Shown here: one piece after another, positions 1 to 64,000 of the stretch
Position numbering within the stretch: the stretch's first letter is position 1
How the letters are laid out: each line of letters begins with the position of its first letter
Assembly (NCBI RefSeq): GCF_024172185.1
Contig: NZ_JAMZEC010000001.1
Coordinates: forward strand, 8,221,001 to 8,285,000
Reading direction: 5' to 3'
DNA length: 64,000 nucleotides
Origin: Nonomuraea roseoviolacea subsp. carminata
Lineage (GTDB): Bacteria > Actinomycetota > Actinomycetes > Streptosporangiales > Streptosporangiaceae
Notes under the pieces: generated by a model
Told to the model about the DNA's origin: nothing
The model's input: the letters and a program-made list of their open reading frames with translations, nothing else
Database searches by the model: none
Program-made: the position numbers and the translations under genes

Positions 1-335
1 ACGGCGTACGAGACCGAATCGCGCTGCTCGGCGGTCTCGGCGGGGCCGAGCATCGGGTCGCCGGCGAGCAGCGGCTCGGGGAGCCACCGGCCCACGTAGG
101 TCTCGCGCCGCGCCCGCGCGGAGGTGAGCTGGTTGAGGCACAGGTTGGTGAGGACCTTCGTCAGCCAGGCCTCGGGGACCTCGATGCGGTCGACGTCGGC
201 GGCCTGCCAGCGCAGGAACGTCTCCTGCACGGCGTCCTCGGCCTCGCCCGCTGAGCCGAGGAGGCGGTAGGCGATGGCCTCCAGGCGCGGCCTGGACGTC
301 TCGAACCAGGTGACGTCGTCCATGGTCAGGGGCAT
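1..335 (-). CDS. ECF sigma factor, SigJ-like (3' end cut by window edge)
   Basis: Partial. The visible N-terminal 111 residues carry sigma region 2: the helix EAEDAVQETFLRW for core RNA polymerase binding and -10 recognition, then PEAWLTKVLTNLCLNQL near residues 63-79. This pattern is typical of SigJ/ECF41-type sigma factors, which also have a region 4 and a SnoaL-like C-terminal domain; neither is visible because the gene runs off the window. Start is the ATG at 335; an in-frame ATG lies at 323. A separate small SnoaL-fold protein lies just upstream on the same strand. The SigJ subfamily is inferred from the N-terminus alone; a sigma-70 factor is near certain. Confidence 0.85.
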   Translation of the reverse strand, partial: MPLTMDDVTWFETSRPRLEAIAYRLLGSAGEAEDAVQETFLRWQAADVDRIEVPEAWLTKVLTNLCLNQLTSARARRETYVGRWLPEPLLAGDPMLGPAETAEQRDSVSYA

Positions 336-399
336 GGCCCGATCCTAGTCGAAACGATTCCGGACCCCGCGCGACGCGGACGGCCGAGGCTCGGCCGGG

Positions 400-804
400 T
401 CAGCGGTCACCCGGTTCCCACCACACCAGGTGGGCGGCCGCCTGGGCCACCGGCTCGATGATCTCCCACGCCTCGGCGATCAGGCCGTCGGCGATCCGCC
501 AGATGTCGACGACCGCGATCTCCGGCCCGCCGCCCGGGAGCCGGCGCAGTGAGTGCATCACGACGTGGTCGCCGTCGGCCAGCACGTGCCGGATGTCGAC
601 CTGCATGCCGGCGAGCGGGGGGAGCGCGGCGCGTACGGCGGCGAGCCATTCGGTCTTGGTTGAGGAGGTCGCATCCGGCCGGTGATGGAGGAAGGCGTCG
701 CTCAGCAGCGGCGCCAGCGCATCGACGTCGCCCGTCGCGACCAGTGCCGTCAGCGCCCGCTGGACGATGCTCTTGTTGTCCGGGGTGGTGCTCTGTGTGG
801 TCAT
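400..804 (-). CDS. SnoaL-like / NTF2-fold family protein
   Basis: A 134-residue protein with the cone-shaped NTF2 fold pattern: N-terminal helices with SIVQRALTALVATGDVDALA, then alternating strands ending in VDIWRIADGLIAEAWEIIEP. Such proteins act as small polyketide cyclases, isomerases or ligand-binding domains; the substrate cannot be read from the sequence. Start chosen at the ATG of MTTQSTT (804), because upstream extension to 900 would run into the promoter of the divergent XRE regulator. That regulator starts 89 bp away, so the two probably share a control region and the XRE protein may regulate this gene (inference). Confidence 0.75.
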   Translation of the reverse strand: MTTQSTTPDNKSIVQRALTALVATGDVDALAPLLSDAFLHHRPDATSSTKTEWLAAVRAALPPLAGMQVDIRHVLADGDHVVMHSLRRLPGGGPEIAVVDIWRIADGLIAEAWEIIEPVAQAAAHLVWWEPGDR

Positions 805-892
805 GGGCAGCAAGTGTCGCCGTCGTCGGGACGGCTGTCGATGAAATCGCATGTCATGGCGTTCCGCCGGGTGAGGAGTAGCATCGGCGGCC

Positions 893-1678
893 ATGCGCAC
901 GGTGGGGGAGATGTTGCGGCACTGGCGGCGGCGTCGCGGGCTCAGCCAGCTCGATCTGGCGATCGCCGCCGACGTCTCGGCCCGTCACGTCAGCCTGGTG
1001 GAGACCGGCAAGTCCAACCCGAGCGCCGACATGATCCTTCGGCTCGCCGCCCAGCTCGACGTGCCGTTACGGGAGCGCAACCGGCTGCTGCTCGCCGCCG
1101 GCTTCGCGCCCCGCTACGCCGAGCGCCCGCTCGACGGGCAGGCGCTGTCGGCGGCCTGGGACGCGGTCGCGAGGGTGCTGCGCGCGCACGAGCCGTACCC
1201 GGCGCTGGTCATCGACCGCCGGTGGAACATCGTGATGACCAACCGCGCCATCGACCCCTTCCTCGCGCACGTCGCCCCCCACCTGCTCCGGCCGCCGATC
1301 AACATGCTGAGGCTGGGGCTGGACCCGCGCGGGCTCGCCCCGCACATCGTCAACCTGGCCGAGGTGCGCTCACTGCTCCGCACCCGGATCACGCGCCGGC
1401 TCGCCGCCGCCCCCGACCCCGAGCTCACCGCGCTCTACGAGGAACTACTGGCGCCCGGCCGAGACGACGCGAGCCACCCGCTCGCATCCGAGGTCACGGT
1501 CCCGATGATCTTCAATTTCGGGGGACGGGAGCTGCGGCTGTTCTCGACCACCACCACGTTCGGCACCCCGATGGACATCACCTTGGACGAGGTCGCGATC
1601 GAGTCGTACTACCCGACGGACGCCGAGACCGCCGCCTACTTCACCACGCCCGAGACCGGCGCTCCAACCGCCACGTAG
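893..1678 (+). CDS. XRE-family regulator with MmyB-like ligand domain
   Basis: 261 residues. The N-terminal helix-turn-helix (residues 5-60) reads LRHWRRRRGLSQLDLAIAADVSARHVSLVE, typical of XRE/HTH_31 regulators. The rest matches the MmyB-like putative ligand-binding domain common in actinobacteria (FAPRYAERPLD near residue 71, then AVARVLRAHEPYPALVIDR and WNIVMTNRA). These proteins are transcriptional regulators, usually of an adjacent divergent gene; here that is the SnoaL-like gene at 400-804. The MmyB-type domain has been proposed to sense a small molecule, unidentified here. Start ATG at 893. Confidence 0.85.
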   Translation: MRTVGEMLRHWRRRRGLSQLDLAIAADVSARHVSLVETGKSNPSADMILRLAAQLDVPLRERNRLLLAAGFAPRYAERPLDGQALSAAWDAVARVLRAHEPYPALVIDRRWNIVMTNRAIDPFLAHVAPHLLRPPINMLRLGLDPRGLAPHIVNLAEVRSLLRTRITRRLAAAPDPELTALYEELLAPGRDDASHPLASEVTVPMIFNFGGRELRLFSTTTTFGTPMDITLDEVAIESYYPTDAETAAYFTTPETGAPTAT

Positions 1679-1683
1679 CCCGT

Positions 1684-1800
1684 CACTCGCTGAACGCCTC
1701 GAACAGCTCCGCGAAGGCGGCAGATGACGCGGCCACCCCGGACTCGGTGCGGGCCATCCACGACTTCTGGACCACCCTCTACCAGGCGATCGACGACTGA
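1684..1800 (+). pseudogene. Possible C-terminal gene remnant (38 codons)
   Basis: Six bases after the XRE stop, a frame without an obvious start runs about 38 codons to a TGA and ends in VRAIHDFWTTLYQAIDD. Third positions are almost all G or C and the composition looks like genuine actinobacterial protein, unlike the shadow frames nearby. No family could be assigned. It may be the surviving 3' end of a gene whose 5' part was replaced by the XRE region, or chance. Confidence 0.3.
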
Positions 1801-1807
1801 CCCGCCC

Positions 1808-2584
1808 TCACGCCCCCATGATCGAACCGGCCAGGAGGAGGAACAGGGGCACGCGCCGGCGGCGGGCGAACTCGGCCGGGTCACCGTCGAGACGATCGTG
1901 ACGTGGGGCGCACTCGCGCAGCGCGGTGACGGCGAAGCGCGCGCGGGTCAGGGCGGTGACGTAGTCCTCGACGGTGCGGTGGTACCAGGTGACGGTGTCG
2001 CCCATCCAGTCGCGCCGGCGCGGGCCGGTGTCGAAGTAGTCGTCCACGACCCAGTCGGTGCGCGCCTCCTTCGCGCCCCGAGGGGTCTCGTGGGAGGTGA
2101 TGACGGGATGGACGACCGTGACCAGCAGCCGCCCGCCCGGGGCCAGCGCACGCCGGCAGGCCGCCAGCACGGGGTCGAGGTCCTCGACGTAGTGCAACGC
2201 CAGCCGGGAGACGATCAGATCGAAGGTGTGCGGCGGGGCCGAGAACGCCTCGATGTCCATCCGTTCCACGCGGCCCGGGGTGCCTTGGAGGGTGGCGGTG
2301 GCCGCTCGGACCATCTCGGCCGAGCCGTCGATGCCGAGATAGCCGCGGCAGCCTGAGGCGAGCAGGGTCCGGCCGATGGCGGCGTCACCGCAGCCGAGGT
2401 CCAGCACGCGCAGGCCGGAGACCGGGCCCAGTTCGTCGAAGAGCGCCGGTTCCTCCATGACGTGGTTGGGGCTGCGCGTTCCGCTGTGGCGGTGCCGCAG
2501 GTAGCGCTCCAGCACCTGGGGCGCGTCGTAGAAGGCGCCCCCTCGAACGGGATCAGGCTCCCCGGCCGCATTCGACGTGATCAT
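1808..2584 (-). CDS. Class I SAM-dependent methyltransferase
   Basis: 258 residues with the Rossmann methyltransferase motifs: motif I VLDLGCGDAAIG binding S-adenosylmethionine (around residues 59-70), the acidic loop GIDGSAEMV, post-I region DLIVSRLALHYVED, and the core strand LAPGGRLLVTVVHP. The C-terminus FARRRRVPLFLLLAGS is typical of small-molecule methyltransferases of the UbiE/Methyltransf_11 type. Substrate unknown. Start is the ATG at 2584 (MITSNAAGE); in-frame sequence above it overlaps the two-component gene and looks like shadow. It follows the response regulator by about 29 bp and could be the last gene of the 6.2-1.8 kb leftward operon. Confidence 0.85.
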   Translation of the reverse strand: MITSNAAGEPDPVRGGAFYDAPQVLERYLRHRHSGTRSPNHVMEEPALFDELGPVSGLRVLDLGCGDAAIGRTLLASGCRGYLGIDGSAEMVRAATATLQGTPGRVERMDIEAFSAPPHTFDLIVSRLALHYVEDLDPVLAACRRALAPGGRLLVTVVHPVITSHETPRGAKEARTDWVVDDYFDTGPRRRDWMGDTVTWYHRTVEDYVTALTRARFAVTALRECAPRHDRLDGDPAEFARRRRVPLFLLLAGSIMGA

Positions 2585-2613
2585 GATGCGAAGGGTATTC
2601 GGCTCGTCCGGCG

Positions 2614-3219
2614 TCACAGCCAGCCGCGTTCCTCCGCGATCAGGGCGGCCTCCGTGCGGGTGGCCGCGCCGAGCTTGCCGATGGCCGCCGACAGGTGGTT
2701 GCGCACCGTCCCGTTGGACAGGCTCAGCGCCCTGGCGATCTCTGCGACGGTCCCGCCGCGCCGCGCCACGCGCAGCACGTCGCGCTCGCGGGCGGTCAGG
2801 GGACTGGCCCCGCTGGTCAGCGATTCGGCCGCCAGCGCCGGGTCCACGACCCGCAGGCCCGCGTGCACGCGGCGGACCGTGTCGACCAGGTGCTCGGGCG
2901 AGGAGTCCTTCACCACGAAACCGGACGCGCCGGCCCGCATCGCCCGGGTGAAGTAGCCGGGCCGTCCGAACGTGGTGCAGATGACGACCCGGCACGACGG
3001 CAGGGCGAGGCGCAGGCGTTCGGTCAGGGCCAGGCCGTCCATGCCGGGCATCTGCACGTCGATCAGCGCGACGTCGGGCCGGGTGCGCAGCGCCGCCTCC
3101 AGCGCCTCCTCGCCCGTCGCGGCCTGGGCGGCGACCTCGATGTCGGGTTCGAGGGCGAGCATCGCGGCGAGCGCGCCCCGTACCAGCGCCTGGTCATCGG
3201 CGAGCAGGAGCCTGATCAT
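2614..3219 (-). CDS. LuxR/NarL-type response regulator (DesR-like)
   Basis: 201 residues. Receiver domain with acidic DD at 8-9, phospho-acceptor Asp54 in ALIDVQMPG, conserved Thr in VVICTTF and Lys in FVVKDSS; C-terminal LuxR helix-turn-helix with LTARERDVLRVARRGGTVAEIARALSLSNGTVRNHL read across the domain. It is the cognate partner of the histidine kinase immediately upstream on the same strand and probably controls the adjacent ABC exporter. Its ATG (3217-3219) overlaps the TGA of a tiny repeat-encoded ORF (ATGA), and its first codons (ATGATCAGGCTCCTG) are homologous to the repeat unit described at 3216-3375. Confidence 0.92.
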   Translation of the reverse strand: MIRLLLADDQALVRGALAAMLALEPDIEVAAQAATGEEALEAALRTRPDVALIDVQMPGMDGLALTERLRLALPSCRVVICTTFGRPGYFTRAMRAGASGFVVKDSSPEHLVDTVRRVHAGLRVVDPALAAESLTSGASPLTARERDVLRVARRGGTVAEIARALSLSNGTVRNHLSAAIGKLGAATRTEAALIAEERGWL

Positions 3220-3284
3220 GCGCGGCTCCCCAGGAGCGGGAGCCCGGTCATGCGCGGCCCGCCCGAACGCCGGAGCCCGGTCAT
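3216..3284 (-). CDS. Repeat-encoded mini-ORF 2 in HK/RR translational-coupling chain
   Basis: A 22-codon ORF that begins MTGLRRSGG and ends GSRA followed by TGA. Its ATG overlaps the TGA of mini-ORF 1 (ATGA at 3281-3284) and its TGA overlaps the ATG of the response regulator (ATGA at 3216-3219). It consists entirely of tandem-repeat sequence. It probably has no function as a peptide. It may serve to relay ribosomes from kinase to regulator by termination-reinitiation (inference). Confidence 0.35.
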   Translation of the reverse strand: MTGLRRSGGPRMTGLPLLGSRA

Positions 3285-3367
3285 GCGCGCCCCGTCCGGA
3301 GCCCGGTCATGCGCCGCTCGCCCGAACGCCGGAGCGCGGTCATGCGCGCCCCCCGGAGCCCGGTCAT
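3281..3367 (-). CDS. Repeat-encoded mini-ORF 1 in HK/RR translational-coupling chain
   Basis: A 28-codon ORF beginning MTGLRGARMTAL and ending TGRA followed by TGA. Its ATG overlaps the stop of the histidine kinase (ATGA at 3364-3367) and its stop overlaps the ATG of mini-ORF 2. The last residues (RA before the stop) copy the end of the kinase (ASRA). It is made of repeat units; a stable peptide product is unlikely. Confidence 0.35.
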   Translation of the reverse strand: MTGLRGARMTALRRSGERRMTGLRTGRA

Positions 3368-4518
3368 GCGCGGCTCGCCCGGAGTAGGAAGCCGCCCTGA
3401 GGCAGCGGGCCCGCCTCCAGCAGGCCGCCCACCGCGCGGAGCCGCTCCGCCAGCCCCGCCAGACCGCTGCCCGCCAGACCGCTGCCCGCCAGGCCGCTGC
3501 CCGGCGGTCGCCCGGCGGCGCCCGTGGCGGCGGCACCGGCGGCACCGGCGGCGGTGGCGTGGCCGTTGTCGCGGATCTCCAGGCTGGTCTCGGTCAGGGT
3601 GACCTCGCAGCGGGTGGCGCCGCTGTGCCGGATGACGTTCGTGACGCCCTCGCGCAGCACGTACGCGAACGGCTCCCTGAGGTCCTCGGCCACCTGATCC
3701 ACGCTCTCGGGCAGCACCGCGCCGATGCCCGCCGCCCGCAGCGCGGCCCGGACCCCGCTCAGCTCCGCCGTCAGGGACGGCCTGCGCGAGCCCGAGACCG
3801 TGGCGCGGATCTCCGCGTGCGCCTGCCGGGAGAGCCGTTCCACGTCGCGGACCTCGGCGAGCGCGAGCCCGGGATCGGCGCCGCGCTCCAGCAGGCGGCG
3901 GGCCAGCCCCGCCTTGGCGGTGATCGTGGTGAGGCTGTGGCCGAGCACGTCGTGCAGGTCGCGGGACAGGCGCTCGCGCTCGGCGGCGGTGGCCAGCGCC
4001 TCGATCTCCTTGTTGGCCTGGCCGAGCTGGACGAGCAGGCGGATCAGCAGCAGCACCGCGACCGGGGTCACGATCTGGGTCAGCACGGGCGGGAGCAGCT
4101 CCCACGACAGGGCGCCCGCCGCGCCGTACAGGGTGAGCAGCCGGATCACCGCCGCCGCCCCGGCCAGCATCAGCGCCCAGACGGTGGGCAGCAGCCAGGC
4201 GGCCGCGCTCAGGGTGAAGCCCAGCAGCGCAAGCGGCTCGCCGCCGTGGGCCGCCGGCACGGACACGCCGAGGGCGGACAGCCACACCAGCAGCGCGATC
4301 CTGGTCCTGGGCGTCCACGTCACGCCGTACGCCATGGCGGCGATCCAGCTCGCCGCGTACGCCAGCGCCAGCACGACGGCCAGCGGGCCGCGCCCCGGCC
4401 GGAACGCCTCCCACAAGGGCCAGACCAGCAGCCCGGCCAGCACCGCCAGGCCGCGCGCCCACCGCCACCGCTGGGACTCGTCGCGCTGCGGACGCCACGA
4501 GGGCCACGCACGTTCCAT
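3364..4518 (-). CDS. Sensor histidine kinase, DesK/NarX-type (HisKA_3)
   Basis: 384 residues. About five hydrophobic segments fill residues 20-165. HisKA_3 dimerisation follows, with phospho-acceptor His189 in RLSRDLHDVLGHS, then an HATPase with N-box EGVTNVIRHSG and G1 box RDNG. Between the G1 box and the G2 box lies an Ala/Gly-rich insertion (ATAAGAAGAAATGAAG) and the G2-like motif GSGLAG is present three times in tandem, encoded by exact 15-bp repeats at 3456-3500; most DesK-type kinases have one. It phosphorylates the response regulator downstream. Whether the altered ATP lid is active cannot be judged. The stop lies inside the junction repeat. Confidence 0.9.
   Translation of the reverse strand: MERAWPSWRPQRDESQRWRWARGLAVLAGLLVWPLWEAFRPGRGPLAVVLALAYAASWIAAMAYGVTWTPRTRIALLVWLSALGVSVPAAHGGEPLALLGFTLSAAAWLLPTVWALMLAGAAAVIRLLTLYGAAGALSWELLPPVLTQIVTPVAVLLLIRLLVQLGQANKEIEALATAAERERLSRDLHDVLGHSLTTITAKAGLARRLLERGADPGLALAEVRDVERLSRQAHAEIRATVSGSRRPSLTAELSGVRAALRAAGIGAVLPESVDQVAEDLREPFAYVLREGVTNVIRHSGATRCEVTLTETSLEIRDNGHATAAGAAGAAATGAAGRPPGSGLAGSGLAGSGLAGLAERLRAVGGLLEAGPLPQGGFLLRASRA
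3456..3500 (-). repeat. Triplicated 15-bp unit in kinase G2 box
   Basis: Plus-strand unit ccgccagaccgctgc occurs at 3456-3470, 3471-3485 and 3486-3500 (one substitution in the third). It encodes GSGLA in triplicate within the ATP-lid region of the kinase. Just upstream in the protein, 3501-3560 is a GGC/GCC-rich stretch encoding Ala-Gly repeats. Confidence 0.9.
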
Positions 4519-4529
4519 GCCCGCCAGCC

Positions 4530-4604
4530 TAAGGACGATCAGCCTGGGGACGGTCAGCGTGGGAACGACCAGCCTGGGAGCGACCAGCCTGGGGACGGTC
4601 AGCC
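4530..4604 (-). repeat. Five 15-bp tandem repeats between permease and kinase
   Basis: Perfect-period 15-bp units at 4530, 4545, 4560, 4575 and 4590, consensus on the plus strand tggggacggtcagcc with 1-4 changes per copy. The unit nearest the permease contains that gene's TGA stop (4599-4601). Reading past the stop gives a 5-residue repeat (PGWSL, PGWSF), so the array may have started as coding sequence. It fills nearly all of the 80 bp before the kinase ATG. Confidence 0.88.
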
Positions 4605-5318
4605 ACGGGCGCCGTCACGCCGGTAGCGCGCGATGACGGCCACGCCCAGCGCCACCGTGTACGCCGCCAGCACCGCCGGCGCCGACCCCAGCCGGCCGGA
4701 GCCGGACACGGCGCCGTGCCCGATCTCGGCCAGCCAGTAGCTCGGCAGCACCCTGGCCACCCCCGCCAGCACCGGCGGGAAGGAGGCGACCGGGATCAGC
4801 AGCCCGCCGACGAAGCCGAGCAGGAGCAGCAGCCCGCCCTGGTAGGTCTGCACGTTCCGCGCCGAGCAGAGCTGCCCGACGAGCAGCCCGAGCAGCGCGA
4901 ACGGCGCCGTGCCTAGCCAGATCCCGAACACCGCCTGCGCCCACCCGGCGAAGGGCAGGCGCACGTCGGCGGTGAGCGCGGCCACCAGCGCCACCCCCAC
5001 GACCGGCGGCAGCGCCACCAGCATCGCCACAGCACCCTTGGCCACCAAGTAGCCCGCGCCGGACAGCGGCGTCAGCCGGAGCTGCCGCTGCCAGCCCGCG
5101 CCCCGCTCCACGGCCGTGCGCGCGCCGGTGTCCAGCGCCGCCTTGAACGCCCCGAACGCCGCCAGCCCGCCCATCAGGTACGCGGGCGTGGCCCCCTGAC
5201 TCTGGTACAGGTGCGACAGCAGCACGAACAGCCCCACCGGGAGCGCCACGGCGAACACCAGGAACCTGGAGTCCCGCACCGCCCGCCTGATCTCGAAGCG
5301 CAGGTAGCCGCCCCTCAT
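4599..5318 (-). CDS. ABC-2 type transporter permease
   Basis: 239 residues with six predicted membrane helices (for example FLVFAVALPVGLFVLLSHLY, AMLVALPPVVGVALVAALTA and GGLLLLLGFVGGLLIPVASF), typical length for the permease half of DrrB/NatB-like ABC-2 exporters. It works in the cytoplasmic membrane with the ATPase encoded just upstream, whose stop overlaps this ATG (ATGA at 5315-5318). The order ATPase-permease-kinase-regulator on one strand matches the actinobacterial modules in which a DesK/DesR pair controls a peptide or drug exporter. The transported compound is unknown. Confidence 0.88.
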   Translation of the reverse strand: MRGGYLRFEIRRAVRDSRFLVFAVALPVGLFVLLSHLYQSQGATPAYLMGGLAAFGAFKAALDTGARTAVERGAGWQRQLRLTPLSGAGYLVAKGAVAMLVALPPVVGVALVAALTADVRLPFAGWAQAVFGIWLGTAPFALLGLLVGQLCSARNVQTYQGGLLLLLGFVGGLLIPVASFPPVLAGVARVLPSYWLAEIGHGAVSGSGRLGSAPAVLAAYTVALGVAVIARYRRDGARG

Positions 5319-6244
5319 CGCGCCGCCACCTCCTCGCCGGTGCGGCCCGCGCCCGTCAGCAGCACGAACGCCTCCTCCAGGCTCGCCGAGCGGATCTCGA
5401 CGTCGCGGGCGCCGGGGTGGCGGGCCAGCAGCGCGCGCAGCGCGCCGTCGGAGTCGGAGCAGCGCAACGCGACCCGGTGGCCGTCGCCGGCCGGCCGGGC
5501 GTCCACCACGCCGGGCAGCGCCAGCAGCTCCGCCGGACGGGCCCCGGGGACGAGCGCGGTCACCGTCCGGCCGCCCACCCGCGCCATGACCGCGCCCACC
5601 GGCCCGTCGGCGACGATCGTGCCCTCCCGCATGAGCACGACCCGGTCGGCGTGGGCCTCGGCCTCCTCCAGGTAGTGGGTGGTGAACAGCACGGTGCGGC
5701 CCGTGGCGGCGAACTCGCCCATCGCGTGCCAGAACTCGCGCCGCGCCGTCACGTCCATCGCCGCCGTGGGCTCGTCCAGCACCAGCAGGCCGGGGTCGGG
5801 CACCAGCGCCATGGCCAGGCGTACGCGCTGCGTCTGCCCGCCCGACAGCCTGGCCGCCCGCCGCCGCGCGAGATCGCCGATGCCGGCCAGGCGCAACGCC
5901 TGGTCCACGGGCATCGGCGTGCGGTGCATCGAGGCGATCATGGTGAGGATCTCGCCTACGGTGGCGTCCTCCAGCAGGGTGACCTCCTGGAGCATGGCGC
6001 CCACGAGGCCGGCCGCGAGCGCCCGGCGCGGGTCCTGGCCGAAGAGGGCGATGTCGCCGGAGTCGGGCGGGGTGAGGCCGAGCAGGAGGTCGACGGTCGT
6101 GGACTTGCCCGCGCCGTTGGGGCCGAGTAGCGCCACGACCTCGCCGGGCGCGATCAGCAGGTCGATCCCGGCGACCGCCGGCCGGTCGCCGTAGCTCTTG
6201 CGCAGGCCGCTGAGGGCCACCGCGTGGGGTGTGATGCGTTCCAT
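5315..6244 (-). CDS. ABC transporter ATP-binding protein
   Basis: 309 residues from the ATG at 6244 (MERITPHAV); a further in-frame ATG at 6274 is less likely because the conserved domain begins right after MERITPHAVALSGLRKSYG. Walker A LLGPNGAGKST, Q-loop AMLQEVTLLED, signature LSGGQTQRVRLAMAL, Walker B LLVLDEP, and switch His in LFTTHYLEEAEAHADRV are all present. It energises the permease encoded downstream. The C-terminal extension (DARPAGDGHRVALRCSD) is the usual DUF4162-like tail of this exporter family. It is first gene of the leftward exporter/two-component operon. Confidence 0.92.
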   Translation of the reverse strand: MERITPHAVALSGLRKSYGDRPAVAGIDLLIAPGEVVALLGPNGAGKSTTVDLLLGLTPPDSGDIALFGQDPRRALAAGLVGAMLQEVTLLEDATVGEILTMIASMHRTPMPVDQALRLAGIGDLARRRAARLSGGQTQRVRLAMALVPDPGLLVLDEPTAAMDVTARREFWHAMGEFAATGRTVLFTTHYLEEAEAHADRVVLMREGTIVADGPVGAVMARVGGRTVTALVPGARPAELLALPGVVDARPAGDGHRVALRCSDSDGALRALLARHPGARDVEIRSASLEEAFVLLTGAGRTGEEVAAR

Positions 6245-6335
6245 GCCCGCCAGCATGGGCGCGGCCGGGCGCACGTTCCTGGGCCGCCTGTCACGGTTCC
6301 GCTGTGACAGGCGTCACACGGGTAGGCGCCGCCGA

Positions 6336-6680
6336 TCAGGCCGGGCGGTCGCCGTGCTCCAGGGCCTCGTCGGCGCGGGCGCCGGACAGGATGGCGTCGA
6401 GCAGGCCCGGATAGCGGGCGTCCAGGTCCTCGCGCCGCAGGACGAGCAGGTTCTCCCGCCCGGAGGGCCGCTGCCAGATGACGCCGCTGTCGCGCAGCAC
6501 CCGCCAGTGATGGGTCATGGTCGACTTCGCGGTGATCCCGAGCGTGTTCAGGACGCTCGTGCAGTTGTGCTCGCCGCCGGCGTCGAGGACGCGCGCGACG
6601 GCCAGGCGCACGCCGTTCCCCAGCGCCGACAGCACGTCTTCGATGCGGATCTGGTCGCGGTCGGGATGACGGAAGGCCAT
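6336..6680 (-). CDS. ArsR-family winged-helix regulator
   Basis: 114 residues, one winged-helix domain: ALGNGVRLAVARVLDAGGEHNCTSVLNTLGITAKSTMTHHWRVLRDSGVIWQRPSGRENLL, the usual order of an ArsR/SmtB repressor (given here by positions 20-80). No metal-binding ELCVC-type motif is visible, so it probably senses an organic ligand. It is divergently transcribed from a drug-efflux MFS gene with 106 bp between starts, so it probably represses that pump and itself. The start ATG at 6680 (MAFRHPDRDQI) was preferred over upstream in-frame starts, which would extend into the MFS coding region. Confidence 0.85.
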   Translation of the reverse strand: MAFRHPDRDQIRIEDVLSALGNGVRLAVARVLDAGGEHNCTSVLNTLGITAKSTMTHHWRVLRDSGVIWQRPSGRENLLVLRREDLDARYPGLLDAILSGARADEALEHGDRPA

Positions 6681-6698
6681 GGTCCCACTGTACCGCGA

Positions 6699-6709
6699 TT
6701 GTCGAACAA
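6699..6709. promoter_or_regulatory. Candidate ArsR/MFS operator
   Basis: TTGTCGAACAA, arms TTGT/ACAA around CGA, in the divergent promoter region. A related half, TAGTTCGATCG, lies about 20 bp away. Weak evidence; assigned by position. Confidence 0.3.
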
Positions 6710-6786
6710 AGGGCTCTCGCTGTGGCATAGTTCGATCGTACGTATATCCGCGTACAGTCGTTCCAGCTCCCTCCGAAGGGCGTCGC

Positions 6787-8217
6787 ATGTCCACACCATC
6801 CGCGCTGTCCGCACCAGCCGCCGGCCGGGCCAGGCCCCGGCTCGGCTGGACCCTGGCGCTGCTGGCCCTGGCCCAGCTCATCTACGCGCTCGACCTCAAC
6901 ATCGTCTTCGTCGCGCTCCCGAAGATCGGCGCCGACCTGGGCTTCCCCGGCCAGACCCAGCAGCTCGTGGTCAGCGCCTACGTCGTCTTCGCCGGCGGCT
7001 TCCTGCTGCTCGGCGGCCGGGCGGCCGACCTGCTCGGCCGCCGCCGCATGTTCGTGCTCGCCCTGGCCCTGTACGCCGTCTCCTCGCTGGCGGGCGGGCT
7101 GGCCGGCGGTCCCGTCGTCATCATCGTGGCCCGCGCCATCCAGGGCATCGGCGGCGCGCTGCTGCTGCCTTCCACGCTGGCGCTGCTCAACAGCCTGTTC
7201 GCCGAGGGCCCGCAGCGCAACCGCGCGCTGGCGGTCTGGGGCGGCGCCGGCGCCAGCGGGCTGACCATCGGCGCCCTGCTCGGCGGCCTGCTGACCCAGA
7301 ACTTCGGCTGGCCCGCCGTCTTCTTCGTCAACGTCCCGCTGGCCGGGCTGGTCGCGCTGGTCGCGCTGGCCGTCATCCCGCGCGACCCGGCCAGGGGGGA
7401 GCGGCGCAGGTTCGACGTGCCGGGGGCGCTGAGCGTCACCGGCGGATCGACCCTGCTGGTCTTCGCCCTGGTCGAGGGGCCCGAACTGGGCTGGGGCAGC
7501 CCCCTGGTGGCCGGCGCGTTCCTGCTGGCCGCCGCGCTGCTGGCGGTCTTCGCGCTGGTCGAGGCCCGCAGCGCCGACCCGCTCATGCCCTTCCGGCTGT
7601 TCCGCAACCGCAGCCTGACCGTCGGCATGCTGGTGACCTTCATCTACATGGCCACCTTCGGCGTCCTGCCGTACTTCCTGACCGTGCTACTGCAGAGCAT
7701 CCACGGCTACAGCGCCCTGCAGACCGGTCTCGCCTTCCTCATCCCCTCCCTGGCCATCGCCGCCGGCACCCAGGCCGGCGAACGCCTGGCCACCCGGATC
7801 GGCACCCGCACCACGCTGCTGATCGGCTTCGCGGTCGGCGTGGCCGGCACCGCCGTCCTGGCGCTCGGGTTCGACGCCGAGGCCGGCTACGGCCTGCTGG
7901 TGCCCGGCCTCGTCGTCTCCGGCGTCGGCCAGGGCGTCGTCTGGACCGCCATGTGGATCGCCGCCGCGACCGGCACCGCCGCCCACGAGCAGGGCGTGGC
8001 CAACGGCATCGCCTCCACCGCGCTCAACATCGGCAACGCCATCGGCCTGGCCGTCTTCACCGTCATCGCCGACCTCGGCACCGCGGGCAAGAGCGGCCAG
8101 GCGCTGCGCGCCGCCACGGCCGACGGCGAGTTCGTCGTCGTCCTGCTCACCGCGGCGGCGATGATCGCCGGCCTGCTGATCACGCTCACCTTGCCGCGCC
8201 TCGCCCGCCGGTCCTAA
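6787..8217 (+). CDS. MFS drug:H+ antiporter, DHA2 family (14 TM)
   Basis: 476 residues with about 14 membrane helices. Motif A appears as GGRAADLLGRRRMFV and the motif C-like segment GASGLTIGALLGG follows in the fifth helix; both are hallmarks of EmrB/QacA-type proton-coupled multidrug exporters. Start is ATG 6787 (MSTPSALSAPAAG); the in-frame upstream ATG at 6679 lies in the regulator's promoter. Probably controlled by the divergent ArsR repressor. Its TAA overlaps the TAG of the convergent AraC-type gene (ctaa), so there is no room for a terminator between them. Confidence 0.9.
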   Translation: MSTPSALSAPAAGRARPRLGWTLALLALAQLIYALDLNIVFVALPKIGADLGFPGQTQQLVVSAYVVFAGGFLLLGGRAADLLGRRRMFVLALALYAVSSLAGGLAGGPVVIIVARAIQGIGGALLLPSTLALLNSLFAEGPQRNRALAVWGGAGASGLTIGALLGGLLTQNFGWPAVFFVNVPLAGLVALVALAVIPRDPARGERRRFDVPGALSVTGGSTLLVFALVEGPELGWGSPLVAGAFLLAAALLAVFALVEARSADPLMPFRLFRNRSLTVGMLVTFIYMATFGVLPYFLTVLLQSIHGYSALQTGLAFLIPSLAIAAGTQAGERLATRIGTRTTLLIGFAVGVAGTAVLALGFDAEAGYGLLVPGLVVSGVGQGVVWTAMWIAAATGTAAHEQGVANGIASTALNIGNAIGLAVFTVIADLGTAGKSGQALRAATADGEFVVVLLTAAAMIAGLLITLTLPRLARRS

Positions 8218-9179
8218 GGGCGCCGGACGCCGGCCGGGGCGTCCCTGCGCGAGCGGAAGGTGCGGCGGTAGGTGTCCGGGGGCACGCCGACCGTGCGGGC
8301 GAAATGCCGGCGCAGCGTCGTGGCGGTGCCCATGCCGGTGGCCGCCGCGATCGCCTCGACGCTGTCGTCGGTGGTCTCCAGCAGCTCCTGGGCGTGGCGG
8401 ATCCGCTGCGTCAGCAGCCATTGCAGCGGGCTGGTGCCGGTCACCGCGCTGAAGTGGCGGCTCAGGTTGCGCGCGCTCATCCGGGCCCGGCGGGCCAGGT
8501 CCTCCACGGTCAGCGGCTGGTCCAGCCGTTCGATCACCCAGGGGAACAGCTCGGCGAGCGGGTGGTTGTCCGGGGCGGGCACCGGGGCGGTGACGAACTG
8601 GGCCTGGCCGCCGTCCCGGTGCGGCGGCACCACCAGGCGGCGGGCGACCGCGTTGGCGACCGACGAGCCGTGGTCGAGGCGGACGAGGTGCAGGCACAGG
8701 TCCATGGCCGCGGCCTTGCCGGCGGAGGTCAGCACGCTGCCGTTGTCCACGTACAGCACGTCCGGATCCACCTCCACCCGGGGGTAGCGGGCGGCCAGGT
8801 CGCGCGTGTGCGCCCAGTGCGTGGTCGCGCGCCTGCCGTCCAGCAGGCCGGCGGCGGCCAGCACGAACGCGCCCGTGCAGAGGGACGCCACGCGCGCGCC
8901 CGCCTCGTGCGCCGCCCGCACCGCCTCGACCAGGTCGGCGGGCGGCTCGACGTCGACGTCGGCCCAGCCCGGGACGATCACGGTGTCGGCGCGGGCGAGC
9001 CGGTCGAGGCCGTGGTCGGGCTCCAGCAGGAACCGGCCGGCCCGCACGGAGCCCGGCCCGCAGACGACGAGGCTGTACCAGCGGTCCGCGCCGGTCAGGG
9101 GGGTGCCGAAGACCTCGTACGCGAGCGACAGCTCGAAGTGCAGCATGCCGTCGGTGGCGGCCAGCGCGACAGTGTCCAT
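8214..9179 (-). CDS. GlxA-family transcriptional regulator (DJ-1/PfpI plus AraC HTH)
   Basis: 321 residues. N-terminal DJ-1/PfpI-like domain (residues 1-165) with DTVIVPGWADVD and the nucleophile-elbow-like VASLCTGAFVLAAAGLLDGR; C-terminal AraC DNA-binding domain (about 215-310) with LARRARMSARNLSRHFSAVTG and the second helix pair VEAIAAATGMGTATTLRRHF. These act as regulators, often of amine or nitrogen metabolism or of neighbouring enzymes. Start chosen at 9179, where MDTVALAATDGM matches the usual beginning of the family; alternatives lie at 9197 and 9200. Divergent from the reductase at 9284, which it may control. Confidence 0.88.
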   Translation of the reverse strand: MDTVALAATDGMLHFELSLAYEVFGTPLTGADRWYSLVVCGPGSVRAGRFLLEPDHGLDRLARADTVIVPGWADVDVEPPADLVEAVRAAHEAGARVASLCTGAFVLAAAGLLDGRRATTHWAHTRDLAARYPRVEVDPDVLYVDNGSVLTSAGKAAAMDLCLHLVRLDHGSSVANAVARRLVVPPHRDGGQAQFVTAPVPAPDNHPLAELFPWVIERLDQPLTVEDLARRARMSARNLSRHFSAVTGTSPLQWLLTQRIRHAQELLETTDDSVEAIAAATGMGTATTLRRHFARTVGVPPDTYRRTFRSRRDAPAGVRRP

Positions 9180-9283
9180 GTCCGGAATTGTACGCATCAT
9201 GGCGTTCCAGACACTCGTCGCGGGACGCCGTCCTCGCCAGGGTTGTCGCGACGCAGTTCCTGTGAGGACAGAGGGAGACGACC

Positions 9284-10315
9284 ATGGCATCGGGACAGAC
9301 GGTGACGGTGTACGGCGCGTACGGGCACACCGGGCGTTTCGTGGTGGCGGAGCTGCGGGAGCGCGGGTTCGTCCCGATCGCCGCCGGCCGCGACGCCGAG
9401 AAGCTGAAGGCGCTGGCGGCGGCCGAGCCCGGGCTGGAGATCCGCCAGGCGTCGGTCGACGACCCCGCCGCGCTGGACGCCGCGCTGGCCGGCACGGCGG
9501 CCGTGATCAACTGCGCCGGGCCGTTCGCCACGACGACCGCCCCCGTGATCGAGGCGGCGCTGCGCGCCGGGATCCCGTACGTGGACGTGGCGGCCGAGAT
9601 CGAGGCCAACGCCGACACCTTCGCGCACTTCGCCGACCGCGCCCGCGCCGCCGGAGCGGTGGTCGTCCCCGCGATGGCCTTCTACGGCGGCCTCGGCGAC
9701 CTGCTGGCCACCGCCGCGATGGGCGACTGGAGCTCGGCCGACGAGGCGCACATCGCGTACGCGCTGAGCAGCTGGCACCCCACGGCCGGGACGCGCGCCT
9801 CGGGCGCCGTCTCCCGGCAGCGGCGGGGCAGCCGGCGCATCGTGTACACCGGCGGCCGGCTGACCCACCGCGACGACGCTCCGCCGACCCTGGAGTGGAC
9901 CTTCCCCGAGCCGACGGGCCCCCGGGCCGTCATCGGCGAGTTCACGATGGCCGACGTCGTGACCGTCCCCAGCCACCTGTCCATCCCCGAGGTGCGCACC
10001 TACATGACGGTCGAGGCCGCCAGGGACGTGCTGGCCCCGGACACGCCGACGCCGGCCCCGGCCGACGAGCGGGGACGGTCCGCGCAGACGTTCCTCGTGG
10101 ACGTCGTCGTGCGCTCCGGCGGAAGCGAACGGCGCGCCGTGGCGCGCGGCCAGGACATCTACGCCGTCACCGCGCCGCTCGCGGTGGAGGCGGTGGACCG
10201 CATCCTCACGGGCCGCACCAGGACGGTCGGCGTCGCCTCCGCCGGCGAGATCTTCGACGCGCCGGACTTCCTGCGCGCGCTGTCCCCGCACATCACCTGG
10301 GAAGGGCCTCGCTGA
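9284..10315 (+). CDS. Saccharopine dehydrogenase-like NAD(P)-binding oxidoreductase
   Basis: 343 residues. N-terminal Rossmann fold with VTVYGAYGHTGRFVVAELRERG, the glycine pattern GxxGxxG of the saccharopine dehydrogenase NADP-binding family (trans-acting enoyl reductase-like proteins included), followed by AVINCAGPFATTTAPVIEAAL. Substrate unknown. A good ribosome site (gagggag) precedes the ATG. The divergent GlxA regulator is the obvious candidate controller. Its last three codons and stop overlap the 3' end of the tRNA-Pro gene on the other strand. Confidence 0.8.
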   Translation: MASGQTVTVYGAYGHTGRFVVAELRERGFVPIAAGRDAEKLKALAAAEPGLEIRQASVDDPAALDAALAGTAAVINCAGPFATTTAPVIEAALRAGIPYVDVAAEIEANADTFAHFADRARAAGAVVVPAMAFYGGLGDLLATAAMGDWSSADEAHIAYALSSWHPTAGTRASGAVSRQRRGSRRIVYTGGRLTHRDDAPPTLEWTFPEPTGPRAVIGEFTMADVVTVPSHLSIPEVRTYMTVEAARDVLAPDTPTPAPADERGRSAQTFLVDVVVRSGGSERRAVARGQDIYAVTAPLAVEAVDRILTGRTRTVGVASAGEIFDAPDFLRALSPHITWEGPR

Positions 10316-10378
10316 CCGGGCTCGAACCGGCGTCCACCCGGTCCCGAGCCGGGCGCTCTACCTCTGAGCTACAACGAG
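10307..10378 (-). tRNA. tRNA-Pro (anticodon CGG)
   Basis: Folds by hand to a full 72-nt cloverleaf: acceptor CTCGTTG/CAGCGAG (7 bp, one G-T), T8 A9, D stem GCTC/GAGC with loop AGAGGTA, anticodon stem CCCGG/CCGGG with loop CTCGGGA (anticodon CGG, U33 present, G37 as in Pro tRNAs), T stem GCCGG/CCGGT with loop TTCGAGC. C1-G72 suits proline. The discriminator would be G73 rather than the A usual for Pro, and CCA is not encoded. Its 3' end overlaps the stop of the opposite-strand gene by 9 bases. Confidence 0.75.
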
Positions 10379-10454
10379 GCCACGTCCATCATGCCCGGCG
10401 CCGCGGAGTCGTTCCACCGATATACGCGCCACCGATATACGCGATCGCCCACCG

Positions 10455-11861
10455 TCACGGCAGGTCGCTGATCACGATCCCGGAGGCCAGCCCGTGGCAG
10501 ACCTCCGGGAGGAGCTCCGGATCGACGCGCTTGCCGCTGAACACGCCCGCCCGCCTCAGCAGGGACGCCCACACCGGGTCGGCGATGCTCACGCCGTGCA
10601 CCAGCTCGGGCGTCGGCCGGAACGCGGCCACCCCGCGCCGGGCCGCGGGCGCCGTCCAGCCGGACTTCTCCGGGTCCAGGCCCGCCGCGCGGCAGGCCGC
10701 CTCGACGTCGGCGCGGGTGCAGGACGCCGTCCCGTCCAGCACCTCCCAGGGCGGCGGCAACGCCGCCCACACCGCGGTGCCGGGATCGAGGCCCCCGCCG
10801 GTGCCGCGGTGCCAGGCGGCCAGGTCGGCCGCCATCAGCCGCATCGCCTTGCCGGGGCAGGCCACCTCCAGCAGCTCCAGGGCGTCCAGCGACGCCAGGC
10901 AGGCCAGCCAGCCGGCCCGGGCGGCGTTGTAGGCGCCGGCCAGGTTGTTCCAGGTGGTGGAGTCGTCGCCGCGCCGTACGATCATCGAGGCGCGGTCGAC
11001 GCCGCCGGGCCGGCACGCGCGCAGCAGGGCGGCGCTCTCCCGCATGACCGCCGACCACTGGCCGAGCAGCCGTCCCCGCTCCTCCTCCGTCAGGCGCTCC
11101 AGGACGTCCGGCGTCGTGCGCACCTGGGCGATCATCCACCAGTCGCTGGAGTCCGCGCAGCGATCGAGGAGGACGGCGGCGACCTCGTCGAACGGGTTGT
11201 CGCGCCCCGCCAGGCTGAACTCCCGGCGCAGCTTGCGGCGCGCGGTGTAGTACGCGACGAAGCAGGCGGCGTCGGCGTCGGCCAGGAAGCGCTCCCGCGG
11301 GATGCCGGCGCCGAACCCGGTCACGCCGACCATGAGCAGCCGCCGCTTGTCCTGCTCGGCGCCGAGGACGCCCGCCTTGGCGGCGAGCCGGCGCAGCATG
11401 CGGAAGCGGCGGTTGTACTGCCGCTTGGACAGGTCCATGCCCGCCGCGTCCCGGGCGTGCCGGTCGAGCCGGTCGGCCAGGAAGTCGGTCCGGTCCGGCG
11501 TCCACCGCATCGGCGCTCCCAGGGCCGCCGCGAACTCCAGCAGCGCCCGCGGATCGTCCGGGTCGACCTCCAGGGATCGCTCGAACAGCCGGGTCGCCGC
11601 CGCGACCTGGCGGCTTCCGCCGACCGGCCGGGCGTAGTCGGCCGGCATCGAGGAGAACCACGCCGACCGGAGCCAGGAGTGCCGGGCGGCGCGCCCCAGC
11701 ACCACGCGCTCGCGCCTCGTCAGCCGCCCCTCCAGCGCCTGCAGCACCAGCTCGGCGACGTCCTCGGGCCGGTGACGCCGATCCAGCGACTCGTGCAGTT
11801 CGGCGAGGATCTCGTGGCTGGAGCGGCCTCCGCCGCCGGTGAACCCCATGCCCGCCATCAT
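10455..11861 (-). CDS. Conserved actinobacterial protein of unknown function
   Basis: 468 residues from the ATG at 11861 (another at 11858). Soluble, Trp- and Arg-rich, no signal peptide or membrane helix. Distinct segments: an all-helical N-terminus (SHEILAELHESLDRR), a middle with KRQYNRRFRMLRRLAAKAG and FVAYYTARRKLRREF, then TTWNNLAGAYNAARAGW and ACPGKAMRLMAADLAAWHR, and a C-terminal FRPTPELVHGVSIADP. Proteins with this layout recur as hypothetical proteins in actinomycetes as far as I recall; no catalytic motif is recognised. It stands alone, convergent with the tRNA side and divergent from the TetR at 11974 with 112 bp between. Confidence 0.75.
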   Translation of the reverse strand: MMAGMGFTGGGGRSSHEILAELHESLDRRHRPEDVAELVLQALEGRLTRRERVVLGRAARHSWLRSAWFSSMPADYARPVGGSRQVAAATRLFERSLEVDPDDPRALLEFAAALGAPMRWTPDRTDFLADRLDRHARDAAGMDLSKRQYNRRFRMLRRLAAKAGVLGAEQDKRRLLMVGVTGFGAGIPRERFLADADAACFVAYYTARRKLRREFSLAGRDNPFDEVAAVLLDRCADSSDWWMIAQVRTTPDVLERLTEEERGRLLGQWSAVMRESAALLRACRPGGVDRASMIVRRGDDSTTWNNLAGAYNAARAGWLACLASLDALELLEVACPGKAMRLMAADLAAWHRGTGGGLDPGTAVWAALPPPWEVLDGTASCTRADVEAACRAAGLDPEKSGWTAPAARRGVAAFRPTPELVHGVSIADPVWASLLRRAGVFSGKRVDPELLPEVCHGLASGIVISDLP

Positions 11862-11973
11862 CGCCGTCGCCCGCCCGCCAGATCGACCGGATTTTCGGCG
11901 CCGGGCGGGCGCGGCCCCGGAGCGGGGGCGGTGACGTGGGAGGGCGCCTGATCCGTTGTGAGATGCTGCTTTC

Positions 11974-12606
11974 GTGACGACCCAGCCTGCCGCACCGCCC
12001 CCGCGCCGCGGGCGTGGCCGTCCCGGCCACGACCAGGCGGCGGTCCTGCGCGCGGCGGTGGAGCTGTTCAACCGCAAGGGGTACGACGCCACCAGCATGG
12101 GCGACCTGGCCAAGGAGCTGGGCCTGACCAAGCCCGCCATCTACCACCACGTCACCGGCAAGGAGCAGCTGCTCGGCCAGGCCCTGGACGACGCGCTCGA
12201 CGAGCTGACCGCGGTCGTGACCGAGGCGTCCGGCGAGCGGGCCGGCGGGAGCGCGTACGAGCGGCTGCGCGAGGTGGTGCGCCGCAGCGTCGAGGTCCTC
12301 GTCGCGCACCAGCCGTCCGTCACGCTCCTGCTGCGGGTGCGCGGCAACAGCGAGGTCGAGCTGGCGGCGCTGGAGCGGCGCCGCTGGCTCGACGACCGCC
12401 TGGCCGCGCTCGTCACCGACGCCGTCGCGGAGGGCGCGCTGCGCGACGACGTGCCGGCGACGCTGGTCAGCCGGCTGCTGTTCGGCATGGTGAACTCGCT
12501 GGTCGAGTGGTACCGGCCGGACGGCGCCTACGACCGGGCGATGGTCGCCGACGCCGTCACGGCCATCGCCTTCGACGGCCTGGCCCGGCACGAGAGCCGG
12601 GTCTGA
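11974..12606 (+). CDS. paaR: TetR-family regulator, probable PaaR
   Basis: 210 residues from a GTG. N-terminal TetR helix-turn-helix: AVELFNRKGYDATSMGDLAKELGLTKPAIYHHV (residues 26-58, given for position). C-terminal ligand domain with LLFGMVNSLVEWYRPDG, the tail usual in acyl-CoA-responsive TetR regulators of the PaaR/KstR2 class. It sits 8 bp from and convergent with the end of the paa operon, and a PaaR-like operator lies between paaA and paaZ. PaaR proteins repress paa genes until phenylacetyl-CoA binds. The assignment to PaaR rests on context plus class. Confidence 0.7.
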   Translation: MTTQPAAPPPRRGRGRPGHDQAAVLRAAVELFNRKGYDATSMGDLAKELGLTKPAIYHHVTGKEQLLGQALDDALDELTAVVTEASGERAGGSAYERLREVVRRSVEVLVAHQPSVTLLLRVRGNSEVELAALERRRWLDDRLAALVTDAVAEGALRDDVPATLVSRLLFGMVNSLVEWYRPDGAYDRAMVADAVTAIAFDGLARHESRV

Positions 12607-12613
12607 AGGGGTC

Positions 12614-13435
12614 TCACCAGGTGTAGAAGCCCTGGCCCGTCTTACGGCCGAGATGTCCGGCGGCGACCAGGTCGCGCAGGATGCGCGGCGGCTCGAACCG
12701 GGGCCCCAGCTCGCGCGCCAGGTGCTCGGCGATCGCGAGCCGCACGTCCAGGCCCACCACGTCGGTGGTGCGCAGCGGCCCCATCGGGTGGCGGTAGCCG
12801 AGGGTCATCGCCGTGTCGATGTCGGCCGCGCTCGCGACGCCCTCCTCCAGCATCCGCATCGCCTCCAGGGCCAGGCCGACGCCCAGCCGGCTGCTGGCGA
12901 AGCCCGGAGAGTCGGCGACCGTGATCGGCGTCTTGCCCAGCTCGGCCGCCCACTCCTGGGCCCGCGTCACCAGCGCCGGATCGGTGCGCGGCCCGGTGAC
13001 GATCTCAATGAGCGCGCTCACCGGGACGGGGTTGAAGAAGTGCAGCCCGAGGAAGCGCTCCGGCGCGGCCAGCCCGGAGGCCAGCGCGCCGATCGACAGG
13101 CTGCTGGTGTTCGAGGCCAGCACCGCTCCCGGCGCCGCCTTCTCGACCAGCGCGAACACCTGGGCCTTGAGCGCCGCGTCCTCCGGGACCGCCTCGATGA
13201 CCAGCTCGCACGGGCCCAGCTCGCCGGGGTCGGACGTGGTGCGCAGCCGGTCGAGGGCGTCCAGGTCGGCCTTGCCCTTGGCCAAGCCGTCGCGCACCCG
13301 GGCGCGGGCCCGCTCGGCCGCCTCCGGGCCGTCCTCGACGACGATCACGCGGCTGCCCGAGGTCAGGAACACCTGCGCGATCCCCGACCCCATCCGCCCG
13401 CCGCCGAAGACGCCGACCGTCCGTGGCAGGCTCAT
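12614..13435 (-). CDS. paaH: 3-hydroxyacyl-CoA dehydrogenase (PaaH)
   Basis: 273 residues. N-terminal NAD-binding motif TVGVFGGGRMGSGIAQVF, the catalytic-region motif SNTSSLSIGALASGL, and GLHFFNPVPVSALIEIV, then C-terminal dimer domain with KTPITVADSPGFASSRLG. In phenylacetate breakdown PaaH oxidises 3-hydroxyadipyl-CoA to 3-oxoadipyl-CoA with NAD+. It is the last gene of the leftward paa operon; its ATG overlaps the TGA of paaF (ATGA). A butyrate-type 3-hydroxybutyryl-CoA dehydrogenase would look similar; the paa context decides. Confidence 0.88.
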   Translation of the reverse strand: MSLPRTVGVFGGGRMGSGIAQVFLTSGSRVIVVEDGPEAAERARARVRDGLAKGKADLDALDRLRTTSDPGELGPCELVIEAVPEDAALKAQVFALVEKAAPGAVLASNTSSLSIGALASGLAAPERFLGLHFFNPVPVSALIEIVTGPRTDPALVTRAQEWAAELGKTPITVADSPGFASSRLGVGLALEAMRMLEEGVASAADIDTAMTLGYRHPMGPLRTTDVVGLDVRLAIAEHLARELGPRFEPPRILRDLVAAGHLGRKTGQGFYTW

Positions 13436-14159
13436 GATCGCCGCTCCAGGAATGCCGTCATGCGCATGTGCTTCTCCTCCGTCTCGAACAGGACCGCCTG
13501 AGCCACGTCGTCCACGAACGGGTGCGCGCCCCGGGGGGCGTGGAAGACCGCCTTGGTCAGCCGGGTCGCCAGCGGCGCCCGCGCGGTGATCCGGTCGGCC
13601 AGCCGATGACCGGCCGCCAGCAGCTCCTCCGCCTCCACGACCTCGTTGAGCAGCCGTACGGCGTGCGCCTCCTCGGCCGTCAGCACGCGGCCGGCCAGCA
13701 GGATCTCCTTGGCCAGCGGCTCGCCGACCAGCTCGGCCAGCCGCCAGGCCGCCCCGGCCGCCGCCATGATGCCGAGGCCCGTCTCCGGGTTGCCGATCCG
13801 GGTGGCGGGCGTGCCGATCCGGAAGTCGCAGGCGTAGGCCAGCTCGGCCCCGCCGCCCAGGGCGTACCCGTCGAGCAGGGCCACGGTCGGCATCGGCAGC
13901 CGGTGGATCCGCTCGAAGATCTTGGAGTTGATGCCGCGCAGCGCGTCGTACAGGTCGCGTTCGCGGAGCTGGGCGATGTCGGCCCCGGCCGCGAACGTCG
14001 TGCCCTCGCCGGTGAGCAGGACGACGCGCGGCTTGTCCTCGACGGCGGCGCACGCCTCGTGGAGCCGGGCGACCAGCTCGCGGTCGATGGCGTTGCGCAC
14101 CTCCGGGCGGTTGAGCCGCCACACCACCCGGTCCTCGGCCTCCTCGACGATCAGGCTGG

Positions 14160-14163
<4 letters not shown>
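13432..14163 (-). CDS. paaF: 2,3-dehydroadipyl-CoA hydratase (PaaF), crotonase family
   Basis: 243 residues of the crotonase fold: oxyanion-hole loop FAAGADIAQLRERD (near residues 57-70), second oxyanion motif YALGGGAELAYACDFRI, and active-site glutamate region IGNPETGLGIMAAAG. In the paa pathway PaaF hydrates 2,3-dehydroadipyl-CoA. It is distinguished from the second crotonase (21178) by the AGAD loop typical of hydratases and by its place between thiolase and dehydrogenase, giving a beta-oxidation block. Start ATG 14163 overlaps the thiolase stop (ATGA). Confidence 0.85.
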
Positions 14164-15338
<1,175 letters not shown>

Positions 15339-15349
15339 CACAAAGCTCC

Positions 15350-16405
15350 TTAGGCGTCGTAGTCGACGGTGACGCGCTCGCCGACCGGAAATGTCTGGCA
15401 GGTCAGGACGAACCCGGCGTCCAGCTCGGACTGTTCGAGGGCGTAGTTGCGGCGCATGTCCACCTCGCCGTCCCGCACGACCGCGCGGCACGTCCCGCAG
15501 ACGCCACCCTTGCAGGCGAACGGCAGGTCCGCGCGCGCCGCCTGGGCGCTGTCGAGCAGCGTCGCCTCGCGCGAGACCGTCGAGGTCGTGCGCAGGCCGT
15601 CGAGGACGACCGTCAGCTCGCTCGTCGCGCCGGGCGCCACCCCGTCGGCCGCCCGTCGCGGCTGCGGCGGCGGCTCGTCGACGTAGAACAGCTCCACGTG
15701 CACGCGGGACGCCGGGACGCCCAGGTCGGCGAGGACCGCACGCGCCTCCTGGATCATCGCCAGCGGCCCGCAGAGCCAGACATGGTCGAACACCTCGACC
15801 GGCACCAGCTCGGTCAGCAGGCGGCGCAGCCGGTCGCCGTCGAGCCGCCCCGAGAACAGCTCGACGTCGCGCGGCTCCCGCGAGAGCGCGTGGACCACCT
15901 GGAGCCGGGAGCCGTACCGGTTCTTCAGGTCGCCCAGTTCCTCGGCGAACATCACGGTGCGGCTGCTGCGGTTGCCGTACAGCAGCGACACCTGGGCCTC
16001 GGGGTGGGTGAGCACGGTCGAGGCGAGCGACAGCATCGGGGTGATGCCCGATCCGGCGGCGACGCACAGGTGCCGCTCGCCCATGGCGGGGTCGGCCTGC
16101 CAGGAGCCGGTCGGCGTCTGCACCTCGATCCGCGTCCCCGGCGCGACCTCCCGCACCAGCCAGGACGAGAACAGCCCGCCCGGGATCTCCCGGACGCCGA
16201 TCCGCGGCTGCGCGCCGGCCGGCGCGCAGATCGAGTACGACCGGCGCTCCTCCCGCCCGTCCACGACGCGGCGCAGGGTGAGCGACTGGCCCGCGCGGAA
16301 GGCGTACGCCTCGCGCAGCTCGTCCGGGACGGCGAAGGTGATCGCCGCGGCGTCCTCGCACAGGTGGTCCACCGCCGCCACGGTGAGCGGGTGGAAAGTG
16401 GGCAT
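15350..16405 (-). CDS. paaE: Phenylacetyl-CoA epoxidase reductase subunit (PaaE)
   Basis: 351 residues. N-terminal FAD domain with RRSYSICAPAG, NAD(P)H-binding region with CVAAGSGITPMLS and VWLCGPLAMI, and C-terminal plant-type 2Fe-2S ferredoxin domain with FACKGGVCGTCRAVV and the fourth Cys in LTCQTFPV. It passes electrons from NADPH to the di-iron centre of PaaA. Length and domain order match PaaE/PaaK reductases. One base separates it from the paaD stop. Confidence 0.93.
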   Translation of the reverse strand: MPTFHPLTVAAVDHLCEDAAAITFAVPDELREAYAFRAGQSLTLRRVVDGREERRSYSICAPAGAQPRIGVREIPGGLFSSWLVREVAPGTRIEVQTPTGSWQADPAMGERHLCVAAGSGITPMLSLASTVLTHPEAQVSLLYGNRSSRTVMFAEELGDLKNRYGSRLQVVHALSREPRDVELFSGRLDGDRLRRLLTELVPVEVFDHVWLCGPLAMIQEARAVLADLGVPASRVHVELFYVDEPPPQPRRAADGVAPGATSELTVVLDGLRTTSTVSREATLLDSAQAARADLPFACKGGVCGTCRAVVRDGEVDMRRNYALEQSELDAGFVLTCQTFPVGERVTVDYDA

Positions 16406-16406
16406 G

Positions 16407-16916
16407 TCAGATCTCCTTGACGTGCTCGAACGGCTCCTGGCAGCCGGTGCAGCGGTAGAGGGCCTTGCAGGCGGTCGCCCCGAACTCCGACGTCAGCCGG
16501 GTGGCCGCCGACCCGCAGCGCGGGCAGGCCGGGGCGCTCCTGGCCGGCCCCAGCGTGAGGGGGACCGGTCCGGTGCGGCGGGGGGCCGGGCCGGGCGCCG
16601 ACAGCCCCGCCTCGCGCAGCGCCGCCCGGCCGCGCTCGCTGATCCAGTCGCTCGACCAGGGCGGGTCCAGCACGATCCGCACCTCGACCCGGCCGAACCC
16701 CGCCTCCCGCAGGCGGTGGACGAGGTCGTCGCGCATGGTCGCCATGGCGGGGCAGCCGGTGTACGTCGGGGTGATCGACACGACCACCTCCTCGCCCTCC
16801 TCGCCGCCGCGCACCTCGACGTCGCGCAGCACGCCGAGGTCGGCGAGGGTGAGCATGGGCATCTCGGGGTCGCGCACCTGCCGGGCGGCCTCGGCGGCCC
16901 GTTCCCCGGCGTTCAC
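16407..16916 (-). CDS. paaD: Phenylacetyl-CoA epoxidase assembly subunit PaaD
   Basis: 169 residues from a GTG at 16916 overlapping the paaC stop (GTGA). N-terminal MIP18/DUF59 domain with VRDPEMPMLTLADLGVLRDV and ITPTYTGCPAMATMRDD, then a C-terminal Cys-rich ribbon: CPRCG near residue 132 and CTGCQEPFEHV at the end. PaaD is thought to help mature or assemble the epoxidase metal centre rather than catalyse. All family features are present. Confidence 0.92.
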   Translation of the reverse strand: MNAGERAAEAARQVRDPEMPMLTLADLGVLRDVEVRGGEEGEEVVVSITPTYTGCPAMATMRDDLVHRLREAGFGRVEVRIVLDPPWSSDWISERGRAALREAGLSAPGPAPRRTGPVPLTLGPARSAPACPRCGSAATRLTSEFGATACKALYRCTGCQEPFEHVKEI

Positions 16917-17770
16917 CAGCGCCCGCTCGGGTGGGCGCGGGCGACCACCTGCATCTCGGCGAGCAGCGCGGCGAGGGCCCCGGTGTGCGCGCCTTCGCCG
17001 CCGGTGCCGGGCAGCGGCGCCCGGTCCGGCCGCTCGACGCCGCTCACGGCGAAGACCTGGTCGAGGACGGCGTCCACCTCGTCGCGCACGGTCGCGGGGT
17101 CCACGCCGAAACCGGGGCGCGGGGCGACCAGTTCGGCCTGGTACGGCCACAGGGCGTCCAGCGCCGCCTCCAGCCTGCGCCGCGACTCCTCGGTGCCCTG
17201 CGCGAGGGTGAGGAACCAGCGTCCGGCCCAGTCGCGGTGGTAGGCGACCTCCTTCACGCCCTTGGCCGCGACCGCCGCCAGCACCTGGTCGGGGCTCGTG
17301 CGCAGCCGCTCCAGCACCGCGAGCCGGGCCACCGAGAACAGCAGCAGCCGGACGACGACGTGCGCGAAGTCCCCGTTCTCCACCTCGGCGAGCCGCACGT
17401 TGCGGAACTGCTCCGCGTCGCGGAAGAAGGCCAGCGCGTCCTCGGCGGGCACCGGCGAGCCCTCGGGCAGGACGGGCACCACGCCCGGGTCGGCCGCGGC
17501 GGCCCGGGTCAGCAGCAGGCGGGCCTGTCCGAGCAGGTCCAGCGCCATGTTCGCCAGCGCGATGTCCTCTTCGAGGTCGGGCGCGCGGCTGCACCACTCC
17601 GACAGGCGCTGCGACATGATCAGCGCGTCGTCGCCGAGCATGAGGCAGTAAGCGGCCAGCTCGGCGGGGTCCACGCCCGGCGGGACCGTGGTGTCGACCC
17701 CGGCCAGGGGGTCCTCGAAGCCGGTGCCGAAGGCCCACTGGGAGGAGTCGCCGGCGTATTCGTCGTTCAT
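16913..17770 (-). CDS. paaC: Phenylacetyl-CoA epoxidase structural subunit PaaC
   Basis: 285 residues, helical ferritin-like. Conserved blocks LMLGDDALIMSQRLSEWCSRAP, DIALANMALDLLGQARLLL (read for position) and VKEVAYHRDWAGRWFLTLAQG are typical of PaaC, the non-catalytic partner that stabilises PaaA in the epoxidase complex. The start was set at the ATG at 17770 (MNDEYAG), 13 bases after the paaB stop; a TTG at 17779 in the same frame is possible but less likely. Confidence 0.92.
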   Translation of the reverse strand: MNDEYAGDSSQWAFGTGFEDPLAGVDTTVPPGVDPAELAAYCLMLGDDALIMSQRLSEWCSRAPDLEEDIALANMALDLLGQARLLLTRAAAADPGVVPVLPEGSPVPAEDALAFFRDAEQFRNVRLAEVENGDFAHVVVRLLLFSVARLAVLERLRTSPDQVLAAVAAKGVKEVAYHRDWAGRWFLTLAQGTEESRRRLEAALDALWPYQAELVAPRPGFGVDPATVRDEVDAVLDQVFAVSGVERPDRAPLPGTGGEGAHTGALAALLAEMQVVARAHPSGRW

Positions 17771-17783
17771 GAGTGCCAACCGA

Positions 17784-18077
17784 TCACATGTGCGGGACGT
17801 TGTCGGGGATGTCGTAGAACGTCGGGTGCCGGTAGACCTTGTCGCCGCTCGGCGCGAACATCGGGTCCTTCTCGTCCGGGCTGGAGGCCGTGATGGCGTC
17901 GGCGCGGACGACCCAGATGCTCACGCCCTCGTTGCGCCGGGTGTAGACGTCGCGCGCGTGCCGCACGGCCATCGCGTCGTCGGCGGCGTGCAGGGAGCCG
18001 ACGTGCACGTGGTTGAGGCCCCGCTTGCCGCGGACGAACACCTCGTACAGCGGCCACTCCCGCCGGTCGGCGCTCAT
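17784..18077 (-). CDS. paaB: Phenylacetyl-CoA epoxidase subunit PaaB
   Basis: 97 residues, normal size for PaaB. Starts [20 protein letters not shown] and contains [19 protein letters not shown] and [12 protein letters not shown], the family signature. PaaB bridges PaaA-PaaC heterodimers in the epoxidase. The ATG at 18077 overlaps the paaA stop (ATGA); an upstream in-frame ATG at 18176 would extend far into paaA and was rejected. Confidence 0.95.
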
Positions 18078-19018
18078 CGCGCGCCCGCCCGCTCCGCGAA
18101 GGCCGACGCGGCCTCGCGCACCCAGGCGCCGTCCTCGTGCGCGGCCCGGCGGTGGGCCATCCGCTGCGCGTTGCACGGCCCCTCGCCGCGGATGACGGCG
18201 GCGAGCTCGTCCCAGTCGGGCTCGCCGAAGTCGTGGTGGCCGCGTTCCTCGTTCCAGCGCAGGTCGGGGTCGGGCAGCGTCACCCCGAGCGCCTCGGCCT
18301 GCGGGACCGTCATGTCCACGAACTTCTGGCGCAGCTCGTCATTGGAGTTGCGCTTGATGCCCCAGGCCATCGACCGGGCGCTGTTGGGGGAGTCGGTGTC
18401 CGGCGGGCCGAACATCATCAGCGCCGGCCACCAGAACCGGTTCACCGACTCCTGGACCATCTCCCGCTGGGCGTCGGTGCCGCGCATCATCGTCATCAGC
18501 AGCTCGTAGCCCTGCCGCTGGTGGAAGGACTCCTCCTTGCAGATGCGGATCATGGCGCGGCCGTACGGGCCGTAGGAGGTGCGGCAGAGCGGCACCTGGT
18601 TGCAGATGGCGGCGCCGTCGACCAGCCAGCCGATCGTCCCGACGTCGGCGTACGACAGCGTCGGGTAGTTGAAGATCGAGGAGTACTTCTGCCGGCCGGT
18701 GAGCAACAGGTCGGTCAGCTCGGCCCGGGAGACGCCCAGGGTCTCGCACGCCGAATACAGATACAGCCCGTGGCCCGCCTCGTCCTGCACCTTGGCCAGC
18801 AGGATCGCCTTGCGGCGCAGGGAGGGCGCGCGGCCGATCCACGCGCCCTCCGGCTGCATGCCGATGATCTCGGAGTGCGCGTGCTGGGCCATCTGGCGGA
18901 CGAGCGTCCGGCGGTAGGCGTCCGGCATCCAGTCACGGGGCTCGATCCGGTCGTGGCGCGCGATGGTCGCCTCGAACGCGGCCTCGAGCGCTTCGGGCTC
19001 CACCGGTGTCGTCGTCAT
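18074..19018 (-). CDS. paaA: Phenylacetyl-CoA 1,2-epoxidase catalytic subunit PaaA
   Basis: 314 residues, normal PaaA length. Di-iron ligand regions are visible as [15 protein letters not shown] (around residue 75) and [15 protein letters not shown] (around 155), plus [15 protein letters not shown]. With NADPH-derived electrons it epoxidises the aromatic ring of phenylacetyl-CoA. First gene of the leftward paa operon. A near-ideal ribosome site, GGGGAGGTAAAG, ends right at the ATG (19018). A PaaR-like operator lies 27-48 bp upstream. Confidence 0.96.
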
Positions 19019-19044
19019 CTTTACCTCCCCAAGCATGGCGGCTT

Positions 19045-19066
19045 ATTTACTTATCGCTCGGTCAGT
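19045..19066 (-). promoter_or_regulatory. PaaR-like operator between paaA and paaZ
   Basis: On the minus strand the left half reads ACTGACCGAGCG, an exact fit to the first half of the PaaR consensus ACTNACCGNNCG known from Corynebacterium glutamicum; the right half is degenerate (5 of 7 fixed positions). It lies in the 106-bp divergent promoter region, so one bound repressor could control both paa operons. Confidence 0.55.
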
Positions 19067-19124
19067 AATACGGTGGCACGTGCCGGGGCTCCTGCGCAAG
19101 GTCCCCGCGGAGAGGAGAGGACGC

Positions 19125-21176
19125 GTGAGCGCGCTGCTGGAGAGCTACGCCGCCGGACGATGGTTCCGGGCGGCCGACGACGGAGAGCCCCTGCTCGACG
19201 CCGCCACGGGCGAGGAGGTCGCGCGGATCTCCAGCCGGGGGCTGGACGTCGCCGCGATGGTGCGCCACGCCCGCGACACCGGCGGGCCGGCGCTGCGGTC
19301 CCTGACCTTCCACGAGCGGGCCGCCCTGCTGAAGGCGCTGGCCAAGCACCTGCTCGCGGGCAAGGAGGAGCTGTACGCGCTGTCGGTGCGCACCGGCGCC
19401 ACCTCGCGCGACACGATGATCGACGTGGACGGCGGCATCGGCACCCTGTTCAGCTACGCGAGCAAGGGCGTGCGCGAGCTCCCGAACGACACCGTCTTCC
19501 TCGACGGCGGCCTGGAGCGCCTGGGCAAGGGCGGCACGTTCGTCGGCCAGCACCTCTACACGTCGCGGCCGGGCGTCGCGGTGCAGATCAACGCCTTCAA
19601 CTTCCCGGTCTGGGGGATGCTGGAGAAGCTGGCCCCGGCCTTCCTCGCCGGGCTGCCCTCGATCGTCAAGCCCGCCAGCCAGACGGCGTACCTGACCGAG
19701 CTGGCCGTGCGGCTGATCATCGAGTCGGGCATCCTGCCCGAGGGGGCGCTCCAGCTCGTCGCGGGCGGCGCCGGCGGGCTGCTCGACGAGCTGACCGTCC
19801 AGGACTCCGTCGCCTTCACCGGCTCCGCGCACACCGCCGGCATCCTGCGCCGCCACCCGAACGTGCTCGACGGCGGCGTCGTGCTGGGCGTCGAGGCCGA
19901 CTCCCTGAACTGCTCCATCCTCGGGCCGGACGTGCGGCCGGAGGACCCGGAGTTCGACCTGTTCGTCAAGGGCGTCGTCACCGAGATGACGGTCAAGGCG
20001 GGACAGAAGTGCACCGCCATCCGCCGGGTCATCGTGCCCTCGGCCATGGCCGACCAGGTCGTCGAGGCGCTGGCCGCGCGCCTGTCGAAGGTGACCGTCG
20101 GCGACCCGCGCAACCCGGACGTCCGGATGGGCGCCCTGGCCAGCCTCGGCCAGCGCGACGAGGTGCGCAAGGCCGTCGAGGCGCTGCGGGCCAGCGCGGA
20201 GGTCGTCTTCGGCGAGCCCGCCGGCGCGTCCCTGCTCGACGGCGACGCCGAGCGCGGCGCGTTCATGACCCCGCTGCTGCTGCGCGCCCGTCCCGGTGCC
20301 ACCGAGCCGCACGACGTGGAGCCGTTCGGGCCGGTCGCCACCGTGCTCGCCTACGACGGCCTGGACGCGGCCGTCGCGCTCGCCGCGCGCGGCAAGGGCA
20401 GCCTCGTCGCCTCCGTCGCCACCCACGACCCGGACGTCGCGCGCTCCGTCGTCCTCGGCCTCGCGCCGTGGCACGGCCGGGTCCTCGTCCTGGACCGCGA
20501 CGACGCCAAGGAGTCCACCGGGCACGGCTCGCCGCTGCCCGTCCTCGTCCACGGCGGCCCCGGCCGGGCCGGCGGCGGCGAGGAGCTCGGCGGCGTGCGC
20601 GGGGTCCTGCACCACATGCAGCGCACCGCCGTCCAGTCCTCCCCGGACCTGCTCACCGCGGTCACCGGGCGCTGGACCACGGGCTCCGCGCGCGGCGAGT
20701 CCGGCGTCCACCCGTTCCGCAAGTCCCTGCGGGAGCTGCGGATCGGCGACACGATCGCCTCCGCGCCGCGCACGGTCTCGCTCGCCGACATCGAGCACTT
20801 CGCCGAGTTCACCGGCGACACCTTCTACGCGCACACCGACGCCGAGGCGGCGGCGCGCAACCCGCTGTTCGGCGGCATCGTCGCGCACGGCTACCTCGTC
20901 GTGTCGCTGGCCGCCGGGCTCTTCGTGGACCCGGCGCCCGGACCGGTCCTGGCCAACTTCGGCGTGGACGCGCTGCGCTTCCTCACCCCGGTGAAGGCGG
21001 GCGACACGATCGACGTGACGCTGACCGTCAAGCAGATCACGCCGCGCAGCTCGGCGGACTACGGCGAGGTCCGCTGGGACGCCGTCGTCGCCAACCAGGA
21101 CGGCCAGCCGGTCGCCACGTACGACGTGCTGACCCTCGTGGCCAAGACCTGGCCGATGCCCGAACAGGAGGGCTGA
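19125..21176 (+). CDS. paaZ: Bifunctional PaaZ: oxepin-CoA hydrolase / semialdehyde dehydrogenase
   Basis: 683 residues from a GTG with ribosome site gaggagagg. N-terminal aldehyde dehydrogenase (about 1-520) with NAFNFPVWGMLEKLAPAFLA, the nucleophile Cys296 in KAGQKCTAIRR and Glu257 in GVEADSLNCS. C-terminal MaoC/R-hydratase domain (about 540-683) with EHFAEFTGDTFYAHTDAEAA holding the Asp/His pair. It opens oxepin-CoA and oxidises the resulting semialdehyde to 3-oxo-5,6-dehydrosuberyl-CoA. Full-length fusion, both active sites intact. First gene of the rightward paa operon. Confidence 0.96.
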   Translation: MSALLESYAAGRWFRAADDGEPLLDAATGEEVARISSRGLDVAAMVRHARDTGGPALRSLTFHERAALLKALAKHLLAGKEELYALSVRTGATSRDTMIDVDGGIGTLFSYASKGVRELPNDTVFLDGGLERLGKGGTFVGQHLYTSRPGVAVQINAFNFPVWGMLEKLAPAFLAGLPSIVKPASQTAYLTELAVRLIIESGILPEGALQLVAGGAGGLLDELTVQDSVAFTGSAHTAGILRRHPNVLDGGVVLGVEADSLNCSILGPDVRPEDPEFDLFVKGVVTEMTVKAGQKCTAIRRVIVPSAMADQVVEALAARLSKVTVGDPRNPDVRMGALASLGQRDEVRKAVEALRASAEVVFGEPAGASLLDGDAERGAFMTPLLLRARPGATEPHDVEPFGPVATVLAYDGLDAAVALAARGKGSLVASVATHDPDVARSVVLGLAPWHGRVLVLDRDDAKESTGHGSPLPVLVHGGPGRAGGGEELGGVRGVLHHMQRTAVQSSPDLLTAVTGRWTTGSARGESGVHPFRKSLRELRIGDTIASAPRTVSLADIEHFAEFTGDTFYAHTDAEAAARNPLFGGIVAHGYLVVSLAAGLFVDPAPGPVLANFGVDALRFLTPVKAGDTIDVTLTVKQITPRSSADYGEVRWDAVVANQDGQPVATYDVLTLVAKTWPMPEQEG

Positions 21177-21177
21177 G

Positions 21178-21969
21178 GTGGGCGAGGCTCCGCTCCGGCT
21201 GGAGCGTGACGGCGCCGTCGCCGTGCTGACCCTCGACCGGCCGGAGCGCCGCAACGCGCTGGACGGCGAGCTGAAGACGGCGCTGCGCCGGGCTCTGGAG
21301 GAGGTCGCGGCCGACGACGCCGTCCGCGCCGTGCTGCTGACCGGGGCGGGCAGCGCCTTCTGCGTCGGCCAGGACCTCGCCGAGCACGCGGCGGCCCTGC
21401 GCTCCGACGCCGGGCACGCCTTCGACACCGTCGAACGGGACTACGCGCCGGTCATCCGGCTCCTGGCCACCATGGGCAAGCCGGTCGTCGCCGCCGTCAA
21501 CGGCACGTGCGTCGGCGCCGGGCTGGCCCTCGCCCTGGCCTGCGACCTGCGGGTGCTCGCGGAGGAGGCGGTCTTCGCCACGGCGTTCACGGCCATCGGG
21601 CTGACCTGCGACTCGGGGCTGTCGCTGACGCTCGCCCGGGCGGTCGGCGAGGCCAAAGCCAAGGAGCTGGTCCTGCTCGGCGAGTCGTTCGGCGCCCGGC
21701 AGGCGGTGGAGTGGGGCATCTCGGGCCGGGTCGTCCCGCGCGCGGAGGTCGGGGCGGTGGCGCGTGAGCTGGCGGCCCGGCTCGCCGCCGGGCCGACCGC
21801 CGCCTACGCCGAGTCCAAGCGGCTGATCGCGGCGGCCTGGGACCAGGACCTCGGCGCGGCGCTCACCGCCGAGGCCCGCGCCCAGGCCCGCCTGGGGCTG
21901 ACCGCCGACCACGCGGGAGCGGTGGAGGCGTTCCTCGGCAAGCGGAAGCCCGCCTTCGAGGGACGCTGA
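21178..21969 (+). CDS. paaG: 1,2-epoxyphenylacetyl-CoA isomerase (PaaG), crotonase family
   Basis: 263 residues from a GTG one base after the paaZ stop, with ribosome site aggagg inside the end of paaZ. Crotonase fold: oxyanion loop AFCVGQDLAEHAAAL, with the GQDL motif typical of PaaG-type isomerases, then NGTCVGAGLALALACDLRV. PaaG isomerises the ring epoxide to the oxepin that PaaZ opens, which fits the co-transcription. The other crotonase in this cluster (13432) is the better hydratase candidate. Confidence 0.87.
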   Translation: MGEAPLRLERDGAVAVLTLDRPERRNALDGELKTALRRALEEVAADDAVRAVLLTGAGSAFCVGQDLAEHAAALRSDAGHAFDTVERDYAPVIRLLATMGKPVVAAVNGTCVGAGLALALACDLRVLAEEAVFATAFTAIGLTCDSGLSLTLARAVGEAKAKELVLLGESFGARQAVEWGISGRVVPRAEVGAVARELAARLAAGPTAAYAESKRLIAAAWDQDLGAALTAEARAQARLGLTADHAGAVEAFLGKRKPAFEGR

Positions 21970-21972
21970 ACC

Positions 21973-22001
21973 GCGGAGGGCCCGATCGCCGGGCCCTCCG
22001 C
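21973..22001. terminator. Bidirectional hairpin terminator between paaG and VOC gene
   Basis: Perfect 12-bp inverted repeat GCGGAGGGCCCG / CGGGCCCTCCGC with a 5-base loop (ATCGC), placed 3 bp after the paaG stop and 8 bp before the convergent gene's stop. No U-tract, as usual in actinobacteria. Confidence 0.8.
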
Positions 22002-22009
22002 CGTGCCGG

Positions 22010-22747
22010 TCAGCGTGGGGTGAGGACGCAGAACTCGTTGCCCTCCGGGTCGGCGAGGACCGTCCACGGCACGTCGCCCTGGCCGAGATCGACGTCGGTC
22101 GCGCCGAGAGCCCGCAGCCGGGCCACCTCCGCCGCCTGGTCGTCGCCGGGGTACGGCCGGAGGTCGAGATGGATGCGGTTCTTTACGATCTTCGCGTCGG
22201 GCGCGCGGAGGAACTCGAGGTAGGGCCCGACGCCCTTGGCCGAGCGCAGCGTCGCCTGGTCGTCGGTGACCCGGTGCACGGTCCAGTCCATCGCCTCGCC
22301 CCAGAACCGGGCCATGGCCCGCGGGTCGGCGCAGTCGACCACCACCGCGGCCATCGGCCCGGTGTCCCGGTAGATCTCCCGGGGCTCCAGCACGCAGAGC
22401 TCGTTGCCCTCCGGGTCGGCGAGGACCGTCCACGGCACGTCGCCCTGGCCCACGTCGGCGGGGGTCGCGCCGAGAGCCCGGAGGCGCGCGACCAGGTCGG
22501 CCTGATGGGCCGCGGAGGTGGTGGCCAGGTCGATGTGCACGCGGTTCTTCACCGTCTTGGGCTCGGGGACGGCGACGACGGCGAGGACGAGGGCGGCGGG
22601 GTCGGGGTAGGCGAGACCCTCGGGTCCGACGCCGGTCTCGCCCGGCTCCTCGTCGGCGACGGTCCAGCCGAGCGCCTCCGCCCAGAACCGGCCGAGCGTG
22701 GAGGGGTCCCGGGCGTCCATGGCCAGATGGACGAGTCGCAGCGCCAT
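22010..22747 (-). CDS. Two-domain VOC (glyoxalase/bleomycin-resistance fold) protein
   Basis: 245 residues made of two VOC modules (residues 1-122 and 130-245). Each ends in the nearly identical block GQGDVPWTVLADPEGNE followed by CVL. Each also has KNRVHIDL or KNRIHLDL and RFWxEAxxWTV. This Glyoxalase_6 type is common in actinobacteria, sometimes binding drugs or metals; function unknown here. The nucleotide repeat underlying the two modules is strikingly conserved (see 22034-22450). Convergent with paaG; divergent from the epoxide hydrolase, 65 bp between starts. Confidence 0.82.
   Translation of the reverse strand: MALRLVHLAMDARDPSTLGRFWAEALGWTVADEEPGETGVGPEGLAYPDPAALVLAVVAVPEPKTVKNRVHIDLATTSAAHQADLVARLRALGATPADVGQGDVPWTVLADPEGNELCVLEPREIYRDTGPMAAVVVDCADPRAMARFWGEAMDWTVHRVTDDQATLRSAKGVGPYLEFLRAPDAKIVKNRIHLDLRPYPGDDQAAEVARLRALGATDVDLGQGDVPWTVLADPEGNEFCVLTPR
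22034..22450 (-). repeat. 51-bp perfect direct repeat inside the VOC gene
   Basis: Positions 22034-22084 and 22400-22450 are identical over 51 bp (starting ctcgttgccctccgggtcgg), and a further 17 bp (gtcgcgccgagagcccg) is shared about 12-15 bp further on. The copies encode the same end of each VOC module. The rest of the modules has diverged. Confidence 0.92.
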
Positions 22748-22812
22748 GCCGCCGATCTTATCGCCTGCATTATGCTCGTTGGGCGAGTTAATGAGCCGAC
22801 GAGGAGGGCGGC

Positions 22813-23973
22813 ATGACCGACGACGTGACCCCGTTCCATCTCGACGTCCCCGAGGCCGTGCTGGACGACCTGCGCGACCGCCTGCGGCGCGCCCGCTGGC
22901 CGGAGGAGGAGACGGCCGGCGACTGGTCGCAGGGCGTCCCCCTGGACTACCTGCGGGAGCTGTGCCGCTACTGGGCCGAGGAGTACGACTGGCGGGCCAC
23001 CGAGCGGCGCCTGAACGCCCTGCCGCAGTTCCGCACCACCATCGACGGCCTCGGCGTCCACTTCCTGCACGTCCGCTCGCCGTACGAGGGCGCCATGCCG
23101 CTCGTCCTGACCCACGGCTGGCCCGGCTCGGTCGTGGAGTTCCTCGAGGTGATCGGCCCGCTCACCGACCCGGTCGCCCACGGCGGCGACGCCCGCGACG
23201 CCTTCCACGTGGTGTGCCCCTCGCTGCCCGGCTACGGCTTCAGCGACAAGCCGGCCCGGCAGGGCTGGGGCGTCGAGCGCATCGCCGACGCCTGGATCCG
23301 GCTGATGGCCCGCCTCGGCTACGACCGCTACGGCGCGGCGGGCTCCGACTGGGGCACCACCGTCACCACGCTCGTCGGCCGGCGGGACCCGGACCACGTG
23401 GCCGGCATCCACCTCGTCCCGCCGCTCGCGGCCCCGGACCCGGCCACGTTCGGCGACCTCACCGACGCCGAGGCCGCCGCGCTGGAAGCCCTCGAACGCG
23501 CCCAGGAGAGCGAGGACGGATACTCGCTGGAGCAGTCCACCCGGCCCCAGACCATCGGCTACGGCCTCGTCGACTCCCCGGTGCTGCTGTGCGCCTGGAT
23601 CATCGAGAAGTTCCGCTCCTGGACCGACTGCGACGGCCACCCCGAGAACGTCCTCACCCGCGACGAGCTCCTCGACAACCTCATGTTCTACTGGCTGCCC
23701 GGGACCGGCGCGTCCGCCGCCCGGCTCTACTGGGAGAGCTTCAGGCAGGTCCAGCGGCTCTTCACCGCCGGGACGACGGACGTGGTGACGGTCCCGGCCG
23801 GCTGCTCGGTCTTCCCCAAGGAGAACCCCCGCCCCTCCCGGCGCTGGGCCGAGCGGCGCTTCACCGACATACGGCACTGGAACGAGCCGGACAAGGGCGG
23901 CCACTTCGCCGCGTTCGAGCAGCCCGAGCTGTTCGTCGAGGAGCTGCGCGCCTTCTTCCGCCTCGTCCGCTGA
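22813..23973 (+). CDS. Epoxide hydrolase, EHN plus alpha/beta-hydrolase
   Basis: 386 residues. N-terminal EHN domain (1-105) with FHLDVPEAVLDDLRDRLRRARWPEE, then the alpha/beta-hydrolase core: oxyanion motif LTHGWPGSVVEF, nucleophile Asp in GAAGSDWGTTV, ring-donor tyrosines in the lid, and His in GGHFAAFEQPELF. Such enzymes open epoxides to diols, for detoxification or juvenile-hormone-like/lipid epoxides. Start ATG 22813 with ribosome site gaggagg. Its position near the paa cluster, whose intermediates are epoxides, is suggestive but the VOC gene and a terminator separate them. Confidence 0.9.
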   Translation: MTDDVTPFHLDVPEAVLDDLRDRLRRARWPEEETAGDWSQGVPLDYLRELCRYWAEEYDWRATERRLNALPQFRTTIDGLGVHFLHVRSPYEGAMPLVLTHGWPGSVVEFLEVIGPLTDPVAHGGDARDAFHVVCPSLPGYGFSDKPARQGWGVERIADAWIRLMARLGYDRYGAAGSDWGTTVTTLVGRRDPDHVAGIHLVPPLAAPDPATFGDLTDAEAAALEALERAQESEDGYSLEQSTRPQTIGYGLVDSPVLLCAWIIEKFRSWTDCDGHPENVLTRDELLDNLMFYWLPGTGASAARLYWESFRQVQRLFTAGTTDVVTVPAGCSVFPKENPRPSRRWAERRFTDIRHWNEPDKGGHFAAFEQPELFVEELRAFFRLVR

Positions 23974-23991
23974 CCGCTCGCCGGGCGCCTG

Positions 23992-24483
23992 TCACTGGGC
24001 GCCCGCCCCGCGGGCCTCCTCGAACACCAGCCACGTACGGGTGGCGCGCACGTTCGGGATGTCCTGGATGAGCTCCAGCACCACGTGCCGCAGGGTGGCG
24101 TTGTCCGGGGTCCTGACCAGGGCCAGGACGTCGAAGTCGCCGCCGAGCAGGGCGAAGTGCTCCACATACGGGGTATCCCGCAGCCGGGCCGACACCGCGC
24201 GCCAGGAGTTCTGCTCGATGGTGAGCGAGACGTACGCGCTGGTCCCGAGACCGGCCCGGTGCGGGGCGACCTGCGCCGTGAAGCCGGTGATCACCCCGGC
24301 GTCCATCAACCGGGTGATCCGGGCGTAGACGTTGGCGCGGGAGACGTGCACGCGCTCGGCGAGGGTGCGCATCGAGATCCGGCCGTCCCGCCGCAGCTCG
24401 GCGATGATCGACCGGTCCACCCCGTCCAGCGGCGCGGCCGAATGTCCCGCCGGCCCCTCCCCGGCGCCGTCGTTCAACGACAA
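23992..24483 (-). CDS. bkdR: Lrp/AsnC-family regulator, probable BkdR
   Basis: 163 residues. AsnC helix-turn-helix (residues 20-70) with LDGVDRSIIAELRRDGRIS and RVHVSRANVYARITRL, then a RAM effector domain with VEHFALLGGDFDVLALVRTPD. It is divergently transcribed from a branched-chain oxoacid dehydrogenase operon, the classic arrangement of bkdR, and probably responds to branched-chain amino acids. Start ATG at 24483. Role inferred from context. Confidence 0.85.
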   Translation of the reverse strand: MSLNDGAGEGPAGHSAAPLDGVDRSIIAELRRDGRISMRTLAERVHVSRANVYARITRLMDAGVITGFTAQVAPHRAGLGTSAYVSLTIEQNSWRAVSARLRDTPYVEHFALLGGDFDVLALVRTPDNATLRHVVLELIQDIPNVRATRTWLVFEEARGAGAQ

Positions 24484-24563
24484 TTGGCCCTCCCAAAGCC
24501 TGCTTTAAACCTCTTTGTCGCTCATCATGCCCGATGTCTTGAACGCCTGGCTCCATGCGCGGA

Positions 24564-24594
24564 CGCTTTCCCTGACAAACGTCCAGAGAAAGCG
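24564..24594. promoter_or_regulatory. Inverted repeat upstream of the bkd operon
   Basis: cgctttc (24564-24570) and gaaagcg (24588-24594) form a perfect 7-bp inverted repeat spanning three helical turns, just before the E1-alpha gene. A candidate site for the divergent AsnC-type regulator; also could be a 5' UTR hairpin. Confidence 0.35.
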
Positions 24595-24602
24595 AGGGTC
24601 GC

Positions 24603-25679
24603 ATGTCCGTCGACGTCCTTCTGCCCTCACCCGTGCCGGTGCGCTTCGTCGCCGAGGACGGCACGGCCGTCCCGCCGCCCACCGGCTACCGGGTGCCGGA
24701 GGGTGAGCGGCTGCTGGAGGGCTTCCGCCGGATGGTCGTGGGCCGCCGCTTCGACCGCCAGGCGACCGCGCTGACCAAGCAGGGACGCCTGGCGGTCTAC
24801 CCGTCCAGCCGCGGGCAGGAGGCCTGCCAGATCGCCGGGGTGCTCGCCCTGCGCGACGACGACTGGCTGTTCCCGACCTACCGGGACTCCGTGGCGCTGG
24901 TCGCGCGCGGCCTCGACCCCGTCGAGGTGCTGACCCTGCTGCGCGGCGGCTGGCACTGCGGGTACGACCCCGCCGCCACCCGGGTCGCGCCCCAGTGCAC
25001 CCCGCTGGCCACCCAGACCATCCACGCCGTGGGCATGGCCGACGCGCTGCGCCGCAAGGGCGAGGACGGCGTCGTCATGGCCTTCATCGGCGACGGCGGC
25101 ACCAGCGAGGGCGACTTCCACGAGGCGCTCAACTACGCCGCGGTCCTGCGCGCGCCCGTCGTGTTCTTCGTGCAGAACAACAAGTACGCGATCTCCGTGC
25201 CGCTGGCCAAGCAGAGCGCCGCGCCCGCGCTCGCGTACAAGGGCATCGGGTACGGCATCCGCTCCGAGCAGGTGGACGGCAACGACCTGGTCGCGGTGCT
25301 GGCCGTCCTCGACGCGGCCGTCGAGCACGCGCGCACGGGCGGCGGCCCCTTCCTGGTGGAGGCCCACACGTACCGCATGGACCCGCACACCAACGCCGAC
25401 GACGCCAGCCGCTACCGGGAGAAGCAGGAGGTCGAGCGGTGGGAGGCGGCCGACCCGCTCGCCCGCCTGGAGACCTACCTGCGTGAGCGCGGCCTCCTCG
25501 ACGCCGACGCCGTCGGCGCGGCGCACGAGGCCGCCGAGAAGTTCGCCGCCCGGGTGCGCGAGGACATGAACGCCGACCCGGAGGCCGACCCGTTCGAGCT
25601 GTTCGAGCACGTCTTCGCCGAGGCCACGCCCCAGCTGCGCGAGCAGCGGGCCCTCCTGGCGTCCGAACTGGAGGACTGA
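24603..25679 (+). CDS. bkdA: Branched-chain 2-oxoacid dehydrogenase E1 alpha
   Basis: 358 residues. The thiamine-diphosphate motif GDGGTSEGDFHEALNYAAV is followed by FFVQNNKYAISVPLAKQSAA, and the phosphorylation-loop region YRMDPHTNADDASRYR is present (given in part). These match BkdA1/AcoA/PdhA E1-alpha subunits of actinobacteria. With E1-beta it decarboxylates branched 2-oxoacids and transfers the acyl group to the E2 lipoyl. In actinomycetes this supplies branched starter units for iso/anteiso fatty acids. One base separates its stop from the next gene. Confidence 0.9.
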   Translation: MSVDVLLPSPVPVRFVAEDGTAVPPPTGYRVPEGERLLEGFRRMVVGRRFDRQATALTKQGRLAVYPSSRGQEACQIAGVLALRDDDWLFPTYRDSVALVARGLDPVEVLTLLRGGWHCGYDPAATRVAPQCTPLATQTIHAVGMADALRRKGEDGVVMAFIGDGGTSEGDFHEALNYAAVLRAPVVFFVQNNKYAISVPLAKQSAAPALAYKGIGYGIRSEQVDGNDLVAVLAVLDAAVEHARTGGGPFLVEAHTYRMDPHTNADDASRYREKQEVERWEAADPLARLETYLRERGLLDADAVGAAHEAAEKFAARVREDMNADPEADPFELFEHVFAEATPQLREQRALLASELED

Positions 25680-25680
25680 G

Positions 25681-26697
25681 ATGACCACGTCGAGCATGGC
25701 CCAGGCGCTGAACGCCGCGCTCCGGGACGCGCTGCGCGAGGACGAGCGCGTGCTCGTCTTCGGCGAGGACGTGGGCCCCCTGGGCGGCGTCTTCCGCATC
25801 ACCGACGGGCTGACCAAGGAGTTCGGCGAGGAGCGGTGCTTCGACACGCCGCTGGCCGAGGCCGGGATCGTGGGACTGGCCGTCGGCCTGGCCATGGGCG
25901 GCTTCCGGCCGGTGATCGAGATGCAGTTCGACGCGTTCGCCTACCCCGCCTTCGAGCAGATCGCCTCGCACGTGGCCAAACTGCGCAACCGGACGCGCGG
26001 GCGGCTGTCGCTGCCGATGGTGATCAGGATCCCGTACGCGGGCGGCATCGGCGGCGTCGAGCACCACTGCGACTCCAGCGAGGCCTACTACGCGCACACG
26101 CCGGGCCTGAAGGTGGTGACCCCCGCGACGGCCGACGACGCGTACTGGCTGCTGCGCGACGCCATCGCCGACCCCGACCCGGTGATCTTCATGGAGCCCA
26201 AGCGCCTGTACTGGTCCAAGGGCGAGACGTCGGTGGAGGACCGGCGCGCGGCGGGGTTCGGGCGCGCGGCGGTGCTGCGCGAGGGCCGCGACGCGACGCT
26301 GGTCGCCTACGGGCCGACCGTCCCGGTGGCGCTGGAGGCCGCCGAGGCCGCGGCCCGGGACGGCCGCGACCTGGAGGTGGTGGACCTGCGGACGATCGTG
26401 CCGTTCGACGACGCGACCGTCGTGTCCTCCGTACGCAAGACCGGGCGCTGCGTGGTGATCCAGGAGGCCCAGGGGTTCGCCGGGGTGGGCGCCGAGATCG
26501 CGGCCCGCGTGCAGGAGCGGTGCTTCCACTCGCTGGCGGCGCCGGTGCTGCGGGTCACCGGGTTCGACATCCCGTACCCGCCGCCGATCCTGGAGCACTC
26601 GCATCTGCCGGACGCCGACCGCGTGCTGGACGCGGTGGACCGGCTCCAGTTCGACGACGAGCCCGATCTGCTGTACCTGGCCGGGGAGGCGTCATGA
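25681..26697 (+). CDS. bkdB: Branched-chain 2-oxoacid dehydrogenase E1 beta
   Basis: 338 residues, full length: GEDVGPLGGVFRITDGL, the cofactor-contact region DTPLAEAGIVGLAVGLAMGG, YAGGIGGVEHHCDSSEAYY, and transketolase C-terminal domain with VDLRTIVPFDDATV and FDIPYPPPILE. It forms the alpha2beta2 E1 with the preceding gene product. The HCDSSE motif and context favour branched-chain over pyruvate substrate. Its TGA overlaps the E2 ATG (ATGA). Confidence 0.92.
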   Translation: MTTSSMAQALNAALRDALREDERVLVFGEDVGPLGGVFRITDGLTKEFGEERCFDTPLAEAGIVGLAVGLAMGGFRPVIEMQFDAFAYPAFEQIASHVAKLRNRTRGRLSLPMVIRIPYAGGIGGVEHHCDSSEAYYAHTPGLKVVTPATADDAYWLLRDAIADPDPVIFMEPKRLYWSKGETSVEDRRAAGFGRAAVLREGRDATLVAYGPTVPVALEAAEAAARDGRDLEVVDLRTIVPFDDATVVSSVRKTGRCVVIQEAQGFAGVGAEIAARVQERCFHSLAAPVLRVTGFDIPYPPPILEHSHLPDADRVLDAVDRLQFDDEPDLLYLAGEAS

Positions 26698-28121
26698 CGC
26701 GGAACGTGTTCCGCCTGCCCGACCTGGGGGAGGGGCTGACGGAGGCCGAGATCGTCGACTGGAAGGTCGCCGTCGGCGACACCGTCGAGATCGACCAGAT
26801 CGTGGTGGAGGTCGAGACGGCCAAGGCGGCGGTGGAGGTGCCCGTCCCGTACGCGGGGACGGTGCTGAGCCTGCACGCTCCGGCGGGGACCGTCCTGTCG
26901 GTGGGGGAGCCGCTCATCGAGGTCGGCCCGGCTGACGGCCCGGCGGACGGCGCGGGTGACGCGGAGGACCCGGCCGCGGCCCGCTACCGGGAAGAGGAAC
27001 GCGCCGGATCCGGAAATGTCCTCATCGGCTACGGCACCGGGCACGCCCGCACCGGCCGTCGCCGCCGCGGCGGCTCCCGCCCGGCCCCCGCGCCCGCCGA
27101 CCCGACGCCCGCCGGGCGCGATCCCCGGCCGGCTCCGGCGCCTGCCGAGCGGACGCCCGGCGTGCCGCACGCGCCGCGGGTGATCTCGCCGCTCGTGCGC
27201 AGGATCGCCCAGGATCACGGGCTGGACCTCGCCGCCGTCAGCCCCACCGGCCCCCGCGGCGTGATCCTCCGCCGCGACGTCGAACGCGCCATCGCCGACC
27301 GCGCCACGGCCTCGGTAGGCGGCGGGGCTGAGGCGGCGTCGGGCGCGGCCGAGACGATGGCCCGTACGGCTGAGACCGTGGCGGGCACGGCTGCCACGGC
27401 CCCGGGCGCGTCCGAGAGCGCCCCGCTGAGGACCGAGCGCATCCCCCTGCGCGGAGTGCGGCGGGCGGTGGCCGACAAGCTGAGCCGCAGCCGCACCGAG
27501 ATCCCCGACGCCACGACCTGGGTGGACGCCGACGCCACCGGCCTGCTCGCGGTCAAGGACGCGCTCCGGCGGGACCGCCCGGAGCTCGGCATCGGCCTGC
27601 TCGCGCTGCTGGCCCGCATCTGCGTGGCCGGACTGCGCCGCTTCCCCGAGCTGAACTCCTCCGTCGACACCGAACGCGCCGAGATCGTCCGGCACGGCCA
27701 CGTCAACCTCGGCTTCGCCGCCCAGACCGATCGCGGCCTGGTCGTGCCGGTGGTCCGTGACGCGCACCTGATGACGACCGCGCAGCTCGCCGCCGAGCTG
27801 ACGAGGCTCACCGGCCTGGCCCGCGCGGGCACGCTGCCTCCGGCGGCGCTGACCGGCGGCACGTTCACGCTCAACAACTACGGCGTCTTCGGCGTGGACG
27901 GATCCGCCCCGATCATCAACCATCCCGAGGCGGCGCTCCTCGGCGTCGGCCGCATCGTCGACCGCCCCTGGGTGGTGGACGGCGCGGTCGTGCCGCGCAA
28001 GGTCACCCAGTTGTCCTTCACGTTCGACCACCGGGTCTGCGACGGCGGCGCGGCCGGCGGCTTCCTGCGCTTCGTGGCCGACTGCGTGGAGAACCCCGCC
28101 GTCCTGCTCGCCCACGTCTAG
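26694..28121 (+). CDS. bkdC: Branched-chain 2-oxoacid dehydrogenase E2 (dihydrolipoyl acyltransferase)
   Basis: 475 residues. N-terminal lipoyl domain with the modified Lys in VETAKAAVEVPVP (residue about 43), an Arg/Pro/Ala-rich linker, a peripheral-subunit binding domain SPLVRRIAQDHGLDLAAVSP, a second Ala/Thr-rich linker with near repeats of AETxAxTA, and the catalytic domain ending FTFDHRVCDGGAAGGFL with the active-site His and Asp. It carries acyl groups from E1 to CoA. No E3 (lipoamide dehydrogenase) gene follows; the cell must supply E3 from elsewhere. Confidence 0.93.
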   Translation: MTRNVFRLPDLGEGLTEAEIVDWKVAVGDTVEIDQIVVEVETAKAAVEVPVPYAGTVLSLHAPAGTVLSVGEPLIEVGPADGPADGAGDAEDPAAARYREEERAGSGNVLIGYGTGHARTGRRRRGGSRPAPAPADPTPAGRDPRPAPAPAERTPGVPHAPRVISPLVRRIAQDHGLDLAAVSPTGPRGVILRRDVERAIADRATASVGGGAEAASGAAETMARTAETVAGTAATAPGASESAPLRTERIPLRGVRRAVADKLSRSRTEIPDATTWVDADATGLLAVKDALRRDRPELGIGLLALLARICVAGLRRFPELNSSVDTERAEIVRHGHVNLGFAAQTDRGLVVPVVRDAHLMTTAQLAAELTRLTGLARAGTLPPAALTGGTFTLNNYGVFGVDGSAPIINHPEAALLGVGRIVDRPWVVDGAVVPRKVTQLSFTFDHRVCDGGAAGGFLRFVADCVENPAVLLAHV

Positions 28122-28138
28122 AAGGGAAGTGACATCAG

Positions 28139-29191
28139 GTGGTCGACGTACGCCCGTCCCTGCTCGACCTTCAGTCGTACGTGCCGGGACGCAAGTCGCC
28201 CGGGGCCGTCGTCCTGGCCAGCAACGAGTGCCCGTACGGCCTGCTGCCCGGCGTCGCGGCCCGCCTGGGCGAGCTGACCGGCGGGCTGTCCCGGTACCCG
28301 GACATGGGGGCCACCCGCCTGCTGGAGGCGCTGGCCGCGCGGCACGGGGTGAGCCCCGACCGCGTCGCGGTGGGGGCGGGCTCGTCGGAGGTCTGCGGGC
28401 AGATCCTGCACACGGTGTGCGAGCCGGGCGGCGAGGTGGTCTTCGGGTGGCGGTCGTTCGAGGCGTACCCGATCCTGACCACGGTGGCCGGCGGCGTCCC
28501 CGTGCGGGTGCCGCTGCGCGACCACGTGCAGGACCTGAGGGCCATGGCGGCGGCCATCACCCCGCGGACCAGGCTCGTGTTCGTCTGCAACCCGAACAAC
28601 CCGACCGGCACGCCCGTCGGCGAGGCCGCCCTGCGCGCCTTCGTGGACCGGGTGCCCGGGCACGTGCTGGTCGCCGTGGACGAGGCCTATCACGAGTACG
28701 CCGATCCGTCCGTCGTGCCGGACGCGCTCGCGCTCTTCGGCGACCGGCCGAACGTCGTCGTGCTCAGGACGTTCTCCAAGGCGTACGCGCTGGCCGGGCT
28801 GCGGGTCGGCTACTGCGTCGGACCGCCGGAGATCATCGCCCAGGTCCGCAAGACGCAGACGCCCTTCAGCGTGAGCGGCCTGGCGCAGGAGGCGGCCGTC
28901 GCGGCGCTCGGGGAGCAGGAGGAGGTGGACCGGCGGGTCGCGCGCACCGTCGAGGAGCGCGACCGCGTCACCGCCGGGCTCCGGGCCCTGGGCTACGACG
29001 TGCCGCCCTCCCAGGCGAACTTCGTGTGGCTTCCGCTCGGGCGGGACAGCGTGCCCTTCGCCGACCACTGCCACGGCAACGGGGTCATCGTCCGGGCGTT
29101 CCCGGGGGAGGGCGTGCGCGTCACGGTGGGTCTGCCGGAGGAGAACGCGGCGTTCCTGGCACTGGCCGGGACCTGGCGGAAGGAGAGGTGA
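28139..29191 (+). CDS. HisC-like PLP aminotransferase (histidinol-phosphate or aromatic/branched-chain)
   Basis: 350 residues from a GTG with ribosome site gaaggga. Fold-type I aminotransferase: RYPDMGATRLLEALAARHG, CNPNNPTGTPV, AVDEAYHEYAD, and the PLP lysine in TFSKAYALAGLRVGY (near residue 220). The subfamily is HisC/aromatic aminotransferase (Pat). It starts 17 bp after the E2 gene, so it is likely part of the bkd operon, where it could transaminate branched-chain or aromatic amino acids into the 2-oxoacid substrates. Not likely the main HisC, which would lie in a his operon. Confidence 0.85.
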   Translation: MVDVRPSLLDLQSYVPGRKSPGAVVLASNECPYGLLPGVAARLGELTGGLSRYPDMGATRLLEALAARHGVSPDRVAVGAGSSEVCGQILHTVCEPGGEVVFGWRSFEAYPILTTVAGGVPVRVPLRDHVQDLRAMAAAITPRTRLVFVCNPNNPTGTPVGEAALRAFVDRVPGHVLVAVDEAYHEYADPSVVPDALALFGDRPNVVVLRTFSKAYALAGLRVGYCVGPPEIIAQVRKTQTPFSVSGLAQEAAVAALGEQEEVDRRVARTVEERDRVTAGLRALGYDVPPSQANFVWLPLGRDSVPFADHCHGNGVIVRAFPGEGVRVTVGLPEENAAFLALAGTWRKER

Positions 29192-29201
29192 CCCGGCGGG
29201 C

Positions 29202-29660
29202 TCAGGCCAGGGCCGGGATCTCGATCCGGGTGCGGTCGCCGGGGTCCACCAGGCAGGGGAGCACGGCGCCGCCCCGCTCCAGGCGTTCCCCCGTGGACGA
29301 GGTGAGCCGGGCCGTGCGCTCGATCTCGTACGGGCTGCCGGCCTTCGGGGTCACGCGGAGCCGCAGCCGCCAGACGTAGCGTCCGTTGAGCTTGTCGGAC
29401 GTCTGCTCGGCCCCCAGGACCGCCGCGTCGCACGGCGTCGCGGCGGCGCGCTCCTCCGGCGTGAAGGTCCGCAGCCCGGCCGATTCCAGGCTCGCGAACG
29501 AGAGGGAGCCCATGGCGAGCATCCCCGCGGCCAGGAGCACGAACGACGCGCTGACGTACGCCCCGACCCGGGTGTGCGGTTTGCGGCGCAACACGAGGAA
29601 CAGCACCGCGGCCACGATCACCGCGATGACGGCCGCTGCCCCGAAGACGATCGACGCCAT
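29202..29660 (-). CDS. Small membrane protein of unknown function
   Basis: 152 residues. Two N-terminal membrane helices (IVFGAAAVIAVIVAAVLFLV and a second around residues 35-55), then an extracytoplasmic domain of about 95 residues with Cys at about 77 and 137 (TPCDAAVL and LPCLVDPGD) that could form a disulfide; the tail LPCLVDPGDRTRIEI resembles DUF3592-type proteins. No function assigned. It is convergent with the aminotransferase (10 bp apart) and faces the lipoprotein gene at 29837. Confidence 0.65.
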   Translation of the reverse strand: MASIVFGAAAVIAVIVAAVLFLVLRRKPHTRVGAYVSASFVLLAAGMLAMGSLSFASLESAGLRTFTPEERAAATPCDAAVLGAEQTSDKLNGRYVWRLRLRVTPKAGSPYEIERTARLTSSTGERLERGGAVLPCLVDPGDRTRIEIPALA

Positions 29661-29836
29661 CCTGCTTCCTCACGCTTGTCGTCCTTGCCTGATGCGGTAG
29701 TCGAGCAGGTGCCGCTTGCACGGCGGCTGCAACCCGCATGTCGAGGACCGCCGGCGCGAAGGTGGGGGTTCCCTCGGGGAGCCGTCGGGGGCATCCCTGA
29801 TGCGGGTCAGGGGATCACCGGACAAGATTGACCGAC

Positions 29837-30526
29837 ATGAAGATCATCGCGATCGCGGGCGGGCTGCTGGCCTCGGCAACGCTGCTGAGCGGGTGCGGCC
29901 TGGGCGCCATCGCCCATCCGGACAACAAGGACACCGTCACCTACCAGGTCAAGGACAAGGTGCAGAAGCTCCAGCTCAGGAGCGGGAGCGGGGACGTGGT
30001 CGTCACCGAGTCGGACGCGCCGTACGTCAGCGTGACCGAGACGCTCTACTGGAACAACGACAAGCCGCGGACCGGGCACAAGGTGGCCGGCGACACGCTG
30101 TCGTTGTCCTACGACTGCCAGAGGTCGTGGGGCTCCTGCGGGGTGGACTACAAGGTGGAGATCCCCAAGGGGCTGCAGGTCGACCTGGACGCCGGTTCGG
30201 GCGACATGACGCTCCGGTCACTGACCGGCCCGCTGGACCTCACGGCCGACTCCGGCGACATCGTGGGCAACGGCCTGGGCGGCAAGAAGGTCGTCGCGGC
30301 GGCGGAGTCGGGCAACATCAACCTGAGATACGCGGCCGCGCCGGACAGCGTCGAGCTGTCGGCCGACTCGGGCGACGTCGCGCTCACCGTTCCCGACGGC
30401 GCCTACGACGTGAGCACCAAGGTGGATTCCGGTGACGAGCACATCTCGGTCAAGGACGACAACTCCTCGCCGCGCAAGCTCTCGCTGACCGCGGACTCGG
30501 GAGACATCACGGTGTCGGCCGGCTAA
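29837..30526 (+). CDS. Lipoprotein with DUF4097 beta-helix repeats
   Basis: 229 residues. Lipoprotein signal peptide with lipobox LLSGC (Cys at about 20), then a beta-helix domain with repeated motif around SGD: SGSGDVVVTES, DAGSGDMTLRS, TADSGDIVGN, SADSGDVALTV, VDSGDEHISV, TADSGDITVSA. This is the DUF4097 (putative adhesin) family, exported and anchored to the membrane. Function unknown. Start is ATG 29837; an in-frame TTG lies at 29828. Its TAA overlaps the TAG of the convergent MarR gene (ctaa), the second such overlap in the window. Confidence 0.85.
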   Translation: MKIIAIAGGLLASATLLSGCGLGAIAHPDNKDTVTYQVKDKVQKLQLRSGSGDVVVTESDAPYVSVTETLYWNNDKPRTGHKVAGDTLSLSYDCQRSWGSCGVDYKVEIPKGLQVDLDAGSGDMTLRSLTGPLDLTADSGDIVGNGLGGKKVVAAAESGNINLRYAAAPDSVELSADSGDVALTVPDGAYDVSTKVDSGDEHISVKDDNSSPRKLSLTADSGDITVSAG

Positions 30527-30981
30527 CCGTCCAGCAGGCGGTGGGTCGACTGCCGCTGGCGGGCGGCGGCCTCGCCGAGGAAGTCGACGATCGCGGCCAG
30601 TTCCCGATCGTCGTAGCGGGTGACGAGCTCCGTCAGCGACGCCACGTAGTCGTCGAACAGCGGGGCGAGCGCGGCAAGCCGGTCGGGGACGGTTTCCACC
30701 AGCACGCTGCGCTTGTCCTCGGGATTGCGGACGCGGCGGGCGAACCCCTTGCGTTCCAGGCGGTCGATCAGCCCGGTCACCGAGGCCGGAGCCAGACCCG
30801 AGTGCTCGCCCAACTGCCGCGCGGTCAGCGGACCCAGGCGCTCCAGCAGGTCGAGGGCCTTCTCCTCGGTGGCGGTGAGGCCCTGGTGCGCGGCCAGGGC
30901 GGTGTGGAACATCACCGCCGCGTTGCTCAGCTCGCGCCCCGCCGTGAAAAGCCGTCCCAGCAACTCGTCCCGGTCCGTCAT
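30523..30981 (-). CDS. MarR-family repressor (MarR-1)
   Basis: 152 residues with the MarR winged helix: HQGLTATEEKALDLLERLG, LTARQLGEHSGLAPASVTGLIDRLERKG (in order, residues 33-80) and wing RVRNPEDKRSVLVE. It is divergent from an FAD monooxygenase (starts 106 bp apart), and two near-identical palindromes lie between them (30999 and 31049), strongly suggesting it represses both itself and the monooxygenase. Start ATG 30981 (MTDRDELLG); in-frame ATGs higher up lie across the operators. Confidence 0.88.
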   Translation of the reverse strand: MTDRDELLGRLFTAGRELSNAAVMFHTALAAHQGLTATEEKALDLLERLGPLTARQLGEHSGLAPASVTGLIDRLERKGFARRVRNPEDKRSVLVETVPDRLAALAPLFDDYVASLTELVTRYDDRELAAIVDFLGEAAARQRQSTHRLLDG

Positions 30982-30998
30982 GACGCCAGGATACCTAC

Positions 30999-31017
30999 TT
31001 TGTTCGGTCGAACGAAA
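30999..31017. promoter_or_regulatory. MarR-1 operator, copy 1
   Basis: TTTGTTCGGTCGAACGAAA, an inverted repeat (TTCG/CGAA core around GT) about 18 bp upstream of the MarR-1 start. Nearly the same sequence occurs again at 31049. Confidence 0.65.
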
Positions 31018-31048
31018 CACTTGACCGCCGCCCGGCGCGCCGTTTATG

Positions 31049-31068
31049 TTTCGTACGGTCGAACGAAA
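31049..31068. promoter_or_regulatory. MarR-1 operator, copy 2
   Basis: TTTCGTACGGTCGAACGAAA, inverted repeat matching copy 1 over GGTCGAACGAAA, centred about 51 bp from it (about five helical turns) and 20 bp upstream of the monooxygenase ATG. Confidence 0.65.
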
Positions 31069-31087
31069 TAACTGGCGGAGGTGCGCG

Positions 31088-32293
31088 ATGCGAGTGCTCA
31101 TCATCGGCGGCGGGGTCGCGGGGACCGTGGCCGCGCTGGCCGCCCGGAAGGCCGGCTTCGAGCCGCGGCTGTTCGAGGCGTACGACGAGAGCGCGGGCCT
31201 GAACCACGGCGTCTACCTGACCGTCGCCGTCAACGGCGTGGACGCGCTGCGCGCGGTGGACGCCCACCGCGTCGTGCTGGAGGCGGGGTTCCGCTGCGGC
31301 CGCATCCAGTTCCGCAGCGGGAGCGGCAAGCACCTGGGCTCGGTCCCGCTGGGCCCGACGCTGGAGGACGGCGCCGCCACCCACACGATCCGCCGCGCCG
31401 ACCTCTACCGCGGCCTGTACAGGCTGGCCGCCGACCGCGGCATCCCCATCCAGCACGGCAAGCGCCTGACCGGCGCCGAGAGCCTGCCCGGCGGCGGCGT
31501 CCGCGCCCACTTCGCCGACGGCACGAGCGCCGAAGGGGACGTGCTGATCGGCGCGGACGGTGTCCACTCGGCCACCCGCACCGCCATCGACCCGGCCAAC
31601 CCCGGCCCCCGCTACACCGGTCTCGGCAACACCGGCGGCTTCACCCGTACCGCGAACGTCGACGCCGAGCCCGGCGACTACGTGATGATCTGGGGCCGCG
31701 ACTGCTTCTTCGGCTACACCGTCGCCCCCGACGGCGAGCTGTGGTGGTTCGCCAACCCGCCCGCCGGCCGGGAGCCGTCCCGCGCCGACCTGCGCCGCCT
31801 GACCACCGCCGACCTCAAGGCGCGGCTGGTCGAACTGCTGGCCGTCGACGACAGCCCGGCCGCGCAGATCGTCCGCGACACCGCCGGCGACTTCGGCCTG
31901 ACCAACCAGTACGACCTGCCGACGGTCCCCACCTGGCACAACGGCTCCATGGTGGTGATCGGCGACGCCGCCCACGCGGTCTCCCCGTCCTCGGGCCAGG
32001 GGGCGTCCCTGGCCGCGGAGGACGCGGTCGTCCTGGCCCGGTGCCTGCGCGACCTGCCCACCGTGCCCGCCGCCCTGGCCCGCTACGAGTCGCTGCGCCG
32101 GGAGCGCGTGGAACGCATCGTCAAGTGGGGGGCCGGCATGAACAACACCAAGAAGCAGGGCCTCGTCGGGCGCGCGCTCCGCGACCTGGCCCTCCCGCTC
32201 ATCCTCCGCAAGGCCGACGACCCCCGGGAGATGGAGAAGATGAGCTGGATGTTCCGCCACCACATCGACTGGAGCCACACGGTCCGGCCTTGA
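31088..32293 (+). CDS. FAD-dependent aromatic-type monooxygenase (PHBH fold), MarR-1 controlled
   Basis: 401 residues. N-terminal FAD motif VLIIGGGVAGTVAALAARKAG, DG motif LIGADGVHSATRTAI, and second FAD motif VVIGDAAHAVSPSSGQGASLAAED. These class A flavoprotein hydroxylases attack aromatic or drug substrates (PgaE, TetX and PhzS are relatives). Start ATG 31088, ribosome site ggcggagg. The substrate is probably related to the ligand of the divergent MarR. A second MarR/FAD-monooxygenase pair with the same layout lies at 34547-36379. Confidence 0.88.
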   Translation: MRVLIIGGGVAGTVAALAARKAGFEPRLFEAYDESAGLNHGVYLTVAVNGVDALRAVDAHRVVLEAGFRCGRIQFRSGSGKHLGSVPLGPTLEDGAATHTIRRADLYRGLYRLAADRGIPIQHGKRLTGAESLPGGGVRAHFADGTSAEGDVLIGADGVHSATRTAIDPANPGPRYTGLGNTGGFTRTANVDAEPGDYVMIWGRDCFFGYTVAPDGELWWFANPPAGREPSRADLRRLTTADLKARLVELLAVDDSPAAQIVRDTAGDFGLTNQYDLPTVPTWHNGSMVVIGDAAHAVSPSSGQGASLAAEDAVVLARCLRDLPTVPAALARYESLRRERVERIVKWGAGMNNTKKQGLVGRALRDLALPLILRKADDPREMEKMSWMFRHHIDWSHTVRP

Positions 32294-32331
32294 CGGGCTC
32301 CTCGAGGCCGTCATCGGCCAGTAAAGTGATC

Positions 32332-32750
32332 ATGATGATGGACACCCGGCTGGCCGCCCACCGTGACGTCTCCACGGTCATGGCCCGCTACGACGACCGG
32401 CACCTGGCCGAACTGCTCGAACGGGAGGCCGTGCCCCTCGGCACCGGCATCGGCGGGGCGTCCGCGCGGCTGGAGGTCGGCGGCATCCCGGTCTTCGTCA
32501 AACGCGTCCCTCTCACCGAGCCCGAGCTGCGCCACCCGCACTCGACCGCCGACCTGTTCGGGCTGCCGCCCTTCTGCCAGTACGGCATCGGCTCGCCCGG
32601 CTTCGGCGCCTGGCGCGAGCTGGCCGCGCACACGATGACCACCCAGTGGGTGCTGACCGGCCGGTTCCCCGGTTTCCCGCTGCTGTACCACTGGCGGGTG
32701 CTGCCCGACGCCGAGCCCGCCCCGCTGTACGGAGACCTGGCCGACATTAG
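32332..32750 (+). pseudogene. N-terminal remnant of a protein-kinase-like gene
   Basis: About 140 residues from ATG 32332 (or 32338) with a strongly conserved actinobacterial protein-kinase-like N-terminus: VPLGTGIGGASARLEV, VFVKRVPLTEPELRHP (candidate ATP lysine) and CQYGIGSPGFGAWRELAAHTMT, then FPGFPLLYHWRVLP. As I recall, intact relatives run to 300 or more residues with a catalytic loop; here the sequence stops at LYGDLADI and continues into unrelated sequence in the wrong frame. It is therefore truncated and almost surely not a working kinase. Confidence 0.75.
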
Positions 32751-32915
32751 CTGGACGGGCTGCTCGCACGCCTGGCCGAGGCCGGGGTCCACCCGCTCAC
32801 CGGAGAGCCGATCACGATGTCGGGGCACGGGGACTGGGACGGGGCGCGGCTCGTGTACGTCCTCGATCCCGACCGCCACGTGGTCGAACTGATCCAGTTC
32901 GCCGCGCGGAGGTAG
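32751..32915 (+). pseudogene. C-terminal remnant of a VOC-family gene
   Basis: Directly after the junction, in a different frame and right behind a TAG, 54 codons read LDGLLARLAEAGVHPL through GDWDGARLVYVLDPD to a VVELIQFAARR end. That is the last beta-alpha-beta module of a VOC/glyoxalase protein, with the metal-ligand-type glutamate near the end (VVELIQ). No start codon precedes it. The first half of the gene has been lost. Confidence 0.7.
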
Positions 32916-33038
32916 GGGTCCGGGCACGGCGCCGGTTCCACCGTGCCGGCGCCACGGGGGCAGGCGGGGGAGGAGCTCCGCGAGCCGCATGAGGCCCGGC
33001 AGCGGGATTCGGCGGCGGCTTTCGTACACTCGGCGGTC

Positions 33039-33425
33039 ATGACAGAACGATGGCCCTTCATCCACCACGTCACCTTCATCGCCGCGGACCTCGAGGCGAG
33101 CACAAGCTTCTACACCGCCGCGCTCAAGCCTCTCGGTGTTGTCGGACAGGCGGCCGACGGCGGAGCGGAGTTCTGGGAAGAGGAGTCGGACACGCCCTCC
33201 TTCGGTCTGTATCCCGTGGGCGACGCCACGGCGACCCGGGGCGCGCACATCGCCTTCACCGCCCGCGACCGGGCCGCGGTCGACGCCTTCTACGCGGCCG
33301 CGCTGGCGGCCGGCGGCAGGTCCCGGCACGAACCCCGGCTCTGGCCCGAATACCGCGCCTATTGCGCGTTCGTCGATGACCCGGACGGCAACAACGTCGA
33401 GGCGGTGTACAAGGAGCAGGCGTAG
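33039..33425 (+). CDS. VOC-family protein (glyoxalase fold)
   Basis: 128 residues, one complete VOC module: HHVTFIAADLEASTSFYTAALKPLG at the N-terminus, AEFWEEESDTPSFGLYP in the middle, GAHIAFTARDRAAVDAFYAAALAAGG and DDPDGNNVEAVYKEQ at the end, with the ligand positions H/E of lactoylglutathione-lyase-like proteins (His7, Glu122). Substrate unknown. Start ATG at 33039. It stands just downstream of the truncated VOC remnant but is not a close copy of it. Confidence 0.85.
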   Translation: MTERWPFIHHVTFIAADLEASTSFYTAALKPLGVVGQAADGGAEFWEEESDTPSFGLYPVGDATATRGAHIAFTARDRAAVDAFYAAALAAGGRSRHEPRLWPEYRAYCAFVDDPDGNNVEAVYKEQA

Positions 33426-33689
33426 GGCCGGCGCCGGGCGGTGATCGCGGCGGTGGCGCGCCCACGCCTGGGCCGTGACGAGACGGCTGATCGCCGCCCG
33501 GGCCGTGGTCGACGGTGTTCCACCTGCCCGTCGCCGCCTCGGCGACGCGCTCTCCCGAGCCGCGCCGGCCGATCATGGGCGTACCTGCACCCCACGTGCC
33601 GGAGCGAACCGCGATCAGCGGGACTCCCGCACCAGCATTCCGTACCGATCCAGGTCGAAGGCCACTCCCTGGGGAGGTCCGGTTGTCAA
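33426..33689. other. Non-coding spacer with possible gene tail
   Basis: About 265 bp without a convincing gene. On the minus strand a frame ending at 33615 reads FDLDRYGMLVRESR before its stop and looks like the C-terminus of a lost protein; nothing else was recognised. Confidence 0.35.
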
Positions 33690-33725
33690 GTGGGCGCGTG
33701 CCCACTATGGTGGGCGCATGCCCAC
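33690..33725. promoter_or_regulatory. Two tandem palindromes over a start codon
   Basis: GTGGGCGCGTGCCCAC (33690-33705) and GTGGGCGCATGCCCAC (33710-33725) are 16-bp near-perfect palindromes set exactly 20 bp apart, inside a 20-bp direct repeat that extends through CTATGG/C. The second contains the methyltransferase ATG (33718). Confidence 0.6.
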
Positions 33726-34539
33726 TATGCCGCAAGAGCAGCCCCAGCCGTCCGTGAACCCGCCCCACAAGGCCAGGCAGATGGCCGAATCGTTCGGAGT
33801 CGACGCCGAGCGCTACGACCGGGCCCGGCCCGGCTATCCCGATGACCTGGTGCGGCGGATCGTGGCCGCCAGCCCCGGCCCCGACGTCGTCGACGTCGGC
33901 TGCGGCACCGGCATCGAAGCCCGGCAGTTCCTGGCGGCCGGCTGCACGGTGCTGGGGGTCGAGCCGGACCCGCGGATGGCCGAGTTCGCCCGCACGACCG
34001 GGGTCGAGGTCGAGGTGGCCACGTTCGAGGAGTGGGACGCCGCCGGGCGCACGTTCGACGCGGTGGTCGCCGGACAGTCCTGGCACTGGGTGGAGCCGGT
34101 CGCGGGCGCGGCCAAGGCGGCTCAGGTGCTGCGGCCCGGCGGGCTGCTGGCGGCGTTCGCCCACGCCTACGACGCTCCGGCCCCGATCATGGAGGCGTTC
34201 ACCGCCGTGATGCGGCGCGTGGTGCCCGACTCGCCGTTCAGCGGCGGGCCGCCGAGGCCGGCCCAGGAGATCTACCAGCGGATGTTCGACACGTTCGCCG
34301 AGGGCATCCGGCAGGCCGGCGCGTTCGGCGAGCCGGAGCAGTGGCGCTTCGACTGGGAGCGGCGCTACACCCGCGACGAATGGCTCGACCTGCTGCCCAC
34401 CACCGGCGGGCTCACGCGGCTCTCGCCGGAGCAGTTGGCCGAGGTGCTTGAAGCGGTCGGGGCCGCCATCGACGCGGAGGGAGGCGGCTTCATCATGCCG
34501 TGCACGACCATGGCGGTCGTCGCGTCAGTGAAGCCCTGA
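33718..34539 (+). CDS. Class I SAM-dependent methyltransferase
   Basis: 273 residues. Motif I VVDVGCGTGIEARQFLAAG, acidic residue in VLGVEPDPRMAEFAR, motif II FDAVVAGQSWHWVEP and motif III LRPGGLLAAF. This is the UbiE/COQ5-like group often annotated as small-molecule or trans-aconitate-type methyltransferases; the WHW motif is typical of Methyltransf_11. Start ATG 33718 (MPTMPQEQP), inside the second palindrome; a second ATG at 33727 would avoid it. No obvious Shine-Dalgarno is present, so the message may be leaderless. Confidence 0.85.
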   Translation: MPTMPQEQPQPSVNPPHKARQMAESFGVDAERYDRARPGYPDDLVRRIVAASPGPDVVDVGCGTGIEARQFLAAGCTVLGVEPDPRMAEFARTTGVEVEVATFEEWDAAGRTFDAVVAGQSWHWVEPVAGAAKAAQVLRPGGLLAAFAHAYDAPAPIMEAFTAVMRRVVPDSPFSGGPPRPAQEIYQRMFDTFAEGIRQAGAFGEPEQWRFDWERRYTRDEWLDLLPTTGGLTRLSPEQLAEVLEAVGAAIDAEGGGFIMPCTTMAVVASVKP

Positions 34540-34546
34540 GCGCTGC

Positions 34547-35044
34547 TCAGGTGTCGTCAAGGGTGGCGAGGTGGGCCGTGACGTCGTCGGCGAAGCGGGC
34601 CAGCAGGCGGCCGAGGTCCTCGCGGTCCCGCGCGGACCAGTGGGAGATGGCGCCGGTGAACCAGCCGATGAGCGTGCGCGCGTAGCGGTCGGCGGCCGCC
34701 TTGCCCTTGTCGGTCGGCTCGATGTAGCTGACGCGGCGGTCGTTGGGGTCGCCGATGCGGCGTACCAGGCCGCGGCGCTCCAGTTGCTGGACCTGCCGCG
34801 TGACGTGCGGCTGGACGAGCTGCATCTTCTCCGCGATCTCGCTGATCCGCAGCGGCCCGCCGGTCAGGTGGATGGAGACCAGGACGGAGAAGGCCGGCCG
34901 GTCCACGTCGATCCCGGCGCTCTCCATGGCGTGCTCGGTCAGGCGGCCGCGGCTGATGGCGTTGCTGAGCTGCGCGAGGTGGGGCATCACGGCCAGCACC
35001 TCGTCGCCGTCCCCGCCGGGGGGAGTGTCGGGTTCAGCGCTCAT
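34547..35044 (-). CDS. MarR-family repressor (MarR-2)
   Basis: 165 residues. MarR winged helix with AFSVLVSIHLTGGPLRISEIAEKMQLVQPHVTRQVQQLERRG across residues 52-93 and wing IGDPNDRRVSYIEPTDKG. Divergent from an FAD monooxygenase (141 bp between starts) with two near-identical 21-bp elements between, matching the MarR-1 locus in design. Start set at ATG 35044 (MSAEPDTPP); an upstream in-frame ATG at 35062 overlaps operator copy 1. Convergent with the methyltransferase, 7 bp apart. Confidence 0.87.
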   Translation of the reverse strand: MSAEPDTPPGGDGDEVLAVMPHLAQLSNAISRGRLTEHAMESAGIDVDRPAFSVLVSIHLTGGPLRISEIAEKMQLVQPHVTRQVQQLERRGLVRRIGDPNDRRVSYIEPTDKGKAAADRYARTLIGWFTGAISHWSARDREDLGRLLARFADDVTAHLATLDDT

Positions 35045-35060
35045 CGTGGCTCCCAGTTGC

Positions 35061-35081
35061 ATACTTAAAACATGTATCTAT
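35061..35081. promoter_or_regulatory. MarR-2 operator, copy 1
   Basis: atacttaaaacatgtatctat. It matches copy 2 at 18 of 21 positions and is AT-rich against the GC-rich background; lies just upstream of MarR-2. Confidence 0.6.
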
Positions 35082-35131
35082 ATCGTGGGGACCGTGGCGG
35101 GGCCCACGGCCCCACCACGCCCGCGATAAGG

Positions 35132-35152
35132 ATACCTAAAGCATGCATCTAT
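35132..35152. promoter_or_regulatory. MarR-2 operator, copy 2
   Basis: atacctaaagcatgcatctat, direct repeat of copy 1 in the same orientation 71 bp away, ending 33 bp before the monooxygenase ATG. Contains the palindrome gcatgc. Confidence 0.6.
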
Positions 35153-35185
35153 TGCTGCCGCGGGCCTTTCCAGGAAGGATCCCCG

Positions 35186-36379
35186 ATGAAGCGCACGATT
35201 CTCATCTCCGGGGCCAGCATCGCCGGCCCGTCGCTCGCGTACTGGCTGCACCGCTACGGCTTCGAGGTCACCGTCGTGGAGAAGGCCTCCCACCTGCGCG
35301 GGGGAGGGTACGCCATCGACATCCGCGGCACCGCCCGCGACGTCGCCGAACGCATGGGCCTGCTGCCGCGTCTGCGGCGGCTCCACGTGGACACCCGCCG
35401 GATCACCTTCCTCGACGCCGACGGCACCGTCCTCGCCGGCCTGCGCCCCGAGACCTTCACCGGCGGCGCCGAAGGGCTCGACCTGGAGGTACGCAGGGGC
35501 GACCTGGCCGACTGCCTCTACGACCTGGTCCGCGACAAGGTGGAGTTCCTGTTCGACGACTCCATCGCCACCCTCGACGACCGCGGCGGCCACGTGGAGG
35601 TCACCTTCGACAGCGGCCTCCGGCGCGCGTTCGACCTGGTGATCGGCGCCGACGGGCTGCACTCCAACACCCGCGCCCTGGCCTTCGGCCCGGAGGAGCG
35701 CTACCACCGCTATCTCGGCTTCTGCTTCGCCGGCTTCACCATGTCCAACGACCTCGGCCTCGCGCGCGAGGGAGTGCTGTGGAACGTTCCGGGCCGGGCC
35801 GCCGCCCTCTACGCGCACGAACCCGGCGAGCCGATGCACGGCTTCCTGACCTTCGCCCGGGACGAACCGCCGTTCACGGCCTTCCGCACCCCGCGGGCGC
35901 AGCGCGACCTCGTGGCTTCGACGTTCCCCGACACGGTGTGGGAGATCCCCCGGATGGTGGCGGCGATGCGGGCCGCCGACGACCTGTTCTTCGACGTCGT
36001 CAGCCAGATCCACATGCCCGCCTGGTCCACCGGCCGCGTCGCCCTGGTCGGCGACGCCGCCTACGCGACGTCGTTCATGTCGGGCCAGGGGTCGAGCGTG
36101 TCGCTGGTGGGGGCGTACGTCCTGGCCGGCGAGCTGGCCACCCACGACGACCACGCCACGGCCTTCGCCGCGTACGAGAAGACGGTCCGCGGCTTCGTGG
36201 AGCGCAACCAGGCCCTCGCGACGGAGGGCGGCGGCGTGGTCGCCCCGCGCACCCGGCAGCGCCTCGACGCGCGCAACGCGATGTTGCGCGGCCGGACGGC
36301 GCTGCCGTCCGGCGCCGAGGGCCGCGCCGCGAACACCGCCCTCGTCCTGCCCGGCTACGAGCACGCGCTCGGGAGCTGA
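35186..36379 (+). CDS. FAD-dependent monooxygenase (PHBH fold), MarR-2 controlled
   Basis: 397 residues. FAD motif ILISGASIAGPSLAYWLHRYG, DG motif LVIGADGLHSNTRAL, and second FAD motif VALVGDAAYATSFMSGQGSSVS. The ISGASIAGP form with the GGGYAIDIRG substrate-side motif marks the subgroup related to tetracycline- and rifampicin-type hydroxylases and many actinobacterial resistance or tailoring enzymes. Start ATG 35186, ribosome site aggaagg. Its first half has the same design as the enzyme at 31088, but sequence similarity looks low, so this is a parallel module rather than a recent duplicate. Confidence 0.88.
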   Translation: MKRTILISGASIAGPSLAYWLHRYGFEVTVVEKASHLRGGGYAIDIRGTARDVAERMGLLPRLRRLHVDTRRITFLDADGTVLAGLRPETFTGGAEGLDLEVRRGDLADCLYDLVRDKVEFLFDDSIATLDDRGGHVEVTFDSGLRRAFDLVIGADGLHSNTRALAFGPEERYHRYLGFCFAGFTMSNDLGLAREGVLWNVPGRAAALYAHEPGEPMHGFLTFARDEPPFTAFRTPRAQRDLVASTFPDTVWEIPRMVAAMRAADDLFFDVVSQIHMPAWSTGRVALVGDAAYATSFMSGQGSSVSLVGAYVLAGELATHDDHATAFAAYEKTVRGFVERNQALATEGGGVVAPRTRQRLDARNAMLRGRTALPSGAEGRAANTALVLPGYEHALGS

Positions 36380-36409
36380 CCCGCGGCCGCGCCGCCCGGT
36401 CGCCTCAGG

Positions 36410-37135
36410 TCAGCGGTCTTCCATGTCCCGGTACCGCTTCGCCGCCGCCAGCGCGGCGCGCATCGTGTCCGCGGTGACGGTCCGGCCCGGCCCCGGGTCG
36501 GCTCCCTGCCCCAACGTCGCGGCCAGGCTGTGACCCTCGCTGAAGTACGGCTCGCTGTAGGCCGGCGTGTCGCGCTGGAAACGCCAGCCCTCGGCGAGCG
36601 GACCGGCGTCGAGCACGTCGAAGCCGATCGAATCGAGGAAGGCGGCGACGGCCCGCTTGGCCTCCGCGTCGTCGCCGGCGATCGGGAGCACCGTCCGTCC
36701 GGCGTCGCCCCCGGGCCGGGCCAGCTCGCCGAGGTGCGCGTACAGGATGTTGTTCATCGCCTTGACGACGCGTGACTCGGGCAGGTGGGCCTGGAGCAGC
36801 TCGCTGGTCGTGGTGGTCTCGTCGTCCAGCTCGGGGACGCGGTCGTCCCGCTCGGGGTAGTAGTTGTTCGTGTCGATGACGACCTTGCCGCGCAGCGGTT
36901 CGACCGGCACCGTGCGGTAGGCGTGCAGCGGGATCGTCACCACGACGATGTCCCCGGCGGCCGCCGCCTCGGCCGGTGTGGCGGCCCGGGCGTGCGGGCC
37001 CAGCTCGGCGACCAGGTCGGACAGGCTTTCGGGGCCTCGCCGGTTGCTCAGGACGACGTCGTGTCCGGCGGCGACGGCCAGCCGGGCGACGGTGCCGCCG
37101 ATCAGTCCGCTGCCGATCAGTCCGATGGTGCTCAT
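36410..37135 (-). CDS. NADPH-dependent F420 reductase-like / NAD(P)-binding protein
   Basis: 241 residues. N-terminal Rossmann motif TIGLIGSGLIGGTVARLAVAAG with the NADP-preferring SNRRGPESL, then VVVTIPLHAYRTVP, VIDTNNYYPERD and VVKAMNNILYAHLGEL. This is the F420_oxidored/NpdG-like family; the TNNYYPER segment is typical of proteins annotated as NADP oxidoreductases or putative dinucleotide-binding enzymes. Whether it uses F420, which actinomycetes make, cannot be read from the sequence. Divergent from the P450 at 37366 and could in principle be a redox partner, though that is not typical for this family. Confidence 0.8.
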   Translation of the reverse strand: MSTIGLIGSGLIGGTVARLAVAAGHDVVLSNRRGPESLSDLVAELGPHARAATPAEAAAAGDIVVVTIPLHAYRTVPVEPLRGKVVIDTNNYYPERDDRVPELDDETTTTSELLQAHLPESRVVKAMNNILYAHLGELARPGGDAGRTVLPIAGDDAEAKRAVAAFLDSIGFDVLDAGPLAEGWRFQRDTPAYSEPYFSEGHSLAATLGQGADPGPGRTVTADTMRAALAAAKRYRDMEDR

Positions 37136-37365
37136 CTCGGTGCTTCCTTCGTTCGTCGGTTCGTCCCTTCCTCAGTTCGTCCGTTCCCGGCGAGCGGCGG
37201 CCCCACCGTGCCGGAGCCGGAGGGCCCCGGCGACCGCGTCGTCACGCCCGGCGCGAGGGGCGGCGTCCGTGTCAGCTCGGCGACGGTCCGGTGTCAGCGC
37301 GGCCGGCGATGGTGGACGCCATGAACGGTTCAGTGAGCCTGAGCCGGTTGAGGAGAGGAACGACC

Positions 37366-38565
37366 ATGGCGCACACCGTCACCAAGCTGCCGACCGAGCG
37401 GCGGCCCGGCTGTCCCTTCGACCCGCCCAAGGAGCTGATCGAGGCGCGCGAGCACGGCCCGATCAGCCACCTGGCCTTCCCCGACGGACACGAGGGCTGG
37501 CTCGTCACCGGCTACGACCTGGTCCGGGCGGTCCTGGCCGACTCCCGGTTCAGCTCGCGCCGGGAGCTCATGCGCCATCACCCGCTGGTCGACTACGGCG
37601 ACATCGAGGTCCCGCCGGCGCCGCCCGGCGAGTTCCTCCTCATGGACGACCCGCAGCACAGCCGCTACCGCAGGCCGCTGGTGGGCAAGTTCACCGTCCG
37701 GCGGATGCGGCAGCTCACCGAGCGCGTCGAGCAGGTCACCGCCGAGCACCTGGACGCGATGGAGCAGGCCGGGCCGTCGGTGGACCTGGTGACCGCGTTC
37801 GCCAGGCCGATCCCCGCCGTCGTCATCTGCGAGCTGCTGGGAGTGCCGTACGAGGACCGGGGCGCGTTCCAGGAGAACATCGACACGTTCCTCGGCGGGG
37901 AGGTCGGCGACGAGGAACTCCTCGCCGCCTACACCGCCACCCAGCAGTACCTCGCGGAGCTGGTGGCCGCCAAGCGCGCCGACCCCACCGACGACGTGCT
38001 CAGCGACCTCATGGACAGCGACCTGACCGACGAGGAGCTGCGCGGGATCGCCCTGATCCTGCTGTCGGCCGGGTTCGACACCACCGCGAACATGCTGGCC
38101 CTGGGCACCTTCGCGCTGCTGCGGAACCCGGAGCAACTGGCGGCGCTGCGCGCCGAGCCCGCGCTCACCGACGGGGCCGTGGAGGAGCTGCTGCGGTATC
38201 TGACCGTCGCCAAGCAGTTCACGAGGGTCGCGCTGGAGGACGTCGAGCTGGGCGGCCAGAGCGTCAAGGCCGGCTCGACGCTCATCCTGTCCTACGCCAC
38301 CGCCAACCGCGACCCCGAGCGCTTCACCGACCCGCACACGCTCGACGTGCGCCGGCAGGAGGGCGGGCACCTGGCCTTCAGCCACGGCATCCACCAGTGC
38401 CTGGGCCAGCAGCTCGCCCGCGTCGAGCTGCGCGTCGCGCTTCCCGCGCTGTTCGACCGGTTCCCCACGCTGCGGCTGGCCGTGCCGGCCGACGAGGTCG
38501 CCCTGCGCCCCGAGACCGCGGACATCTACGGGGTCAAGAGCCTCCCGGTCACCTGGGACGCGTGA
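37366..38565 (+). CDS. Cytochrome P450 (CYP107/CYP105-like bacterial class I)
   Basis: 399 residues. I-helix oxygen-activation motif AGFDTTANML, K-helix ExxR in EELLRYL, and heme-ligand Cys345 in FSHGIHQCLGQQLAR. Class I bacterial P450s need a ferredoxin and reductase; neither is next to it. The substrate is not predictable; neighbours (FAD monooxygenases, erythromycin-esterase-like hydrolase) hint at detoxification or tailoring. Start ATG 37366 with ribosome site gaggagagg; upstream in-frame ATGs are in the 230-bp spacer, which holds a low-complexity ttcgt-rich stretch at about 37140-37190. Confidence 0.92.
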   Translation: MAHTVTKLPTERRPGCPFDPPKELIEAREHGPISHLAFPDGHEGWLVTGYDLVRAVLADSRFSSRRELMRHHPLVDYGDIEVPPAPPGEFLLMDDPQHSRYRRPLVGKFTVRRMRQLTERVEQVTAEHLDAMEQAGPSVDLVTAFARPIPAVVICELLGVPYEDRGAFQENIDTFLGGEVGDEELLAAYTATQQYLAELVAAKRADPTDDVLSDLMDSDLTDEELRGIALILLSAGFDTTANMLALGTFALLRNPEQLAALRAEPALTDGAVEELLRYLTVAKQFTRVALEDVELGGQSVKAGSTLILSYATANRDPERFTDPHTLDVRRQEGGHLAFSHGIHQCLGQQLARVELRVALPALFDRFPTLRLAVPADEVALRPETADIYGVKSLPVTWDA

Positions 38566-38572
38566 GCGCCCG

Positions 38573-39748
38573 TCACCCCAGCTTCCCCAGCCGCACGGCC
38601 CGCTTGAGGAAGACGACGCCGTCGATCAGGTCGAGCTGGGCGGCGTTCAGCGGGAAATAGGCGAAATCCTGGGAGACGCGGGGGGCGGGCTCCGTGACGG
38701 CCTCGGCCAGGCGGCGGGCGTCGACGAGCGCGTGGTCCCACGGAAGTGTGGACAGGACGCCCTCGACGGTGTCGGGGGACGGGACGTCGTCGCCGGCCGT
38801 GCCGAGGGCCGAGGCCAGGAAAGCGTACCGGTCGCCCAGGTACGTCGCGGCGATCGCCCCCGCGCTCCACCACTCCAGCCGCTGGTCGCCGAACGACATC
38901 GAGGTCCTGTTCCGCTGCAGGTGCAGGTTGCTGGCGAAGATCAGGGCGGGGCCGCGCCCGGCGACGGCGCGCAGGTTGGCGGCCATCATCGCGTCGCGCA
39001 GGGCCGACAGCCGGGTCCACCGCTCCGGGGACGCGTCGGCCATCCAGTAGTGGTAGCGGAGCAGGCCGACGGCGGTGCGCCCGTACAGTTCGGCCAGCTC
39101 CCGGTCCTCCGCGCTCAGTTGCGGCGCCTGCGTGTCGAGCAGCGCCACCAGGTCGTCGGCGATCAGCCGCAACCGCTGCGCCTCGGCGGACCGGCCGATC
39201 GACTGGGACGGGTCCATGGCCGTGGCCTCGTTCGACCACCGCTCGTCCGGGCCGAGCAGCTCGTCGAGGGTCTCCCGGGTCACCACGCCGGAGGGGAGGG
39301 GGCCGTCGAGCAGGTCGTAGAGGGAGGTGAGCGCCTGGCGGGGGCTCGCGGCCCAGTACTCCAGCGGCCCGTCGAAGCCGAAGAACCTGAGCTTGTCGTC
39401 ATGCTGCTCGTTGTAGGCCCGCATCCAGCGGACCAGCTCGCGGTTGGCCGGTGAGGTGCCGAAGCGGTGGCTGAAGCCGCGTTCCATGACGTCGTCGAGC
39501 GTGCCCTCGCCCGTCGCGATGTAGTGGTCCACCACGAGGCCCATGAGGCAGTCGCTCTCGAGGGCGAACGACCGGTAGCCCTCGTGCTCGACCAGATGCC
39601 GGAACAGCTCGTTGCGCAGTTCGCCCAGTTCGTCCACGAAGTGCCGGGCCTCGCCCAGGCCGAGCAGCAGGGGCTTGGCGGGGAGCGAGCGCAGGAAGGC
39701 CGAGACGCCCGCGCCGTCGAGCGGCCGGGCTGTGTCCTTGATGTCCAT
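38573..39748 (-). CDS. Erythromycin esterase-like protein
   Basis: 391 residues. Conserved motifs of the erythromycin-esterase family (EreA/EreB, succinoglycan biosynthesis homologues): LLGLGEARHFVDELGELRNELF with the catalytic-type glutamates and His, FALESDCLMGLVVDHYI, MRAYNEQHDDKLRFFGFDGP, and IFASNLHLQRNRTSMSFGDQ with the second His. EreA/B open macrolide lactones; most family members have unproven substrates. Start ATG 39748 (MDIKDTARP); an 18-bp palindrome immediately upstream (39752) is the likely operator. Convergent with the P450, 7 bp apart. Confidence 0.88.
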   Translation of the reverse strand: MDIKDTARPLDGAGVSAFLRSLPAKPLLLGLGEARHFVDELGELRNELFRHLVEHEGYRSFALESDCLMGLVVDHYIATGEGTLDDVMERGFSHRFGTSPANRELVRWMRAYNEQHDDKLRFFGFDGPLEYWAASPRQALTSLYDLLDGPLPSGVVTRETLDELLGPDERWSNEATAMDPSQSIGRSAEAQRLRLIADDLVALLDTQAPQLSAEDRELAELYGRTAVGLLRYHYWMADASPERWTRLSALRDAMMAANLRAVAGRGPALIFASNLHLQRNRTSMSFGDQRLEWWSAGAIAATYLGDRYAFLASALGTAGDDVPSPDTVEGVLSTLPWDHALVDARRLAEAVTEPAPRVSQDFAYFPLNAAQLDLIDGVVFLKRAVRLGKLG

Positions 39749-39751
39749 GCC

Positions 39752-39769
39752 TTCAACGGTATCGTTGAA
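39752..39769. promoter_or_regulatory. Operator-like palindrome upstream of erythromycin-esterase gene
   Basis: TTCAACGGTATCGTTGAA, perfect 7-bp arms (TTCAACG/CGTTGAA) around GTAT, three bases before the ATG at 39748. Typical of TetR-type operators; no TetR gene remains next to it. Confidence 0.55.
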
Positions 39770-39820
39770 CTTTCGGTGGAGACTTTGCCCTGGAAATCGC
39801 CCGTTTCCCCTCATGAACCC

Positions 39821-39974
39821 TCAATCAGCGTGGGAAAGCCCCAGATCACGCACGTCGATGCCGCCGGACAGCTCGGCCGTGATTCGGCGCACCTTGTCGG
39901 CCGCGAGGTGTCATGACGAACGTGGGGACCTGGCGTACGCCGAGACGGGCCACGCGTTCCTCGTCGGCCCGGAC
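39821..39974 (-). pseudogene. Small remnants including a DsbA-like oxidoreductase tail
   Basis: Two coding-like pieces in different frames. 39912-39974: VRADEERVARLGVRQVPTFVM, which matches the end of DsbA/FrnE-type oxidoreductases (RARxLGVxGVPTFV). 39821-39907: 29 codons ending AELSGGIDVRDLGLSHAD, no family assigned. Neither has a start or a full domain. Confidence 0.5.
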
Positions 39975-40272
39975 CGCCGAACACCCCCATGCCGACGACG
40001 ACGTTGACCGCGTTGCTCATCGTGAACAGCGGGCCGGCGAACAGCCGCGGCGGCAGCAGCGCCGAGTCGCCCATCCGCCCTTCGACCAGGACGAACCCCA
40101 GCAGCCCCGCGACGCCCACACCGATCAGGGCGAGCGTGCGCGGCGACGTCCAGCCCCAGCCGGAGCCCTGCTCGGCCACGATCAGCAGGGGCGCCAGTCC
40201 GAGCAGCAGCGTCGCGGCGCCGCCGTAGTCGACGCGGTGATCGGTGCGGGTGTGCGGCAACCGGTAGAGGGA
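39973..40272 (-). pseudogene. Internal fragment of a DHA2-type MFS exporter
   Basis: About 100 codons: LPHTRTDHRVDYGGAATLLLGLAPLLIVAEQGSG, WTSPRTLALIGVGVAGLLGFVLVEGRM and LFTMSNAVNVVVGMGVFGG (in order). This is the loop plus helices 6-8 region of a 14-TM drug exporter, with no N- or C-terminal parts. At its end it runs into the DsbA-like remnant within the codons for GG. The preceding 40273-40390 stretch is in another frame and was not recognised. Confidence 0.7.
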
Positions 40273-40392
40273 GCATGTCGGCCAGGATCGCGAACGCCGG
40301 ACCGCGGGCCAGGTCGGCGGGCACGGGGAAGGCGGTCGCCCGTGCGGTGGGCCCGGAGATCGCCGGGTCCGCCGGCGATCAACGCTCCTTGA

Positions 40393-41292
40393 TCACGCCC
40401 GGAGACGCTGCGGCTCGGGCGACAGGGCCTCGACCAGGTCGCGGATGATGCCGCGGTGATCGCCGGCCCGCCACGCGAGGGCCAGCACGCTCGGGGACAG
40501 ACCCGTGACCGGGATGGTCATGATCCCCGGCCGCCGGTAGATCTCGGCGTTGCCCTCGGCGAGCAGCACGATGGTGCCGCCCGCCTCCAGCGCCGCGAAG
40601 GTCTCCTCGGCGTTCGTCACGGTCGTGCAGACCACCGGCGGCCGCCCGCCGCGCTCGTCGGTCGCGAGCCAGTGGTCGCGCAGCGGGCCGGCGCTCTCGG
40701 GGAGCGCCAGGAAGTCCTCGTCCAGCAGCTCGGCGAAGCCGACCTCGTCCCGCCCGGCCAGCCAGTGGTCGTCACGGAACGCGACCCAGCGCGGCTCGCG
40801 GGCCACCACCCGGACGTTGAGATCGTCCTGACCGGGGAACGGCAGCCACACGAACGCCACGTCCACCTCGCCCTCGGCCAGGCCCGCCGTGGGGTCGGTC
40901 CAGTTGACCTGGCGCAGCCGCAGGTCGCAGCCCGGGCGGCGGCCGGTGAACCGTTCGCGCAGCGTCGCCAGGAGGCCGCGTCCGACGCTCGTCGACATGC
41001 CCATTGTCAGCCGCGCGGCTTCGGAGGCGGCGGCGTCGCCGACGGCGCGCTGCGCCTCGTCCCACTGCTGGAGCAGCTCGCGGGCGGCCGGCAGCAGCGC
41101 CTCGCCCGGCGCGGTGAGCCGCACGGTGCGCTTGTCGCGGTCGAACAGCCTCACCCGCATCAGCTCTTCGAGCTGGCGTATCTGCTTGCTGAGCGTCGGC
41201 TGCGCGATGAACAGGCGCTCGGCCGCGCGGGTGAAGCTGAGCTCCTCAGCCACGGTCACGAAATACCTGAGGTCACGCAGATGTGCATCCAT
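40393..41292 (-). CDS. LysR-family transcriptional regulator
   Basis: 299 residues. N-terminal LysR helix-turn-helix: LRYFVTVAEELSFTRAAERLFIAQPTLSKQIRQLEELM spanning residues 8-45, then a periplasmic-binding-like effector domain. An intact gene with normal length and a start ATG at 41292. A T-N11-A palindrome (41291-41305) overlaps its start, implying autoregulation and control of the divergent gene, of which only a truncated SnoaL fragment remains (41355). Confidence 0.9.
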   Translation of the reverse strand: MDAHLRDLRYFVTVAEELSFTRAAERLFIAQPTLSKQIRQLEELMRVRLFDRDKRTVRLTAPGEALLPAARELLQQWDEAQRAVGDAAASEAARLTMGMSTSVGRGLLATLRERFTGRRPGCDLRLRQVNWTDPTAGLAEGEVDVAFVWLPFPGQDDLNVRVVAREPRWVAFRDDHWLAGRDEVGFAELLDEDFLALPESAGPLRDHWLATDERGGRPPVVCTTVTNAEETFAALEAGGTIVLLAEGNAEIYRRPGIMTIPVTGLSPSVLALAWRAGDHRGIIRDLVEALSPEPQRLRA

Positions 41293-41305
41293 AGCCGCTG
41301 GCTAT
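41291..41305. promoter_or_regulatory. LysR box overlapping the regulator's own start
   Basis: ATAGCCGCTGGCTAT, perfect 6-bp arms and the T-N11-A spacing of LysR boxes, beginning within the ATG of the LysR gene. No space is left for a ribosome site beyond this palindrome, so the operator and translation start overlap. Confidence 0.65.
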
Positions 41306-41563
41306 TACAGCAGATATTGGACGTGCGGCGAAGGTCGGCGCCACGATTGCGGCATGAGCACCACGGACGATCGCCTGGCGATCATCGAGACCTGCACCCG
41401 CATGGCCTGGCACGCCGACCAGCGCGAATGGGACCGCCTGGCCGGGATCTTCGCGGACTCGGTGACCCTGGACTACACCAGCCTGAACGGCGGCGAGCCC
41501 GCCGTGCTGACGCCGGCGCAGATCGTCGGGGCCTGGTCGGGCCTGCTCGGCGCGTTCGACACC

Positions 41564-41624
41564 ACGCCACCGCGACCCCGCACACCACCGCCAGCAGCAG
41601 TTCCGTCCTCCGGTTCACGGGCAT
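41564..41624 (-). pseudogene. N-terminal stub of an MFS transporter
   Basis: About 20 codons from an ATG at 41624: MPVNRRTELLLAVVCGVAVA, the positively charged N-terminus and beginning of the first helix of an MFS transporter. After that the sequence is the 3' side of the SnoaL fragment. The ATG lies 80 bp from the divergent HxlR start, so promoter and operator of this lost gene are still present. Confidence 0.55.
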
Positions 41625-41640
41625 ACCCCCCAATTGGTTT

Positions 41641-41653
41641 CAGTTGGCAACTG
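41641..41653. promoter_or_regulatory. HxlR operator candidate
   Basis: CAGTTGGCAACTG, perfect 6-bp arms around G, within a longer element (ttggtttcagttggcaactga) partly repeated 35 bp downstream (atggtttcataacgcaacttg, 14 of 21). Sits midway between the HxlR gene and the MFS stub. Confidence 0.5.
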
Positions 41654-41703
41654 ATCGGAGAATGGGCCAGAATGGTTTCATAACGCAACTTGTTGGAGGG
41701 GTG

Positions 41704-42162
41704 ATGGCACGCGACGACACCGACGGGCGCGGCCCCGCGTGGACGGACCCGGGCTGCCCGGTCGCCCGCACGGTCGATCTGGTCGGCGACCGGTGGAGCC
41801 TGCTCGTCATCCGCGACGCCATGGACGGCGCCCGCTCGTTCACCGACTTCCAGCAGCGCACCGGCATCGCCCGCAACATCCTCACCGACCGGCTCCGCAG
41901 GCTGACCGCGCACGGCCTGCTCACCCAGGTCGAGGCCCCCTCGGGCAGACGCAGGCTGTACGCGCTCACCGAGGCGGGCAAGGACCTGTTCCCCGTGATC
42001 GTCACGCTGCGGCAGTGGGGCGAGCGCCACGCCTTCGAGGCGGGGGAGACGCATTCGGTGCTGGTCGACGGCGACGGCTCCCGCGTGCCCGACCTCCTGC
42101 CCGTGGCGGCGGACGGGTCACCGCTGACGAGCGACACGACCTCGGTGCGCCGGCCCGCCTGA
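41704..42162 (+). CDS. HxlR-family transcriptional regulator
   Basis: 152 residues. HxlR winged helix with conserved Cys: GCPVARTVDLVGDRWSLLVIRDAMDG, SFTDFQQRTGIARNILTDRLRRL and wing VEAPSGRRRLYALTEAG. Cys near residue 18 is the family's redox/aldehyde-sensing position. It faces the MFS stub, so it was likely the repressor of that lost exporter. Start ATG 41704 with ribosome site ttggagggg; a GTG at 41701 is also in frame. Confidence 0.88.
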   Translation: MARDDTDGRGPAWTDPGCPVARTVDLVGDRWSLLVIRDAMDGARSFTDFQQRTGIARNILTDRLRRLTAHGLLTQVEAPSGRRRLYALTEAGKDLFPVIVTLRQWGERHAFEAGETHSVLVDGDGSRVPDLLPVAADGSPLTSDTTSVRRPA

Positions 42163-42182
42163 CCTCCGCGCGCGGGGCGCGG

Positions 42183-42857
42183 TCAGGCGACCAGGCGCAG
42201 CCAGGCCGCCGCGAGGGCGGCGTGCCCGGCCGGCGTCGGGTGCACGCCGTCCTCGGACCAGTGCTCCGGACCGGTCGTGGCGGCGAGCCCGGCGAACATG
42301 CCGTCGGCGGCCAGCAGGTGCGCGCCGTACCTGCCGGCGAGCTCCCGCACGGCCTGGATCTTCGGGTCCAGGTCGGCGCGCCACTCCTTCCGGACCTCGG
42401 CGCCGAGGCGCATGTCGCCGACCTCGACCTCGCCGCTGACCGGCAGGAGGAACGGCTCGATGAGGACCAGCTCGGCGCCGGCCTCGGCCAGCGGGGCGAG
42501 CAGGCGGTCGTAACCCGCCGCGAAGTCCTGCGCGGAGATCGGGTGGCCGTCCGGGTCGTACGTGTGCCAGCCGACGTCGTTCATGCCGACGAGGATCGAC
42601 ACCACGTCCGGGCGCGCGTCGAGCACGTCCGCCCGCCAGCGGGCTTCGAGGTCCATCACCTTGTCGCCCGCGACCCCGGCGTTCAGCCAGGTCACGGACC
42701 GGTCCGGGTGCCGGAGGCCCCATTCGCCGGCGACGCGCAGCGGGTAGCCGAACCCGAGGCCGTCCTCGCTCTCCAGCCGCCGGCAGTCGGTGATCGAATC
42801 GCCGGCGAACACCACGGTGCCGCCCGGTCGGAGAGTGATCGTCGTGTGCGCTCCCAA
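42183..42857 (-). CDS. SGNH/GDSL-family hydrolase
   Basis: 224 residues. Block I nucleophile in VVFAGDSITDCRR, block III Asn in ILVGMNDVGWHTYD, and block V Asp-His in WSEDGVHPTPAGHAALA. No signal peptide, so it is probably cytoplasmic; typical of acetyl-xylan or rhamnogalacturonan acetyl esterase-like GDSL enzymes. Start is a TTG at 42857 with a weak ribosome site, because no ATG or GTG lies between it and the first conserved strand. The gene begins 20 bp after the broken FAD monooxygenase. Confidence 0.85.
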   Translation of the reverse strand: MGAHTTITLRPGGTVVFAGDSITDCRRLESEDGLGFGYPLRVAGEWGLRHPDRSVTWLNAGVAGDKVMDLEARWRADVLDARPDVVSILVGMNDVGWHTYDPDGHPISAQDFAAGYDRLLAPLAEAGAELVLIEPFLLPVSGEVEVGDMRLGAEVRKEWRADLDPKIQAVRELAGRYGAHLLAADGMFAGLAATTGPEHWSEDGVHPTPAGHAALAAAWLRLVA

Positions 42858-42877
42858 GGACTCGGTCGAGGACTGCT

Positions 42878-43486
42878 TCAGGACGCCGGGTGGCCGAACC
42901 AGCGGGCGGCGGCCCGCTCGAACGCCTCCCGGTCGGGGTCGCGATCGCCCGCCCAGGCGACCACGCCGTCGGGCCGGACGAGCACGGCGCCCAGGCCGAG
43001 GTCGTTCCGCGCCGGGCCGGCCGCGTACCGCACCCGGCCCGCCCAGCCCAGCGCCGCATCGCGCAGGCGCCGGTCGCCGGTGAAGTCGAGGACGACGCCG
43101 AGCCCGTCGCTCATCAGCTCGCCGAGGCGGGTGCCGTCCTCAAGGCGGAAGTCCGGGGCGTCGCGCCCGGTCAGCGGCTGGTCGCCGCCGAGGTCGTGAC
43201 GGATCGTCGAGCCCGAGGTCCGGCCGAACACGTACGTCGCTCCGTCGCGGGTCCCGATCAGGTCGCGGACCACCGCCTGGATCGCCTGGGCGTGCGGGTC
43301 CGGCTTCATGACCGCCGACTGGGCGCGCGTCCAGTCGAGAGCCTGGGCGCCGAGCGGACGGCGCTCGTCGGTGTAGGTGTCGAGCAGCCCGTCCGGCGCG
43401 TGCCCGCGCACGGTCGCGGCGAGCTTCCAGCCCAGGTTCATGGCGTCGCCGATGCCGAGGTTGAGTCCCTGCGCCCCGAGGGGGGG
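42878..43486 (-). pseudogene. C-terminal half of an FAD-dependent aromatic hydroxylase
   Basis: About 200 codons from PPLGAQGLNLGIGDAMNLGWKLAATVRG, the second FAD motif of PgaE/RdmE-like hydroxylases, through to the complete thioredoxin-like C-terminal domain (LVRPDGVVAWAGDRDPDRE, end FGHPAS). The N-terminal 300 or so residues, with the GxGxxG motif, are missing. The 5' break lies in a run of seven G at 43480-43486 shared with the neighbouring fragment. An in-frame ATG at 43441 exists, but the product would have no FAD site. Confidence 0.8.
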
Positions 43487-43890
43487 ACGGCGGCGTACGG
43501 GTGGCGCTCTGCCTGGAGACCGGCGACCTGGCCGGCGCGGAGCAGGCGCTGACGAAGGCGTACGCGGCGGCGCTGGAGACCCGGGACCTGCCGATCCTGG
43601 CGCTGGTGGCGGTGAACGCCGCCGCGCTGGCCGAGGCGCGGGGACGGCATCGCGAGTCGGCCGTCCTGCTCGGCGTCGCCTCCCGGCTGCGCGGCGCGCA
43701 CGACCGCACCGACCGTCAGGTCCGCGAGCTCACCCGCCGGGGGCGGGCCGTGTTGGGCGAGGAGGCGTTCGCCGCGGCGTACGGCGAGGGCTGGGAGCTG
43801 GACCGGACGGCGGCGGTCACGGCCGCGGGGGCGGCTACGCGGACAGCCGATCCAGCCATTCCGTCAGCAGGCGCTGCTCGGCGCGGCTGA
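43480..43890 (+). pseudogene. C-terminal remnant of an AfsR/LuxR-like ATPase-TPR regulator
   Basis: About 120 codons: VRVALCLETGDLAGAEQALTKAYAAALETRDLPILALVAVNAAALAE over two TPR-like helices, then LLGVASRLRGAHDRTD and a terminal GEEAFAAAYGEGWELDR. This matches the end of the AfsR/BTAD or LuxR ATPase-type regulators whose N-terminus holds a P-loop. That part is missing. The frame ends at 43890, running 56 bp into the 3' end of the convergent TetR gene. Confidence 0.7.
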
Positions 43891-44548
43891 GGACGTCCTG
43901 GTCGGGCAGTGCGGCGCGCAGGGCACGGGCGGCACCGGCGGGGCCCTGCTCCTGCACGGCCGGTTCCCGGGTGGTGACGGCGGTGATCATCGCTTCGCGC
44001 ATGGCGTGGAGGAGGGCGGGATCGCGCTGGGGCTCGGGCAGGGACAGCCAGGTCAGGACGGCGCCGCGGGCGGTGGCTTGGATGATCTGGGCCGCGAGGT
44101 CCTCCTCGACGCGCAGCAGGCCCGCGACGGCCAGCCGGCGGATGCGCGCCATGAGGATGTCGAGGCCGAACCGGAAGACCGTGGTGGACCTGGCGGGCTC
44201 GCCGTACATCAGCCCGTACAGCGCGGGGTTGGCCAGTCCGAACTCGACCGCGACGTCCCAGCCGGCGCGTAGTTCCCCGATCGGGTCCTGCGGGTCGGGG
44301 TCGATGTGCTTGGCGGCCAGAAACCGGGTGAGGCCGTGTTCGGCCACGGCGTCGAGCAGGCCCTCCTTGTCGCCGAACAGCCGGTACAGGGCCGGGGGTT
44401 GCAGTCCGGCCGCGTCGGCGACCGCGCGGGTGGTGAGCGCGTCGCGCCCCCCGCGTTCCAGCAGGTCGATCGCGACGTCGATGATCCGGCGGCGGGTCTG
44501 CTCGCGCGCTGTGGCGCTGGGCTCCGCGGGGTTCGGGTCAACCGGCAT
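43835..44548 (-). CDS. TetR-family transcriptional regulator
   Basis: 237 residues. HTH RRRIIDVAIDLLERGGRDALTTRAVADAAGLQPPALYRLFGDKEGL across residues 19-63; C-terminal domain with LRAGWDVAVEFGLANPALYGLMY, the TetR_C_33-like form. Divergent from the amidohydrolase at 44677 (128 bp between starts); several GTTA/TAAC elements lie between. Start ATG 44548 (MPVDPNPAEP); the frame upstream to 44644 is across these operators. Confidence 0.87.
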   Translation of the reverse strand: MPVDPNPAEPSATAREQTRRRIIDVAIDLLERGGRDALTTRAVADAAGLQPPALYRLFGDKEGLLDAVAEHGLTRFLAAKHIDPDPQDPIGELRAGWDVAVEFGLANPALYGLMYGEPARSTTVFRFGLDILMARIRRLAVAGLLRVEEDLAAQIIQATARGAVLTWLSLPEPQRDPALLHAMREAMITAVTTREPAVQEQGPAGAARALRAALPDQDVLSRAEQRLLTEWLDRLSA

Positions 44549-44613
44549 GTACCGATGATAACGCCGGTCGAGTACCAGGGGAATTATCAGCGTTAACAGA
44601 CATATGCTCACAT

Positions 44614-44624
44614 CGTTAGTAACG
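44614..44624. promoter_or_regulatory. TetR operator candidate
   Basis: CGTTAGTAACG, a perfect inverted repeat with 5-bp arms, within a region holding further TAACG/CGTTA copies (gataacgcc near 44556, agcgttaac near 44590, gataacgtg near 44628). Confidence 0.45.
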
Positions 44625-44676
44625 GTGATAACGTGACTTCCCATCCATTGGAAACACCAGTGCGAGGAGCGTCACC

Positions 44677-45729
44677 ATGGCCGACCGTCTGCGGATCATC
44701 GGAGTGGAAGAGACCGTCGTCGTGCCCGCCGTTCACGAGGCGTACCGGCGGGCCGGATCCCCACAGATCCCCGCCCGCGGCTTCGGCGACGGCCCGATCG
44801 CCCGGAACCTGCGCGAGGCCGGTGAGCGGCGGCTGGCCCACATGGACGACCAGGGCATCGACGTCGCCGTGCTGTCCCTGTCGTCGCCGGGTGTGCAGGA
44901 CCTGCCGGAGGCCGACGCGATCGCGGTCGCCCGTGAGGCCAACGACCAGCTCGCGGAGATCGTCGCCGCGCGCCCCGACCGCTTCCAGGCGTTCGCGGCG
45001 ATCCCCACGCAGTCGCCGGCCGCGGCCGCGGCCGAGCTGGAGCGCGCGGTGGGCGAGCTGGGCTTCCCCGGCGCCATGCTGTACGGACGCACCGGGGACA
45101 AACTGGCCGACCACCCGGACAACGACGAGCTGTACGCCACCGCCGAACGGCTCGGGGTGCCGCTGCACTTCCACCCGCAGACGCCCGTCCAGCCGGTGAT
45201 CGACGCCTACTACTCCGGCATCGGCCCGATCGGCACGCCGCTGGCCGGAGCGGCGATCGGCTGGTACTACGACCTGGGCGTGCAGTACCTGCGCATGATC
45301 TTCTCCGGTGTCTTCGACCGGTTCCCCGACCTGCAGGTGATCGCCGGGCACTGGGGCGAGGTCGTCCTGTTCTACCTCGACCACACCGGGTTCTTCGCGG
45401 AGGCCGGCGACCTTCAGCGGCCGCTCGCGGACTACTTCCGGCAGAACTTCTGGGTCGCGGGCAGCGGCACCAACAGCCCCCGCTACCTGCGCTGGACCGC
45501 CGAGGTCATGGGCACCGACCGGATGCTGTACTCCACCGACTACCCCTTCACCTACGGCTTCCGCCCCGGCGGCTTCCCCTATGTCGACACCAGCGGCGGC
45601 GCCGCCCGTTCCTTCCTGGAGCAGGCGCCCTTCACCGACGAGCAGAAGGCCGACATCGCGCACCGCAACTGGGAACGTCTCACCGCCCGGCCGGCGCCGG
45701 TCACTCGTCGTGAGCGGCCCGCGCGGTGA
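44677..45729 (+). CDS. Amidohydrolase-2 family (ACMSD / resorcylate decarboxylase-like)
   Basis: 350 residues. TIM-barrel metal-dependent hydrolase or decarboxylase: N-terminal metal-site variant VEETVVVPAV, with Glu in place of HxH as in gamma-resorcylate and 2,3-dihydroxybenzoate decarboxylases; RRLAHMDDQGIDVAVLS; His in LHFHPQTPV; GHWGEVVLFYLDHT; and C-terminal Asp in MLYSTDYPFTY. These non-oxidative decarboxylases act on hydroxybenzoates. It is probably induced through the divergent TetR. Start ATG 44677. Its 3' end overlaps the convergent lipoprotein hydrolase by 29 bp. Confidence 0.88.
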   Translation: MADRLRIIGVEETVVVPAVHEAYRRAGSPQIPARGFGDGPIARNLREAGERRLAHMDDQGIDVAVLSLSSPGVQDLPEADAIAVAREANDQLAEIVAARPDRFQAFAAIPTQSPAAAAAELERAVGELGFPGAMLYGRTGDKLADHPDNDELYATAERLGVPLHFHPQTPVQPVIDAYYSGIGPIGTPLAGAAIGWYYDLGVQYLRMIFSGVFDRFPDLQVIAGHWGEVVLFYLDHTGFFAEAGDLQRPLADYFRQNFWVAGSGTNSPRYLRWTAEVMGTDRMLYSTDYPFTYGFRPGGFPYVDTSGGAARSFLEQAPFTDEQKADIAHRNWERLTARPAPVTRRERPAR

Positions 45730-46606
45730 CGCGTTCGATGGCCTTGACGGCGACGTCGGGCTGGTCGACGTAGATGTAGTGGCCGCTCTTGTCGGCCGTG
45801 CTCAGCTCGGCGCCGCCGGACAGCGCGAGCCATGCGCGCTGGCCCGCGGCCCACGCCCGCTCCAGGCGCGGCCCGTACTCGGGGACGGCCGCGAGGTACG
45901 GCTTCCCGTGCCGGATCACCGCCACCGGGATGTCCCCGGCGGAACGGACCTCGCCGTCGGTGACGGCGAGTTTCTCCGGGTTCTCCCCCTTGAACATCGC
46001 CAGAGTCTGCGCGCGCAGCTCGGCCGCCGGGCCGGTGGCGGACTCGGGGATCGCCTTCGTGATGTCGGCCGCCATGGTGGGCGGGGTGGCGTCCATCAGC
46101 ACCAGCCCCTTGATCCTGTCCCGGTGGTCGGGGGCGTACCTGGCGGCGATCAGGCCGCCCAGCGAGTGCCCGGCCAGCACGACCGGGCCGTCACCGGCGA
46201 CGCGGTCGAGCACCCCGGTCAGGACCTTCCCGGTGCCGGCGATGTCCTGGGGGCCGTCGGGCCGGTCGCTCGCGCCCGCGCCGAGCCGGTCGTAGGAGCA
46301 GACCCGGTTCCGCTCGCTCAGCGTCTTTTGAATCGCGGCCAGCTTGTCCAGCCCGTCGCCCGCCCCGTGCATCAGGACGATGACCGGCCGGCCCTTCTCC
46401 GGGCCGCCCGAGCAGGACACGTTCACCGACCGGCCCGCGACAGCGATCTTCTCGGTCCCGGAGATCGGGGCGGGACCGGCCGCCTTGGTGGCGGGGGCCA
46501 GGGGGTCCCAGTTCTCCATCGCGTCGCCGTCGCAGCCGGCGGCCCCCGCGCCGAGCACGGCGCAGCACAGTGCGGCCACAACGGATGTCCTGGTCCTGCG
46601 GAGCAT
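45701..46606 (-). CDS. Secreted alpha/beta-hydrolase lipoprotein
   Basis: 301 residues. Signal peptide RRTRTSVVAALCCAVLGAG ending in lipobox GAAGC (Cys about 24), so it is membrane-anchored outside the cell. The alpha/beta-hydrolase core has LMHGAGDGLDKL, nucleophile Ser in LAGHSLGGLIAARYA, Asp region in VLMDATPP, and final His in SGHYIYVDQPDV. Substrate unknown. Start ATG 46606 (MLRRTRT); the frame upstream is in the promoter region. Convergent with the amidohydrolase. Confidence 0.85.
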   Translation of the reverse strand: MLRRTRTSVVAALCCAVLGAGAAGCDGDAMENWDPLAPATKAAGPAPISGTEKIAVAGRSVNVSCSGGPEKGRPVIVLMHGAGDGLDKLAAIQKTLSERNRVCSYDRLGAGASDRPDGPQDIAGTGKVLTGVLDRVAGDGPVVLAGHSLGGLIAARYAPDHRDRIKGLVLMDATPPTMAADITKAIPESATGPAAELRAQTLAMFKGENPEKLAVTDGEVRSAGDIPVAVIRHGKPYLAAVPEYGPRLERAWAAGQRAWLALSGGAELSTADKSGHYIYVDQPDVAVKAIERVTARAAHDE

Positions 46607-46710
46607 GAGGTCCTCCAGTGAGGGAGTCGGCGCCGGGGTGACGCGTACGGCGGCGCGGCGAGAAGGAGCGGGGATGGGCCGTAACGCTACGGATCGGGCG
46701 CCGCGGGATC

Positions 46711-46778
46711 GTCCCCGTGGGGTGGACATTCGCCGGTAGCTCGTACGGGGGACAGACGAGTGTCCACCGTGCGGGGAC
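46711..46778. promoter_or_regulatory. Long imperfect inverted repeat upstream of the CPBP operon
   Basis: Arms of 21 bp, 46711-46731 (GTCCCCGTGGGGTGGACATTC) and 46758-46778, pair at 17 of 21 with a 26-bp spacer. GTGGAC and GTCCAC mark the inner ends. In the 270-bp gap between the lipoprotein gene and the CPBP gene. Either an operator for the response regulator at 48846 or an mRNA hairpin. Confidence 0.4.
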
Positions 46779-46876
46779 GACTCCAGGCCGCCGGATCCCT
46801 AGCGTTTCCCGGCGTAGCGGCGGCAACCCGTCACGCGGTCCCTCCCCTCAAGGCCCCCTCACGTTAGGAACTCGTC

Positions 46877-47698
46877 ATGCGGTTGTTGAAACAGCTCGTG
46901 CCCGTCGCGGCGGTCGCCTTCGCCGGCGGCGCCCTCGTGGGCGCGGTGCAGGGGAACCCGTTCCTCACCCTGCTCCTCGGTCTCGCGACGGCCGTGCTCG
47001 CCGTCCTCGTCTACGCCCGCGTGGTGCGGTGGTCCGAGCGCCGCGCGCCGGCGGAGGTGGCGGCGCGGGGCGCCGCCGGCGCCGTCGCGCGCGGGACGCT
47101 GATCGGGGTCGCGCTGTTCGCGGCGGTCATCCTGAACATCGCCCTCGTGGGCGGCTACCGGATCGCCGGCCAGGGGTCCCTGACGGGCGCGGCCGGGCTG
47201 TTCGGCTTCATGGCCGCCGCCGCGGTGACGGAGGAGCTGCTGTTTCGCGGCATCCTGTTCAGGATCGTCGAGGAACGCACGGGGACGTGGCCGGCGCTGG
47301 CGCTGACCGCCGTGCTGTTCGGCCTGTCGCACCTGTTCAACCCGCACGCCGACCTGTGGGGCGCGATCGCGATCGCGGTCGAGGCGGGCGGCATGCTCGC
47401 CGCCGCCTACGCCGCCACCCGCACCCTGTGGGTGCCGATCGGCGTGCACTTCGGCTGGAACTTCGCGGCGGCCGGCATCTTCGGCACCGAGGTCTCGGGC
47501 AACGGCGCGGTGCAGGGGCTGCTGCACGGCGTGACGTCGGGACCGGCCCTGCTCACGGGTGGCGCGTTCGGGCCGGAGGCGAGCGCGTACGCGGTGGTCT
47601 TCGGCCTGCTGCTGACGGCCGTGTTCATGTGGCTGGCCCGCCGGCGCGGCAACGTGGTCCCGGTCCGGCGCCGCGCGGCCGCTACGCTCACCCCATGA
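46877..47698 (+). CDS. CPBP-family intramembrane metalloprotease (Abi/CAAX-like)
   Basis: 273 residues, about seven or eight membrane helices. Motif 1 EELLFRG (Glu119-Glu120, Arg124), motif 2 FGLSHLFNPH (His152) and motif 3 GVHFGWNF (His191, Asn195) are all intact. These membrane glutamic proteases act in bacteriocin self-immunity, protein maturation or regulation. It begins an operon with a histidine kinase (ATGA overlap) and response regulator, so its proteolysis may feed into signalling, or the pair may control it. Ribosome site is weak; ATG at 46877. Confidence 0.9.
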   Translation: MRLLKQLVPVAAVAFAGGALVGAVQGNPFLTLLLGLATAVLAVLVYARVVRWSERRAPAEVAARGAAGAVARGTLIGVALFAAVILNIALVGGYRIAGQGSLTGAAGLFGFMAAAAVTEELLFRGILFRIVEERTGTWPALALTAVLFGLSHLFNPHADLWGAIAIAVEAGGMLAAAYAATRTLWVPIGVHFGWNFAAAGIFGTEVSGNGAVQGLLHGVTSGPALLTGGAFGPEASAYAVVFGLLLTAVFMWLARRRGNVVPVRRRAAATLTP

Positions 47699-48849
47699 TC
47701 GATTTACGGCGGGTCACGGACGTGTGGCGGCGGTGCGACGTCGTGGTCCGGGATCTGCCGTTCGGGGTGCTGATGGCCGTCGCGTCGCTCCTGCCGGCGC
47801 TCCACGGCAAGGGGACGCAGGTCGGCGACCTGCCGATCCGGGCGTTCGACACCCTGGCGTTCGTGGTGATCGCCCTGGAGTCGCTGCCGCTCGCCGTGCG
47901 CCGGCGGTGGCCGGCCGTGTGCCTGGCCCTGGTGTCGCTCGGCTTCGCCCTCGACCAGGTGCGCGGCTACCACGTGCTGGCGAGCAACGCGATGCCCATC
48001 GCGCTCATCAGCGCGGGCGCCCACCTGGAGCGCTTCCGGCGTGTCACCGTCATCCTCCTGTCGACGGCGTACGTGCCGCTGGCGCTGGCGCTCAACCGGC
48101 TCGGCGCGAGCGAGAAGGTGGAAGGCTACGTGGTGTTCTACCTGGCCCTGGCCCTGGCGTGGGGCATCGGGGTCTGGCTGCGCTCCACCCGCGCCGCCGA
48201 GGCGGAACGCCGCCGCCACGTCGCCGAGGCCACCCGCGCCGCCGAGCGCACCCGGATCGCCCGCGAGCTGCACGACGTCGTGACGCACCACGTGACGGCG
48301 ATGGTCGTGCAGGCCGAGGCGGCCCGCTACCTGACGGCCGTGCCCGACCGCCTCGACGCGACGCTGAGCGCCGTCACCGACACCGGCCGGCGGGCCATCA
48401 CCGATCTGCGGCACATGCTCGACCTGCTCAAGGCCGACCACGACACCGACGTCGGCATGCCGTCCACCGGGGAGCTCCACACGCTCGTGGAGCGGACCCG
48501 CCGGGCCGGGCAGCCGGTGGAGTTCGTAGAGGAGGGCAGCCCGGCGGAATCGGCGGGCAGCGCCGAGTTCGTGACGTACCGGGTCGTGCAGGAGGCCCTG
48601 ACGAACGCCCTCAAACACGCCCACGGCAGTCCCACCGCGGTCCGGGTGCGTCACGGCGAGAAGGAGATCAGCGTGGAGGTCAGCACCGGCGGTTCCGGCT
48701 CCAGGGCCGCCTCTCCCGGCGGGAGCGGGCGGGGCCTGGCCGGGCTCCGCGAGCGGGTGGAGGCCCTGGGCGGCGAGTTCAGCGCCGACCGGCGGGCGGG
48801 CGGCGGCTTCGTGGTCCGGGCCCGCATCCCCGTGGGCGGCCGGTCGTGA
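47695..48849 (+). CDS. Sensor histidine kinase (HisKA_3 type)
   Basis: 384 residues. Five or six membrane helices to residue 165, a coiled stretch AAEAERRRHVAEATRAAER, phospho-acceptor His193 in RIARELHDVVTHHV, an HATPase N-box in VVQEALTNALKHAHG and G2 box RGLAGLRERVEALGG. The usual G1 DNG is missing: the region reads VSTGGSGSRAASPGGSGRGLAG, a drift seen in some actinobacterial kinases. Start ATG 47695 overlaps the CPBP stop (ATGA). It partners the regulator that overlaps its own stop (GTGA). Confidence 0.9.
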   Translation: MIDLRRVTDVWRRCDVVVRDLPFGVLMAVASLLPALHGKGTQVGDLPIRAFDTLAFVVIALESLPLAVRRRWPAVCLALVSLGFALDQVRGYHVLASNAMPIALISAGAHLERFRRVTVILLSTAYVPLALALNRLGASEKVEGYVVFYLALALAWGIGVWLRSTRAAEAERRRHVAEATRAAERTRIARELHDVVTHHVTAMVVQAEAARYLTAVPDRLDATLSAVTDTGRRAITDLRHMLDLLKADHDTDVGMPSTGELHTLVERTRRAGQPVEFVEEGSPAESAGSAEFVTYRVVQEALTNALKHAHGSPTAVRVRHGEKEISVEVSTGGSGSRAASPGGSGRGLAGLRERVEALGGEFSADRRAGGGFVVRARIPVGGRS

Positions 48850-49505
48850 GCGCGCCGGTACGGGTCCTGGTCTGCGACGACCAGGCGCTGATCCGCACCG
48901 GCTTCGCGACGATCATCGACGCGCAGCCGGACCTGGAGGTGGTGGGGGAGTGCGGCGACGGCCGCGCCGCCGTCGAGCTGGCGCGCGAGCTGCGGCCGGA
49001 CATCGTCGTGATGGACGTGCGCATGCCGGTGCTCGACGGCATCGAGGCCACCCGCCGGCTGGCCGGCGCCGGCGTCGCCGATCCCGTCAAGGTGCTCGTG
49101 GTGACGACGTTCAACCTCGACGAGTACGTGTACGAGGCGCTGCGCGCGGGGGCGAGCGGGTTCCTGCTCAAGGACGCGCCGCCGGCGCAGCTCCTGCACG
49201 GCATCCGCACCGTCGCCTCGGGGGCCGCGCTGCTGGCTCCCGAGGTGACGCGGCGGCTCGTCGGCAGGTACGCGTCCCGGATCCGCCCGGCCCAGGGCAC
49301 TCCCGGCGAGACCGCGCTGACGCCGCGCGAGCTGGAGGTGCTGCGGCTCATCGCCGACGGCCTGTCCAACAGCGAGATCGCCGCCACGCTGGTGATCAGC
49401 CAGGAGACCGTCAAGACGTACGTGTCGCGCATCCTGACCAAGCTCGACCTGCGTGACCGCGTGCAGGCGGTGGTCTACGCCTACCGCCGGGGCCTGGTGA
49501 CCTGA
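48846..49505 (+). CDS. LuxR/NarL-type response regulator
   Basis: 219 residues from a GTG overlapping the kinase stop. Receiver domain with acidic DD at 11-12, phospho-acceptor Asp57 in DIVVMDVRMPVLDG, Thr in VVTTFNLDEYV and Lys in GFLLKDAPP; LuxR helix-turn-helix with LTPRELEVLRLIADGLSNSEIAATLVISQETVKTYVSRIL. It forms a two-component system with the kinase just upstream. Targets unknown; the CPBP operon itself is the first candidate. Confidence 0.93.
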   Translation: MSAPVRVLVCDDQALIRTGFATIIDAQPDLEVVGECGDGRAAVELARELRPDIVVMDVRMPVLDGIEATRRLAGAGVADPVKVLVVTTFNLDEYVYEALRAGASGFLLKDAPPAQLLHGIRTVASGAALLAPEVTRRLVGRYASRIRPAQGTPGETALTPRELEVLRLIADGLSNSEIAATLVISQETVKTYVSRILTKLDLRDRVQAVVYAYRRGLVT

Positions 49506-49535
49506 GGACCACCGCCCGGAGACCTCGACCCGGCT

Positions 49536-49589
49536 GTCGGCGCGCGGCCGTCTCGCCCGTCGGCGTGCGGCCGTCAGCGTGTGGCCGTC
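49536..49589. repeat. Short tandem repeat containing the MarR stop
   Basis: gtcggcgcgcggccgtc (49536-49552) and gtcggcgtgcggccgtc (49559-49575), then a partial third copy to about 49589. The TGA of the MarR gene (49574-49576) falls in it. Confidence 0.6.
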
Positions 49590-50029
49590 GGCTCTTCCGG
49601 CGCGGCGGGTGTGCGCGGCGAGCGCGTGGCGACGACGTCGAGCAGGCTGACGAGCGGGCCGAACTGTTCCTGGTCCAGGCGGCCGACCGCGGGCGCCAGG
49701 GCCCGCCGGATGTCGTCCTCCACGCGCTCGGCGAGTTCGAGCCCGGCCGGGGTCATGTACACCTCGACGACCCGGCCGTCCTGGGGGTTCTTGCCGCGGG
49801 CCAGCAGCCCCCGGCGCTGGGCGCGGTCGATGAGGCCGGACAACGTGGACTTGTCCAGGCCGAGGTAGGCGGCCAGCTCGGTGACGCGGGCGCGGCGGTC
49901 GCGCAGGATGCCGAGCAGCCGTAGCTGGGTGAGCGACAGGTCGTGCTCGGCGGCGATGCGGGTCAGCACGCCTGCCACCTCGAAGGTTGTCCGGACGAGG
50001 ACGTCCATGACGTCGTCGGCGGTGGTCAT
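49574..50029 (-). CDS. MarR-family repressor (MarR-3)
   Basis: 151 residues. MarR winged helix: LSLTQLRLLGILRDRRARVTELAAYLGLDKSTLSGLIDRAQRRG across residues 31-73, wing NPQDGRVVEVYMTPAG. It is divergent from a quinone-reductase-like gene with 117 bp between; three copies of a GGTTGGT/ACCAACC palindrome fill the gap. This makes it the best-supported repressor-operator set in the window. Start ATG 50029. Confidence 0.9.
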   Translation of the reverse strand: MTTADDVMDVLVRTTFEVAGVLTRIAAEHDLSLTQLRLLGILRDRRARVTELAAYLGLDKSTLSGLIDRAQRRGLLARGKNPQDGRVVEVYMTPAGLELAERVEDDIRRALAPAVGRLDQEQFGPLVSLLDVVATRSPRTPAAPEEPTATR

Positions 50030-50048
50030 GCCGTCATGCTAGTCCGGC

Positions 50049-50129
50049 TTGGTTGGGAATACCAACCACAATCCGTTGACATGGTTGGTATTACCAACCA
50101 TCATGAAGGTAGTTGGTAAGACAAACCAT
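50049..50129. promoter_or_regulatory. Three MarR-3 operator copies
   Basis: Copy A 50049-50068 TTGGTTGGGAATACCAACCA. Copy B 50081-50101 is a perfect 21-bp palindrome, arms ATGGTTGGTA/TACCAACCAT around T. Copy C 50110-50129 TAGTTGGTAAGACAAACCAT, more degenerate. Centres about 29-33 bp apart, near three helical turns, all on one face. Confidence 0.8.
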
Positions 50130-50146
50130 CTCTTCCGGAGGTCACC

Positions 50147-51073
50147 ATGCACGCCGCCGTCATCCAGGCGCCCGACGCCACGCCGGTCTATCGCGACCAC
50201 CCCGACCCCGCGCCACGCCACGCCGACGAGCTGGTCGTCGAGGTCCTCGCGGCCGGACTGCACCATCTGACCAGGGGCAAGGCGACCGGCGCGCACTACT
50301 CCGGCGACGGCGTGTACCCGCTGGTCCCCGGCGTCGACGGCGTGGTGCGCGACGAGGAGGGCAACGTCCGCTACGTGGTCCTGGACGACACCCCGCTGGG
50401 GACGTTCGCCGACCGCACCCTCATCGACCCCCGCCGCAGCGTGATCCTGCCCGGCGACATCGACCCCGTGCGGATCGCCGCCGCGATGAACCCGGCCATG
50501 TCGTCCTGGGTCGCGCTGCGCCGGCGGATCGACTTCCACGCCGGCCAGCGCGTCCTCGTCCTCGGCGCCACCGGCAACGCCGGACGGATGGCGGTCCAGA
50601 TCGCCAAGCTGTTCGGCGCCGCGCGGGTCCTCGCCGCCGGCCGCGACACCACCCGCCTGAAGGCGCTGACCGAGCTCGGCGCCGACGAGACGATCACCTT
50701 CGACCAGGTCGCCCGGGCGGCCGACGTCGACGTGGTCATCGACTACGTGTGGGGTGAACCCGCCGCCGGCGCCATGATCCCGATGCTGACCGCCCGCGCC
50801 GACCGCGCGGCCCCGCTGACCTGGATCCAGATCGGATCCATGGCCGGCCCGGCCGCGCCGATCCCCTCCGTGGCGCTGCGCTCCGCCCGCCTGCGGATCG
50901 TCGGCAGCGGCATCGGCTCGGTCCCCGCCCGCGACTTCCTCGCCGAGCTGCCGGAGCTGGCCTCGGCGGTGGCCACGGGCGCGATCGACGTACGGGCGCG
51001 GGCCGTGCCGCTGGCCGAGGTGGCGCGGGCGTGGACCGCCGGGACCGACGAGCGCGTCGTCCTCGTCCCCTAG
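50147..51073 (+). CDS. Zinc-independent quinone oxidoreductase-like MDR protein
   Basis: 308 residues. Medium-chain dehydrogenase/reductase fold without the catalytic zinc ligands: N-terminal GroES-like domain (VVEVLAAGLHHLTRGKATGAHY and YPLVPGVDGVV), Rossmann motif VLVLGATGNAGRMAVQIAKLFGA with GRDTTRLKAL. NADPH:quinone reductases of this type remove quinones or electrophiles, consistent with control by the divergent MarR-3. Start ATG 50147, ribosome site cggaggtc. Its stop TAG lies in the terminator stem. Confidence 0.88.
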   Translation: MHAAVIQAPDATPVYRDHPDPAPRHADELVVEVLAAGLHHLTRGKATGAHYSGDGVYPLVPGVDGVVRDEEGNVRYVVLDDTPLGTFADRTLIDPRRSVILPGDIDPVRIAAAMNPAMSSWVALRRRIDFHAGQRVLVLGATGNAGRMAVQIAKLFGAARVLAAGRDTTRLKALTELGADETITFDQVARAADVDVVIDYVWGEPAAGAMIPMLTARADRAAPLTWIQIGSMAGPAAPIPSVALRSARLRIVGSGIGSVPARDFLAELPELASAVATGAIDVRARAVPLAEVARAWTAGTDERVVLVP

Positions 51074-51102
51074 CCGGCCCGGCGGGCCGGGCCGGCTAGG
51101 GG
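51067..51102. terminator. Bidirectional hairpin terminator
   Basis: Perfect 15-bp inverted repeat CCCCTAGCCGGCCCG / CGGGCCGGCTAGGGG with a 6-base loop, between the convergent MDR gene and sigma factor; it includes the MDR stop codon and ends one base before the sigma stop. Confidence 0.9.
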
Positions 51103-51103
51103 G

Positions 51104-51886
51104 TCAGGCCGTGAGCGCGGCGCGGAGCTTGGTGAGCACCGCGCGCAGGATGCGCGAGACGTGCATCTGCGAGATCCCGAACTCCTGGGCGATCTCCGAC
51201 TGGGTCATGTTGCCGTAGAAGCGCATCAGCAGGATGTTCTTCTCCCGGGCCGGCAGGGCGTCGATCAGCGGCTTGATCGCGTGCGTGTCGAGCAGGGTGT
51301 CGAGCGACTGGTCCTGCGCGGGCAGGAGGTCGCCCAGCTCGGCCGCGTCCTCGTCGCCGCCGCCGCCGACCGGGGCGTCCAGCGACAGCGCCGAGTAGGC
51401 GGTGGACGCCTCCATCGCCAGCAGCACGTCCTCCTCGGAGATGCCCAGCTTGGCGGCCAGCTCGGCGACGGTCGGCGAGTGGCCGAGAACCTGCGTCAGC
51501 TCGGCCGTGGCCTTGTTGATCTCGATGCGGCGTTCCTGGTAGACACGCGGCACCCGCACGGCCCAGGTGCGGTCGCGGAAGTGCCGCTTCACCTCGCCGA
51601 GCACGGTGACCATGGCGTAGCCCCGGAACTCGTGCCCGAGCGAGGGGTCGTAGCCGTTGACGGCCTTCATCAGCCCCACGTAGGCGGCCTGGCGCAGGTC
51701 GTCCATGGACTCGCCGCGGTAGCGGTAGCGGCGGGTGATCTCGGACACCAGTCCCTCGTGCATCTCCACCAGGCGCTCGCGGATGCGCGCCGCGTCCAGG
51801 TCGGAGATGTCCGGGTCGGCCAGGCGGGTGAGGAGGTCCTCGGCGGTGAGCTGCTCGGATGCGGTGATGGTGGTCAGGACGGGCAC
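51104..51886 (-). CDS. SigB/SigF-type general-stress RNA polymerase sigma factor
   Basis: 260 residues. Region 2: RRYRYRGESMDDLRQAAYVGLMKAVNGYDP and FRGYAMVTVLGEVKRHFRDRTWAVRVPR; region 3 around ELTQVLGHSPTVAELAAKLGIS; region 4 LPAREKNILLMRFYGNMTQSEIAQEFGISQMHVSRIL. This is the SigB/SigF/SigG stress and sporulation family, with 9-14 paralogues common in Streptosporangiales and Streptomyces. Start set at GTG 51886 with ribosome site GGGAGAAG; an ATG at 52042 would add a 52-residue basic leader not typical for the family. No anti-sigma gene is adjacent. Confidence 0.9.
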   Translation of the reverse strand: MPVLTTITASEQLTAEDLLTRLADPDISDLDAARIRERLVEMHEGLVSEITRRYRYRGESMDDLRQAAYVGLMKAVNGYDPSLGHEFRGYAMVTVLGEVKRHFRDRTWAVRVPRVYQERRIEINKATAELTQVLGHSPTVAELAAKLGISEEDVLLAMEASTAYSALSLDAPVGGGGDEDAAELGDLLPAQDQSLDTLLDTHAIKPLIDALPAREKNILLMRFYGNMTQSEIAQEFGISQMHVSRILRAVLTKLRAALTA

Positions 51887-52094
51887 GTGCTTCTCCCAGA
51901 TGTGCCGGCGGCCCCGTCCATGGGAAAAAGCCCATGCAGAGGCACGCCACGATTCGCGTGAGAGGAAGCCCTCTGCTGGACTTCGAGATCCACCATCCCC
52001 GCCGGAGGCCCCGCTCTCACCTGCTTTCGGTAACGGATTCATAACTGATGCAGGGGATTGTCGCTACCTGGCGGCGGACACCGGGTCCCGCCGC

Positions 52095-53075
52095 TCAGGA
52101 CCCGTACGGGGGAGCCGCGCCGACCCAGCGGTGATAGGCGTCCATGTCGACGTTGCCGCCGCACACGACGGTGGCCACGTGCCGGCCGGCGAAGCGGTCG
52201 CGGTCCTCGAGGATCGCCGCGACACCGAGCGCGGCCGACGGTTCGACGACGAGACCGGCGTGGTCGAGGAGCATCCGCATCCCGGCCATGATCGACGCCT
52301 CCTGGACCAGGACGGCGTCGTCGGCGACCACGAGGAGGTCGTCCAGGACGGCCGGGATGGGGCGCCGGCCGGCGACGCCGTCGGCGATGGTGTCGGCCGA
52401 GTCGGTGGTGACGACGCGCCGCTGCCGCCACGAGAGCGTCATCGCCGGCGCGCCCAGCGGCTGGACGCAGATCACCTCGACGCCGGGCGCCGACGCCTTG
52501 ATCACGTGGCCCACGCCGGTGGCCAGCGCCCCGCCGCCGAGGGCGACCAGGACGGCGTCGAACGGCGGCGCGGTCTCCACCAGCTCCAGGCCGATGGTCG
52601 CCGCGCCCTCGCAGGTCTCGATGTCCAGGCTGTCCTCCACCAGCCGGACGCCGTCGTGCCGCGCGATGGCCGCCGCCCGCTCGCGGGCCAGGTCGAAGTC
52701 GCCGTCCACCAGCTCCAGCCGGGCGTCCAGCGCGCGGATGCGGTCGAGCTTGGCCGCGGGCGCGAAGCGGGACGCCACGACGGTGACGTCGAGCCCGCGG
52801 CGGCGACCGGACCACGCGAGGGCCTGGCCGAGGTTGCCCGCGCTGGCGCACACCACGGCCGGCGAGCCGTCGCCGGCCAGCAGGCTCGCGACCAGCTCGG
52901 TTCCGCGGGCCTTGAAGCTGCGGACCGGGTTCGCCGTCTCGAGCTTGACGCTGACCGCGCATCCGAGGCCGGGCTCCAGCGCCTCGCAGCGGTACAGCGG
53001 GGTGTCGAGGAACACCGGGTCGATGACCTGGCGGGCCGCCCGGATGCGAGCGGTGTCGAGGCGCGTCTCCCGCAT
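52095..53075 (-). CDS. Threonine dehydratase-like PLP enzyme
   Basis: 326 residues, fold-type II PLP. Lys in NPVRSFKARGTELVAS, phosphate-binding loop ALGGGALATGVG, and ASAGNLGQALAWSGRRRG. Related to serine/threonine ammonia-lyases and to serine racemase; no regulatory ACT domain is present, so it is a catabolic type. Substrate may be Thr, Ser or a related hydroxy-amino acid. Start ATG 53075, 3 bp after the ABM-like gene's stop (53079), so the two are likely one operon. Confidence 0.87.
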   Translation of the reverse strand: MRETRLDTARIRAARQVIDPVFLDTPLYRCEALEPGLGCAVSVKLETANPVRSFKARGTELVASLLAGDGSPAVVCASAGNLGQALAWSGRRRGLDVTVVASRFAPAAKLDRIRALDARLELVDGDFDLARERAAAIARHDGVRLVEDSLDIETCEGAATIGLELVETAPPFDAVLVALGGGALATGVGHVIKASAPGVEVICVQPLGAPAMTLSWRQRRVVTTDSADTIADGVAGRRPIPAVLDDLLVVADDAVLVQEASIMAGMRMLLDHAGLVVEPSAALGVAAILEDRDRFAGRHVATVVCGGNVDMDAYHRWVGAAPPYGS

Positions 53076-53078
53076 GAG

Positions 53079-53387
53079 TCACCCGTCCAGGTTCGACATG
53101 ACGCTGTGGCCGAAGGGGACGACCATGGTCCAGCCCTCGACCAGGTCGTTCATGATCTCACCGAACCTCCGCACCGGGCCGTTGCCGATGTGGCGCTCGA
53201 AGGCGGCCCTGTCGGTGTAGGCCTCGTAGACGTACACCACGTCGGGTTCCGTCTCGACCTCCCACAGGTCGAGACGGAGGGTGCCCGGCTCGCGATCCCT
53301 GGCCACCTGGATGTTCCAGCGTGAGAACTCCAGGAACTCCGCTCGCTTTCCCGGTTTGAGGACGAGCCTGACGATCGCTCCGTACAT
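53079..53387 (-). CDS. Antibiotic biosynthesis monooxygenase (ABM) family protein
   Basis: 102 residues, a dimeric alpha+beta barrel: GAIVRLVLKPGKRAEFLEFSR, DLWEVETEPDVVYVYEAYTDRAAFERHI. Similar proteins oxidise quinones or anthrones without cofactor, or act as small enzymes of sugar isomer metabolism (YgiN/LsrG-like). Start ATG 53387. Two palindromes (53430 and 53466) lie 40-95 bp upstream and probably control this gene and the dehydratase gene. Confidence 0.85.
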   Translation of the reverse strand: MYGAIVRLVLKPGKRAEFLEFSRWNIQVARDREPGTLRLDLWEVETEPDVVYVYEAYTDRAAFERHIGNGPVRRFGEIMNDLVEGWTMVVPFGHSVMSNLDG

Positions 53388-53429
53388 CGGTTGCTCCTGG
53401 TCTCTGGGCGACTGCGGGAACCTTTCGGA

Positions 53430-53444
53430 GTTCCTTGAGGAGAC
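53430..53444. promoter_or_regulatory. Operator-like element, copy 1
   Basis: gttccttgaggagac, imperfect form of the palindrome at 53466, 36 bp from it. Confidence 0.45.
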
Positions 53445-53465
53445 CTGACTACCGTAGCATTCGAA

Positions 53466-53480
53466 GTTCCCTGAGGGAAC
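53466..53480. promoter_or_regulatory. Operator-like palindrome, copy 2
   Basis: GTTCCCTGAGGGAAC, perfect 6-bp arms around TGA. It sits 10 bp from the end of the permease gene (53490) and upstream of the ABM gene; no regulator gene is next to it. It could be the target of an unlinked repressor. Confidence 0.55.
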
Positions 53481-53489
53481 CCCAATCCC

Positions 53490-55001
53490 TCATCGCAGCG
53501 CCCTCCCGCGATGAACGGCCATCGCCGCCCCCAGGGCGAGGGCGGCGTATCCGCAGGTCACCGCCAGACCCGCCCACGGCGGGAGCGGGTAATAGCCCCC
53601 GATCAGGGACGGATCCACGTCCACCTGCGCGAACGTGGGAACGCTCTGCGTGATCGCGAACCCGGCGGCGGGGGTGACCATCAGCAGCCATGGCGCCAGC
53701 CCCGCGGCCGCCAGCACGTACGGCACGACGACCAGCGCGACGGCCAGCCCGGCGGCGACGACGGCCCGCCCGACCAGCGCGGCGAGCCCCAGAGCCAGCA
53801 CGGCGGCGGCCGCGGCCAGCGCCGCGTAGCCGACGATCATCCGCGACTCGGTCGCCAGGGTGATCGGCTGGACCGGGTTCCGGTTCGCGCGCACCATCGC
53901 CAGGCCGACCGGGATCACGACCCCAGCGGTCACCAGCCCCGCCACGAAGGCGGCCCCGCCGACCACCATGGCCCCCGCCGCCAGCAGCCGCGCCGGACGC
54001 GGCGCGCCCCCGGCTGACCGGCGCCGGCGTTCCGCCGTGACGAACGTGACCGCCACCACGAGCACCGGGATCAGCCCCACGGCCCCGCCGATCAGCAGGA
54101 GGTCGGCGCGCACACCGCCCTCCACCGTGGCGGGCCCGATGTCGCCGCCGCCGGTCACGACGAGCTTGTCGCCGGACTCCACGACCCCGCCCGGGTGATG
54201 CGGGGTTCTTCCGTCGGACTCCAGGGCGACGCCGACGTCGTCGTGGCGCCACGGCCCGTTCGCGCCCCGCAGCGTGATCTCGTCGAAGGTGGCGGTGGCC
54301 TGGGCGAAGGCCTCCGCCATGTCCCACAGGGCGCCGGGCGAGGTGACGAACAGCCCGATCTCGACGGTCTCCGGCAGCCCGGCCAGCCTGACCACGCCGA
54401 TCCGGCTCCACGTCCTGCCGTCGTCCGACTCGTAGCCGGTGACGGTGTCGCCCGACCTGGTCAGCCGCAGCCACTGGGGGCCGTTGTGGGGGCCGCCGGG
54501 CACGTCGTGGGTGAAGTCGTGCTGCATCCGCACGCCGTGCTGCCCGGTGAGCATGACGGCGGCGTACGGGGTGCCCTGCCTGAGGCTCTGCCTGATGAGC
54601 AGCCCGGCCTTCGCCCACGGCACCACTCCCTGGGTGACGTTGCGCACCCCCGGCACGGCGTCCGGCAGCCGGATCTGCCCGGTCATGTCCGCCACGCGGG
54701 CGGTGATGCCGCCGTCCCCCTTGAGCGGCTGGTGGACGAAGTAGTACTTGTCGTTCACCGCCGTGCCGTCGGGTCCCACCAACGGCGCGGGGCAGGGGCC
54801 CTCCCCCTTCCCGGTCACGCAGCTCATGCGGACGCCTCCGGCGATCAGCAGTCCGAGCGACACGGTGACCAGCACGGAGGCCGCCAGGGCGAGCGCCCAG
54901 CCGCGCCTGGCGCGGAACCTGGCCCACTCGGCGCGCAGCGCCTGGGGGAAACGGTCTCGCCCGGCCGGTTCGCCGGGTCGGTGAGGGGTGGATGAACTCA
55001 T
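53490..55001 (-). CDS. ABC-2-like permease with large extracytoplasmic concanavalin-like insert
   Basis: 503 residues. A helix at about 25-46 (GWALALAASVLVTVSLGLLI) is followed by an outside domain of about 230 residues with a DUF1349-type beta-sandwich signature: GPQWLRLTRSGDTVTGYESDD, DGRTWSRIGVVRL and ETVEIGLFVTS. After it come six membrane helices (for example DLLLIGGAVGLIPVLVVAVTF, AALAAAAAVLALGLAALVG). The membrane part resembles ABC-2 permeases, but no ATPase gene is near. It is divergent from an OmpR/HK pair (139 bp), so the sensor may control it. Start ATG 55001 (MSSSTPHRP). Confidence 0.8.
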   Translation of the reverse strand: MSSSTPHRPGEPAGRDRFPQALRAEWARFRARRGWALALAASVLVTVSLGLLIAGGVRMSCVTGKGEGPCPAPLVGPDGTAVNDKYYFVHQPLKGDGGITARVADMTGQIRLPDAVPGVRNVTQGVVPWAKAGLLIRQSLRQGTPYAAVMLTGQHGVRMQHDFTHDVPGGPHNGPQWLRLTRSGDTVTGYESDDGRTWSRIGVVRLAGLPETVEIGLFVTSPGALWDMAEAFAQATATFDEITLRGANGPWRHDDVGVALESDGRTPHHPGGVVESGDKLVVTGGGDIGPATVEGGVRADLLLIGGAVGLIPVLVVAVTFVTAERRRRSAGGAPRPARLLAAGAMVVGGAAFVAGLVTAGVVIPVGLAMVRANRNPVQPITLATESRMIVGYAALAAAAAVLALGLAALVGRAVVAAGLAVALVVVPYVLAAAGLAPWLLMVTPAAGFAITQSVPTFAQVDVDPSLIGGYYPLPPWAGLAVTCGYAALALGAAMAVHRGRALR

Positions 55002-55140
55002 GCCGACGGTTGTACGCGGCGCCCGGTTCCGGCCCGGTCGCCGCCGCTGCGACCCGGCTGCGACCGGGGATCTGCCATCGTGGGGACATGGCACCTGAAC
55101 CCGGCCGCCCCGCCGGCGCGACGGCCGGCGGTGAGCGGCG

Positions 55141-55803
55141 GTGAGGGTCCTCGTCGTCGAGGACTTCGAGGTCCTCGCCCGCTCCGTCGGAACCGGGCTG
55201 CGCCGCGAGGGCATGGCCGTCGACGTCGTCCTGGACGGGACCGCCGCCCTCGACCGCCTGGCCGTCACCCGCTACGACGTGGTGGTCCTCGACCGCGACC
55301 TGCCCGGCGTCCACGGGGACGAGATCTGCCGGCGGCTGGCCCACAGCCGGTGCGAGACGCGGGTCCTGATGCTCACCGCCTCCGGCACGATCGAGGACCG
55401 CGTCGACGGGCTCAGCCTCGGTGCCGACGACTACCTGCCCAAGCCGTTCGCGTTCGCCGAGCTGGTCGCCCGCGTCCGCGCCCTGGGCCGCCGCGCCACC
55501 CCGCCGCTGCCGCCCACCCTGACCTGCGGGGACATCGCCCTCGACCCGGCCCGCCGTACCGCGTTCCGGGGCGGGCGGCGCCTCGACCTGAGCCCCCGGG
55601 AGTTCGCCCTGCTCGAATGCCTGCTCGCCGTGCCCGGCCTGGTCGTCTCCGCCGAGGAGCTGCTGGAGCGCGTCTGGGACGAGGCCGCCGACCCCTTCAG
55701 CAGCGCGGTCAAGCACACCGTGCACCGGTTACGGGCCAAGCTGGGCGACCCGCCGGTCATCGAGACCGTCCGCGAGGGCGGCTACCGGATCGGACCGTCA
55801 TGA
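55141..55803 (+). CDS. OmpR/PhoB-type response regulator
   Basis: 220 residues from a GTG. Receiver domain with acidic ED at 7-8, phospho-acceptor Asp51 in VVVLDRDLPG, Thr/Ser in MLTASGT and Lys in YLPKPFAFAELVARVRALG; OmpR winged helix with LDLSPREFALLECLL and HRLRAKLGDPPVIETVREGGYRI. Its TGA overlaps the kinase ATG (ATGA). The permease divergent from it is the likely target. Confidence 0.93.
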   Translation: MRVLVVEDFEVLARSVGTGLRREGMAVDVVLDGTAALDRLAVTRYDVVVLDRDLPGVHGDEICRRLAHSRCETRVLMLTASGTIEDRVDGLSLGADDYLPKPFAFAELVARVRALGRRATPPLPPTLTCGDIALDPARRTAFRGGRRLDLSPREFALLECLLAVPGLVVSAEELLERVWDEAADPFSSAVKHTVHRLRAKLGDPPVIETVREGGYRIGPS

Positions 55804-56900
55804 CCGCGCGGAAGCTCGCCAGACGGTCGCTGCAGACCCGGCTCGCGCTCGCCTACGCGGCCGGCATCTACGCCGCGGGGCTGCTGGTGGTCGTCCTCGT
55901 CGACCTTCCGCTCGCCAGCATCCAGGCGGCCGTCCCCGCGGGCCGGCCCTCGCCGGGCGCGGTCTCCGGCACCGGGTCCGGGATCAGCCTGCCCCAGCTC
56001 CTCGCCGGGTCCGCGGCCGCCCTGGTGCTGCTGCTTCCCGTCGCCCTGGCCCTGGGCTGGTACGTCGCCGGCCGGTTCCTGCACCCGCTGCGCGCCATCA
56101 CCGCCACCGCGCAGGTCATCTCCGCCGGAGACCTGCACCGGCGCCTCGGCCTCGGCGAGCCCGCGGACGAGCTGACCGAGCTGGGCCACACCCTCGACGA
56201 CCTGTTCGCCCGCCTCGAGGCCTCCTTCGACGCCCAACGCCACTTCGTCGCCAACGCCTCCCACGAGCTGCGCACCCCGCTCGCCGGTCTGCGCGCCCTG
56301 CTCGAAGTCGCCCTCGCCGACCCCGACGCCGACGCCGAGACCCTGCGCTCGGCCTGCCAGGAGGCCATCGCCCTCGGCGAGCACCAGGAGCGGCTCGTCC
56401 AGGCGCTGCTCACCCTGGCCACCAGCGAGCGCGGCGTCACCCGCCGCGACACCCTCGACCTCGCCCACGTCGTCGAAGGGGTGCTCGCCTCCCGCCGCGA
56501 CGAGGCGAGGCGGAAGGGCGTCGCCCTCGCCGCGCACCTGACGCCCGCCGTGACGGCCGGAGACCCGAGACTGATCGAAAGCCTCGTCGCCAACCTCGTC
56601 GACAACGCCGTCCGCCACAACCACGCGGGCGGGCACGTGGAGATCACCACGCGGACCTCCGGCGCGCGGGCGGCCCTCACGGTCGCCAACAGCGGGCCGG
56701 TCGTGCCCGGCGACCAGGTCCGGCGCCTCTTCCACCCCTTCCAGAGACTGGCGCCCGATCGCCACGGCACCGGCGACGGCCATGGCCTCGGCCTGGCCAT
56801 CGTCGACGCCGTGACGCGGGCTCACCACGCCACCCTCACCACCGGAGCCCGCCCGGAAGGCGGTCTGTCCATCACCGTGCGGTTCGCGCCCGGTCCCTGA
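55800..56900 (+). CDS. Sensor histidine kinase (HisKA, OmpR partner)
   Basis: 366 residues. Two membrane helices (residues 16-37 and 68-90) flank a small extracytoplasmic loop, followed by HAMP domain, HisKA with His155 in ANASHELRTPLAG, and HATPase with N-box SLVANLVDNAVRHN, G1-like VANSGP (the usual DNG-type motif is altered to NSG) and G2 DGHGLGLAIVDAV. The NSGP form is common in this actinobacterial kinase group. Partner of the regulator at 55141. Confidence 0.92.
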   Translation: MTARKLARRSLQTRLALAYAAGIYAAGLLVVVLVDLPLASIQAAVPAGRPSPGAVSGTGSGISLPQLLAGSAAALVLLLPVALALGWYVAGRFLHPLRAITATAQVISAGDLHRRLGLGEPADELTELGHTLDDLFARLEASFDAQRHFVANASHELRTPLAGLRALLEVALADPDADAETLRSACQEAIALGEHQERLVQALLTLATSERGVTRRDTLDLAHVVEGVLASRRDEARRKGVALAAHLTPAVTAGDPRLIESLVANLVDNAVRHNHAGGHVEITTRTSGARAALTVANSGPVVPGDQVRRLFHPFQRLAPDRHGTGDGHGLGLAIVDAVTRAHHATLTTGARPEGGLSITVRFAPGP

Positions 56901-56924
56901 CCTCAGATGCCGGCGGGGGCTCCG

Positions 56925-58067
56925 CTAGACGCGGCGGCAGTTCGCGGGCGGCTTCGGGCGGTCGTCGGTCCAGCCCGTATCGGGGGTGTAGATCATGGCG
57001 CTCATGATCCCGCCTTCGGCGAGGCCCACGGTGCTCTCTCCCGCCTTCGTGACATCGGCCAGGATCTCACCGGTCAACGGGTCGAGGACGGTCGTGTGGT
57101 CCTCGGTCACCTCGTCGTCCTCGCCGAACTCTCCGGAGTACTCGCTGCCCTTGGTGAGGTCCACGGCGAGGCCGCCGCGGCCCAGCGGGTCCTTGGCCGG
57201 CCCCAGGACGCTGGTCGTGGGCAGATCGGCGAGCAGGCGCAGGACCGCGGCCCGGGCCGCCGGGGTGAGGGGCGTCGTCAGCAGGAAGCGGGAATCGGCG
57301 AGAGCGGCCTCCTCCGTCCGCGCCGTCGCCCTCTTGGTCCGGTCGGCCTCCCAGCGGGCGCGCAGCCACGCGCGCAGCCCCTTGTCATCGGCGGGCAGCG
57401 CCGAGATCTCGGCCAGTGTGTACGGACCGAGCGGGTGAGCGGCGGGCCCGTGGTCCGGCGTGACCCCGCGCGTGTACCAGCAGTCCGTGCGCTTCGCGCG
57501 CATCGGCAGTTTCACGCAGTCGGCCGCTCTCGTGCCGGGCGTGCACACCCGCTGGACCTTGGCGGGCGATCCCGCGGCCCGCCAGGCGCGTTCGTCGGCC
57601 GGAGTCGCCGGGCGCAGGTTCGGCTCCCCGTTCTGCGTCTGCACAAGGTCCTTGGGATCGCGCGGCAGCCAGAGTTCCGTCGTCCACGAGGCCACCGCGT
57701 TGAAGGCGCGCCCCCCGGCCTGTACCCGGACCAGAGCATCGGTCCGCATCGACCTGCGCCAGTACGCGCCCCGGTCCTCCGGCAACCGTGCGACCTGGGC
57801 GGCCAACCGGCGCAGTGCCTCGTTCCCGTCGGAGGGCGCGAGCACGGGGGGAGACACGGGGGCGGGCACGGCGATCACCTTCGCGACCAGCGCGACCACG
57901 GCGAGGATGACGACGACCGCCGCGGCCGTCAACACCGGCAGCCCCCGGACACCACGACGCGGACGGATCGCGGCAGGATGCGCGACAGGCCCCAGCTTCT
58001 CAGGGGACACCAGTTCCGCGCCGGCGGAGAAGGCGTCACGGAGTCGGTCTTCGACGCTTCGGGTCAT
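56925..58067 (-). CDS. CU044_5270-like membrane protein coupled to SigE-type sigma factor
   Basis: 380 residues. Cytoplasmic N-terminus of about 40 residues (MTRSVEDRLRDAFSAGAELV), one membrane helix (VLTAAAVVVILAVVALVAKVI), then a large extracytoplasmic domain with Cys in VCTPGTRAADC and at TDCWYTRG. This is the layout of the actinobacterial family often called CU044_5270, placed behind SigE-type sigma factors where it may act as an anti-sigma or sensor. The ATG at 58067 overlaps the sigma stop (ATGA), showing tight co-expression. No zinc-binding anti-sigma motif is seen. Confidence 0.8.
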   Translation of the reverse strand: MTRSVEDRLRDAFSAGAELVSPEKLGPVAHPAAIRPRRGVRGLPVLTAAAVVVILAVVALVAKVIAVPAPVSPPVLAPSDGNEALRRLAAQVARLPEDRGAYWRRSMRTDALVRVQAGGRAFNAVASWTTELWLPRDPKDLVQTQNGEPNLRPATPADERAWRAAGSPAKVQRVCTPGTRAADCVKLPMRAKRTDCWYTRGVTPDHGPAAHPLGPYTLAEISALPADDKGLRAWLRARWEADRTKRATARTEEAALADSRFLLTTPLTPAARAAVLRLLADLPTTSVLGPAKDPLGRGGLAVDLTKGSEYSGEFGEDDEVTEDHTTVLDPLTGEILADVTKAGESTVGLAEGGIMSAMIYTPDTGWTDDRPKPPANCRRV

Positions 58068-58603
58068 CGCTCCTCCTCTAGTTTCCCGGCAAGCACCTTC
58101 AGCGCCCGGGATGCCGTCGATTTGACCGTTCCGCGGCTGACCCCCATCACCTGGGCGATCTCCGCTTCCGACAGGTCGAGGTAGTACCGCAGCACGAGCA
58201 CCTCGCGCTGGCGTCGTGGCAGAGCCCGGACGGCCAGGAACACCTGTCGCCGGGTCTCCCCGAGCAACGCCGCCGCCTCCGCCGACCAGAAGGGGACCTC
58301 GGGCCGCCCGCGGAAGCGCCCGATGACCGCCCTGCGCCGCAGGACCATCCGGCACCCGTTGACCACCGCCGTGCGCAGGTACGGCAGCATCCGCCCGCGG
58401 TCCGCGATCTTGCTCCATCGGCGGTACACCGCGGCGAACGCGTCCTGCACCACGTCCTCGGCGGTCCCCTGGTCACCCAGCAGCAGGAACGCCAGCCGGA
58501 CCAGGGGGAGCCGGTGGACGGCGAACAACTCGCTCACGACCGTATCGGCCGATGCCTCGACGCCCGGAGAACCGGGGGGAGGGTGGATGATCTCGGATCT
58601 CAT
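58064..58603 (-). CDS. SigE-family ECF RNA polymerase sigma factor
   Basis: 179 residues. Region 2: LAFLLLGDQGTAEDVVQDAFAAVYRRW and YLRTAVVNGCRMVLRRR; region 4: LPRRQREVLVLRYYLDLSEAEIAQVMGVSRGTVKSTASRAL. This is the SigE-type of the SigE/M group common in Streptosporangiales and Streptomyces. Start ATG 58603 (MRSEIIHPP) with ribosome site ggagaagg; another in-frame ATG at 58645 has none. The downstream membrane gene overlaps it by 4 bp and probably controls its activity. Confidence 0.92.
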   Translation of the reverse strand: MRSEIIHPPPGSPGVEASADTVVSELFAVHRLPLVRLAFLLLGDQGTAEDVVQDAFAAVYRRWSKIADRGRMLPYLRTAVVNGCRMVLRRRAVIGRFRGRPEVPFWSAEAAALLGETRRQVFLAVRALPRRQREVLVLRYYLDLSEAEIAQVMGVSRGTVKSTASRALKVLAGKLEEER

Positions 58604-58684
58604 GCCTTCTCCATGCACGAGCTCTCGCGGAGGTTGCCTCCCCACGGCCTTCAGTCGCAGCGGACGGGCGCTCGGCCGGGGCGC

Positions 58685-59911
58685 TCAGTCGTCGTGGGCG
58701 ATGTGCATGAGTTGCCGCCACAGCAGGACGACGAACACCGCGGAACCGGCGAAGGCGAACCAGAAGGGCGCCGCGACGCCGAGGCGGGTGGCCAGGACGC
58801 CGCCGATCAACGAGCCGACCACCAGACCGGCGTAGACGCAGACGGTGTTGACGCTGCCCACCCGGCCCTGGAGCTCGCGCGGGACCGCGCGCTGGCGGAC
58901 GGTGACCGAGGTCGTGCCCCAGATGAAGGCGTGCGCGCCGAAGACCAGGAAGATGCCCCCGGCGACCCACGGCGAGTGGGTCAGGGCCAGGCCCAGATGG
59001 GTGAACGTCTCGATGATGAGCCCGATCCGCATCAGGGCGCCGAGGCTCACCCTGCGGGTGATGGCCCCGTACAGGCCGGTGCCGATCAGCCCGCCGACCC
59101 CGCCGATGGTGGTCATCAGACCGAAGCCCACCGCGCCGAGCCCGAGCTGCTCCTGGGTGTAGAGGACGAGGACCGACCAGGCCGCGCCGAACGTGAAGTT
59201 GAAGATCAGGATGGTGAGCGCGAGCGTGCGGACCGCCGCGTGCCGGAGGGTCCAGCTGAACCCGGCGATCAGCTCGCGTACGGTGCCGGGCGCGACCTCG
59301 CCGGCCTGCCGGCCGTGCGGCGGCAGGGTGATCCGGGAGACCAGCACCATCCCCGCCGCCACCAGGAGCAGCTGGCTCGCGAACGGCCACGTCAGGCCCA
59401 GGCCGAACAGCGCCGCGCCGATCGGCGGCCCGGCGAGCTGGTTGAGCGTGATGAACCCCGTGCCCAGGCGGGCGTTGGCGACGGTGAGATCCTCCTTGCC
59501 GACCATCATGGGGGTCAGCGTGGCCGTCGCGTTGTCGGCGAAGACCTCGGCGATGGACCGGAGCGTCAGCGCCGCCAGCGCCGTCGCCACCGTCACGGTG
59601 CCGGTCACCATGAGCACGACGAGCGCCGCCAGCACCAGGGCCCGGGCCGCGTTCGCGACGAGCACGATCCTGCGCCGGTCGTGCCGGTCCGACAGCACGC
59701 CCGCGTACAGGCTGAACAGCAGCGGAGGCGCCCACCCCACCAGGGCCGCCAGCGAGATCATCAACGGGTCGCGGGTCAACGTCGCGATCAGCAGCGGGCC
59801 CGCCGCGGCCGCGATGCCGTCACCGAAGTTCGTCAGCCAGCTCGAGGCCAGCAACCACCGGAATCCCGTCCCGAGCCGGGCCGGCAGGACCCGCTCCACC
59901 ACTGCGATCAC
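58685..59911 (-). CDS. MFS exporter (MFS_3, enterobactin-exporter-like)
   Basis: 408 residues, about 12 membrane helices. LTNFGDGIAAAAGPLLIATLT at the start, then motif A LSDRHDRRRIVLVANAARAL, and KEDLTVANARLGTGFITLNQLAGPPIG. This MFS_3 group includes EntS-like siderophore exporters and macrolide exporters such as Mef. Start is a GTG at 59911, because no ATG fits the frame; GTGs at 59902 and 59899 are alternatives, and the ATG at about 59924 is out of frame. Substrate unknown. Stands between the SigE operon and the alpha-glucosidase. Confidence 0.88.
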   Translation of the reverse strand: MIAVVERVLPARLGTGFRWLLASSWLTNFGDGIAAAAGPLLIATLTRDPLMISLAALVGWAPPLLFSLYAGVLSDRHDRRRIVLVANAARALVLAALVVLMVTGTVTVATALAALTLRSIAEVFADNATATLTPMMVGKEDLTVANARLGTGFITLNQLAGPPIGAALFGLGLTWPFASQLLLVAAGMVLVSRITLPPHGRQAGEVAPGTVRELIAGFSWTLRHAAVRTLALTILIFNFTFGAAWSVLVLYTQEQLGLGAVGFGLMTTIGGVGGLIGTGLYGAITRRVSLGALMRIGLIIETFTHLGLALTHSPWVAGGIFLVFGAHAFIWGTTSVTVRQRAVPRELQGRVGSVNTVCVYAGLVVGSLIGGVLATRLGVAAPFWFAFAGSAVFVVLLWRQLMHIAHDD

Positions 59912-59985
59912 GAGCGCAAAACCATACGTTTTCGGAGCGTCCGCGGCAACGCGTTTTCGCGCGTTCGCGGACGTGCCGGGCCTAC

Positions 59986-61524
59986 TTACGCCGACGACGA
60001 CCCCGCGCCCCTGAGCGCGGTGACGCGCCCCTCGTGCGGGCGGAGCCCCGTGGATGTCCCCGGGTGGGTGGACAGCAGCGGTGTTCCCGGGATCGCGAGC
60101 TCCTGGGACGAGCCGGTGAGGTTGAGCGTGATCAGCAGGTCCTCGTCGGGATGCCGGCGCCGGTAGGCGAGCACGCCGTCGGGAGCCGGCGCGGGCTGGT
60201 ACGACCCGTCCCTCAGCGCGGGGTGACCGCGCCGGAGTCCGAGCAGGGCGCGGGTGAGGTGGAGCGGCGAGCCGGGGTCGGCCTCCTGGGCGGCGACGTT
60301 GACGGACGGGTCGCCCAGGGGCAGCCACGGCCGCGCCCCGGGCGGGCTGAACCCGGCGTTGGGAGCGGAGGTCCAGGGCATCGGGGTGCGGGCCGGATCT
60401 CGGCCTTCCCACGGGTCGCGGGCCTGGCCGGGCGGGATCGGCACGTCGGTCATGCCGAGTTCGTCGCCGTAGTAGAGCACCGGCGTGCCGCGCAGGGTGA
60501 GCAGGAGCATCAGCGCGACGCGTACCTGGTCGGGGCCGAGCCGGGTGGCCATGCGGGAGATGTCGTGGCTGCCCAGCACCCAGTTGGGCCAGGCGTGCGC
60601 GGGCAGCGCGCGGTCGTAGGCGGTGATGAAGGTCTGGAGGTCGTGCGCTCGCCAGGGAGTGAACAGCAGCCAGAAGTTGATCGGCAGGTGCAGCATGTCG
60701 TCCTGGCCGTAGTAGCCGGCCAGCCGGGGGAGGGGGAGCCGGTACTCCACCTCGCCGATGAGCACCCGCCCGGGAAAGTCCTCCGTGATGGCGCGCAGTT
60801 CCTTGAGCAGCTCCAGGGTGTCAGGCTGGTTGAGCTGGTAGCGGGCAAGCGCGGGCTCGTAACGGCCGTGCCCGTCGAGCGGCTCGTCCCGGAAGTGCTC
60901 GTCCTTCAGCAGGTAATCGACCATGTCGATGCGGAAGCCGTCCACGCCCCGCTCCAGCCAGAACCTCATCACCCGGTGCATGGCCCGCCGCACCTCGGGG
61001 TGGCGCCAGTTCAGGTCGGGCTGCTCGGGCAGGAACGAGTGCAGGTAGTACTGCCCGGTCCGCGGCTCGAAGGTCCAGGCGGGCCCGCCGGTGACCGCCC
61101 GCCAGTTGTTGGGCGGGCCGCCGTCGACCGGATCGCGCCAGATGTACCAGTCGCGCTTGGGGTCGTCCGCGGACGTACGGGATGCGGCGAACCACGGGTG
61201 GTCGACGGAGGTGTGGTTGGGCACGAAGTCGAGGATCACGCGCAGCCCTCGGCGGTGTGCTTCGGCCAGCAGCCGGTCGAAGTCGGCGAGGGTGCCGAAC
61301 AGCGGATCCACGTCGGTGTGGTCGGTGATGTCGTAGCCGAAGTCGCGCTGCGGCGAGCGGTAGAACGGCGAGAGCCAGACCGCCTCGACCCCGAGCCGGG
61401 ACAGGTGGTCCAGGTGCGCGGTGATGCCGGGCAGGTCGCCCACGCCGTCGCCGTCGCTGTCGGCGAAGGAGCGGGGGTAGATGTGGTAGATCGCGCCGTG
61501 TCTCCACCAGGTCGCGGTCGTCAC
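59986..61524 (-). CDS. GH13 alpha-glucosidase (oligo-1,6-/maltose-type)
   Basis: 512 residues. GH13 motifs in order: YHIYPRSFADSDGDGVGDLPGI, VILDFVPNHTSVDHPW, GFRIDMVDYLL with the nucleophile Asp, IGEVEYR with the acid/base Glu, and LGSHDISRM with the third Asp. The SDGDGVGDLPGI block marks the GH13 alpha-glucosidase or oligo-1,6-glucosidase group (MalL/AglA-like). It releases glucose from alpha-linked oligosaccharides in the cytoplasm. Start GTG 61524 overlaps the RraA-like gene's stop (GTGA), so they are one operon. Confidence 0.92.
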   Translation of the reverse strand: MTTATWWRHGAIYHIYPRSFADSDGDGVGDLPGITAHLDHLSRLGVEAVWLSPFYRSPQRDFGYDITDHTDVDPLFGTLADFDRLLAEAHRRGLRVILDFVPNHTSVDHPWFAASRTSADDPKRDWYIWRDPVDGGPPNNWRAVTGGPAWTFEPRTGQYYLHSFLPEQPDLNWRHPEVRRAMHRVMRFWLERGVDGFRIDMVDYLLKDEHFRDEPLDGHGRYEPALARYQLNQPDTLELLKELRAITEDFPGRVLIGEVEYRLPLPRLAGYYGQDDMLHLPINFWLLFTPWRAHDLQTFITAYDRALPAHAWPNWVLGSHDISRMATRLGPDQVRVALMLLLTLRGTPVLYYGDELGMTDVPIPPGQARDPWEGRDPARTPMPWTSAPNAGFSPPGARPWLPLGDPSVNVAAQEADPGSPLHLTRALLGLRRGHPALRDGSYQPAPAPDGVLAYRRRHPDEDLLITLNLTGSSQELAIPGTPLLSTHPGTSTGLRPHEGRVTALRGAGSSSA

Positions 61525-62177
61525 AGGACGCCGTACCGCTGGAAGGCGTCGGTGAGCGAGCCGCTCTCGGCGGCGGCCGCGCGGAAGGCGTCCTCGGCCG
61601 CGCGCTTGCCCGCGACCAGTTCGGCGACCCGGCCCGCGACCTCGGCCGGGACGACCGTGACCCCGTCCAGATCGCCGATCAGCACGTCGCCCGGCCGGAT
61701 CGTCACGCTGCCCAGCGTGACGGGGTCGCCGTGCGCGACCACGTCGAGCCGGCCCTTGCTGTCGTAGGGCACCGTCCCCCGGCTGAAGATCGGGAAGGGC
61801 CCTCGGGCCAGTTGTGCCGCGTCCCGGATCAGCCCGTCGGTCAGGGCTCCGGCGACCCGGCGCGCCTGGCAGGCGGCGGTGATGAGCTCTCCCCACACGC
61901 CTGCCGCGTCGGACCTGCCGGTGGCGAACACGACGATCTCGTCCCCTCGCACGTGCTCCATCGCGCGCAGCAGTCCTTGGTACGGCATGGCGGGCCGGGT
62001 GTCGCGGGCCGGCTCCGCGCGCAGGCAGAAGGCCGGGCCGAGCAGCGTGTGGGAAGGGGCGAGGGGCATGACGTCCGGGTCCAGGCACTGGTTCCTCAGG
62101 TCGAGGTGGTCGAGGGCGTCGGCCGCGAGCGCGCTGGAGACGCCCGAGAACATCCGGCGGAGGGAGGGCTGTGTCAT
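61521..62177 (-). CDS. RraA-like / 4-hydroxy-4-methyl-2-oxoglutarate aldolase family
   Basis: 218 residues. Motifs: SSALAADALDHLDLRNQC, GPAFCLRAEPARDTRPAMPY, GDLDGVTVVPAEVAGRVAEL with the metal-binding Asp/Arg-type loop. The family includes HMG/CHA class II aldolases and the RNase E inhibitor RraA; bacterial operon members often cleave 2-oxo-acid products of sugar-acid breakdown. Here it pairs with an alpha-glucosidase and faces an IclR regulator and dehydratase/dehydrogenase genes, suggesting sugar-acid catabolism. Start ATG 62177. Confidence 0.82.
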   Translation of the reverse strand: MTQPSLRRMFSGVSSALAADALDHLDLRNQCLDPDVMPLAPSHTLLGPAFCLRAEPARDTRPAMPYQGLLRAMEHVRGDEIVVFATGRSDAAGVWGELITAACQARRVAGALTDGLIRDAAQLARGPFPIFSRGTVPYDSKGRLDVVAHGDPVTLGSVTIRPGDVLIGDLDGVTVVPAEVAGRVAELVAGKRAAEDAFRAAAAESGSLTDAFQRYGVL

Positions 62178-62199
62178 GCCGGGAGTTTGCCTGCTTTAA

Positions 62200-62237
62200 T
62201 CTCATATGTGCAAACACCCTTGTTGCAATATATGAGA
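62200..62237. promoter_or_regulatory. IclR operator candidate
   Basis: Imperfect inverted repeat TCTCATATGTGCAA (62200-62213) and TTGCAATATATGAGA (62223-62237), one-base difference in arm length, AT-rich in a GC-rich setting. In the 70-bp gap between RraA-like and IclR starts, so it can control both directions. Confidence 0.65.
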
Positions 62238-62247
62238 CAGGTGTGAG

Positions 62248-63003
62248 ATGTCCACCTCATTGGAGCGCGCCCTCGACGCCATGGAACTGCTGGCCGAGGG
62301 CCAGGAGACCACGCTGGCCGGGCTCGCCGGACGCCTCGGGGCCTCGCGCGCGACCGTGCACCGGCTGCTCGCCGTCCTGCAGGCACGGGGTTACGTCCGG
62401 CATGTGCCCGAGACGCACGAGTACCGGCTCGGCCCGGCTCTGACCGATCTGACGGCACGCTCGGAAGCCGGCTCGCTGACCTCCCTGGCGGCGCCGGTCA
62501 TGGCCGAGCTGTCGGCGCTCACCGGCGAGACGATCAACCTCGCGGTGCTGCGGCGCGGGCGCATCGTCTGGGCGGACACCGTGGACGGCGTCCACGCGAT
62601 CCGGCTGACCACCACCCTGGGCGACAGGGTGCCGCCGCACGCGACCGCGATCGGCAAGGCCATCCTGGCCGGGCTGCCGCATGCCGAATGGGGTGCGCTG
62701 CTGGGGCGCGAGCCGTACGCGCGCCACACCCCCGCCACCCGCACCACGCTGGCCGAGCTCCGCCCCGACGTCGAGTCCGCGCGCGGCTGTGGTTACGCCC
62801 TGGACGAGGAGGAGTCCGAGGTCGGCGGCATCTGCCTGGCCGCCGCGGTGATCGGCCGCGCCGGCCGGCCGATCGGGGCGATCTCGGTGTCGGCGGTCGC
62901 GGTGCGGTTCCCCAGGGCGACGTGGCCGGAGGTGGGCGAGGCGGTGTACGACGCCTGCGCGCGGTTGTCGGCGCGGATTCAGACCAGCGGCGCGGACGAG
63001 TGA
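62248..63003 (+). CDS. IclR-family transcriptional regulator
   Basis: 251 residues. N-terminal HTH_IclR: SLERALDAMELLAEGQETTLAGLAGRLGASRATVHRLLAVLQARG across residues 4-48, and C-terminal IclR effector domain with VMAELSALTGETINLAVLRRG, VPPHATAIGKAILAGL and EEESEVGGICLAAAV. The family responds to 2-oxo acids or aromatic acids and usually represses adjacent sugar-acid genes. Start ATG 62248. It likely controls the RraA/alpha-glucosidase operon and, on its own strand, the SDR and dehydratase genes. Confidence 0.92.
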   Translation: MSTSLERALDAMELLAEGQETTLAGLAGRLGASRATVHRLLAVLQARGYVRHVPETHEYRLGPALTDLTARSEAGSLTSLAAPVMAELSALTGETINLAVLRRGRIVWADTVDGVHAIRLTTTLGDRVPPHATAIGKAILAGLPHAEWGALLGREPYARHTPATRTTLAELRPDVESARGCGYALDEEESEVGGICLAAAVIGRAGRPIGAISVSAVAVRFPRATWPEVGEAVYDACARLSARIQTSGADE

Positions 63004-63050
63004 GTCATCGCGACCAGCAGGTCATGTCGATGGATGAGCGAGGAGAGCAC

Positions 63051-63809
63051 GTGCGACTGGCAGGAAAAGTAGCGATCGTCACCGGGGCGGCCGGGGGCAT
63101 CGGAGCGGCGACCGCGGCCCGGTTCGCCGCCGAAGGCGCCTTCGTGACCTGCGTGGACCTGCGCGCCGAAGCGGTGGCGGAACTGGCCGGGCGGATCGGC
63201 CCCCACGCTCACGGCATCGCCGCCGACGTGGCCTCGCCCGACGACAACGCGCGGATCGTGGAGCAGACCGTCCGCCGCTTCGGCGGGGTCGACGTCTTCG
63301 TGGCCAACGCCGCGGTCCAGTTCATGGGCCGGATCGACGACACCGCCCCCGAGCAGTGGGACCGCCTGCACGCGGTCAACCTCCGCGGCGTCTACCTCGG
63401 CGTCCAGGCCGTCCTGCCGGCGCTGCGGCACAGGGGCGGAGGCTCGATCGTCATCACCGCGTCCCTGCTGGGCATCGTGGGCGACCCGGACATGCCCGCC
63501 TACGGCGCCATGAAGGGCGGCCTGCGCTCCATGGCCCGGGCGCTGGCGGCCGCCCACGGGCCCGAGGGCGTCCGCGTCAACACGATCTGCCCCGGCGACG
63601 TCGAGACCGAGCTGCTCGACGACTTCTTCGCCTTCCAGCCCGATCCCCACGCCGCGCGGGAACGGCTCGTCGAGCGCTACCCGCTGCGCCGCTTCGCCGC
63701 ACCCGACGACGTGGCCGCCGCGGCGCTCTTCCTGGCCTCCGACGACGCCGCCTACATCACCGGCACGGATCTCGTCGTCGACGGCGGCCTGCTGGCCCAG
63801 ATCTACTAG
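63051..63809 (+). CDS. SDR-family oxidoreductase
   Basis: 252 residues from GTG 63051 with ribosome site gaggagagc. Classical SDR: cofactor motif VAIVTGAAGGIGAATAARFA, acidic residue in CVDLRAEAVAE (NAD preferring), VANAAVQFMG, and catalytic ITASLLG with Ser and PAYGAMKGG with Tyr-Lys. An ATG at 63024 in frame would add nine residues before the core. It begins an operon with the dehydratase, a pairing typical of the non-phosphorylating oxidation of sugars to aldonates and 3-deoxy-2-oxo acids. Confidence 0.9.
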   Translation: MRLAGKVAIVTGAAGGIGAATAARFAAEGAFVTCVDLRAEAVAELAGRIGPHAHGIAADVASPDDNARIVEQTVRRFGGVDVFVANAAVQFMGRIDDTAPEQWDRLHAVNLRGVYLGVQAVLPALRHRGGGSIVITASLLGIVGDPDMPAYGAMKGGLRSMARALAAAHGPEGVRVNTICPGDVETELLDDFFAFQPDPHAARERLVERYPLRRFAAPDDVAAAALFLASDDAAYITGTDLVVDGGLLAQIY

Positions 63810-63820
63810 GAGATGATCAG

Positions 63821-64000
63821 ATGTCGTTGCGCAGCGCCGCGTGGTTCGCGAGCGATGACCTGCCGGGATTCCTGCACCGCGCTTCCCTGCGCGCCATGGG
63901 CCTGTCCCGGGCCGCGATGTCCGGCAGGCCGATCGTCGGCATCGCGAATTCCTGGTCGGAGCTGGTCAGCTGCAACGCGCACTTCCGCGGCCTGGCCGAC
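63821..64000 (+). CDS. IlvD/Edd-family dehydratase (N-terminal fragment at window end)
   Basis: Partial: 60 codons read to the window edge, from ATG 63821 with ribosome site taggagat. The start DDLPGFLHRASLRAMGLSRAAM and the motif IVGIANSWSELVSCNAHFR match the start of the IlvD/Edd family (dihydroxy-acid, gluconate, xylonate or arabinonate dehydratases). The Cys in LVSCNAH is the first Fe-S-ligand Cys of the family. In this operon a sugar-acid substrate (such as xylonate or arabonate) is more likely than valine biosynthesis (inference). Confidence 0.85.
   Translation, partial: MSLRSAAWFASDDLPGFLHRASLRAMGLSRAAMSGRPIVGIANSWSELVSCNAHFRGLAD

Follow-up and report, generated by a model that had tools for sequence, protein, structure and literature searches.

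Mini-cistrons between a kinase and its regulator

The closest described counterparts of the junction analyzed here are the mycobacterial MIRUs located between senX3 and regX3. MIRUs are dispersed and apparently mobile (PMC4213456, PMC12548453), and their units harbor a mini-ORF that is -4-coupled to the following gene and may pass ribosomes to it even if its own product is dispensable (PMC12548453). In two strains, the senX3-regX3 gap is described to contain either three 77-bp units or two 77-bp units and one 53-bp unit, and this region is able to drive regX3 expression (PMC4213456). Both unit lengths are 2 modulo 3. The preliminary description of the Nonomuraea locus had spoken of a form of phase-like variation that its author had not seen described. 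That the kind is undescribed finds no support in what these two sources report: taken together, they already describe tandem units with -4-coupled mini-ORFs lying between a kinase and its regulator.

Anatomy of the Nonomuraea junction

The window, i.e. the whole stretch of 64,000 nucleotides analyzed, contains on its minus strand an operon-like run beginning with an ABC ATPase (6274-5315) and an ABC-2 permease (5318-4599). They are followed by a sensor histidine kinase of 384 amino acids (4518-3364; HisKA_3 and HATPase_c domains), with the tail ...LLRASRA before its TGA, and by a response regulator of 201 amino acids (3219-2614; Response_reg and a LuxR-type DNA-binding domain, GerE) that starts MIRLLLADDQ. 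The two genes are parted by 144 bp (3220-3363), filled by five imperfect copies of the junction (3220-3371) of 24, 33, 26, 33 and 32 nt, which add up to 148 nt from the GCGC at 3371 to 3224; copies 1 and 3 are alike, as are copies 2 and 4. Six ATGA motifs start at 3367, 3343, 3310, 3284, 3251 and 3219, with spacings of 24, 33, 26, 33 and 32. Reading of the codons reveals a stop and a start overlapping at each step: the kinase TGA overlaps, in the ATGA at 3367-3364, the ATG of mini-ORF 1 (28 codons, 3367-3281, MTGL...TGRA), whose TGA overlaps the ATG of mini-ORF 2 (22 codons, 3284-3216, MTGL...GSRA), whose TGA in turn overlaps the ATG of the regulator. Both mini-ORFs thus have -4 overlaps at both ends. 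The preliminary description, which had announced about 145 bp of five extra copies and this very chain through a 28-codon and a 22-codon ORF, proved accurate. Its remark that the mini-ORFs resemble the ends of the flanking genes holds for the two mini-ORFs and for the kinase, which ends in RA, while the regulator starts MIRL and not MTGL.

As a repeat, the array is beyond chance: its TRF score is 247 (59-bp register), whereas none of 30 shuffles of the window (first-order Markov) scores above 125. Arrays this strong are not rare in this Nonomuraea genome, a 400-kb sample of which contains 12 merged tandem arrays scoring at least 150, four of them at least 240.

The array shares with the MIRUs the tandem units with -4-overlapping mini-ORFs between a kinase and a regulator, the overlap being read here from the codons. 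It differs from them in several respects. The MIRUs of the senX3-regX3 gap are described as identical 77/53-bp copies (PMC4213456), whereas the Nonomuraea units are 24-33 nt long and diverged; they are not dispersed but occur as a single copy in the genome; and the unit originates from the junction of the host itself. The senX3-regX3 MIRUs are reported to drive regX3 (PMC4213456); the Nonomuraea spacer is devoid of TA and hence of TAnnnT elements. The locus also belongs with ordinary translational coupling at the ATGA/GTGA -4 overlaps of consecutive genes, from which it departs by interposing two mini-ORFs made of overlap copies. As in short upstream ORFs that deliver ribosomes, the mini-ORFs may pass ribosomes on without a needed product; unlike them, they lie inside an operon and were born by duplication of the operon's own junction. 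The peptides they encode are probably by-products without function.

Origin of the array

In N. montanisoli, N. rhodomycinica (L041), a Microtetraspora and two Sphaerisporangium (L039-L043 together), the orthologous junction consists of one ATGA/GTGA with a -4 overlap and no spacer, and so does that of a degraded copy in N. jabiensis (L044). With this single overlap in all five orthologous operons as well as in the degraded sixth, the array is the derived state. To note, the N. jabiensis copy keeps the plain junction while its kinase matches in the 3' part only and its regulator sequence is internally shortened. Within the genus (54 genomes), this genome, G048, G022 and G010 are the only ones with matches at E 1e-88 or better. 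A more distant Actinokineospora pair (L045) has a single GTGA, directly preceded by an in-frame repeat of the kinase tail (15 bp x6.1).

The tandem duplication of the junction proposed in the preliminary description is borne out by these plain junctions and by the comparison of units. Repeat number does differ between relatives, with five extra copies here and none in six others; a fixed number with broken mini-ORFs, the contrary pattern named there, is not what they display. Unit 5 (32 nt) is 5 edits away from the ancestral unit inferred from the relatives' junction; for unit 4 the distance is 6 and for unit 2 it is 7, with none of 500 shuffles below 11. Units 1 and 3 are both at 10 edits, the best of 500 shuffles being 10 and 11, respectively. 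The distances between units range from 2 to 10 edits; that between units 1 and 3 (2 edits) and that between units 2 and 4 (3 edits) suggest that a dimer was duplicated later on. Two copies of TCCTGCTC lie 32 bp apart on either side of the junction in L039 and L040; of this 8-bp direct repeat, 7 bp are kept in L044 and 6 bp in L041; it is absent from the L042 and L043 junctions, and its kinase-side copy is altered in the window. Flanking direct repeats in an unexpanded relative, as expected of a minisatellite arising by slippage, are thus present in L039, L040, L044 and L041, and the founding mutation was probably slippage or unequal exchange between them. A search of the 9.75-Mb genome returned no second copy of the array; the next best match is 23 nt long (E 0.004), and a dispersed MIRU-like element was rejected on this ground.

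The regulator dN/dS is 0.12-0.24 between the window and three relatives and 0.19-0.28 among those relatives, while that of the kinase is 0.36-0.83 in all pairs; across these four operons, neither gene gives a signal peculiar to the window. The regulator values show that the protein is kept, and are silent on the date of the array.

Other repeats of the operon and genome

Further expansions surround the junction. The permease-kinase gap is 80 bp long here and contains 15-bp repeats, as compared to 19-21 bp in L039-L042 (the start of L043 being uncertain). Its repeat unit (4519-4604, minus strand) resembles the segment 5' of the kinase ATG in the relatives. The latter have TAGGCT (L039, L040, L041), TAAGGT (L042) or TAGGGT (L043) 6 nt before the kinase ATG, hexamers that we take to resemble leaderless promoters; in the window, TAGGCT is retained in the last repeat copy only. 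The kinase linker (3455-3553, minus strand) is longer than in L039 and L040 owing to in-frame 15-bp and 9-bp repeats between GHATA and GLAGL, and N. rhodomycinica has a different expansion of its own at the same place. The region being repeat-prone, a neutral origin of the array has to be taken seriously. Elsewhere in this genome, the spacer of another kinase-regulator pair (L006, kinase end rc 1219, CTGA kinase stop) measures 266 nt and has a repeat shift of 13 nt, as compared to a spacer of 87 nt in its relative L154, and L090 (11509-11865) harbors an 87-bp unit x4.1 with a 99% match.

The start of the regulator

The last copy of the array (3216-3250, minus strand) carries, directly before the regulator ATG, an SD-like GGGGAG in a predicted hairpin, GGCTCCC/GGGAGCC. 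The SD-type duplex of the regulator is stronger here (-6.4) than in five relatives (-2.2 to -2.6); this better SD might compensate for losses along the chain, which is a guess. Mini-ORF 2 runs through the SD. Because the predicted ensemble has this SD base-paired, translation coming from upstream could matter. A special RNA structure was nevertheless rejected: despite the predicted hairpin, the start region is no more stable than its dinucleotide shuffles (z -0.30). A TAnnnT promoter was likewise rejected, as the spacer strand contains no TA dinucleotide.

Surveys of kinase-regulator junctions

At this one locus, the relay is weak evidence of selection. With spacings random modulo 3, the prior for a relay reaching the last of six ATGA copies is 1/3, and in a simulated 5x32 array hit by 1-6 random indels the relay was kept in 0.47-0.83 of cases. 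Relays through a single mini-ORF are moreover frequent in this GC-rich DNA: in 464 kb of the genome, where 331 genes were crudely called, 10 further relays from gene to gene are present, start codons being taken as called. Under a more lenient rule, and leaving the window case out, the ordinary gene neighbors of these 464 kb display 10 relays versus 16 broken paths. A single locus being insufficient, kinase-regulator junctions were surveyed.

In the first survey, matches that had no locus yet were taken in listed order up to a part of the list (80 + 39) and joined to the loci already in the set, leaving out one whose contig ends at the kinase. Pairing relied on profile searches, with profiles built from 93 earlier pairs; the survey covers 159 kinase-type loci, 30 of them without a pair, and junctions identical over 70 bases were counted once. 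The resulting 141 distinct pairs comprise 106 direct -4 overlaps, 18 mini-ORF relays, 9 cases reading in frame into a longer regulator, 2 flagged as pathless and 6 without NTGA at the kinase end. One of the two flagged (L135) in fact relays into an in-frame start. Among NTGA-ended expanded junctions, the window included, the path is therefore kept in 28 of 29 and broken in L227 alone, as compared to 9.9 breaks expected under random frame (P 2.8e-5, or P 0.0034 with one member for each of 18 clusters at >=75% identity). The ratio of relays to broken paths, 18:1, differs from the 10:16 of ordinary neighbors (Fisher P 1.2e-4, kinship uncorrected).

A second sample was gathered with the L126 kinase against 394 genomes of the class and the L086 kinase against 54 genomes of the genus. 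Its independence is incomplete, because these queries belong to subfamilies of the first survey in which relays were already known. Its 60 loci yielded 42 new pairs: 21 direct, 9 relays, 5 in frame, 1 flagged (L245, in fact a relay to an in-frame start) and 6 without NTGA. None of its 15 NTGA-ended expanded junctions is broken, against 6.0 expected (P 2.8e-4; P 0.10 when reduced to about 5 hand-made groups).

Both surveys together amount to 183 distinct pairs, distributed into 127 direct overlaps, 12 without NTGA at the kinase end and 44 NTGA-ended with extra sequence; the latter are 27 relays, 16 in frame to the regulator and 1 broken. An unbroken translation path thus looks constrained across kinase-regulator pairs, and the assertion that the stop/start relay was kept through duplication finds support in these counts. 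In the pairs whose kinase lacks an NTGA end, TAnnnT is located 5-9 nt before the candidate regulator start in 4 of 12, versus 6 of 127 direct overlaps and 1 of 27 relays.

Multiplied junctions elsewhere and their period

A junction was deemed repeat-bearing when its best self-match exceeded all of 60 shuffles, a test applied only to junctions without direct overlap; some tests used stricter, hand-picked subsets (9 relays; 11 of 15). Eighteen junctions with an NTGA-ended kinase qualify, as well as that of L006, classed without one. Besides the window, the repeat-bearing relays are L076, L024, L126, L116, L218, L031, L082, L085, L210, L241 and L271. Nine of the 12 genomes concerned belong to the same genus, and three (G061, G057, G378) to other genera of the family. 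The multiplied junction is a real, derived and recurrent feature. The nearest neighbor is a plain -4 overlap in 8 of the 10 repeat-bearing relays of the first survey (73-89% identity); that of L218 is another relay, the next one being plain at 84.5%, and that of L116 lacks NTGA.

A mini-cistron with 4-nt overlaps has a length of 2 modulo 3. The best repeat shift has this value in all 12 repeat-bearing relays, that is in 12 of the 18 NTGA-ended repeat-bearing cases (P 0.004, kinship not removed). Four of the six repeat-bearing in-frame junctions have a shift of 0. The counter-examples to the rule are L273 and L243, both 1 modulo 3 and in the in-frame class, and L006, with a shift of 13 and a kinase ending CTGA. 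Repeat period and relay status are nearly the same measure; the repeat calls of 3 of the 18 (L210, L023 and L273) are barely above their shuffles. When 1-2-nt indels were simulated, the path was broken in 9% of cases for the window and in at most 32% for 8 of 10 repeat-bearing relays, as compared to at least 50% for 15 of 16 expanded junctions without such repeats.

From these features a broader view may be drawn, speculative and in our estimation unlikely to hold as a whole: the stop/start junctions of actinomycete kinase-regulator pairs would be recurrent nurseries of minisatellites obeying a 3m-4 period rule, the NTGA copies in several frames forming a frame-tolerant funnel in which a ribosome leaving in any frame would encounter an NTGA and be passed on, so that frameshifts are buffered, with regulator dose set by the number of reinitiation steps.

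How the array may have arisen and been kept

The account we consider probable is that the -4 overlap was multiplied in this lineage, that translation is handed on through the mini-cistrons and that path-breaking alleles are removed. An ordinary ATGA overlap of kinase and regulator would have been multiplied by slippage or unequal exchange between the short direct repeats 32 bp apart, followed by divergence of the units and duplication of a dimer. Each unit carries a kinase stop and a regulator start, so that a length of 3m-4 (2 modulo 3) makes it a full mini-cistron whose ends overlap. After termination at the kinase stop, ribosomes would reinitiate on mini-ORF 1, next on mini-ORF 2 and finally on the regulator; alternatively, passing ribosomes may open the GC-rich structure over the regulator start. 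In either case, alleles breaking the path would lose regulator synthesis and be eliminated, and such selection would account for the frame bias.

The main competitor is slippage without selection: in a repeat-prone operon, copying an ATGA yields a relay for free and nothing maintains it. The expansions in the permease-kinase gap and kinase linker, the four arrays of TRF score >=240 in the 400-kb sample, the high prior for a relay at this locus (1/3 to 0.83) and the frequency of single mini-ORF relays among ordinary neighbors (11, including the window's) all agree with it; yet in two surveys only 1 of the 44 NTGA-ended expanded junctions is broken, and we hold this reading to be rather unlikely. 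It is improbable that the spacer decouples the genes and lets the regulator start on its own GGGGAG. The SD-type pairing is indeed stronger than in the five relatives, but the SD is itself paired in the predicted ensemble, the spacer offers no TAnnnT promoter and the mini-ORF path is still open.

Two further proposals concern the array itself. The preliminary description had imagined it as a variable element whose copy number would tune or switch the ratio of kinase to regulator. Lineages do differ, with five extra copies here and none in six relatives, and the dimer duplication is visible; however, in the single strain analyzed the units stand 2-10 edits apart, unlike the near-identical units of hypermutable, phase-variable arrays. 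Phase variation at this junction is therefore unsupported, and tuning by copy number very improbable. Insertion of a MIRU-like mobile repeat, suggested by the similar architecture, is barely credible for an array that is single in 9.75 Mb and whose last unit differs by 5 edits from the one reconstructed from the junction of the relatives themselves. Multiplication of the host overlap with a maintained path is thus the reading retained, its coupling constraint being supported by the survey counts.

Significance

Among the matches listed in the literature searches (titles and abstract openings, few subscription journals), no description of arrays formed from a gene pair's own overlap was found; as far as these searches reach, the host-junction origin, its recurrence and the period rule are new. 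The junctions provide a natural series of kinase-regulator pairs with one to several coupling steps. As 8 of the 10 repeat-bearing relays of the first survey have a plain nearest neighbor, exchanging native junctions would allow the cost per reinitiation step to be determined. With repeat periods of 2 modulo 3 at overlaps, as opposed to multiples of 3 within genes, the frame rule provides a simple mark of translational coupling, suited to large-scale searches. Finally, MIRU-like mini-cistrons could, as this locus suggests, originate without any mobile element, from an overlap that is duplicated.
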